Shown: one piece after another, positions 1-29,336 of the stretch
Layout: each line of letters begins with the position of its first letter
Position numbering within the stretch: the stretch's first letter is position 1
Source of the DNA: a virus
Virus record (IMG/VR): IMGVR_UViG_3300037882_001597
Span: 1-29,336 of that record
Length of the DNA: 29,336 bases
Reading direction: 5' to 3' (one strand)
Made by a program: the position numbers and the translations under genes
The notes under the pieces: model-generated
Databases searched by the model: none
Seen by the model: only the letters and a program-made list of their open reading frames with translations
What the model was told of the DNA's origin: nothing

Positions 1-37
1 CAAGCTCCTCGAAGTCGTACCCATTAAACTCCTTCAC
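1..37 (-). CDS. N-terminus of a truncated early gene
   Basis: Only the first twelve codons are inside the window, reading MKEFNGYDFEEL from a GTG start at 37. The GTG overlaps the TGA of the upstream gene (GTGA), the coupling used through this operon, and a GAGGGG Shine-Dalgarno lies five bases before it. An ATG at 24 in another frame also has a good AAGGAG site but gives a less protein-like peptide. Function cannot be judged. Confidence 0.5.
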   Translation of the reverse strand, partial: MKEFNGYDFEEL

Positions 38-246
38 AGCGTCCCCTCTTTCCTCAGCTCACGCACGGCGGCGCGCTCGATTGCGACGGTACGAACCATT
101 ACTGAATTGAGTCCAGATGGCCATTCGGTCAGGTGATAGATTGCCTCGCTCTCGTCAGGTTTCAGCCCAAGACTTGAAATCATCAATCCGGTCGCCACCA
201 CATACCTCTCCCTCAGCTCCAACAGCCTCTCGCCTAGGGATTTCAT
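34..246 (-). CDS. Small hypothetical early protein (70 aa)
   Basis: I do not recognise this protein. It starts MKSLGERLLEL, is charged and mostly helical, and contains the stretch LKPDESEAIYHLTEWP. The ATG at 246 overlaps the TGA of the gene upstream (ATGA) and has a GGGAGGG ribosome site a few bases before it, which fixes the start. It sits near the distal end of the leftward operon and its stop overlaps the next GTG. A regulatory or host-takeover role is possible from position, but nothing in the sequence shows it. Confidence 0.65.
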   Translation of the reverse strand: MKSLGERLLELRERYVVATGLMISSLGLKPDESEAIYHLTEWPSGLNSVMVRTVAIERAAVRELRKEGTL

Positions 247-425
247 CGGACCCTCCCTTTTCTCAGCTCCCTGATTGTCACCTGCACAGTGTATCCGTTG
301 CTGAGTTTTCGCTTCGACTTGAACTCACCGAATCGCATGTAAGTATTCTTTTCCTCTTCGGACTCTAGAAGACGGAAGTATTCCGCGAGTTCAACGCTAG
401 CTAGCTCGTCTTTTGAGAGACTCAC
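243..425 (-). CDS. Small hypothetical early protein (60 aa)
   Basis: This is an unrecognised 60-residue protein, rich in Glu at the N-terminus and Lys/Arg at the C-terminus (ending IRELRKGRVR). The start is a GTG at 425 that overlaps the preceding TGA (GTGA) and follows GGGAGG by seven bases. Overlaps at both ends place it firmly in the coupled operon. There is no motif from which to name a function. Confidence 0.65.
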   Translation of the reverse strand: MSLSKDELASVELAEYFRLLESEEEKNTYMRFGEFKSKRKLSNGYTVQVTIRELRKGRVR

Positions 426-637
426 TTCACGCCTCCCATTCGGCGGAGGATTTCTTCACGATAGGCGTCGACTGCGCTTAATGCCTGCTCCTGGATTTTG
501 AGCACCTGGACAGAGTATCCTGGTAAAATGTCGTTCGCTCTAATGGCGCGCTCGGCCCTATCCGATGCGATGTTGTAGTTGGTGAGCAAGTGATGGTCAC
601 TAATCTCCCGCAGCTCTTTCTTCGTTGGTTTTTTCAC
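422..637 (-). CDS. Small hypothetical early protein (71 aa)
   Basis: This unrecognised 71-residue protein looks all-helical, with a basic N-terminus (MKKPTKKELREI) and a repeated charged pattern such as SDRAERAIRAND. It starts at GTG 637, overlapping the TGA of the upstream gene, with a GGGGGAG site immediately upstream. No catalytic or metal-binding motif is visible. It is translationally coupled to both neighbours. Confidence 0.65.
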   Translation of the reverse strand: MKKPTKKELREISDHHLLTNYNIASDRAERAIRANDILPGYSVQVLKIQEQALSAVDAYREEILRRMGGVK

Positions 638-873
638 GACTCCCCCGCTTTCTCACTCGGCAAAATCTCAAGGTGCGACAGCAAAACCCCACCGGTTTTT
701 CCGACGATAGAAACGACCGCGGCACCGTGCCCAAGCATCCAGGCCTCAGAGCGTGTCACTGTATCCAGCGGAGGCACGCTTGGTATCGGCGGCAATATCG
801 GCCAGTACCGAACTTTCGTTCCGACCGGATAGACAGCGTTCCAATCTTCTGCCGCAAGCCCGCGTTTAGCCAC
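634..873 (-). CDS. Small conserved-type phage protein (79 aa)
   Basis: I chose the GTG at 873, giving MAKRGLAAEDWNAVYPVG, rather than the longer open frame from 918. The GTG follows a GAGG site by six bases and overlaps the stop of the upstream gene by a few bases, as elsewhere in this operon. The pattern 'W..YPVGT.VRYWP...ALGHG..VV.V.G..GGV.L.HLE' is a type I associate with small accessory proteins of many tailed phages, with no known biochemical role. It is predicted cytoplasmic, without a membrane segment or metal ligands. Confidence 0.6.
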   Translation of the reverse strand: MAKRGLAAEDWNAVYPVGTKVRYWPILPPIPSVPPLDTVTRSEAWMLGHGAAVVSIVGKTGGVLLSHLEILPSEKAGES

Positions 874-1390
874 GTTCCACCTCACTCGGCGGCGGGACTT
901 TACCGGAAAATCCCACAAGCGCTCGCTCCTGTGCGCCGCACGCTTTGCAGATGACTCGACCGTCGATGAAGTACTCCTCGTGCTCCCCTTTCCGATACGG
1001 GTGCGGACACGGGTCGGAGAGAAGTGGTGCCGGTTCTTTCTCAGCGCAAGATGTGACAGCGGGCGGCGGCACGGGGATTGCTGCTAGGCGGTCGTAGGCT
1101 TCCGCGACACGTTCCACATCACGCTCAGACAACGTCGAGCCAATCCCGTACGCCTCAACAGCTAGCATCCGAATATCCCGCGCGCGCTGGTTGGCGAGCT
1201 GGGCGCGGAGTTGCCTAAGCTCGGTCCGCAGCTTGTTGGCTTGTGCCGTCGTGGCGTCGTAAAGGGCGCGCTCTTTTTGCAATTCGTCCCGCGTCCCCGC
1301 GAGTTCGTCGAGGTAGAGATGCGCTTTTTGTGTCGCTTGGGTGTATCCAGGTTTTGCCAACCACTCCCGCTCTTTTTCGATGTCGATCAT
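866..1390 (-). CDS. Coiled-coil protein with C-terminal zinc knuckle
   Basis: The ATG at 1390 (MIDIEKEREWL) has an AAAGGAG site seven bases upstream. The longer open frame reads back through the tRNA gene and is rejected. Of 174 residues, about 30-75 form a charged coiled coil (DELQKERALYDATTAQAN onward). A proline-rich linker follows, then a putative zinc site with C128, H130, C148 and C151 (CPH...CKAC). The fold suggests a nucleic-acid or protein adaptor, but I do not recognise a family with a known role. It is the first gene after the tRNA and ends overlapping the next gene. Confidence 0.65.
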   Translation of the reverse strand: MIDIEKEREWLAKPGYTQATQKAHLYLDELAGTRDELQKERALYDATTAQANKLRTELRQLRAQLANQRARDIRMLAVEAYGIGSTLSERDVERVAEAYDRLAAIPVPPPAVTSCAEKEPAPLLSDPCPHPYRKGEHEEYFIDGRVICKACGAQERALVGFSGKVPPPSEVERG

Positions 1391-1412
1391 TTGAGTTCTC
1401 CTTTTTTTGAGT

Positions 1413-1485
1413 TGGTGGGGCGTCCAGGAATCGAACCTGGGACCTACGCCTAAAAGGCAGCTCGCTACCACTGCGCCAACGCCCC
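1413..1485 (-). tRNA. Phage tRNA, anticodon ambiguous (UUU-Lys or UUA)
   Basis: Read leftward from 1485 the sequence folds as a tRNA. It has a perfect 7-bp acceptor stem (GGGGCGT with ACGCCCC), an A discriminator and an encoded CCA. The T arm is perfect (CCAGG, TTCGATT, CCTGG), and the D arm has a normal AGTGGTA loop with three good pairs. The body is 70 nt before CCA, one base short. If the anticodon stem is CTGCC/CGTAG (four pairs including one G-T, one mismatch), the anticodon is UUA, complementary to the UAA stop. If the loop is CTTTTAG, it is UUU (Lys), but the stem then has only three pairs. The gene is certainly tRNA-like; decoding identity is unresolved. Confidence 0.8.
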
Positions 1486-1509
1486 AAAATTGCCCCGTAT
1501 CGCCGGGGC
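1486..1509 (-). terminator. Terminator-like hairpin abutting the tRNA
   Basis: On the minus strand GCCCCG, loop GCGATA, CGGGGC forms a 6-bp GC stem (1492-1509), followed at once by AATTTT, and the tRNA 5' end comes next. It lies about 55 bases beyond the stop of the DUF669-type gene. It could attenuate the operon or serve as a processing signal for the tRNA. The U-run is short (four), so termination may be partial. Confidence 0.5.
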
Positions 1510-1563
1510 CGCGCGTGTCCAATTCAGATCCGGCGAGTCGGACAAGTCCAGCGCCAGGCTAAC

Positions 1564-2058
1564 TCACTTCCCCCTCGCTGCCCAAGCGGGCGGGCCATTT
1601 GCGGCGGGCTTAGCCCGTACTGGCGCCGTTCGCGGGATGGTTGACGGGATTCCGCTTTCACTCTTCGCGAAATCGACCACCTTGTTTGAAGGGTCCGGGT
1701 ATTGCTCGTTTCCGGGCTTGATCCCGAATTTAACCTTCAATTTCTTTCCGGCGAGTTGTTCTGGGCTTCGGATTCGCGTTTCACCTACGGCGAGCGCGAT
1801 CTTAGCCAGCTGTTCCAGGCCGATGCGAACCGCTTCGGAGTTCTCGCTCCGAAGTGTGATGTTTCCGAACACGACCGCGCCCTGATGGGTAGGTCCGACA
1901 ACATCGAAGCGCACGCTAAGCATCTCGCCGTTGTTCTTCGTGCCCTTTGCTTCGGCGCTATGGATCGCGCATTCGTACCACCCGGCCGGGATCGGCTGGT
2001 AGTTTCGATCCTTGATCTCAACAGTGTTTGCATCAAATTCAGTGTCAAAAAAGCTCAT
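1564..2058 (-). CDS. DUF669-type putative single-strand DNA-binding protein
   Basis: This 164-residue protein matches the DUF669 pattern of phage recombination modules: a short acidic N-terminus, 'PIPAGWYECAIHSAEAKGTK' at about 22-41, then 'NGEMLSVRFDVVGP...GAVVFGNITL' and 'LEQLAKIALAVG'. The C-terminus is disordered (PPAWAARGK). Such proteins lie beside Sak-type annealases and are thought to be OB-fold ssDNA-binding proteins acting in phage DNA recombination or replication. The ATG at 2058 is chosen because an AAGGG site precedes it and the longer frame overlaps the ATPase gene throughout. It lies four bases after the Sak4-like gene, which supports a shared role. DNA binding is inferred, not shown. 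Confidence 0.75.
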   Translation of the reverse strand: MSFFDTEFDANTVEIKDRNYQPIPAGWYECAIHSAEAKGTKNNGEMLSVRFDVVGPTHQGAVVFGNITLRSENSEAVRIGLEQLAKIALAVGETRIRSPEQLAGKKLKVKFGIKPGNEQYPDPSNKVVDFAKSESGIPSTIPRTAPVRAKPAANGPPAWAARGK

Positions 2059-2062
2059 ACGT

Positions 2063-2743
2063 TTACCCTTGTCCTGTGATTTTGTTGATGATGGCGCCGA
2101 GGTCCGGCGCTTCCCATGTTTCCAGTTTGCCGCTTCGGTCCTTCGCGATCCATTGCGCGTCGGTAGTCGTAAGTAGCCCGCGAACCAACTCCCCGTCCGC
2201 TCCCTTTTCGACTCGCAAGGCCAACACCTCATCAAAAAAGTACGGGAGCGATTGTCCTGCGGACTTGCCGGGCGCCGACGGCGACCACAAGATCCGCCCA
2301 TTTTCGTCCGTCACCTTCTCCGCTTTCGCTGAGAAATAAACGTGCTTTCCTGGGATGTCGCGGAACCCGCGAACGATTTCTTGCATGTCGTCCGAAAGTT
2401 GCCCGTAAGCCCGGCGAGGGTCCTTTGCGGTCGCTTTCGCCGCTGCTAACACTGTCTCCGCGATCTCACTAATCGAGTCCAGCGCCACGCTTTCAAACTG
2501 ACTCGCCTCCTCCGACTCTACCAGCCAGCGCCGAGCGTCGCGTAGCGTTGCAGCATCGGTGATCTCGATAACCGGTAGGTCAAACTCCGAAAGCGACAAG
2601 AGGCCGCTTTCAGCGCTTAGGATTACCGGATTCGGTAGCGTGCTGATTAGTGTTGTCTTCCCTGCTCCAGCTTGCCCATAAACGAGCATCTTGACGCCGT
2701 TCAAGCGCCCTAGCTCGCGCGTGCTTTTCAATGATATTTCCAT
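2063..2743 (-). CDS. Sak4-like RecA-fold ATPase (AAA_24 type)
   Basis: A 226-residue P-loop ATPase with the Walker A motif GQAGAGKT at 23-30, a Walker B-like strand FESVALDS (acidic D89), and a later segment PGKHVYFSAKAEKVTDENG typical of the phage nucleotide-binding AAA_24/Sak4 group. Sak4 proteins are short RecA-core annealases that work with a phage SSB in single-strand annealing, and a DUF669-type gene follows directly. The ATG at 2743 has an AAGGGG site seven bases upstream; a GTG at 2746 directly before it is also possible. It overlaps or abuts the stop of the upstream gene. The family call is by motif and context; annealing activity is inferred. Confidence 0.8.
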   Translation of the reverse strand: MEISLKSTRELGRLNGVKMLVYGQAGAGKTTLISTLPNPVILSAESGLLSLSEFDLPVIEITDAATLRDARRWLVESEEASQFESVALDSISEIAETVLAAAKATAKDPRRAYGQLSDDMQEIVRGFRDIPGKHVYFSAKAEKVTDENGRILWSPSAPGKSAGQSLPYFFDEVLALRVEKGADGELVRGLLTTTDAQWIAKDRSGKLETWEAPDLGAIINKITGQG

Positions 2744-3123
2744 CACTTATCCCCTTTTTTGATTTCCGAGAAGCTCGGACGCCCGGGCTTCCTGGTTATT
2801 GCGCCCTCGATCTTGATCCGGACACCCTCCGGCGCCGTCTTATACGCGGCCTTGTTTAGTTCGGGCCTCCACCGCACGAAAGTCGAAAGCGTTTCGTGGT
2901 CGAGTCCCGTCGCGAGTAACGCGTCGCGATCTAGAGATTCGGTGAGCGACCATGATATTTCTAGACCCTCAACCTTTTCGCGCCCCTGATAGTCTACCGC
3001 TTTCCCAGCGCGGCGCGCGATCTCATCCTCAATCTCACGGCGCCGAGTCTGTGCCCCCAGCTCCGCGCGCTTCTGTTCGCGCCACATCTCAGCCAAAAAC
3101 TCAATTGATACTTCGTTTTTCAT
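2743..3123 (-). CDS. Conserved-type partner of the recombination ATPase
   Basis: This 126-residue protein has a long basic/acidic helix (about 10-45, WREQKRAELGAQTRRREIED). A compact beta-rich part follows, containing 'LSTFVRWRPELNKAAYKTAP' and ending 'ITRKPGRPSFSEIKKGDK'. Small proteins of this build often sit directly upstream of the Sak4/DUF669 pair in phage recombination cassettes, but I know no demonstrated function. The start at ATG 3123 has an AAAGGGA site, and the stop overlaps the ATPase start, so the two are translationally coupled. It could be an accessory factor or DNA-binding adaptor; this is inference from position. Confidence 0.65.
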   Translation of the reverse strand: MKNEVSIEFLAEMWREQKRAELGAQTRRREIEDEIARRAGKAVDYQGREKVEGLEISWSLTESLDRDALLATGLDHETLSTFVRWRPELNKAAYKTAPEGVRIKIEGAITRKPGRPSFSEIKKGDK

Positions 3124-3156
3124 TCTTCGTCCCTTTCGTTGGTCCCGATTAGAGTC

Positions 3157-3717
3157 TCATTCCTTCAGCTCGTCAACAGTTTTTCCAAGCTCTCCCCACA
3201 ATAATTCTAGCCCACCAGGTTTTCCCGCTTTCGCTCGCTTTTTCTCCCCATCAACTAGACCGCGCTCAAATTCATCTCGCGTCACGTCTAGAAGCTGTCG
3301 GCGCTCCCTCAGCCAGTTCGCTGGCATTGTTTGGCGGAATTCGTACATCGCTTCCGCGCATCGTTTCGTGAGCGTTCGGACGTCTACTGACATCATTTTG
3401 GCGATCTGAGCATCTGTCGCTTGTGACTTGCCGGGGACCCCTTCGATAGCGTCCGCTGTGTCATCAGCGATATCTAGCGCACAATGACCAAAAAACTCCC
3501 CCTCTAACCATGCTCTCATTGACTCTACGGCGTCCCCTTCATGGTCGCGGGACCACTTGGCGATCCCGCCGATGATGTGATAACGGCAGAGTACCCGCTC
3601 ACATAACGCACGGCCAGCCATTCTATCCTCGCGACCGTCGATGCAGTCGCCGCGGGTCATGAGGGGAACCGTGCGGTCTAACGTGGAGACACCGAAAAGG
3701 GGGAGGGATTTGGTCAT
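3157..3717 (-). CDS. Hypothetical early protein with possible HTH segment
   Basis: The protein has 186 residues from the ATG at 3717, which shares bases with the TAA of the upstream gene (TAATG). There is no clear ribosome site, so coupling probably drives translation. The middle, 'ATDAQIAKMMSVDVRTLTKR', looks like a helix-turn-helix (D.QIAK...V...TLTKR) and is followed by a helical C-terminus rich in Lys/Glu. Several Cys and His occur in the first third (ALCERVLCRYH, FGHCALD) without a clean metal-site spacing. A DNA-binding regulator of phage expression is one possibility. I do not recognise the family. Confidence 0.6.
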   Translation of the reverse strand: MTKSLPLFGVSTLDRTVPLMTRGDCIDGREDRMAGRALCERVLCRYHIIGGIAKWSRDHEGDAVESMRAWLEGEFFGHCALDIADDTADAIEGVPGKSQATDAQIAKMMSVDVRTLTKRCAEAMYEFRQTMPANWLRERRQLLDVTRDEFERGLVDGEKKRAKAGKPGGLELLWGELGKTVDELKE

Positions 3718-4007
3718 TAACCGCACCAATCCGGAAGAAGTCTTTCTGCTAGCTCGTAAACCTTCCCAAGGATCGCCCCGAAAAGTTTGGCCTCCAAGGC
3801 AAAGCAGAAGTGAACACACTCATTTGTGTGCCAGTTTGAGCAGCCGTCCCATCGTGTGCCTCCGCTCACCAGTAAGCACCCATCTCTCCAAATCTCCCAA
3901 TCAAGATCGCACTCGTTCCCGTTCAGTCCGTACCTCAACTCAGGCGAATCAGAGCAGACGGATAGCCCGCACTGCCCATGCTCCGCCTCTAGCTTGTCGA
4001 CGATCAC
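3717..4007 (-). CDS. Small Cys/Trp-rich hypothetical protein (96 aa)
   Basis: I chose the GTG at 4007 (MIVDKLEAEHGQCG), which overlaps the preceding TGA and follows a GGAG site by five bases. The longer reading from 4115 would lie inside the upstream gene. The 96 residues contain seven cysteines and four tryptophans, with the stretch 'DLDWEIWRDGCLLVSGGTRWDG'. The alternating hydrophobic pattern suggests a beta sheet. Neither an enzyme motif nor a clear zinc spacing is evident, and the function is unknown. Confidence 0.6.
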   Translation of the reverse strand: MIVDKLEAEHGQCGLSVCSDSPELRYGLNGNECDLDWEIWRDGCLLVSGGTRWDGCSNWHTNECVHFCFALEAKLFGAILGKVYELAERLLPDWCG

Positions 4008-4567
4008 TTCAACTCCGCAAGCTGCTTTTCGAGCGCTAGAACGTGGTCTCGGTAGGCGATACAGCGGTAATGTATCGGAGCTAGACCATCGCGGTGATGC
4101 TCTGCGACACTCCATTTGCTTTGCAGGTTACCAAACCGACGGCAGGTCCCACCGTTCTCCACCCAGTGAGTCAACCTCACAATCTCCCCCGTCTCCGGAT
4201 GCCTCGCTTCATTGATCGCCATCGTCCGGAGCTTTCCGGTTGTCACGTCAACTCCTTCGTCATCGCGGAATTTGTAGAGACGGGAGAAGATGCGTTTGGC
4301 TCGGTCGGAGCTTCCGAGAACGAAACCACGCTCAAGGTTTGTGGTCGGATGCCATGGGTAATTGTCGCAAACGCACGGAATTCCGCCGGGCGCATATACA
4401 ACGTGAGCCATCTCCCGCGTCCCATCCAACCGCTCTAGCTCGTTCTCGCCGAGAGGTTTGCTTGACGTGTTTAGCGTGAAAGTCCCGGTTACCGTGACAG
4501 GACCAAACTTCTCACCGTTGACGTCAAACGTAACGTCGGACTCTTTTACGTCGATTTCGATGATCAT
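4004..4567 (-). CDS. Hypothetical early protein (187 aa)
   Basis: This unrecognised 187-residue protein starts MIIEIDVKESDVTFDVNGEK. Its N-terminal half is beta-rich, while the C-terminal part is helical and ends in a Leu-rich helix (DHVLALEKQLAELK). The ATG at 4567 has GGGAGG five bases upstream and shares bases with the previous stop (ATGA). The open frame continues seven codons upstream to another ATG, which lacks this support. It is the largest unnamed protein of the early operon; its neighbours give no functional hint beyond co-transcription. Confidence 0.65.
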   Translation of the reverse strand: MIIEIDVKESDVTFDVNGEKFGPVTVTGTFTLNTSSKPLGENELERLDGTREMAHVVYAPGGIPCVCDNYPWHPTTNLERGFVLGSSDRAKRIFSRLYKFRDDEGVDVTTGKLRTMAINEARHPETGEIVRLTHWVENGGTCRRFGNLQSKWSVAEHHRDGLAPIHYRCIAYRDHVLALEKQLAELK

Positions 4568-4779
4568 ACAATCCTCCCACATTCGCACTTGATTGAATCA
4601 ACCCAATAAGGCGGACACTCCGGACACTCCGCGCGACCTTCCGGGGTTGTCGCCGAGCACTCAATCACCGTTCCGTTTAGTCGTGGCATCCCGTAACCCG
4701 ATGGGGGAACGGCGATTCCGCAAACACAACGCAACGGAACCTCTTCGCCATTCTGGTCGAATTCAGAAAATGTAATCAT
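4564..4779 (-). CDS. Small zinc-ribbon-like protein (71 aa)
   Basis: The 71-residue protein starts at ATG 4779 after AAAGGGTGAGCAA. Cysteine pairs occur as RCVCG (about 18-20), CPEC (about 53-56) and KCECG (about 65-67), with a further lone Cys. This pattern could hold one or two zinc ions, as in small rubredoxin/zinc-ribbon folds. Its start overlaps the stop of the ribbon-helix-helix-like gene, and its own stop overlaps the next start. A nucleic-acid or protein-binding adaptor is plausible; no family is recognised. Confidence 0.65.
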   Translation of the reverse strand: MITFSEFDQNGEEVPLRCVCGIAVPPSGYGMPRLNGTVIECSATTPEGRAECPECPPYWVDSIKCECGRIV

Positions 4780-4949
4780 TTGCTCACCCTTTCTAAGTAG
4801 TCTCTGATAGCCGCTGATAGACAGCCCGGGCCACCCGCCGCTTCTATCCATCGTTTCTTTTGCTCTTCGGTGCACCGGATGGCGATTCGCGCCATTGGTT
4901 CGGTGTTAGGTGGTCTCCCGACCTTTTTTGCTGTCACTTTATGTCCCAC
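4776..4949 (-). CDS. Short ribbon-helix-helix-like DNA-binding protein (57 aa)
   Basis: Reading leftward from GTG 4949 gives 57 residues: MGHKVTAKKVGRPPNTEPM, then ARIAIRCTEEQKKRWIEA, and an end at RDYLERVSK. A basic 'KKVGRPP' arm, a short beta strand 'ARIAIRCT' and two amphipathic helices is the build of CopG/Arc or MobC-type ribbon-helix-helix proteins. AGAGGAAG precedes the GTG, and the frame is closed just upstream, so the start is well bounded (a second GTG lies at 4937). The stop shares bases with the next ATG (ATGA). It may repress phage promoters or bind the origin; the fold call is by pattern only. Confidence 0.6.
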   Translation of the reverse strand: MGHKVTAKKVGRPPNTEPMARIAIRCTEEQKKRWIEAAGGPGCLSAAIRDYLERVSK

Positions 4950-5000
4950 GTTTTCACTTCCTCTCGCGCCTCATAGGCGTCATGGTGTTGTCTCTTTCTT

Positions 5001-5234
5001 TCACTTACCGGCCTCGATTTCGTCGCAGAGTTTGAGGATGCGGTGGGCGAATAGGCGGGCGTCGTTAGGAACGAGCCAGGCGTTCGGTGCCGTGCGGTCG
5101 AGTTCGGCGATTAGAGCGTCGGCGAGCGCCCTAGAGGCTTCGGCAATATCCGAACCGCTGACGCTACTGTCAATGCGCGCAACCAGCACAGAAAACGCCC
5201 GCGCCGCAAACTCATCTCGACGTGAAAGTGTCAT
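5001..5234 (-). CDS. Small helical hypothetical protein (77 aa)
   Basis: This 77-residue all-helical protein (MTLSRRDEFAARAFSVLVAR) starts at ATG 5234 with a GAGGAG site four bases upstream and overlaps the preceding TGA. The longer frame to 5342 lies inside the upstream gene and is not used. The composition is Ala/Leu/Arg-rich with no Cys pairs. The 'MTLSRRDEFAARA...' type is a common short accessory ORF in phage early operons. Function is unknown. Confidence 0.65.
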   Translation of the reverse strand: MTLSRRDEFAARAFSVLVARIDSSVSGSDIAEASRALADALIAELDRTAPNAWLVPNDARLFAHRILKLCDEIEAGK

Positions 5235-5569
5235 TTCTCTCCTCTTTTCTTCGTTTGGACAAAACGCTCGACGATTTCGATTTCTCGACGTGAGAGGCCG
5301 TGGACTCCGCAGTCGTCCCATTCGGGATGGTTGCAAATGCACCCGAAGTCACCCCATCCCAGGCTGCGCGCGTAGCGAATGGCGTCTAGTAGTGTCACGA
5401 AAACGGCGTCGGGATTGTGAAGCTCTGGGTAACTGCCTTTGCTGTAGACCGCATAGGCGCCGTAAACGCCGGGAACGTTGGCACGGTAGGCCGCTTCAAT
5501 AGCCCCAAGCGCCAACGGCCTGTAAGGGGCGCCGGTCATCTGTTTGATGTGGTCGGGTGGGTGGGTCAT
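5231..5569 (-). CDS. First gene of the leftward early operon, hypothetical
   Basis: The 112-residue protein starts MTHPPDHIKQMTG at ATG 5569 after an AAAGGA site. An in-frame Met at 5626 is too close to the predicted transcription start to be used. It contains 'GVYGAYAVYSKGSYPELHNP', then 'CICNHPEWDDCGVHGLSRRE', where two Cys, two His and a third Cys could bind metal, and a basic C-terminus. It is the promoter-proximal gene of the leftward operon and so probably expressed early and strongly. I do not recognise the family. Confidence 0.65.
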   Translation of the reverse strand: MTHPPDHIKQMTGAPYRPLALGAIEAAYRANVPGVYGAYAVYSKGSYPELHNPDAVFVTLLDAIRYARSLGWGDFGCICNHPEWDDCGVHGLSRREIEIVERFVQTKKRGEK

Positions 5570-5586
5570 TCGTTGTTTCCTTTCCC

Positions 5587-5605
5587 GGCCGCGTCCGTCG
5601 CGGCC
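5587..5605 (-). promoter_or_regulatory. GC-rich leader hairpin of the early operon
   Basis: GGCCGCG and CGCGGCC form a perfect 7-bp inverted repeat around a 5-base loop, located just after the predicted start of transcription and 17 bases before the first gene. It is followed by the AAAGGA ribosome site, not by a U-run. It could stabilise the mRNA 5' end or be a protein-binding site. Confidence 0.45.
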
Positions 5606-5614
5606 AGTGAGGTG

Positions 5615-5644
5615 AATACACCACATCTATCGTGCACACGTCAA
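5615..5644 (-). promoter_or_regulatory. Sigma-70-like promoter for the leftward early operon
   Basis: On the minus strand TTGACG (-35, 5639-5644) is separated by 18 bases from TGTATT (-10, 5615-5620). This is five of six and four of six matches to the consensus. Transcription would begin near 5608, about 39 bases before the first start codon. No other early-operon site of this quality was found. Confidence 0.55.
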
Positions 5645-5810
5645 TATCTTTTTCGTGGGTGCGTTAATTTAGTTTGGGGTTTATGTCTGGTTTTGTGTGA
5701 TGATGTAATGAAAGGTGGGTTTTTGAGTGACTGATACAGAGTGGAACCCTGATAAAGCGTAGCGCCCCAGGATATGTGCGTGCGGCCTGGTACAGGCAAG
5801 CGTAAGCGCA

Positions 5811-5830
5811 AATGCACGATTAAGTGCATT
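5811..5830. repeat. Perfect 7-bp inverted repeat AATGCAC/GTGCATT
   Basis: AATGCAC, six-base spacer GATTAA, GTGCATT. It is symmetric and AT-rich at its ends, like a phage repressor operator or an RNA hairpin. It is one of seven inverted repeats in the divergent region. Confidence 0.6.
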
Positions 5831-5834
5831 GGGG

Positions 5835-5865
5835 TATTTACAAGGGCTTTTTGCCATGGTAAATA
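5835..5865. repeat. Long imperfect hairpin TATTTAC/GTAAATA
   Basis: A perfect 7-bp outer stem (5835-5841 with 5859-5865) encloses an inner GGC, TTTTT, GCC stem-loop. As RNA it would be a two-part hairpin; as DNA it could extrude as a cruciform. Confidence 0.55.
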
Positions 5866-5916
5866 GAGGATAGGCATTGACCGCTTCGCCGGTCTGCGCC
5901 CATGTATCCGTTTCAC

Positions 5917-5933
5917 ACCCCCTTTACGGGGGT
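5917..5933. repeat. GC hairpin ACCCCC/GGGGGT
   Basis: A perfect 6-bp stem with a TTTAC loop. No U-run follows in either direction, so it is not a typical intrinsic terminator. Confidence 0.55.
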
Positions 5934-6047
5934 TACGGCACATACTGTTCCTCTTTCAGGGGTCCCTGTTCCGGTCAGTAATTATTACAGCCAAAAAAGG
6001 CTGGAAAATGAGGAAAAGGGGTAAAATAAAAAAGGGAGGGTCATTAA

Positions 6048-6740
6048 ATGAAGAAACCCGCTAAAAATGAGGGGTTAAGAGCCTTGATTACTGCTAGGTC
6101 GTTCGCGAAACGACGGCGATCTGAGGCTGAGAAAAAGACAGTGGGGGGCCTCAAAGATGCTCTTGAGAATTTGGCCGATAGGTCGGCCATGGTTATCGGG
6201 AGGGAGATCCGAGCGGCCATAGCTAAGGATGCGGAACTTTTTGATAACGATCCAACCGCTGAGCCAGCTCTAAGAAAGAAGCTCCAAGCCGATGTTTGGG
6301 CTGAACTGATTCATGATTTGACGGCGACAATCGGACCGATTCCCGCAGAGCTACCCGAACCCGGGTTTTTCCGCGAGGCCGAAAAGGTCGAGAAGCACGG
6401 GACGTGGAAAACAGCCGTGCTAGACCTACGGCACATCAAACGATTCGGCGAACGGCGTTGCGAGGGGTGCCAGAAATACACGGAGCTTTTTGACCGAGTA
6501 TCCTGGAAGATCCCTCACGGTGAGCGCATCTGGCACGAGAAGTGCCGACCAAAGGAAAAGCCACCTAATAACGGCGAAAAGGCCAAGAGCGGCCTACGGG
6601 CTTTCGAGCTTATGGAGCATCACATAAAGAAACACGGCGAGCGCAATTGCTCAACCTGTGGACAGCCCTTAGAGCTTGGCCAAATGGTGCTGTGGAAGTT
6701 TGGGTCGAAGAATGTGGCCCATGAACGGTGCGGGTTGTGA
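6048..6740 (+). CDS. Tandem CxxC/HxxC zinc-knuckle protein
   Basis: This 230-residue protein opens the rightward operon, with GGGAGGG seven bases before the ATG. The N-terminus is very basic (KRRRSEAEKK at 21-30) and the middle is helical. The C-terminus has two copies of one motif: C138-x2-C141-x21-H163-x2-C166 and C201-x2-C204-x20-H225-x2-C228. Both follow the pattern 'HIK..GER.C..C....EL...V.WK.......HE.C'. Each copy should bind one zinc ion. It is not an HNH nuclease, since the HNH catalytic order is absent. The position, directly after the structured control region and before the terminase genes, fits a DNA-binding late regulator or packaging accessory factor. I know no named family that matches, so function is inferred only. 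Confidence 0.75.
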   Translation: MKKPAKNEGLRALITARSFAKRRRSEAEKKTVGGLKDALENLADRSAMVIGREIRAAIAKDAELFDNDPTAEPALRKKLQADVWAELIHDLTATIGPIPAELPEPGFFREAEKVEKHGTWKTAVLDLRHIKRFGERRCEGCQKYTELFDRVSWKIPHGERIWHEKCRPKEKPPNNGEKAKSGLRAFELMEHHIKKHGERNCSTCGQPLELGQMVLWKFGSKNVAHERCGL

Positions 6741-7219
6741 CTACCTCGATAGTGCTCCCCGATGATGCTCCTAGAGAGCAAGCCAGGGAGATGCGCCTTC
6801 AGGGCAAGGGGTACACGGAGATCGCTAGGGAGCTATGCGTCACACCTGAACGGGTTTACGCTTGGTGCGAGGATTCGTTTGCCTTGCCCGGTAAGCATCG
6901 CGCCCTAGTGACAGAGAGGGGCATTAGCGTTGCGAGGCTCGAAAGGGCACTACAGACGGCACTTAAGCTGGCCGCGGACGATGGTGAGGACCCTAGAGTT
7001 AGGGTGGCGGCGATAAGTCAGATCGTGGCGATTGAGGGGCGCCGTGCCCGTCTCCTCGGGTTAGATTCCCCGGAGCGACTTGAGGCGATAGTCGCTAACC
7101 TAGACGACGAATCAAAATCCATGCCAATGACTCCGCAGAGGGCGAAGGAGATCATGATGCGGAATTTTGGGCTAGTTGGACCGAAACTTGCAAAGGGCGA
7201 AGATGTCGAATCCAAGTGA
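6737..7219 (+). CDS. HTH protein, probable small terminase subunit
   Basis: The protein has 160 residues from GTG 6737, which overlaps the upstream TGA (GTGA); a GTG at 6728 is the alternative start. Residues about 12-45 form a homeodomain-like helix-turn-helix (REQAREMRLQGKGYTEIAR, then VTPERVYAWCED), followed by a helical region and a C-terminal tail. A short HTH protein a few genes upstream of a large terminase usually is the small subunit, which recognises the packaging site and presents DNA to the large subunit. The gene order supports this, but other small-terminase features cannot be verified by eye. A transcription regulator is the alternative. Confidence 0.6.
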   Translation: MTTSIVLPDDAPREQAREMRLQGKGYTEIARELCVTPERVYAWCEDSFALPGKHRALVTERGISVARLERALQTALKLAADDGEDPRVRVAAISQIVAIEGRRARLLGLDSPERLEAIVANLDDESKSMPMTPQRAKEIMMRNFGLVGPKLAKGEDVESK

Positions 7220-7385
7220 AGATGAGCGCGCACGAATCTTGCTAAAGGCTAAGCGCTTAGGTCAACTGGCAGCAATTGATGAGGCTTTGACGGTGCTTAG
7301 GTTGGCTAGGGTCGCCGTTGATTGTAGCGACGGAAAACCATGGTTTGTTGATCTAGAAACTGGCTCTGTTTTGCGCGAGGCGTAG
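7203..7385 (+). CDS. Small hypothetical protein (60 aa)
   Basis: The ATG at 7203 overlaps the end of the HTH gene by 17 bases and follows AAAGGGCGAAG. The frame also opens further upstream, but that part lies inside the HTH gene. The protein (MSNPSEDERARILLKAKRLG) is helical and ends with the beta-like 'GKPWFVDLETGSVLREA'. No motif is recognised. Confidence 0.6.
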   Translation: MSNPSEDERARILLKAKRLGQLAAIDEALTVLRLARVAVDCSDGKPWFVDLETGSVLREA

Positions 7386-7410
7386 CCGGGTGAGGTCCCA
7401 AGCGGAGCGC

Positions 7411-7475
7411 CCTAGACCCGTTTCCGTGGCAACAATAACCCAGGATTGGTGATAGTCGCGGGTACGGAAACTAGG
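7411..7475. repeat. Long-range inverted repeat in a gene gap
   Basis: TTTCCGT at 7421-7427 pairs with ACGGAAA at 7464-7470, and flanking CCTAG (7411) pairs with CTAGG (7471) if a five-base bulge is allowed. The 188-base gap 7386-7573 contains no supportable gene. As RNA the arms would close a roughly 36-base internal domain. Confidence 0.4.
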
Positions 7476-7538
7476 ATGCGTTAGCGAATCGAGATTTGAC
7501 TAAGGCAACTTGGCACGAATCTTTTCCTGTCGATTTGT

Positions 7539-7566
7539 TTGCATCCGTCTTTTTGGTGAGTACAAT
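7539..7566 (+). promoter_or_regulatory. Possible promoter for the 7574 gene
   Basis: TTGCAT (7539-7544), a 16-base spacer and TACAAT (7561-7566, five of six to the -10 consensus). Transcription would begin about one base before the ATG at 7574, which has no good ribosome site, so the message may be leaderless. The -35 match is weak. Confidence 0.35.
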
Positions 7567-7573
7567 AACTCTC

Positions 7574-7768
7574 ATGAACAAGGCAACGAAAACCAACGCT
7601 CTCGAAACCCTCTCGAACACGGTCTCTTCTGCTCTCTCCCGCGAGGACTACAGCAAGGCGCTCCCGGCGCTGGTAGAGATGAACGAAATCGTGCGCACCG
7701 CTAAGACGCTCAAGAGTCGCAAGGTCTGGGAGGAAATCATCACCAACTACTCGGCCCAGTTCAGCTGA
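7574..7768 (+). CDS. Small helical hypothetical protein (64 aa)
   Basis: The 64-residue protein begins MNKATKTNALETLSNTVSSA at ATG 7574 and ends ITNYSAQFS. It is all-helical and has no Cys. I chose this Met because the upstream part of the open frame (from a TTG at 7496) is unlike its neighbours and overlaps the structured gap. There is no convincing Shine-Dalgarno; a promoter-like TACAAT ends eight bases upstream. A strong UUCG hairpin follows the stop. It is possibly an independently expressed 'moron' gene, an inference from its own promoter and hairpin. Confidence 0.55.
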   Translation: MNKATKTNALETLSNTVSSALSREDYSKALPALVEMNEIVRTAKTLKSRKVWEEIITNYSAQFS

Positions 7769-7776
7769 GGCCTACG

Positions 7777-7792
7777 GGCCCCTTCGGGGGCC
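7777..7792 (+). terminator. UUCG-capped GC hairpin after the 7574 gene
   Basis: GGCCCC, TTCG, GGGGCC is a perfect 6-bp stem with a very stable UUCG tetraloop, nine bases after the TGA. No U-run follows, so it may act as an mRNA stabiliser or a pause site and not a full terminator. Confidence 0.5.
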
Positions 7793-7819
7793 AGCTCAAA
7801 CATGAAAGGGGAACCAAAA

Positions 7820-7960
7820 ATGAACGAACTACAAATCACCCTCCTGGCACTAGAAGTCCTCCGCGCTCGCAAGGTAGCCGAACATTGGTCCGCCGATGAT
7901 GAGGCGGAATTTCGGGACATTGTGGCGGCACTAGACCGTATTGCAGCGGGGGCCAAGTGA
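7820..7960 (+). CDS. Very small helical protein (46 aa)
   Basis: The 46-codon frame begins MNELQITLLALEVLRARKVA and ends ALDRIAAGAK. AAAGGGG lies eight bases before the ATG, and the stop TGA overlaps the GTG of the next gene (GTGA), the coupling style of this genome. The protein is amphipathic-helical with no motif. Ribosome site, codon use and overlap support it as real. Confidence 0.6.
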   Translation: MNELQITLLALEVLRARKVAEHWSADDEAEFRDIVAALDRIAAGAK

Positions 7961-8217
7961 ACCACATCGACGCAATCGAGCGATGGCCGACGACGGTCGC
8001 TCTATGCGAGGGCCTAGCTCTCCCTTGCGAGATTGACGATTTGTTGACCTACACGGTGGGCGGAGCCAATAATGCTACGCTTCACTTTTTGGGGGCCGCT
8101 AAACGTGCTAGGTTCCGTTTGGGTGTTCGGGTTGAGCGTTCGCGGTTCGATCATCATTCGGTGGATCGGTTTCATAAGACCGAGATTCCGATGGACTGTG
8201 GGTCCAGGTTTGATTGA
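7957..8217 (+). CDS. Small hypothetical protein (86 aa)
   Basis: The GTG start at 7957 overlaps the upstream TGA. The 86-residue protein starts MNHIDAIERWPTTVALCEGL; its C-terminal half is basic and His/Arg-rich (ERSRFDHHSVDRFHKTEIP). It precedes the large terminase gene by 43 bases. It may be a packaging accessory protein by position, but nothing in the sequence identifies it. Confidence 0.55.
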   Translation: MNHIDAIERWPTTVALCEGLALPCEIDDLLTYTVGGANNATLHFLGAAKRARFRLGVRVERSRFDHHSVDRFHKTEIPMDCGSRFD

Positions 8218-8241
8218 ATCGGCCCCATAACGTATCATAAT
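8214..8241 (+). promoter_or_regulatory. Possible promoter before the terminase gene
   Basis: TTGAAT (8214-8219), a 16-base spacer and CATAAT (8236-8241). Matches are four and five of six. It ends 19 bases before the chosen terminase start. The spacer is one base short of the optimum. Confidence 0.3.
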
Positions 8242-8260
8242 CGGTGATAACCTCGCGAAA

Positions 8261-9589
8261 GTGAGGGGATTGATTGAGATTTTGCCAGCAAACGAGGGAT
8301 TAGCTCTCAAATGCTGGCTTTCTCAGTTTTATCCGTTTCAGCGGGAATGGGTCACAGATCCGCGCTTGCTTGGCGCCCTGGTCAAATGTCGCCAGATCGG
8401 AGGATCGTTCTCGTTCGGCGGTTTCGCGACGCTTAACGGTGCCTTCTTCGGCGAGAGCACGGTCCTGGTGTCGCGTGCCGAGCCTGAGGCGATTGACCTC
8501 CTACAGGTCGCCAGGAAGCACGCTATTGCTCTCCATGAGATGGGTAGCGAATGGGCTAAGATAGTCAGCCCGCCTAACCAACTCAGCTTTAAGATGGCTT
8601 CGGGGGCTGAGATAAGGGCGACCACTTCTAAGGCCGCTGGGCGAGGCTTTAGCGGTAACGTTGTCCTGGACGAGTTTGCCTACCACGACCGTCCGGATGA
8701 GGTGTGGGACGCCGCTCTAGCCGCTACTACACACGGCTACAAGTGCCGCATCCTCTCTACCCCTAACGGCGTCGGCGATCTCTTTCATCAGCTTTGCACG
8801 GAACTTGCAAAGGAGGAGCCGTCAAGTCCGGCTGGGTGGAAGCTGTACAAGACGACTATCCATGACGCGATTCGCGACGGAATGGACATTGACATGGCCA
8901 AGGCTTGGGAGATGGCGCGGAACGATCCGCGCGTTTTCGCCCAGCTCTTCGAGTGCTCATTTATTGACGGCGACCTCCAGTATCTCCCTCATGATATGAT
9001 TATGAGGGCCTCCACGGGTATCATACCAAATGGCTCACAATCGCGAACCTTCGGCGGCATCGACATCGGCGAGAGTCGAGACAAGACGGTCCTAAGCATC
9101 ATCCAAGGCACTCGCGACGGTTACGGAGTTAAGCATATCGAGGTCCACGGTAGGACCGATGACATACTAATCGCTAACCTAATTGACCAGGCCTACAACG
9201 TGCACAAATGCGCCCGGGTCGCTATCGATGCCACTGGCATGGGTACATTTCCGGTCCAAGCGGCTCAGCGAAAGTTCCCTGCCCTAGAGGCCATTTGGTT
9301 CACCAACCAGGTAAAGGAGGAATTGGCGACGCGCCTTTACCAAGCGCTCTCATCGGGAAAACTTGCTTTGCCGAAGCCGTCTCCGGGCTCTCAGCTACAT
9401 GACGATCTCGCTTCTATCAAGCGGCTAGTAACCAGCGCCGGAAATGTCCGATTCGATGCGCCGCGCACCTCAAAAGGCCACGCTGATACGGCTTGGGCGC
9501 TCATGCTTGCGCTACACGCCACCGAATACGGGGAAGCTGCCGGGGCATATACTCGGCTGAAAGGGCTAAGGTCAACTCGTGCTAGCTAG
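8261..9589 (+). CDS. Terminase large subunit (Mu gp28-like)
   Basis: The DNA-packaging motor and nuclease, 442 residues. The N-terminal ATPase has a degenerate Walker A (KCRQIGGS, about 42-49), Walker B VVLDE (134-138) with catalytic Glu, and coupling motif STPNG (166-170). The C-terminal RNase H-like nuclease has its three acidic residues at D268 (GGIDIGESRDKT), D323 (VAIDATGMG) and D409 (GHADTAWAL). The length is within the usual range for this family, slightly short. The start is uncertain: GTG 8261 is used, with GAGGGG just inside the frame, so a slightly later TTG is possible. The portal gene overlaps its 3' end by 11 bases. It acts at the portal vertex of the prohead. Confidence 0.9.
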   Translation: MRGLIEILPANEGLALKCWLSQFYPFQREWVTDPRLLGALVKCRQIGGSFSFGGFATLNGAFFGESTVLVSRAEPEAIDLLQVARKHAIALHEMGSEWAKIVSPPNQLSFKMASGAEIRATTSKAAGRGFSGNVVLDEFAYHDRPDEVWDAALAATTHGYKCRILSTPNGVGDLFHQLCTELAKEEPSSPAGWKLYKTTIHDAIRDGMDIDMAKAWEMARNDPRVFAQLFECSFIDGDLQYLPHDMIMRASTGIIPNGSQSRTFGGIDIGESRDKTVLSIIQGTRDGYGVKHIEVHGRTDDILIANLIDQAYNVHKCARVAIDATGMGTFPVQAAQRKFPALEAIWFTNQVKEELATRLYQALSSGKLALPKPSPGSQLHDDLASIKRLVTSAGNVRFDAPRTSKGHADTAWALMLALHATEYGEAAGAYTRLKGLRSTRAS

Positions 9590-10910
9590 AGACTTGCGAA
9601 ATCGCGTCACGCAATGGTCACCGGGGATTTCCATCCCTACTAGCATCTCCACGATTAGGAGCGCTCAAAGGCAAGCGCGGGACGGTCGATTTGCGGCAGG
9701 GGCTCTCATTTGTGAAACGATGATGAGCGATGACGCCTATGCGTCCGCTCTAAACGGCGCGATTGATGCTATCGTCGGCGCGAATTTCGCCATGGTTCCA
9801 GAGACTGGGCCGGACGGGAAACCGCTCAAAAAGTCTCAAAAGCTCGCTGAAATACTCGCTAAAGAGTGGAACGCCGTCGTTCCTGAAGACGAGCTAATAG
9901 CTTTCATCGCTTGGCGTCTTGGGTTAGGGCAAGCCGTCGGGACGCTCGATTGGTCCACGGCTCGCGCTGGCTGGAAACCGACTTTCCGATGCCTCCATCC
10001 TCGCTACCTTGAGTATCGAGACAGCGAGGAGCGCTACATTTATGAAGCAAAGGACGGAACCAAAGAAGCTACTCCCGGCGATGGCAAGTGGGTACTTTGG
10101 GGTGACCGTCACTCTTGGCAGTCGTCGGCGCTATGTGCGCTAGGTGAGCTTTTCTACGGTAAGCGCCAAACAATTCGCGACAATTTGCGATATTTGGAGC
10201 GCCATGGCCTTCCGATTATCCTGGCAGGCGTCCCCGCGTTCGATCTCGATACCGAGAGTCAGGCCCAGTTCATTGCCGATCTCGAAAAGCTCGGCTCCGA
10301 TACCACGCTAGCCCTCCCAACGCATCTAAACCAAGAGGGCGCGGCTTATACGGCTGACATTCTAGAGGCCAAAGATCAGTCCTACGAGGCGTTCAAGGCC
10401 TTTCTGGAGCGCGGTGACCGGAAGATCCAAATCTTCTTTGCCGGATCTAACGCTGGCTCTGAGCTTACCGGCTCAGTCGGAAGCCTAGCGGCCTCTCAGG
10501 ATAGCTCTGACGGTTCCAAGGGCATTGCCGCCAATTGGTCTCGGCGCCTTTCGACGGTGCTACGTGAGCAGATTGTTAAACCGTGGGTTGGCCTAGCATA
10601 TGACCGCGATCCGGCGATCTGCCCCTACCCCCAGTACCAAGTCAATCCGCCGGACGAAACGGCCAAGTTTGACGGGTGGTCGAAACTCGCCGGAACCGTT
10701 AGCGCGTGGACTCTCGCGGGCTACCAAATCGACAACATCGTCGATCTGGCCGGTGAAATGGGCCTTATCATTAGCGAAGCGCCGAAAGAGGAAACCGATG
10801 CGACCGCACTTCCACCCTCAGGTTCTAGCGACCCTAAGAAGCCACAAGCGAATAGCGATAGTGGGAGGCCCCAAGACGGGCAAAACGACCCTAGCGAGCC
10901 TAACGACTAA
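9579..10910 (+). CDS. Portal protein (DUF935, Mu gp29-like)
   Basis: This 443-residue protein is of the DUF935 family, the portal of Mu-like phages, forming the dodecameric ring at one capsid vertex through which DNA enters and to which the neck attaches. Supporting stretches are 'ALNGAIDAIVGANFAMVPE', the 'LGLGQAVGTLDW' to 'PRYLEYRD' segment, and 'ERGDRKIQIFFAGSNAGSEL' with 'ANWSRRLSTVLREQIVKPWV' near the end. GTG 9579 follows AAGG by eight bases and overlaps the terminase end. The last 40 residues (ALPPSGSSDPKKPQANSDSG and beyond) are disordered, and their DNA also encodes the start of the P-loop gene in the +1 frame. Confidence 0.9.
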   Translation: MLARDLRNRVTQWSPGISIPTSISTIRSAQRQARDGRFAAGALICETMMSDDAYASALNGAIDAIVGANFAMVPETGPDGKPLKKSQKLAEILAKEWNAVVPEDELIAFIAWRLGLGQAVGTLDWSTARAGWKPTFRCLHPRYLEYRDSEERYIYEAKDGTKEATPGDGKWVLWGDRHSWQSSALCALGELFYGKRQTIRDNLRYLERHGLPIILAGVPAFDLDTESQAQFIADLEKLGSDTTLALPTHLNQEGAAYTADILEAKDQSYEAFKAFLERGDRKIQIFFAGSNAGSELTGSVGSLAASQDSSDGSKGIAANWSRRLSTVLREQIVKPWVGLAYDRDPAICPYPQYQVNPPDETAKFDGWSKLAGTVSAWTLAGYQIDNIVDLAGEMGLIISEAPKEETDATALPPSGSSDPKKPQANSDSGRPQDGQNDPSEPND

Positions 10911-11196
10911 CAGAACGGTAATACATTCTGACGATTATTTAGCACTGGGCTGGGAAGGCTCGGCCGACAAGGTGCGGTTTTTGGCGGAGAATCTGAGCGA
11001 TTTCATCGCCGAAGGTGTGCGAGTAGACGGCGCAATTAGGCGCGGGCTTGAAATTGATGTGTTGATTTGGCTCCGACAATCGCAAGCGCCGCGGACTAAG
11101 GCGCAAATCCGCATGGGTGAACAAGTAGACCGAAGGATCGCCGAACTAGTGCCGATTCTGTCGCAAAAAGGCGCGGTCATAATCGAGAGCCGTTAG
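10798..11196 (+). CDS. P-loop NTPase overprinted on the portal end
   Basis: The protein has 132 residues from ATG 10798, with GAGG six bases upstream. Walker A GGPKTGKT is at 23-30, followed by 'TVIHSDDYLAL', an acidic pair where kinases and small AAA proteins place magnesium/substrate residues. The basic helix 'RQSQAPRTKAQIRMGEQVDR' could form a lid. The strand 'KGAVIIES' closes the fold. It resembles small nucleotide or polynucleotide kinase-like P-loop proteins, but no specific substrate motif is recognised. The first 113 bases overlap the portal in the +1 frame and include the Walker A codons (10864-10887). It may serve head assembly or nucleotide metabolism; the position favours a packaging-related role. 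Confidence 0.75.
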   Translation: MRPHFHPQVLATLRSHKRIAIVGGPKTGKTTLASLTTNRTVIHSDDYLALGWEGSADKVRFLAENLSDFIAEGVRVDGAIRRGLEIDVLIWLRQSQAPRTKAQIRMGEQVDRRIAELVPILSQKGAVIIESR

Positions 11197-11210
11197 TGAT
11201 AGGAGATGAT

Positions 11211-11414
11211 ATGGCTAAAATTAGCGAAGACGTAAAAAAGGTTGGAAAAGAAGCCGAGGAGCTTGTCGAGGCTGTGACCAAGGAAGGTTTCGAGCTTGTC
11301 GAAGCTGTCGAGGAGCTTGCTGAAAACGTCGTACAGACGGTGCGAAATCTGACATTTGAGTCAATCGCGGCCATGGTCGGCGAAGAGCGGGCTAAGGAAA
11401 TGCTGGGGCTTTAA
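11211..11414 (+). CDS. Small coiled-coil head-module protein (67 aa)
   Basis: ATG 11211 has an AGGAG site five bases upstream, which decides against the GTG at 11196. The protein is an almost continuous amphipathic helix, with ELVEAV occurring twice and many Glu/Lys (EELVEAVTKEGFELVEAVEE). The stop overlaps the protease ATG by one base. It is likely oligomeric. A scaffold or neck accessory role is inferred from its place between portal and protease; no family is recognised. Confidence 0.65.
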   Translation: MAKISEDVKKVGKEAEELVEAVTKEGFELVEAVEELAENVVQTVRNLTFESIAAMVGEERAKEMLGL

Positions 11415-12313
11415 TGGCTAGGCCTAAGGCGCTACTGACCGAGGAGCTTGACGGCTTCGAAGTCACCCTCTCCGACGACGGTGAGCCGCCGACGGAAATT
11501 CAGCTTTTCGCGGCCGGAACGAATGCGACCAGCAAGGGCGATTTCGTGTTCGATGCGGAGTCGGCTCGTGACGTTATGTTAGCGTTTGCTTCGCACGGCG
11601 CCGACCGTCTTCCCTTTGACTCACATCATCTGATGCTCACATCGGACAACCCAGAGGCGAAAAAGGCCCTCGGTTGGTTCGTTCCGAAGGTGTCGGCCGA
11701 AGGAGCCTTGCTTGCCTCTGACATCCAATGGACGCCTAAGACGGCTCAAGCGCTCAAAGACCGCGAGTATCGTTTTCATTCACCGGCTATCGCTTTCGAT
11801 GCCAAAACACGCCGAATTCGTCGCCTTGTTAACGTGGCGCTAACGAATCTCCCGGCCACCAAAAATCAAACCCCGCTCATGTTGAGCGAGGCTGAACCCG
11901 AAGGAAATCCTATGAAATTGTTCGAAATGCTGAGCGCATCCGACGAGGGTTCGGCCCTTATCGCGCTGACTGCTCTCCAGGACGAGTTGAAGGAAGCCAA
12001 GGTCCAATTGGCGACCCTTACGGCTGACATCGTCAAGTCCAAGCGTGACGCGGAAATCGAGAAACTATCTGCTTGCGGAAAGCTCGCCCCCACGATGCGC
12101 GCGTTCGCTGAGACCCTCTCGCTTGAGCAGCTCACTGCTTTTGGTGAGGCGCTCCCGGTCAAGTCGGAGCGAATCGAAGAGCCTCGCGAATCTCATTCTG
12201 TGTTGAGTGACGATGAGAAGCACGCGGCCAAGCTCGCGGGGGTTAGCGAGGCTGACTACCTCGCACAGAAAATCGAAATCGAGAAGCGGAATGCCGCTCG
12301 GAAGGAAGGCTAA
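11414..12313 (+). CDS. Prohead protease with fused scaffold (Mu gpI-like)
   Basis: The 299-residue protein matches the Mu-like prohead protease family (gpI). Residues 1-160 are the protease part, with 'LPFDSHHLMLTSDNPEAKKALGWFVPKV' and 'YRFHSPAIAFDAKTRRI...VALTNLPA'. The rest is a Glu/Lys/Ala-rich helical scaffold. The protease cleaves scaffold and capsid proteins inside the prohead during maturation. I assign no catalytic residues, as these differ within the family. It starts at ATG 11414, sharing a base with the upstream stop (TAATG). An internal ribosome site and ATG at 11912 would give the scaffold alone, as for Mu I and Z. Confidence 0.85.
   Translation: MARPKALLTEELDGFEVTLSDDGEPPTEIQLFAAGTNATSKGDFVFDAESARDVMLAFASHGADRLPFDSHHLMLTSDNPEAKKALGWFVPKVSAEGALLASDIQWTPKTAQALKDREYRFHSPAIAFDAKTRRIRRLVNVALTNLPATKNQTPLMLSEAEPEGNPMKLFEMLSASDEGSALIALTALQDELKEAKVQLATLTADIVKSKRDAEIEKLSACGKLAPTMRAFAETLSLEQLTAFGEALPVKSERIEEPRESHSVLSDDEKHAAKLAGVSEADYLAQKIEIEKRNAARKEG
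11912..12313 (+). CDS. Nested scaffold protein (Mu gpZ-like, internal start)
   Basis: Inside the protease gene, in the same frame, ATG 11912 is preceded by AAGGAA at five-base spacing. It begins exactly where the protease domain ends and the helical region starts (MKLFEMLSASDEGSAL). The product would be 133 residues, a charged coiled-coil protein ending KRNAARKEG. In Mu the scaffold Z is made in the same way from within the protease gene I. The scaffold directs capsid assembly and is removed by proteolysis. The internal start is seen; its use is inferred. Confidence 0.65.
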   Translation: MKLFEMLSASDEGSALIALTALQDELKEAKVQLATLTADIVKSKRDAEIEKLSACGKLAPTMRAFAETLSLEQLTAFGEALPVKSERIEEPRESHSVLSDDEKHAAKLAGVSEADYLAQKIEIEKRNAARKEG

Positions 12314-12316
12314 CAA

Positions 12317-12730
12317 ATGACTGCACTTGCAGCAAATAAGGTAGTGAATGAGATTGCGTCCCCGTGGTCTCGCCTCTCCGGCGAAATGGGCGCACCGCTT
12401 GCGGCTGGCGTTTTCTACGTCGGCGCGTTGGTCGGTTACGATACCTCGGACGGCAAGCTCAAACCGTGGGCGACCGTTGCCACGCTCCAGCCTGCCGGTG
12501 TCTGTTTTGAGTACGCTCCCGCTAGCTCGGCCAGCGTCAAGATTAAGTCGGGCATTTTCAAGTTCGTGAATGCTGGCGACATCACTTCGGCGCACGTTGG
12601 AACGGCTGCATACGGCACCGATGACCAGACCGTCACCATCACCACGACCACGCGATCCAAGGTTGGCGTCATTGTCCGGCTTGAGGCGGACGGCGTTTAC
12701 GTGGCTGTTAACCCTGACGCCGAAATATAA
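12317..12730 (+). CDS. Head decoration protein
   Basis: This 137-residue beta-rich protein follows the pattern of small capsid decoration/stabilisation proteins encoded between scaffold and major capsid genes: 'GAPLAAGVFYVGALVGYD', 'GVCFEYAPASSASVKIKSG', 'FKFVNAGDITSAHVGTAAYG', 'DDQTVTI...RSKVGVIVRLE.DGVYVAV'. Such proteins bind the outside of the expanded capsid and stabilise it against DNA pressure. The start ATG 12317 is three bases after the protease stop, with GGAAGG upstream. Role is by family pattern and gene order. Confidence 0.8.
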   Translation: MTALAANKVVNEIASPWSRLSGEMGAPLAAGVFYVGALVGYDTSDGKLKPWATVATLQPAGVCFEYAPASSASVKIKSGIFKFVNAGDITSAHVGTAAYGTDDQTVTITTTTRSKVGVIVRLEADGVYVAVNPDAEI

Positions 12731-12745
12731 TTAGGAGCTAACACC

Positions 12746-13633
12746 ATGATCGTCAATCCTACCGCAATCTCTAACCTCCTCCCGGGGTTCTCCTCGCTCT
12801 ACCAGAGCGGGTTCAGTGCGACGCCTACCTTCTGGAATAAGCTCGCAATGCTCGTTCCCTCTAACCACATGGTGGAAACCTATGGTTGGATGGATATGGT
12901 TAAGCCAATGCGCGAATGGATCGGTTCGCGCGTGATTGAGTCGATGAGTTCCAGCGTTTACACGCTTACGAATCGCGAGTTTGAAAAGACCGTCGGCGTT
13001 TTCCGTCCCCACATCGAGACGGATTCGCTAGGTATCTACAACCCGCGCTTTCAGATGCTTGGAAACGTCGCCGCGAAATGGCCTGACCAGCTCTTGAAGG
13101 ACAAGATTCAGAACGGCACAACGAACACTACGTTCGACGGTCTCTCGTTCTTCAACACGGCGCACACCCTGAACCCGGCCGGAACTCAGTCGAATAACTT
13201 CACCACTACCGCCCTTACGGCAGCCAACTTCGATGTCGTTCGCGCGGCGATGATGAGCTATAAGGGTGTCGACGGTGAGTCGCTCGGAGTCAACCCGACC
13301 CTCTTGGCAGTTCCTCCTCAGCTCGGAAAAGCGGCCCGCGATATCGTTGCTGTGTCTAACCTTTCCGGCGGCGCCACGAACAGCCAGCAGGGTCTCGCTA
13401 CGGTTCTTGAACTCCCTGAGCTTTCGAACCAGGCGACCACCTGGTACCTTCTCGATACCTCCATGCCGGTCAAGCCGTTCGTGTTCCAGCAACGAATCGC
13501 GCCACAGTTCGACTACATGGACTCGCCCACGTCGGACAGCGTTTTCCACCGGAACGAGTTCCTTTACGGCGTTCGCTCCTCTGGTGAGGTTGGCTACGGC
13601 CTTTGGTTCCTTGCGGCTCGCGCAATCGCCTAA
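12746..13633 (+). CDS. Major capsid protein (Mu gpT-like)
   Basis: This 295-residue protein matches the Mu gpT major head subunit family: an N-terminal 'NPTAISNLLPGFSSLYQSGF', 'WIGSRVIESMSSSVYTLTNR', 'FDGLSFFNTAHTLNPAG', 'LLAVPPQLGKAARDIV', and a C-terminal 'HRNEFLYGVRSSGEVGYGLW'. It forms the icosahedral shell with an HK97-type fold. The length is near that of Mu gpT (about 305). AGGAG lies eight bases before the ATG. The gene is followed after 43 bases by a strong intrinsic terminator, which closes the head transcript. Confidence 0.9.
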   Translation: MIVNPTAISNLLPGFSSLYQSGFSATPTFWNKLAMLVPSNHMVETYGWMDMVKPMREWIGSRVIESMSSSVYTLTNREFEKTVGVFRPHIETDSLGIYNPRFQMLGNVAAKWPDQLLKDKIQNGTTNTTFDGLSFFNTAHTLNPAGTQSNNFTTTALTAANFDVVRAAMMSYKGVDGESLGVNPTLLAVPPQLGKAARDIVAVSNLSGGATNSQQGLATVLELPELSNQATTWYLLDTSMPVKPFVFQQRIAPQFDYMDSPTSDSVFHRNEFLYGVRSSGEVGYGLWFLAARAIA

Positions 13634-13676
13634 TAATTAGGCATATTGACCGGGTAAACCGGGTAGGGTCGGACTC

Positions 13677-13700
13677 GAAAGGGTTCGGCCCTTTCTTTTT
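13677..13700 (+). terminator. Intrinsic terminator after the capsid gene
   Basis: GAAAGGG (13677-13683), loop TTCGG, CCCTTTC (13689-13695), then five T. This is a textbook rho-independent terminator and the clearest in the window. The 13634-13857 gap otherwise has a tandem ACCGGGTA repeat near 13650 and no recognisable promoter for the next genes. Confidence 0.85.
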
Positions 13701-13857
13701 ACGAACCCGCTCACCTCTCCACGATGTGCAAATAGAAGGGTTACCCAGTCGGAGGAAATGCCGCTGGCTCGCGCTTTTGTGGCCGTCCGAAGCGGGAGAC
13801 TCAGGAGAGATTGGGCCCAATCGATCCAGACGGCCGATTTTTACGAAAGGGAGACTC

Positions 13858-14448
13858 GTGGAAATAGATCTAGACGATAAGTTGATCGGCGTGCCGTACG
13901 TGGCCGCCGGAACGAACATGCGAATGATGCAGCCTAGGTTGCTGGTCATTCACTATACGGCGACGATGACCGCGCGCGGGACGGTTGCCGGTTTCACGAT
14001 GAAAGGCGCGGGAGCGTCGGCGCATCTAGTCATTGATCGGGACGGCTCGATTACCCAGACGGTGCCTTTCGATAGGACGGCGGCCCACGCTGGTAATTCG
14101 GCCTGGAAAAGTGTCGAGGGCTGTAACCGCTTTTCGGTTGGTTTCGAGCTGGTTAATATGGGGCCGTTATCCCGAGACGGGGCCGGACATTTGCGCGACT
14201 GGTACAAGCGACCGATGCCGCTAGGGACCGAGGCTGTGGAGGCTGTGGCTCCCGGCGGGAACCTTTGGGAGGCCTATCCGGAAGCTCAATATCTAGCGAC
14301 GGACGCGGCGGCCAAGGCGGTTTGTGAGCGCTACGGCATCACCGAAATCGTCGGACACTACGACGTTGCTACGCCGAAGGGTCGCAAGATCGACCCGGGC
14401 CCGGCCTTTCCGATGGCGCGTCTCAGGGCGGCGGTGTTGGGTGGCTGA
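13858..14448 (+). CDS. Endolysin, N-acetylmuramoyl-L-alanine amidase (Amidase_2)
   Basis: The 196-residue enzyme cleaves the amide bond between the peptidoglycan sugar chain and stem peptide. Amidase_2/AmpD features are H32 in VIHYTAT, 'SAHLVIDRDGSITQTVPFDRTAAHAGNS' with H77, E97 in SVGFELVN, H167 in GHYDV and D179 in GRKIDPGPAF. H32, H167 and D179 are the likely zinc ligands. No signal peptide or cell-wall-binding domain is visible, so it needs a holin or similar to reach the wall. GTG 13858 follows AAAGGGAG by four bases; the longer frame crosses the upstream terminator and is rejected. Confidence 0.9.
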   Translation: MEIDLDDKLIGVPYVAAGTNMRMMQPRLLVIHYTATMTARGTVAGFTMKGAGASAHLVIDRDGSITQTVPFDRTAAHAGNSAWKSVEGCNRFSVGFELVNMGPLSRDGAGHLRDWYKRPMPLGTEAVEAVAPGGNLWEAYPEAQYLATDAAAKAVCERYGITEIVGHYDVATPKGRKIDPGPAFPMARLRAAVLGG

Positions 14449-15196
14449 GCGGGTCAAAAATCACCGGGTCATCGTCTGCCCCGATGCGCATCATCCTTTC
14501 GTGGATAAAAAGGCATGGGCGTGCTTTCTTCAGGTTTGCAAAGTCGCTAAGCCCGACACGCTGGTCATTATTGGCGATTTCGCCGACTTCTTCGCAATAT
14601 CCACTCACTCCAAACACCCGTCCCGTCGTGTGTCGTTTTCGTCTGAGATTGACGCCACTAACAAGGCTCTAGACCAGGTAGCCAAGCTCGGAATCAAGCG
14701 AGTGGTGTTCACGGAAGGTAACCACGAGTTCCGTTTTGACCGTTACATCGCCGATAAGGCGCCCGAACTTTACGGTGTGGTCCCTGATTTGGCGGGGCTG
14801 TTCAAGATTCATCAGCGGCCCGGTTGGGAATGGTATCCTTATCGCACGGCCATGAAGATCGGTCACATTTACTACACCCATGAAGTCGGGCGGTGCGGGG
14901 TGAACGCCGTTCGGCAGTCGCTAACGGACTTCGGTGACAACCTAGTCATGGGGCACACCCATCGCCTCGGGGTGAGCTACCAAGGCACCGTAAACGGGCC
15001 TATGAAGGTCTGTCTAAACGTGGGTTGGCTCGGCGACCTAGATTCGATTGACTATCGGCACCAGGCCATAGCGCGCCGGGAATCGCAACACGGTTTCGGG
15101 CTGGTGGATTACGACAAAAACGGGATCGGCTGGTGCAGTGCGATTCCTATCATTGACGGCGCGGCAGTGGTTGACGGGCGAATCGTAAAGGCGTAA
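14441..15196 (+). CDS. Calcineurin-like metallophosphatase
   Basis: The 251-residue enzyme carries the ordered metallophosphatase motifs: CPDAHHPF with D15 and H17 (Dx[HA]), IGDFAD (GD at 45-46), EGNHEFR (GNHE at 93-96), YTHEVG (H147) and MGHTHR (GHTH at 171-174). These bind two metal ions and hydrolyse phosphoesters; the substrate (nucleic-acid end, cyclic nucleotide or phosphoprotein) cannot be told. Start GTG 14441 overlaps the amidase end by eight bases. The protein is common in phage genomes near structural or lysis genes, without a settled role. A short inverted repeat (15207-15222) follows the stop. Confidence 0.85.
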   Translation: MAERVKNHRVIVCPDAHHPFVDKKAWACFLQVCKVAKPDTLVIIGDFADFFAISTHSKHPSRRVSFSSEIDATNKALDQVAKLGIKRVVFTEGNHEFRFDRYIADKAPELYGVVPDLAGLFKIHQRPGWEWYPYRTAMKIGHIYYTHEVGRCGVNAVRQSLTDFGDNLVMGHTHRLGVSYQGTVNGPMKVCLNVGWLGDLDSIDYRHQAIARRESQHGFGLVDYDKNGIGWCSAIPIIDGAAVVDGRIVKA

Positions 15197-15239
15197 GGTT
15201 CGAAAAGCCTCACTTACGAGGCATTGAAAAGGGGAAATA

Positions 15240-15344
15240 ATGCACGTTTTTGCAGTTTTGGCGACGTTGGTGGCATGCGCGCCGTGCGCGCTCATGCTTT
15301 TTGCGCTGGTTTTTGATGTGGTTAGCGGAAGGGGTGACAAGTGA
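15240..15344 (+). CDS. Single-span membrane peptide (34 aa), possible holin part
   Basis: A 34-residue peptide from ATG 15240 after AAAAGGGGAAATA. Nearly all of it is one hydrophobic segment (MHVFAVLATLVACAPCALML and on to FALVFDVV), followed by the charged tail SGRGDK. Its TGA overlaps the next GTG. A lone transmembrane helix shortly after an endolysin gene suggests a pinholin or other lysis or membrane accessory, but it is shorter than known holins. The assignment is by position only. Confidence 0.6.
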   Translation: MHVFAVLATLVACAPCALMLFALVFDVVSGRGDK

Positions 15345-15694
15345 AATTCTTCCACTTCAGCCAAAACAACCCAGGCGGAGAGTTCCACGTTAACGATCAG
15401 CTTGCGCACCACGTTGTAATCGAGGCTATTGATCGCCGGGACGCCAACCGGCGGGCCGAGAGAGTCGGAATTTATTTTGACGGCGTGGAGTCGGAGCGAG
15501 ACTGCTCATACTGCGGAGACCGGTGGAGAGAACAGTGGGAAAACGAGGAAGGTAACGAAGTCCCGTCACTGTACGGGACACCGATCCATGAGGTAAAGCC
15601 TGGCCTCATGCCGGAATGGTCACACACTCGCATTCACTACGCTAACGGTTGCGTGGTCGCTTGCATGCCTGGCGATAAACTGGAGGAAAAATGA
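15341..15694 (+). CDS. Conserved-type phage protein with CxxC site (117 aa)
   Basis: The 117-residue protein begins MKFFHFSQNNPGGEFHVND and contains 'HHVVIEAIDRRDANRRAERVGIYFDGVESERDCSYCGDRW'. This build (Asn/Gly-rich start, 'VIIEA.D...AN..AE.IG.YF.G' and a CxxCGDRW site) is one I associate with a family of small phage proteins of unknown function. It starts at GTG 15341, coupled to the membrane peptide. Its stop overlaps the following gene by four bases. A metal site is possible but would need partners from another chain. Confidence 0.7.
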   Translation: MKFFHFSQNNPGGEFHVNDQLAHHVVIEAIDRRDANRRAERVGIYFDGVESERDCSYCGDRWREQWENEEGNEVPSLYGTPIHEVKPGLMPEWSHTRIHYANGCVVACMPGDKLEEK

Positions 15695-15954
15695 TCGGAT
15701 GGTATTTGGCCTTGGGTGTTGCCTGCTCTGTCGCTGTCTTTTTCTTCCATCTGTGGATAGCGGCAAACGAGACGATTGATGAGATGGGGTGGGCGGAGGC
15801 TGAGGTGCGCGTGTTGGGTGACCAGCGCCGCGAATTAGAGGGTCTGCTCGCTGACGCCAGAATCGAGCGCGACATGTTCCGCGATGAGTTGGCAAAACTA
15901 AAGGCCCCAAAGAAACGAGGGCGGAAGCCGAAGGCTGTGGAGGTGGCACAATGA
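15691..15954 (+). CDS. Membrane-anchored coiled-coil protein, spanin-like
   Basis: This 87-residue protein has one N-terminal membrane segment (about 3-24, GWYLALGVACSVAVFFFHLW). An acidic coiled coil follows (about 32-68, LGDQRRELEGLLADARIERD), and the tail is very basic (KKRGRKPKAVEV). The build resembles inner-membrane spanins (Rz-like) that link to an outer-membrane partner during lysis, but the basic tail could equally be cytoplasmic and bind DNA. GGAGG lies four bases before the ATG, which overlaps the upstream stop (ATGA). No lipoprotein o-spanin gene is seen nested in it. Confidence 0.65.
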   Translation: MIGWYLALGVACSVAVFFFHLWIAANETIDEMGWAEAEVRVLGDQRRELEGLLADARIERDMFRDELAKLKAPKKRGRKPKAVEVAQ

Positions 15955-16145
15955 TCGCGTGGATTATCGTCGCACTGCTTTCGTTGGCGTGCGCGTATCT
16001 GTTTCTTGCGAACTACGGCCGTTATCTCATCATCGAATCACTAGCCGAACAGGTTGCCAAGGTAACCACGGAACGCGATTTGTTAGCGCGGCGCCTGGAC
16101 GAAGTGTTGCATTTAGCGGACGCACTAAGGAGAAAAATGGCATGA
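15951..16145 (+). CDS. Second membrane-anchored coiled-coil protein (64 aa)
   Basis: The protein starts MIAWIIVALLSLACAYLFLA, a single membrane helix, and continues as a charged helix (EQVAKVTTERDLLARRLDEV). It has the same build as the gene before it, shorter and without the basic tail. ATG 15951 overlaps the upstream TGA. The pair may act together at the inner membrane, as spanin subunits or a membrane anchor complex. No lipobox is visible, so it is not an o-spanin lipoprotein. Confidence 0.6.
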   Translation: MIAWIIVALLSLACAYLFLANYGRYLIIESLAEQVAKVTTERDLLARRLDEVLHLADALRRKMA

Positions 16146-16489
16146 TCCTAGTCTACATCGCCGGACCTTTTACCGCCGACACTCCTGAGGAAATCGACGC
16201 CAATATTGACGCGGCCGAAAAGGTTGCCGCCCAAATCATTGGTTCATCTGAACGTTTCTCGGTTATTTGCCCTCATTCTTTGGGGCGCAATTTCAAAGAC
16301 GGTCCTGGGTCGCCGGAATATTGGTACAAGGCCACGATGACCATGGCTAAGACTTGCGATGTGGTTGTGACGGTTCCAGGCTGGGAAAAGTCGCGCGGAA
16401 GCATCAAAGAGGTCGATTTCTTCTCACGGACTCGGCGCGGCATCTATCACTCAGCGGCTGATTTGCTGCTAGAATTGGGGAAAGAATGA
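16142..16489 (+). CDS. DUF4406 deoxyribosyltransferase-like protein
   Basis: The 115-residue protein is of the DUF4406 type, related to nucleoside 2-deoxyribosyltransferases. It has an N-terminal 'MILVYIAGPFTADTPEEIDA', then 'FSVICPHSLGRNF' and 'CDVVVTVPGWEKSRGSIKEVDF'. The YIAGP loop and the PGWEKSRG segment line the nucleotide-binding pocket in this superfamily. The enzymes exchange or hydrolyse bases on deoxynucleosides or nucleotides; the substrate here is unknown. The start is ATG 16142, overlapping the upstream TGA, with AAGGAG nine bases before. The next gene is a nucleotide diphosphohydrolase-like protein, so a small nucleotide-pool module is likely. Confidence 0.8.
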   Translation: MILVYIAGPFTADTPEEIDANIDAAEKVAAQIIGSSERFSVICPHSLGRNFKDGPGSPEYWYKATMTMAKTCDVVVTVPGWEKSRGSIKEVDFFSRTRRGIYHSAADLLLELGKE

Positions 16490-16866
16490 CAATCCTCCCC
16501 ACCGACTCCGAAGAGCGGAAGAAAATCCCGCTATTCTCTGGTCCCATGTCCTATTTCCCTCGCACAATGGCGGCCGTCGCTAGGGTTTGCTACATCGGCA
16601 ACGAGAAGCACAACCCCGGCGAGCCGCTACACTGGGCGCGGGAGAAGTCCTCGGATCACACTGACTGTATTCTCAGGCACTTAGTCGATGCGCACGAGAA
16701 AACGGCCGTTTCGCCTTGTGGCGCAAAACTAGGGATCGCCGTAGACCCAAAGACCGGCATCCCGGAAGCCGTATTTGCGGCCTGGCGAGCTTTCGCGCAT
16801 GCGGAGCTTGTCTTGGAACACCTCGCGTCCATTACTAATGGATCCATTAGTAAGGTGGACAAATGA
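16486..16866 (+). CDS. dATP/dGTP diphosphohydrolase-like (MazG-type) protein
   Basis: The 126-residue protein matches a phage family annotated from the N-terminal domain of dATP/dGTP diphosphohydrolases: 'RKKIPLFSGPMSYFPRTMAA', 'ICYIGNEKHNPGEPLHW'-type core (here VCYIGNEKHNPGEPLHWARE), 'SSDHTDCILRHLVDA', and a C-terminal 'AWRAFAHAELVLEHL'. The acidic/His residues E, H, D and D in the helices are the likely metal ligands. Such enzymes hydrolyse purine dNTPs to dNMPs and shape the pool used in phage DNA synthesis. In Z-genome phages a related MazZ enzyme serves diaminopurine synthesis, but no PurZ gene is seen here. ATGA coupling links it to both neighbours. Confidence 0.7.
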   Translation: MTILPTDSEERKKIPLFSGPMSYFPRTMAAVARVCYIGNEKHNPGEPLHWAREKSSDHTDCILRHLVDAHEKTAVSPCGAKLGIAVDPKTGIPEAVFAAWRAFAHAELVLEHLASITNGSISKVDK

Positions 16867-17384
16867 CCGTCATAGCCGCAATATCCGACGGGAAAAAGGT
16901 CTACATGGGCGGAGATTCCGCTCTTTCGACCGGAGATCACGTTTTCCTTTCTGCCGATCCTAAGGTGTTCGAACGAGATGGGATCGTCGTTGGATTTTGC
17001 GGCTCAATTCTGTTCGGTGAGCTTGTAGCTCTGACTAAGTTCCCGGCCAAGGGAAAAGACGTTGATTTGTGGGTTCGCGGTGACGTGTGCGAGGCCCTAA
17101 GAATGGCCGCCATTCGACGAGGGCGTGACATATCGGACGGCGACGACTCGGAGGCAATACTCGGGATAGGCGGTCAAATCTACGTCATCACCTCGGGGCC
17201 CGTAGCATACCGGGTGCGCGGATCTTACGCGGCAATCGGCAGCGGCGGACCATGGGCGGAAGGCTCGCTATACTCAACCGATGGCGGCGGAATGAGCATC
17301 AAAGAACGCATCGTGACGGCGCTAGAGGCGGCTGAGATTCACTGCTCCGCCGTTCGTTCGCCGTGGGCGTTTGCGGGCCTCTAG
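16863..17384 (+). CDS. HslV/proteasome-beta-like Ntn hydrolase
   Basis: The 173-residue protein begins MTVIAAISDGKKVYMGGDSA. After removal of the first Met, Thr1 is N-terminal, Asp17 lies in GGDSA and Lys33 in ADPKVF. These are the positions of the catalytic Thr, Asp and Lys in HslV and proteasome beta subunits. A GSGG motif at about 125-128 matches the conserved Ser/Gly near the active site. The enzyme is therefore predicted to be an active N-terminal-threonine hydrolase, probably a peptidase ring. No HslU-type ATPase is in the window, so substrates and unfolding partner are unknown. It ends the coupled accessory operon (ATGA overlap at 16863). Confidence 0.8.
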   Translation: MTVIAAISDGKKVYMGGDSALSTGDHVFLSADPKVFERDGIVVGFCGSILFGELVALTKFPAKGKDVDLWVRGDVCEALRMAAIRRGRDISDGDDSEAILGIGGQIYVITSGPVAYRVRGSYAAIGSGGPWAEGSLYSTDGGGMSIKERIVTALEAAEIHCSAVRSPWAFAGL

Positions 17385-17418
17385 CCATACCTTCCGCCGA
17401 TCCTGATAGCTTGCTCGT

Positions 17419-17607
17419 ATGGGCGAGCTATTAGCGTTTTTGTCTATCGCCAAAGAGGTGCGCCTTATCCTTATCGAGGTAGGGCGACTCATTGAGGCGG
17501 GACAAGCCGAAGAGGCGGCGGAAGTCGCTCGCGCGCGTGCTCATGGCCTAGCGGCGGGGCGAGCGGCCTATAATGCGTCTAAGAGCGCCGGAAAGGCGCG
17601 CAAGTGA
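17419..17607 (+). CDS. Small helical hypothetical protein (62 aa)
   Basis: The 62-residue protein begins MGELLAFLSIAKEVRLILIE. It has an Ala/Glu-rich middle and a basic end (SKSAGKARK). The first half is amphipathic or hydrophobic enough to associate with membrane, but there is no clean transmembrane helix. The ribosome site is weak. Its stop overlaps the GTG of the connector gene (GTGA). Function unknown. Confidence 0.55.
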   Translation: MGELLAFLSIAKEVRLILIEVGRLIEAGQAEEAAEVARARAHGLAAGRAAYNASKSAGKARK

Positions 17608-18017
17608 GCCAATACGCGACGGAGCAACAATTCCGCGATCTCGGGCTCTCAGACGGGGCACTAGAGGACGTGACGTCTAGCGTCATTGATATCCATCTTG
17701 AGATGGCGTCCGGATTCGCCGACTCCTACCTTTCGAACCGCTACGCAATCCCGATTTCGCCCATCCCCGGCGCTCTTGTGAAGTGTGTCGTGGATATCGC
17801 GGTCTATGAAGTCCTTCTCCGGCGCGGCTACAACCCGGAGACCTATGACACGAATTATCGCGTCCGCTATGAGGATGCCAAGTCATGGCTAGAGGCGATC
17901 TATAATCGAGACGCCGATCTTCCCGGCGTCGCCGAATTGACGACGGTTTCACCTAGCGGCGCAGCCCGGGCTCCCCGTGTTCTTACTCGTCCCGAAAGGG
18001 GCTGGTATGACGATTAG
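17604..18017 (+). CDS. Head-tail connector (DUF1320, Mu gp36-like)
   Basis: The 137-residue protein matches the Mu gp36/DUF1320 family: 'YATEQQFRDLGLSDGAL', 'SGFADSYLSNRYAIPISPIPG', 'LVKCVVDIAVYEVLLRRGYN', 'RYEDAKSWLEAI'. These proteins form a ring below the portal that joins head and tail. GTG 17604 overlaps the upstream TGA. Its last bases overlap the tail-completion gene by 11. It opens the tail module, after the accessory genes. Confidence 0.8.
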   Translation: MSQYATEQQFRDLGLSDGALEDVTSSVIDIHLEMASGFADSYLSNRYAIPISPIPGALVKCVVDIAVYEVLLRRGYNPETYDTNYRVRYEDAKSWLEAIYNRDADLPGVAELTTVSPSGAARAPRVLTRPERGWYDD

Positions 18018-18444
18018 TTTCGAGTTCGGCGACTCGCTCCGGCGACTTGAGAAGATCGCCAAAGCCATGTACGGAACGTCGCGCAAGGTCGCTGATGTTA
18101 GACAAAATGTAGCAGATGAAATGCTTGTTTTGATTGATCGCGGGTTTAAGACGACTACCGATCCTTACGGGAGCCGATGGGCTCCGAAGAAACGCGACAA
18201 CGGCAAGCCAACGCTCCAACACACAACCATGATGCGGCGGAGCTATTTCGCGCGCGTGGTCGGGACGCGGATCGTGGTCAAAAATACCGTCGAATATTCC
18301 GGCTATCACCAGTCAGGGACTCAAAACATGGTCGCGCGCAAGACCGTTCCGGACCGTGCGCAAATCCCGCGATCCTGGGAGAAGCCGCTCAGAGAAGCGG
18401 CCCGCGCTCCGCTGCTTCGCTACTTTAAGGAAGCCGTCCGGTGA
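18007..18444 (+). CDS. Tail completion / virion morphogenesis protein (Mu gpG-like)
   Basis: The 145-residue protein has the 'RGFKTTTDPYGSRWAPKK' signature of the phage virion morphogenesis (tail completion) family. It continues 'GKPTLQHTTMMRRSYFARVV' and 'VEYSGYHQSGTQ'. Family members act at the head-proximal end of the tail, at the neck. Start ATG 18007 follows AAAGGGG; the longer frame from 17977 lies in the previous gene. Its stop overlaps the next GTG. Confidence 0.8.
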   Translation: MTISFEFGDSLRRLEKIAKAMYGTSRKVADVRQNVADEMLVLIDRGFKTTTDPYGSRWAPKKRDNGKPTLQHTTMMRRSYFARVVGTRIVVKNTVEYSGYHQSGTQNMVARKTVPDRAQIPRSWEKPLREAARAPLLRYFKEAVR

Positions 18445-18911
18445 GTTCTTTTGAGTCGAAGCTCGCCGATATTTACACGGCGCTGAATGATTCCACGGTC
18501 CTTTTCGTCCGCGGAAAAGCGAACGAGGGGAAGGACGGTCCGAGGCGGCGCGTGCACTTTTACCGGCGCGGCGGGGTTTTAGAGCCTCCGGCAAGGACGG
18601 CGAACTGGGCGCAAAACATGACGGCGAACGAGAGCCGCTTCACCCGCGTAGAAGAGATTGAAGCCGCCGTAATGGCTGAAGACGAAGAGAACGTAAGCAT
18701 ACTCTTCGACAACTTGGCGCATGCAATTGAGAAGGCATTTCCGGGCGACTCCGCTCGGCTGAAACTGGGAAATTACGAATGGCAAGAGAACGAAATAGCG
18801 CAGAGAACGCCCCTGATTCGGTGGAGGTTCGCGCTAGCGTTCCCGGCGAATCCGGAGCAGACGACGCTTCGGGAAGTGGACGCAGTGAACAATGTGAGCG
18901 AGTTCGAGTAA
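18441..18911 (+). CDS. Probable tail terminator or neck protein (156 aa)
   Basis: The 156-residue protein lies between the tail-completion and sheath genes, the usual slot for a tail terminator that caps the tube. It has a mixed alpha/beta pattern with 'HFYRRGGVLEPPARTANWAQ' and a C-terminal 'TPLIRWRFALAFPANPEQTT', a strand-rich end as in minor tail proteins. GTG 18441 overlaps the previous stop. I do not recognise the family with confidence; the assignment rests on gene order. Confidence 0.6.
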   Translation: MSSFESKLADIYTALNDSTVLFVRGKANEGKDGPRRRVHFYRRGGVLEPPARTANWAQNMTANESRFTRVEEIEAAVMAEDEENVSILFDNLAHAIEKAFPGDSARLKLGNYEWQENEIAQRTPLIRWRFALAFPANPEQTTLREVDAVNNVSEFE

Positions 18912-19087
18912 GCGATCTAGCGGAGCTTGTGGCTGCCGACGCTTACGCTTGCGCGCGCGCTGTCTATCGGTGGGATAGGTTCGCCTATCACTACGGCGCC
19001 GAGTTCGAAATGTTGGAGGCTGATTTTCTCGCCGCTGTAGACGCGGCATATCGTGGCCTAGATTTGGTAGATTCGGCCAAACCCTGA
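18779..19087 (+). CDS. Small protein overlapping the probable tail-terminator gene
   Basis: The clearly protein-like part is the C-terminal half ('LAELVAADAYACARAVYRWD' through 'GAEFEMLEADFLAAVDAAYR'). The only ATG is at 18779, with GGGA nine bases upstream, giving 102 residues. The first 45 (Ser/Gly/Glu-rich, SVPGESGADDASGSGRSEQ) are encoded over the previous gene in another frame. A GTG at 18929 would give a 52-residue protein without that overlap, but its GGAG site is only three bases away. It may be a tail accessory protein; no family is recognised. Confidence 0.55.
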   Translation: MARERNSAENAPDSVEVRASVPGESGADDASGSGRSEQCERVRVSDLAELVAADAYACARAVYRWDRFAYHYGAEFEMLEADFLAAVDAAYRGLDLVDSAKP

Positions 19088-19098
19088 AAGGTTCCTAA

Positions 19099-20568
19099 AT
19101 GGCTAATATCCCAGCGTCAGACATCATTCAGACAGATCCCGGCCTGGGAACGGCCGGAACCATCCAAAATCGCGTTATGGTTTTCGGCATTTCAAGCGCC
19201 GGAACCGTTGCTTCCCCTCAGTTTTTCACTTCCCCCGCTAAGCTCGTAGCGGCCTTCGGTTATGGCCCGGGCGTCGAAGAGGCTTTGCAGATCCTCGCGT
19301 ATAGCGGCGGCCCCGTGGGCTTCACTCGCGTCAATGGCTCGGTAGCGGCATCAAATAGCGCGGTAACGCCTAGCGGGGCTGGCCCCACGGTAACGCTCAC
19401 CGGGACGTCGCTTTTCGACGCTGGTCTCATTGTTGAGATCACGACCGGCGGCGCTCTTGGTGTAGGTCGATTCCGCTACACTCTCGACAATAACAGCGCG
19501 ATCCTTTCGACCGAGCGAACCTATTCCGGAACGCTCCTAATTCCGGCTGGCGGAACCTACGCGATCCCCGGGTGCGGTGTCACTATCAACTTTGCGGCCG
19601 GTACCTATGTCCTGGCAGACACTTACAGCGCAACCCTGAACTGCGCAGGATACGCTTCGGCGGACGTAACCACGGCCCTTACAGCGGCCCTGGCGAGCCT
19701 CAACCCGTGGCGCGTCGCTCACCTCTCGGGAACGCTCAAGTGCGGAAACGCTACGGCGTGGGCTGGCATCATCGCGGCCGTTCAAAGCTCGTTGGCATCG
19801 CAGGAAGCGCAAGAGGTTTACAAGGCCTTCGTTGCTCCGACTTCGGCGGATCAGAGTGTAACGGCCGCGGCGGCTATCTCGGCCATTGGCGCAACGGTCG
19901 CGAATCGCGGTCTAGTCGCCCACGGTCTCGCGCGCTATACCGCTCAGTATTCGATTATTGGTCGCGGTTTCGTGGACATGAGTTCAACGGTAGCTTTCGG
20001 CGTTCAGATCGCACGGGTTGCGATTTCGACCGACCTAAAGCGAGTAGTTAGCGGAGCCCTCCCGGGCGTCTACAAGCTCTATTACGACGAATCAATCGAT
20101 GCGGGCGGCCTGGACGACGTTCAGATTTCGAGCCTTCGAACCTGGAAGAATCGTAAGCCCGCGGGCTTCTACATCACCCAAGGGCGAATCAAAGCGGCAT
20201 CCGGTTCCGACTTCACTCACTGGCCACGGCGCATCATCTTAGACGTGGCTTCCGAGATTGCCTACGAAAAGACGGTGCTATTCATCGGTCGCGGAGTTCG
20301 CACGAATGCGGATGGCACCATCATCGAAACCGACGCTAAGAACCTCGAAAAGGAAGTGAACGACGCGCTTGAAGCGCAACTCGTTAACACCAAAAACGAG
20401 GACGGTACCGGCGGACACGCAACGGCCGCGCGATACGTTGTCGATACCTCGACCAACTTCGCTAGCACGGGCACTATCGAAGGCACCGTTTCGGTAAAGC
20501 CTACGATTTACGCCGACTATGTTAGCACTCGCGTAGGCTTCTCCCTCGCCACTTCGGCCGCTAGCTAA
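19099..20568 (+). CDS. Contractile tail sheath protein
   Basis: The 489-residue protein sits directly before the tube gene, in the gpL (sheath) slot of Mu-like phages. The first residues ('IIQTDPGLGTAGTIQNRVMV') are followed by an Ala/Thr/Gly-rich beta domain. The C-terminal part is typical of sheath proteins: 'LRTWKNRKPAGFYITQGRIK', 'SDFTHWPRRIILDVASEIAY', 'TIIETDAKNLEKEVNDALEA'. Sheath subunits form the helical outer cylinder that shortens to drive the tube through the cell envelope. AAAGG is seven bases before the ATG. Confidence comes from size, C-terminus and gene order. Confidence 0.85.
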   Translation: MANIPASDIIQTDPGLGTAGTIQNRVMVFGISSAGTVASPQFFTSPAKLVAAFGYGPGVEEALQILAYSGGPVGFTRVNGSVAASNSAVTPSGAGPTVTLTGTSLFDAGLIVEITTGGALGVGRFRYTLDNNSAILSTERTYSGTLLIPAGGTYAIPGCGVTINFAAGTYVLADTYSATLNCAGYASADVTTALTAALASLNPWRVAHLSGTLKCGNATAWAGIIAAVQSSLASQEAQEVYKAFVAPTSADQSVTAAAAISAIGATVANRGLVAHGLARYTAQYSIIGRGFVDMSSTVAFGVQIARVAISTDLKRVVSGALPGVYKLYYDESIDAGGLDDVQISSLRTWKNRKPAGFYITQGRIKAASGSDFTHWPRRIILDVASEIAYEKTVLFIGRGVRTNADGTIIETDAKNLEKEVNDALEAQLVNTKNEDGTGGHATAARYVVDTSTNFASTGTIEGTVSVKPTIYADYVSTRVGFSLATSAAS

Positions 20569-20582
20569 AGGAACCTAAGAAA

Positions 20583-21023
20583 ATGGCAACTTATCCCAAT
20601 ACTACAGGTTTCGTTTACTCGTTCGAGCGTGGCGAAATCACCATGAATGGCCGCAGTTGGCGCGTGAAAAGCGTTGACGTGGACCAGCCGACCGAAGAAG
20701 GGCAGCTAGAAGGAAACGCTAGCACGCCAGGCGGACGTACCACCGGAAGCATGAAACTCGGCGAGGGCACGGTTGAGTTTTCGACTGAAGCCGACCGCGC
20801 GGATTTCATCACCGCTCTAGGGAACGCTTACCGTGAAAAAATCTGGGGTCTGACCTGGGTGCTTCGCGCTCCCGGTTCTCCGGATGTTCGAAACGAGTGC
20901 ATCGGGTGCCGTCTCTTGAGTGAGCCGATCTCGCACAAGTCCGGAACCGATGCCCTTACCGGCGAAATCAAGTTCTCGTTCCTCCAGAAGAAGTTTAACG
21001 GACTGCTCCCACACTCGACCTAA
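20583..21023 (+). CDS. Tail tube protein
   Basis: The 146-residue protein follows the sheath gene by 14 bases. It shows the beta-barrel tube pattern: 'FVYSFERGEITMNGRSWRVK', 'GGRTTGSMKLGEGTVEFSTE', 'ALTGEIKFSFLQKKFNG'. It forms the inner tube along which the tape measure runs and through which DNA passes. The length is typical (about 120-170). A stable hairpin follows its stop at 21029-21047. Confidence 0.8.
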   Translation: MATYPNTTGFVYSFERGEITMNGRSWRVKSVDVDQPTEEGQLEGNASTPGGRTTGSMKLGEGTVEFSTEADRADFITALGNAYREKIWGLTWVLRAPGSPDVRNECIGCRLLSEPISHKSGTDALTGEIKFSFLQKKFNGLLPHST

Positions 21024-21028
21024 AGACT

Positions 21029-21047
21029 TGCGGCGCTTGTCGCCGCA
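21029..21047 (+). terminator. GC hairpin after the tail tube gene
   Basis: TGCGGCG, loop CTTGT, CGCCGCA forms a perfect 7-bp stem six bases after the stop. No U-run follows, so it may reduce downstream expression or protect the 3' end of the abundant sheath-tube message and not fully terminate. The rest of the 140-base gap holds only a weak promoter-like TTGTCA at 21126. Confidence 0.45.
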
Positions 21048-21163
21048 CAAGAGAAGCGCAGCCGGTTTCCTCCCCTTTCCCGCGCGCCAGGCTCGTGTTC
21101 AATGCCTCCGACTTGTTCGGGGGCGTTGTCATATTTTCGGTCTGTTGGTGCTAGCTTTCGCCT

Positions 21164-21673
21164 ATGGCAAAGGTGGAAGTCAAATTAGACGGAAAATCAC
21201 TCACGTTCGGCGCACTCACTCAAGAGGCGTTTGATAGGCTCATCAAAAAGCAGTTCTCCGGCGATTCGGTGATGGGCGAACGTGAGCTAGTTCTCACGAG
21301 TGCCATTGAACCGGACCCGGAAGGCGCGCGCGAAATCTTCGCAAAGTTCCCGGCGGCGATTAAGCCCGTGGCGAAGGCCATCGTGGAAAGCGGGACGGGT
21401 GACGCGCCGATCCTGGGTGACGATGTTGTGAGCTGGCTTGGGGTTGATTTCGCGCGTCCCGACGTGTTCGCGTGGGAGGAGATGCGCGAAAAGCTCGGAG
21501 ACGAACGCTCTAGCCCGGGGCCTGAGATTCGCGGTTTCTTGCTTCGGCTGGCTGATAAGCCGCAAGAAGCGGGCGCGCTTTTTGAGCGTTACCCGGCATC
21601 TATCGATCCTCTTTACACTCAGGTATCCAGGCTTGCCGGGTCTGAGGTAGAGATTGTCGTAAAAAAAGACTAA
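21164..21673 (+). CDS. Tail assembly chaperone, unshifted product (gpG-type)
   Basis: The 169-residue protein begins MAKVEVKLDGKSLTFGALTQ, lies between tube and tape-measure genes, and ends VEIVVKKD. This is the place and build of the tail assembly chaperone that coats the tape measure before tube polymerisation (the lambda gpG and Mu gp41 position). Its last codons are GTA AAA AAA GAC TAA, an A-heptamer slippery site at 21661-21667. Most ribosomes would stop at TAA 21671. A minority would shift into the long downstream frame. Confidence 0.8.
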   Translation: MAKVEVKLDGKSLTFGALTQEAFDRLIKKQFSGDSVMGERELVLTSAIEPDPEGAREIFAKFPAAIKPVAKAIVESGTGDAPILGDDVVSWLGVDFARPDVFAWEEMREKLGDERSSPGPEIRGFLLRLADKPQEAGALFERYPASIDPLYTQVSRLAGSEVEIVVKKD

Positions 21674-21852
21674 GCGCGCTAGAGCAAGCGAGGCGGGACC
21701 TGTATCGCTCGGGTTGTGCTATCGCTGCGCTTTATCGCGGGGAAGAATCCGAAGACGCGCTAATCGGTGGGATGCTCGTGGCGGCGCATCACCAAGACAT
21801 AAGGCTCATGCGTGATATGCTGACTGGTGCGCTAGGTGCTAGGATAAAATGA
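21164..21852 (+). CDS. Tail assembly chaperone -1 frameshift fusion (gpGT-type)
   Basis: After the A AAA AAA heptamer (21661-21667), a -1 slip continues as RLSALEQARRDLYRSGCAIA. It then runs without stop through 'GMLVAAHHQDIRLMRDMLTG' to TGA 21850-21852, adding 61 codons for a 229-residue fusion. That stop overlaps the tape-measure ATG (ATGA), the coupling seen throughout. The -1 frame has no start codon with a good ribosome site near its beginning. In many tailed phages the shifted chaperone recruits tube subunits while both forms bind the tape measure. The site and frame are seen; the shift is inferred. Confidence 0.75.
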
Positions 21853-23705
21853 GCGATATCGAATTTGGCGTGAGGATGCAAGATCAGGTTAGCCCGGCCG
21901 CTAAGCGCGCCGGGTCTAGCTTAGACGAGCTTGCGCGCAAGATGCGCAAACAGCAGGCCGAACAAGCGCGCCTCAATCGCCAGGCTCAGCGAGACAATGC
22001 CGCTATCGTTCGCCAGGCTCAGCGCGTGGAGCGTCAACAGGCGAGCGAGCGGGCGCGCATGGTACGGGAGCGAATCCGCCTGGAGCGCTCGTCTCAGCGC
22101 GAACAAACGCGCATCATGCGGCAAGAGGCGCGAAGCCGCGAGGCTATCGCCGAACGTAAGAAGGAAAACCGCAGCGCCTTCATGGGTACGGCCGGCGGAA
22201 TGGCGGCGTCTGGCCTGGGCGCGGCGTTTGCAGTTGGTAGCGCCGCTGCCGTCGCCTTCGGTCGTGACATTTTCGACAACGCGCGCAAAGTAAACGATCT
22301 CCGGTTCTCGCTAGAGAAGCTCACCGGTCAAAAAGACGAGTTCCTCCGCCTGTCTCAGGTTTCGCGAAAGTTCGGCCTGGATATCGAGAACACAGCGCAC
22401 GACTATTCGCGACTTCTGAAAATGCAGTTTTCGCGCGGCGCGGCTATGCAATGGGTGACGCTTGGCGCCGATCTCAAGGCACTAGGCAACACGGCCGACG
22501 ACGTTAGCGGCATCATGCTCGCCGTGAGCCAGATTAAGGCGAAGGACAAGCTCCAACAGCAAGAGCTTAACCAGCTCGCCGAGCGCGGTGTTTCGATTGA
22601 GCTTGTTCGCCAGGCCTTGGCAGAGCAGATTTCAAAGCAGACCGGTAAAGAGACAACCGTCAAGGATGTCATCAAACTCCAGGAAAGCGGCGGGATCAAT
22701 TTCAACATGGCCGATCAGGCCATCCAAGCGGCGATCCTTAAAAAGCTCCATATCAAGACGGCTGGCGAGGCCGCTACCGCTTACGCCAAAACGTACGGAG
22801 GTATGATGGATCGGCTTGGCACCGGCATTCAGGCGGCGCGGATGTCGTTTGGCGCGCGGTTCGCTGGCGGTGTTCAGAAGGGCGGCGGAACTGGTTTCTC
22901 TGACCTTTTCGAAAGTATCGACAAGGGCGGCGGATCTGGAATCATTAGCAAGCTAGGAGATGCGGCCGAACGGATGGGCGTGATTTTCGACAAGATCGGC
23001 CCTCCGATTATGGAGGTGTTCTCCGCGCTTGCCGTTGGCATTTCCGAAGGCCTGGGCCTGAAAGGAATGGCTGATAGCGCAGGCTCGTTCGGGCGCTTTA
23101 TCAAAGAACTGGTTCCGACGTTCCGCGCGCTTGGTCAGGTTATCGGCGCGGTAACACTTGTCGGTGGCGGTCTGGTCGCAGCGTTTACGCTTGGCGTCGG
23201 TTTCGTTAGTCAGATGCTAGTCGGCCTGGTTAATCGAATCGTGGAGATGCCGTCCAAAATTGGCCAGGCCTTCGCTGGCATGGGCGATCTGCTTTTCGAC
23301 GCCGGTAAAGCCATCATCGGCGGGTTGGGTCGCGGAATGTCGGCGGCTTGGGAGGGAATCAAATCCCTTATGCCTGCGAAGCTGAAAGAGCTTTTAGGCA
23401 TTACCCAAGCGAGCCAAGAGATCCATTCGCCGTCGCGTCTTTGGGCCCGCGAGGTCGGCGCTCCAATCGCGCAAGGCATCGGGGCCGGTTATGACAAGGA
23501 AATGGCTAGCGCTGACATGGGCATTCCAATGCCTCGCGTTTCCGGTGGAGCTAAGGGCGGAGCTATCGGCGGTGTTAACGTTGGAGGAATCACGATTCAC
23601 GTAACCGGCAACGGTTCGCGCGAAGTCGCTCAGAGCGTCATGCAAGAGCTAGAGACAAATCTCACCCTCATTTTTAACCGCTCATTTGCGGGGGTTGGCG
23701 CCTAA
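21849..23705 (+). CDS. Tail tape measure protein
   Basis: The 618-residue protein sets tail length and is ejected before DNA. Residues about 20-108 are a very basic Gln/Arg-rich coiled coil. A hydrophobic Gly/Ala segment follows (111-138, MGTAGGMAASGLGAAFAVGS), then 'RFSLEKLTGQKDEFLRLSQV' and 'LGNTADDVSGIMLAVSQIKA'. A second hydrophobic stretch lies near 440-470. The C-terminus carries 'SQEIHSPSRLWAREVGAPIA', a common tape-measure end motif. At about 0.15 nm per residue the tail would be roughly 90 nm, an estimate from the usual rule. The start overlaps the frameshifted chaperone stop. Confidence 0.88.
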   Translation: MSDIEFGVRMQDQVSPAAKRAGSSLDELARKMRKQQAEQARLNRQAQRDNAAIVRQAQRVERQQASERARMVRERIRLERSSQREQTRIMRQEARSREAIAERKKENRSAFMGTAGGMAASGLGAAFAVGSAAAVAFGRDIFDNARKVNDLRFSLEKLTGQKDEFLRLSQVSRKFGLDIENTAHDYSRLLKMQFSRGAAMQWVTLGADLKALGNTADDVSGIMLAVSQIKAKDKLQQQELNQLAERGVSIELVRQALAEQISKQTGKETTVKDVIKLQESGGINFNMADQAIQAAILKKLHIKTAGEAATAYAKTYGGMMDRLGTGIQAARMSFGARFAGGVQKGGGTGFSDLFESIDKGGGSGIISKLGDAAERMGVIFDKIGPPIMEVFSALAVGISEGLGLKGMADSAGSFGRFIKELVPTFRALGQVIGAVTLVGGGLVAAFTLGVGFVSQMLVGLVNRIVEMPSKIGQAFAGMGDLLFDAGKAIIGGLGRGMSAAWEGIKSLMPAKLKELLGITQASQEIHSPSRLWAREVGAPIAQGIGAGYDKEMASADMGIPMPRVSGGAKGGAIGGVNVGGITIHVTGNGSREVAQSVMQELETNLTLIFNRSFAGVGA

Positions 23706-24244
23706 TGGCTTGGGGCACTTTCGACGAAAACGAGAACGTAACGCCGTCCGCTCAGGATTGGCAGACGGTCTATTTCGCTGGCACGGCAGCGCCCGGTATC
23801 GCGCGCGTGTCCGTCGTCCTTTCGAGCGACATTGACGAACGGAAGGAAGTTGAGGTCAAAAAGTCGTTCGTTATAGACAAGGGAGCAAAGCCGGTTCGGG
23901 TGACGATTGAGCTGGACCTACTACCTAACCAGCTCGCGGCCTACTATCGCGACGTTGTCCCGCTAATCGCCCCTCGGTCTAAGAGCGCTAGCCAAGTTCC
24001 GGTTAGTGTCTCTCACCCTAAGTTGCTCATGTACTCTCTCGAAATGCTCATAACTGAGCGGGTCGATGATGGCCCCATGAAACCAGGTGGAGGGATCACC
24101 ACGGTGGCGATCTCAATGGTCGAATATGAGCCAGCTCCGAAGAATTTGAAAAAGAGCAAAGCTAAGACCGAATCGAAAGCCAACGACGCCCCGCTTCCGC
24201 CGGTTAAGCCTGAGGGCGCGACTGACGAAAACTTCACCCGATGA
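23705..24244 (+). CDS. Baseplate/tail-tip protein in the gpN slot (179 aa)
   Basis: The 179-residue protein follows the tape measure with a TAATG overlap. It is beta-rich (GIARVSVVLSSDIDERKEVE; KPVRVTIELDLLPNQLAAYY). The tail is disordered and Lys-rich (APKNLKKSKAKTESKANDAP). In Mu-like phages this slot holds a long hub/DNA-circularisation protein; this one is much shorter and not recognisably related. A role as baseplate initiator or hub adaptor is inferred from position. Confidence 0.6.
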   Translation: MAWGTFDENENVTPSAQDWQTVYFAGTAAPGIARVSVVLSSDIDERKEVEVKKSFVIDKGAKPVRVTIELDLLPNQLAAYYRDVVPLIAPRSKSASQVPVSVSHPKLLMYSLEMLITERVDDGPMKPGGGITTVAISMVEYEPAPKNLKKSKAKTESKANDAPLPPVKPEGATDENFTR

Positions 24245-24879
24245 TTTCTGTTAACGGCTCCGCTGTCATCACGGCCCACGTTTCGCTCCCTAAGGTTGGG
24301 GCTTGGTCCGCTATTGTCGAGACGGCGACCGAGCTTGAGACCGGCGCTTGCACTCTCCTGGACTCGGAAACGGGACCATGGATCGGCTCCGTCACCTCGG
24401 CCGGGGGCGTTGGCGGGGTCTGGACGGCCGTAATCGTTGGCGGCAACGGTGCGCGTGCGGAACTATCGGCAACACATTTTCGCAACCTTCCGGCGTCGGG
24501 AATCGTCGCAGCCCTATGCGCAAGCGCTAGCGAGTTCCCTAGCCCTATCTCCGATCCTTCGGCGCTTGCCTCTACTCTCGGTTTCTTTTCGGTCACTCAA
24601 GGCCCAGCCTCGCACGCTTTCGAGGCGCTCGCGTCACTCTTAGGCGTTGATTGGCGCATCGGTCAAGACGGCGGCGTCTGGTACGGGACCGGGAAGCAGC
24701 TCGCACCGCCCTATCCAGCTCCGCGCATCTCCGGAGCTATCATGGGAATCAAGCGCGTGGGCGCCATTGTTGACGGCCTAACGGTCAGGCCCGGCGATAG
24801 TCTCGCGGGCATGGTTGTGCATTCGGTGGATTACTATTTCGAGCGGGGAGCGAATCGCGCCGCGATTACGCTGGAGTAA
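24241..24879 (+). CDS. Probable baseplate hub protein in the gpP slot (212 aa)
   Basis: The 212-residue beta-rich protein begins MISVNGSAVITAHVSLPKVG and has 'HAFEALASLLGVDWRIGQDG', 'VWYGTG' and 'LTVRPGDSLAGMVVHSVDYY'. The second half resembles the barrel part of hub proteins (gp27/gpP type), which bind the spike trimer. It is shorter than Mu gpP. ATG 24241 overlaps the preceding stop. Family assignment is tentative. Confidence 0.55.
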   Translation: MISVNGSAVITAHVSLPKVGAWSAIVETATELETGACTLLDSETGPWIGSVTSAGGVGGVWTAVIVGGNGARAELSATHFRNLPASGIVAALCASASEFPSPISDPSALASTLGFFSVTQGPASHAFEALASLLGVDWRIGQDGGVWYGTGKQLAPPYPAPRISGAIMGIKRVGAIVDGLTVRPGDSLAGMVVHSVDYYFERGANRAAITLE

Positions 24880-24882
24880 CAA

Positions 24883-25212
24883 ATGGCAACGGCTACCAGT
24901 GACCTAGACGGACTTCCGCGCGTAACGGTTTCGACCATCAAGGACGGATATTCGGCGACGGTGGAGATTTTGGGCCTATCGCCCAAGCGCGACATTTCGC
25001 CAGAGGAGCGCTTTTCTGGCATCGCTAGCCTCAATCCTCCGCGAGTAGTCGCAAAGACGCGTCACGAGCTTATCAGGCGGGCTATTCGCGCAACTCTCGC
25101 CAGTGTCGAGAGCACCGACGGCACGCTAGCGCCTAACACCATGGCGGCGGTCGCTTACGGCGTAGATTTCGCCACCCGCAACGCTTTCGAGGCGATGGGG
25201 CTGGACGCATGA
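24883..25212 (+). CDS. Small baseplate-region protein (109 aa)
   Basis: The 109-residue protein starts MATATSDLDGLPRVTVSTIK after GGAGTAACAA. Its N-terminal part is beta-like (GYSATVEILGLSPKRDISPE), and its C-terminal part is helical (HELIRRAIRATLASVESTDG). It lies between the hub candidate and the spike. I do not recognise it; its position suggests a baseplate or assembly role. Its stop overlaps the spike start. Confidence 0.6.
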   Translation: MATATSDLDGLPRVTVSTIKDGYSATVEILGLSPKRDISPEERFSGIASLNPPRVVAKTRHELIRRAIRATLASVESTDGTLAPNTMAAVAYGVDFATRNAFEAMGLDA

Positions 25213-25652
25213 GCGGGATGCGCGATTCGCTCGCGGCATTCATTCGCTGGGTTATGCGGGACACGGCCTATCACCGGGTATTTACAGCCGTTGTAATGGC
25301 GCCTAGTGACGGGGCGACGGTTGATTTGCTGCCGGACGATCCGACCGTCGCCGGGAATGGCTTGCAGGGCGTACCCGTCTCCTACGGCGTTCCCGGTGCT
25401 AGCGCGAAACTATTGCCAGGGATCCGGATGCTTCTCATTTTCGAGGGCGGCGATCCAAGCAAACCCCGCGCGATCTGTTTCGACGGTTCGCCGCTTGAGG
25501 TGAGTTTCGGCGGCGGCCAAAGTCCCGTGGCTAGGGTCGGTGATAATGTGACGATCAACCCGCTCGGACTCATCTCAGGCGGCCCCGGTTCGCCGGTCAC
25601 CGGATCGTGTATCGGTACCATCATGGCGGGCGCCGTTGGGGTCAAGGCGTGA
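25209..25652 (+). CDS. Baseplate spike protein (gp45-like)
   Basis: This 147-residue protein is in the Mu gp45 (spike/baseplate assembly protein V) slot. An N-terminal OB-like part ('YHRVFTAVVMAPSDGATVDL', 'GVPVSYGVPGASAKLLPGIR MLLIF') leads into a Gly/Ile/Val repeat end ('VARVGDNVTINPLGLISGGP', 'GSCIGTIMAG'), as in trimeric beta-helix spikes. The spike caps the tube and pierces the outer membrane. No HxH iron-binding tip motif is visible. ATG 25209 overlaps the previous stop. Confidence 0.7.
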   Translation: MSGMRDSLAAFIRWVMRDTAYHRVFTAVVMAPSDGATVDLLPDDPTVAGNGLQGVPVSYGVPGASAKLLPGIRMLLIFEGGDPSKPRAICFDGSPLEVSFGGGQSPVARVGDNVTINPLGLISGGPGSPVTGSCIGTIMAGAVGVKA

Positions 25653-26398
25653 CTTGCGTCTACCTGGGCGGCGGTACCATTGGCCAGCTCATACCCGGGC
25701 TCTCGGACGCGCTAGAGGCGGCCGGTGAGGGTCTCAGGTTAGCTAGGACTGAAGTGGACACCGCAATCAGTGGACTCAGCGCCGCCAGCTCCCTTCTCAG
25801 TTCCGCAGCGGCCCAAATCGAAACCGAAAAAGACGCGCTAGCTGGTACCGTTCTCAACCCGATCAATGACGCGATTTCAGCGGCCAACGGTCTGCTTTCC
25901 CAGCTTAACGCCATTGTCGATCCCAATGCATACCTAAACGCGGCGCTAGCAGCCATCAATGCAGCGGCGCTTTCGTTGGCTGGACTCGGTGGAGCGGCTT
26001 ACCTCGCGCAATCCCTAGCTGGCGCAAATGCTGGTCTCGCTTCGTTTACTTCGTCATATAATTCCGCCGTGGCCGACGTGGATGCGCTAACGAACGCCGC
26101 CAACTACCTCGGGCCCGTTCTCGACCAAATCAACACCGTGTCCAGCGCGCTTTCAGCGGCCAACGCGGCAACGCTCGGCGCCATGGTGACATATACCACG
26201 ATGCTCTCGGGCCTCGCCAATAGCGGCGTCCATGCGTTTTGGTATGACGGACCGATCTCCAATCTCGGGAGCGAACTAGACGCGGCCAGCGGGGCAAGCG
26301 GGGTTTTCGGAAGCGCCACTATCGGCGGACCGATCTTGTTCTGTAAAACGGCCGACGCGACCACACTCGCGACCCTGGAAACCATATTCGGCGCGTAA
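25649..26398 (+). CDS. Ala/Ser-rich helical structural protein (249 aa)
   Basis: The 249-residue protein starts at GTG 25649, overlapping the spike TGA (GTGA). The longer frame from 25607 lies in the spike gene. Residues 15-195 are nearly pure amphipathic helix, very rich in Ala, Ser, Leu and Asn (SGLSAASSLLSSAAAQIETE; NAALAAINAAALSLAGLGGA), so it is probably a coiled-coil bundle. The C-terminus is compact (HAFWYDGPISNLGSELDAAS). It has no counterpart in Mu between gp45 and gp46. It could be a baseplate fibre, a tube-lumen or spike-associated protein, or an ejected protein. Function unknown. Confidence 0.7.
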   Translation: MTCVYLGGGTIGQLIPGLSDALEAAGEGLRLARTEVDTAISGLSAASSLLSSAAAQIETEKDALAGTVLNPINDAISAANGLLSQLNAIVDPNAYLNAALAAINAAALSLAGLGGAAYLAQSLAGANAGLASFTSSYNSAVADVDALTNAANYLGPVLDQINTVSSALSAANAATLGAMVTYTTMLSGLANSGVHAFWYDGPISNLGSELDAASGASGVFGSATIGGPILFCKTADATTLATLETIFGA

Positions 26399-26416
26399 CC
26401 GTGTCACTCTCCGGGC

Positions 26417-26794
26417 ATGGCGGCGGAAGGTCTCGATTTCATGGGGGGCGAGGATCTTGACCCCGGTCTCCGCGAGGCGCCTAGCGCACGTTGGGCCCTG
26501 TCTGATGCGATTGTGAGGCGCCTTCGAAATCGCCAGGGCGTTCTAACTGACTTTCCGCAATACGGATGCGACCTCACGTCCATCGTCGGGACCACGGTAT
26601 CAGATACGCTGATTCGCCAGCGCGTTATTTCGCAATGTCTCGCGGAAGAGGAGGTCGAAAGCGCGACGTGCACGGTCGAACGTAGCGGGGGAAGCGTGAC
26701 CGTATCCGTCGAAGTCGAGGACGGCGAAGGGCCTTTCGAGCTGACAATCAACGTGAGCGATCTTGGGGTTGATGCGGTCTACCCGCAGGGATAA
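26417..26794 (+). CDS. Baseplate wedge protein (GPW/gp25 family, gp46-like)
   Basis: The 125-residue protein is in the Mu gp46 slot. 'ARWALSDAIVRRLRNRQGVL', 'FPQYGCDLTSIVGTTVSD', 'IRQRVISQCLAEEEVESATC' and 'LTINVSDLGVDAV' follow the gp25-like pattern (helix, then two strands). It forms part of the wedge that starts sheath assembly. The ATG at 26417 has a poor ribosome site; an in-frame ATG at 26441 with GGAAGG upstream is a plausible alternative giving MGGEDLDPG. Confidence 0.75.
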   Translation: MAAEGLDFMGGEDLDPGLREAPSARWALSDAIVRRLRNRQGVLTDFPQYGCDLTSIVGTTVSDTLIRQRVISQCLAEEEVESATCTVERSGGSVTVSVEVEDGEGPFELTINVSDLGVDAVYPQG

Positions 26795-26797
26795 ACG

Positions 26798-27988
26798 ATG
26801 CTTTCACTGACTCAACTCAAGAGCGAAACCACGCGGTCTAGCGTTCTTTCGTGGCTCATCTCCAAACTCGCTTTCCTTGGTTTTCAAACCACCGGTTGGC
26901 AGCCGGGACGAATCCAGCAATCGATCCTTTCAATGGCCGGCGATAGTGGGGCCAGCGTCGCAAGCGTCGCCGGTCAAATCGCGGAAGGCTCGTTTTCTAG
27001 CACGGCGACCGGCGCCATGTTGACGCTAGTTAGCGCCTCACATTTCGATAATGTGCGCGTGGCGGCTGTCAAAACAGCGGGCCCGTTTACGTTTACTAGC
27101 GCCGCTACCGGGCCCTACGTTGTCCAGGTCGGTCAGCTAATAATTAGTGACTCGCAGGGCGTAAAGTTCACCAATACGACCGGCGGAACTATTCCGGCCG
27201 GGTCGTCGCTTGTAATGCAAGTCGAGGCGATCCTTGGGGGTTCCAGCGGGAACATCGGCAACCTTTCGACGCTGACTCTCTTGACGCCGCTGGCCGGCGT
27301 GACAGTCACGAATCCGGCTAGCTCCGGCCTCCCCTGGTACACCACGACCGGCGCGGACGAAGAGAGTAACGCGGAACTGCGCCAAAGAAACTCCACGAAA
27401 TGGGGGCTTCTCGCGGTCGAAAAGACGAAGACGGCCCTAGAGAATCTCGCCATAAAACAGACGGGTGTGGCAAAGGTGCGCGTGGTCGATACGAATCCAC
27501 GCGGCCCGAACACTACCGACATCTATGTAAGCGCGGCGAGTGCCTTGGTTAGCGGTCCTGAAATTGCGGCCGCGCAAGCGGCATTTGCGACCTATACAAG
27601 CGGAACCGAAAGCGTTTGGCCTCCGACGCATTCGCCCTATCAGTCGGTCATCACGCTGTACCACCCGTCCACCTTGACGCTGACGCTCCAGGGGACGGTC
27701 TATTACGATCCTCGGTACACCCAGGCAGAGGTGGAGGCAGAGCTGACCGCGCGCCTTGATGCTTTCGTGGAGTTGCTCCCTATTGGCGGGAAAACCTACG
27801 CGAGCGGAGCCGCCAACCTTGTGACGGTTGGCGATCTGCTAGAAGTCATCGAGGGCACGGCCGGCGTACTTTCCTGCACGCTCACGACTCCGGCGGGTAA
27901 CGTTTTGGTTTCGCCTTCGGCCTTGGTCGTGCCTCCGGCATCCTGGACCGGTGCGGGCGCCCTCATCATGACGGCGGGGATCGCGTGA
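26798..27988 (+). CDS. Baseplate J-like wedge protein (gp47-like)
   Basis: The 396-residue protein matches the baseplate J family. The core pattern is 'GPYVVQVGQLIISDSQGVKF', 'GSSGNIGNLSTLTLLTPLAG', 'TVTNPASSGLPWYTTTGADE', 'ESNAELRQRNSTKWG', 'VAKVRVVDTNPRGPNTTDIY' and a C-terminal 'AEVEAELTARLDAFVELLPI'. J-like proteins dimerise to make the inner ring of the baseplate wedge. The length fits the family. The start is three bases after the gp46-like stop, and the stop overlaps the next GTG. Confidence 0.88.
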   Translation: MLSLTQLKSETTRSSVLSWLISKLAFLGFQTTGWQPGRIQQSILSMAGDSGASVASVAGQIAEGSFSSTATGAMLTLVSASHFDNVRVAAVKTAGPFTFTSAATGPYVVQVGQLIISDSQGVKFTNTTGGTIPAGSSLVMQVEAILGGSSGNIGNLSTLTLLTPLAGVTVTNPASSGLPWYTTTGADEESNAELRQRNSTKWGLLAVEKTKTALENLAIKQTGVAKVRVVDTNPRGPNTTDIYVSAASALVSGPEIAAAQAAFATYTSGTESVWPPTHSPYQSVITLYHPSTLTLTLQGTVYYDPRYTQAEVEAELTARLDAFVELLPIGGKTYASGAANLVTVGDLLEVIEGTAGVLSCTLTTPAGNVLVSPSALVVPPASWTGAGALIMTAGIA

Positions 27989-28623
27989 CGTTTCGAAGCT
28001 ATTACGAAAAGTCGCCGAATGTTTTGGCCATCTGGCGCGCGTTTTGGGGCGAGCGATTCCTGGTAACGCTTGCTTTGATGTGGGATTCTTTCGTCCAAAT
28101 TTTGGTAGACGCCGCGCGGTCTAGCTGGCTCGCAGAGGACGACGGGCCCGCTTATGACGCTTTGAGACCGCTCGGGCAAGACCGAAGCATCCAACAATTT
28201 CCCGGCGAGGACTGGCTCCAATATCGCGACCGCTTGCGCAACGCTTGGAACACTTGGTCCCGCGCCGGCTCGTTCTCGATCATTGTTGAGCAATTAGCTT
28301 TGGCTGGTTTTCCTGGGGCGACAATTACCCGCACAGGACTAACGGAATTCACGGTTCATTTCCCTGTCGGCACTCACTCGTTTACGGCGGCGCCCGCATG
28401 GGGCTCATTCGCCTGGGGTGATGGCACGGCGTACGGCCCCGGGAATATGACGCCGGAACAAGCGGCCACTATTCGCGGAATTATCAAGCAGTGGAAGGCC
28501 CATAACTGGATTTGCAGGCGCGTTACCTTTCAGCTCACAGGATGGGCTTACGGTGATGGCCATAGTTGGGGAGATCCCGGGCTAGTCTGGGGCGGTTCGC
28601 AAACTGAAATCGGAGTCTACTAA
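27985..28623 (+). CDS. Tail protein, gp48-like baseplate/fibre connector
   Basis: The 212-residue protein is in the Mu gp48 (tail protein I-type) slot, directly before the fibre. It contains 'FVQILVDAARSSWLAEDDGP', 'FPGEDWLQYRDRLRNAWNTW' and 'IIVEQLALAGFPGATITRTG', plus a Trp/Gly-rich end ('APAWGSFAWGDGTAYGPG', 'GWAYGDGHSWGDPGLVWGG') with two similar W-G-D-G segments. Such proteins attach fibres to the wedge. GTG 27985 overlaps the baseplate J stop. Confidence 0.75.
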   Translation: MTFRSYYEKSPNVLAIWRAFWGERFLVTLALMWDSFVQILVDAARSSWLAEDDGPAYDALRPLGQDRSIQQFPGEDWLQYRDRLRNAWNTWSRAGSFSIIVEQLALAGFPGATITRTGLTEFTVHFPVGTHSFTAAPAWGSFAWGDGTAYGPGNMTPEQAATIRGIIKQWKAHNWICRRVTFQLTGWAYGDGHSWGDPGLVWGGSQTEIGVY

Positions 28624-29336
28624 ATGCCTACCAACCTTACCGACGCTGACGTTTTTACGGATCCTGTAGACGTACCGAGCGACACTGAGCCGGCAACGAG
28701 CGCTTCGCTCATTGCAATGACTCAGGATTTGGCGAACCGGACGCGGTTTTTGTATAATCGGCGCGTTAACGTTCAGGCGTTTACGGCCAACGGCACATGG
28801 ACGAAACCGACCGGTGCTCAATGGGTTGAGGTTGTTGTCGTGGGTGGCGGCGGTGGTGGGGCCGGAGGGCAGATTATCGGGCAGGGCGGGAGCGGCGGGG
28901 GAAGTGGTTACATTTCTCGTGCTCAGTTTGCTGCATCCGTTTTGGGGGCTACATGCGGAATCACAGTCGGGGCCGGCGGATCGGCTGGCGCAGCTAGCGC
29001 CGGTTCGGGCGGCAACGGGGGCGGGTCATCATTCAACATCACCGGGCTTGGGCTAGCGGTAACGGCGCCAGGTGGTTCCGGTGCGGTCGGAACCGGAAAC
29101 GGGGGTGCCGGCGATGCCGGAGGTGGTGGCGGCGGTGGGTCCACCACTGCCGGAATCGGTGGAGTTGGCGGCATTAGCGGCTCTCCTGGTGCAACTGGAA
29201 CCGGCAGCGGACCGCGTACCGGGGGAAATGGGCTTTACGGGACCGTGTCGGGACCGATGTCGTCCTTCGTCGGGTCCGGCGGCGCTGGTGGCGCGGCCGG
29301 TTCTAACTACGGTGGCGGCGGTGGTGGGGCCGGAGG
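28624..29336 (+). CDS. Tail fibre, glycine-rich, cut by the window end
   Basis: ATG 28624 immediately follows the TAA of the gp48-like gene. About 237 codons are present with no stop before the end. The N-terminus (MPTNLTDADVFTDPVDVPSD, then LIAMTQDLANRTRFLYNRRV) is a baseplate-attachment type segment. 'FTANGTWTKPTGAQWVEVVV' follows, and then a long Gly-rich region (GGGGGGAGG runs). Gly-rich domains of this form make polyglycine-II bundles in tail fibres and adhesins, and carry variable host-recognition loops. An exact 26-base repeat lies at 28843-28868 and 29311-29336. Confidence 0.8.
   Translation, partial: MPTNLTDADVFTDPVDVPSDTEPATSASLIAMTQDLANRTRFLYNRRVNVQAFTANGTWTKPTGAQWVEVVVVGGGGGGAGGQIIGQGGSGGGSGYISRAQFAASVLGATCGITVGAGGSAGAASAGSGGNGGGSSFNITGLGLAVTAPGGSGAVGTGNGGAGDAGGGGGGGSTTAGIGGVGGISGSPGATGTGSGPRTGGNGLYGTVSGPMSSFVGSGGAGGAAGSNYGGGGGGAG
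28843..28868 (+). repeat. 26-base direct repeat, copy 1 (polyglycine codons)
   Basis: The 26 bases here recur exactly at 29311-29336, the last bases of the window. Both encode a G6-A-G-G-type run in the fibre, in the same frame. Confidence 0.8.
29311..29336 (+). repeat. 26-base direct repeat, copy 2, at the window end
   Basis: Identical to 28843-28868. The window stops exactly at the end of the repeat, which may be chance or a sign of an assembly break in repetitive fibre DNA. Confidence 0.8.

Follow-up and report, generated by a model that had tools for sequence, protein, structure and literature searches.

In the divergent promoter/operator (immunity-type) regions of tailed phages, back-to-back operons are served by two promoters with dyad symmetric sites, and such regions undergo rapid exchange between otherwise near-identical phages. 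The lambda pR'/Q late promoter, with its promoter-proximal antitermination signals, heads a very long packaging/virion operon and has extra elements around it (PMC6606751). The put RNA of the lambdoid phage HK022, a defined RNA serving early operons, provides hairpins in the nascent leader (PMC9378689), whilst the large, ornate phage-associated RNAs GOLLD and ROOL are intergenic and multi-branched (PMC12286853). Here we compare with these systems a hairpin-rich stretch from a 29,336-base virus sequence, the whole of which (probably a fragment) we refer to as the window. On balance, the stretch is probably a fast-evolving divergent promoter/operator region in an exchangeable cassette and not a new kind of RNA.

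The stretch lies between two oppositely oriented blocks of genes. The leftward block (minus-strand genes, 866 to 5626) encodes a Sak4-type annealing ATPase, a single-strand binding protein and a DUF7173 protein. The rightward block (plus-strand genes from 6048) encodes TerS, TerL, a Mu-type portal, a head protease, the major capsid protein, a tail sheath, a tape measure and baseplate proteins, forming an operon of >23 kb with the hairpin stretch at its head. The first leftward gene probably starts at 5569 on the minus strand, and ORFs, start sites and codon composition delimit a divergent intergenic control region at 5570-6047, a layout found also in two related viral contigs, L167 and L168. 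The initial annotation had described the stretch as non-coding, and rightly so: the sole longer ORF inside it (5641-5943, minus strand) has no family match and was rejected as a gene, its GC3 being 0.47 against ~0.6 in genes.

The first rightward gene (6048-6740, plus strand) is preceded by a ribosome-binding site, GGGAGG (6034-6039, plus strand), with the ATG at 6048 sitting 8 bases on. Its product carries two Cys-x-x-Cys...His-x-x-Cys (zinc-type) modules, has no Pfam or PHROG match and has a homologue in L167 only (33% identical). The adjacent gene encodes the terminase small subunit, TerS (6728-7219, plus strand; PF06056, phrog_645), which is 47% identical to its counterpart in L167 and 41% to that in L168. 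Further to the left, ARAGORN reports a tRNA gene (1413-1485, minus strand) with the anticodon TTA, which would read UAA, a stop codon; shifting the register gives a lysine anticodon instead. Because TAA ends many genes in the window, there is no full reassignment of UAA.

Every one of the seven inverted repeats listed in the initial annotation was found where it had placed them. In order, these are GCCTG/CAGGC (5785-5797), AATGCAC/GTGCATT (5811-5830), TATTTAC/GTAAATA (5835-5841 and 5859-5865, with an inner GGC/GCC), GACCG/CGGTC (5879-5894), ACCCCC/GGGGGT (5917-5933), CAGGG/CCCTG (5957-5968) and CAGCC/GGCTG (5988-6003). Counting strict hairpins (stems of at least 5 Watson-Crick pairs) per 219-base window gave 5 for the stretch itself; elsewhere the average is 1.99, a count of 5 being reached in 8 of 583 windows. 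Under a Markov model of the region, 5 hairpins were attained in 0.8% of cases. Strict stems take up 56 bases, the highest value of all, the maximum in other windows of the record being 52. This hairpin content makes it highly improbable that the repeats are a chance cluster with no function beyond the promoter described below, as does the strength of the long-range helix P1 (also below); the points for chance are that the record contains comparable fold z-scores in other places and that the corresponding regions of L167 and of a further contig, L169, are not unusually structured.

Terminators had been discounted as an explanation of the repeats, and we agree: no GC-rich hairpin with a T-run, that is, no intrinsic terminator, lies within 5785-6003 on the plus or the minus strand, and CAGCC/GGCTG, the last of the repeats, is not followed by a T-run on the plus strand. 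The hairpin ACACCCCCTTTACGGGGGTTACGG was likened to one in L030 and L014. Both are Sak4-bearing contigs in which clustered GTAAC repeats, together with a C5-TTTA-G5 hairpin (L014 2161-2390, L030 1990-2110, minus strand), lie immediately downstream of a long gene of replication type; the hairpin resembles window 5915-5938. Homology was not accepted, because unrelated cyanophages also carry C5-TTTA-G5 hairpins of a similar kind.

Evidence for a rightward promoter comes from the third repeat. The top sigma70-like plus-strand score of the region (9.38, in the 90th-95th percentile range for top scores per 420 nt) falls at 5837-5865, coinciding with the dyad TATTTAC/GTAAATA; AATGCAC/GTGCATT ends 6 bases ahead of the -35 element. 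The proposed core consists of a -35 element, TTTACA (5837-5842, 5/6 matches), a 17-base spacer, a TG extension and a weak -10 element, TAAATA (5860-5865, 3/6 matches to TATAAT). A consensus scanner at strict settings returned no promoter in the region. TATTTAC/GTAAATA would most simply represent the -35 and -10 region of a rightward promoter; its symmetry, which is not kept in relatives, may additionally provide an operator on the core. For the leftward genes, the candidate promoter is TTGACG-18-TGTATT (5615-5644, minus strand), with a consensus scan score of 7.71 that is weak alone; L168 has a stronger leftward promoter site at 1115.

Searching 50,697 phage records revealed no DNA similarity to the region, and neither the region nor the first rightward gene had a relative in the phage collection. 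Short peptide patterns from the first rightward gene likewise yielded no relatives, its L167 homologue being found later via TerL. Relatives among viral contigs were gathered through a TerL alignment. Just two of these, L167 and L168, are syntenic: their TerL proteins are 60% identical to that of the window, they have portal, protease, capsid and TerS in common with it, and their gap is likewise flanked by leftward genes and the rightward operon. L169 (TerL 51%) was rejected, its divergent gap having no comparable promoter or structure, and simple gene calling in further loci revealed no other clearly syntenic region. TerL relatives in assembled genomes (L221-L228) fall mostly in Planctomycetota and Verrucomicrobiota bins, the best (43%) being from Phycisphaerales, and this sequence relationship hints at a host group in Planctomycetota/Verrucomicrobiota. 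Separately, 48 bases of the window (10844-10891) are 92% identical to L181 5057-5104, the phages being otherwise distant.

The three gaps align only in GGGTATTkACA plus GTA 17 bases on and are otherwise unlike. The shared block is GGGTATTTACA in the window (5832-5842, plus strand) and GGGTATTGACA in both L167 and L168, and GGGTATTgACA / GGGTATTkACA is the sole 11-mer common to all three gaps at no more than 1 mismatch (0 of 3000 shuffled triplets). In each gap this block forms the -35 end of the best rightward promoter, with scores of 9.4 in the window, 8.5 in L167 and 13.3 in L168. All the spacers are 17 bases (TTTACA-17-TAAATA in the window, TTGACA-17-TAATTG in L167 and TTGACA-17-TATGGT in L168) and the -10 element is weak in two of the three, TAAATA in the window and TAATTG in L167. 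A sigma70-like site is kept at the same place ahead of the same operon in the relatives (1336 in L167, 1203 in L168). The proposal of a promoter draws on location, score and conservation in two relatives, which have their late genes in common.

An operator array was one of the possibilities raised in the initial annotation. This suggestion gains from the site between divergent operons, from the promoter-like core under one repeat, the core alone being shared with relatives, and from the presence of dyads above chance near the promoter. It loses, however, in that the arm sequences of the dyads revealed no half-site recurring from one to the next; such a half-site would be seen in an array for one regulator, so its absence counts against this form of the idea.

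The computed fold adds a feature that had escaped earlier notice. A long-range helix, P1, pairs 5728-5752 (5' arm, plus strand; mean pair probabilities 0.87-0.98) with 5956-5977 (3' arm, plus strand) and closes the repeats into one compact structure whose branches adjoin nearly without linkers. The 3' arm contains CAGGG/CCCTG. With its two-base loop, CAGGG-GT-CCCTG (5957-5968) is not possible as an RNA hairpin; in the computed fold its halves pair instead with CCCTGA (5747-5752) and ACAG (5736-5739). The P1 duplex (-26.6 kcal/mol) was equalled in 0.03% of base shuffles and at 18 of 4154 positions along the window, or at 2.6% of places once the 9 spacings tried are allowed for, and is unlikely to have arisen by chance.

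Such a fold raises the possibility of a structured RNA of ~250-290 bases (5717-6004). It would be a phage RNA in its own right or else the leader of the late operon, would start upstream of 5728, with P1 enclosing the adjoining branches, and could influence RNA polymerase in the manner of an antitermination leader. In addition to P1 and the position of the stretch ahead of so long an operon, the stability of the fold speaks for an RNA: 5728-5977, limits picked after the fold was seen, has z = -4.0 on the plus strand (0 of 300 shuffles), and its helices are well defined (positional entropy 0.39 versus a window mean of 0.96). However, the minus strand folds nearly as well (z = -3.7), the region as a whole (5627-6047) reaches just -1.5 on the plus strand, and other windows of the record, largely coding, also attain z = -4.0, so that stability alone does not establish an RNA. 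Strong folding is also seen at 17378-17627 and 8128-8502 of the window, stretches that are partly intergenic (z about -3.4 to -4.0).

G-U pairs are also few for an RNA, making up 4 of the 84 pairs, compared with 14.9 +/- 3.2% in 300 shuffles (none as low) and 12.5% elsewhere in the record (2 of 117 windows as low). This scarcity fits symmetry kept in duplex DNA and favours DNA without deciding the matter, a low share going also with any very stable fold, RNA included. Moreover, the promoter-like core common to the relatives sits in the middle of the fold, and a transcript starting near 5872 would lack the 5' half of the modelled RNA.

Comparison with other loci points the same way. A covariance model, for which the window sequence with its fold was the sole input, recovered the window alone from 228 loci, save for a match in L014 (13.9 bits); this was rejected because its alignment is patchy and depends on GTAACG repeats and a single C5/G5 hairpin. 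With filters off, the model found nothing in the homologous gaps of L167 and L168; exact structured hairpin patterns gave no match in the viral contigs, and no Rfam family exceeded its gathering threshold in the region, the only hit elsewhere in the window being to tRNA. The initial annotation, which had also proposed a structured RNA or leader, had made stem conservation in relatives the measure of its proposal: the strong single-sequence fold stands, but no relative has a homologue of it, and no stems are conserved in those available, which are rather distant and may lie too far off to show compensatory changes. All in all, we regard a structured RNA as unlikely. That it should be of an undescribed type, a compact phage RNA of ~250 bases closed by a long-range helix and overlapping the late promoter, as the modelled fold would have it, we consider quite unlikely; were it so, the RNA would be a leader or a separate regulator of the packaging/virion operon, in phages perhaps of Planctomycetota/Verrucomicrobiota.

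Further clues come from comparing the two relatives with each other. In L167 and L168, 7.5 kb of late genes match at 98.7% identity and the far left at 90%, but ~2 kb (L167 457-2497, L168 159-2116) is unrelated at the DNA level. Within this segment lie the control region, the first rightward gene and the half of TerS that binds DNA, the N-terminal one, whilst the C-terminal half of TerS is retained across the exchange. Co-exchange of this kind is expected of sites that have to fit the proteins binding them, whether a regulator or TerS, and the unrelated 2 kb is in keeping with a specificity or immunity cassette. If general, the joint exchange of the control region and the DNA-binding half of TerS between near-identical phages would point to a regulatory or packaging-specificity cassette.

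The same exchange could be read as the mark of a terminase recognition site (pac or cos), with TerS binding the dyads to start DNA packaging, and the stretch does lie close to the TerS gene. The cassette contains other genes too, though, and no cos-like or repeat-array signature was recognised, making this decidedly unlikely. A replication origin, another early suggestion, would suit the dyads and a cumulative GC skew minimum at ~5400, but the turn in skew coincides with the change in gene direction, which explains it with no need of an origin, and iterons were not found. With nothing beyond the skew turn to commend it, an origin is extremely unlikely.

The divergent promoter/operator reading that we favour builds on the place of the stretch between operons, on dyads above chance and on a shared promoter-like block with nothing else conserved; the transcription start, protein binding and regulation are what we infer. 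The rightward promoter at ~5837-5865 would start the packaging and virion transcript near 5872, giving a leader of ~175 bases, and a second promoter near 5615-5644 would serve the leftward replication-type genes. The Watson-Crick dyads round the rightward promoter would most likely be binding sites for cassette-specific regulators, the dyad on the promoter core being positioned to block RNA polymerase. Dyads downstream of 5872 would be transcribed and may also act as leader hairpins; GACCG/CGGTC, ACCCCC/GGGGGT and CAGCC/GGCTG all fall in this predicted 5' leader. Two further observations count against this reading: no regulator was identified in the window, and L167 and L168 do not keep the perfect dyad that covers the promoter. 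What emerges, for the packaging/virion operon of a poorly known phage group, is a candidate promoter with its control region, together with a caution that a highly convincing single-sequence RNA fold can centre on a promoter.

How, then, does the locus compare with the described systems? Like GOLLD and ROOL, it is intergenic and has a multi-branched computed fold, but that fold is much smaller and is without an Rfam match or conserved relatives (PMC12286853). With the HK022 put RNA it shares hairpins in the leader of a phage operon, a predicted leader in this case, the two having been compared through Rfam only, with no match (PMC9378689). The resemblance to lambda pR'/Q is one of layout only: a promoter, with extra elements round it, heading a very long packaging/virion operon (PMC6606751), no Q-like protein or pause element having been identified at the locus. 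Unlike immunity-type regions, the window has no repressor identified alongside, its dyads differ in sequence from each other and its gap would control apparent replication and late genes. In common with those regions, however, it has back-to-back operons, two promoters (candidates here) and dyad symmetric sites, and the difference between L167 and L168 mirrors their rapid exchange.
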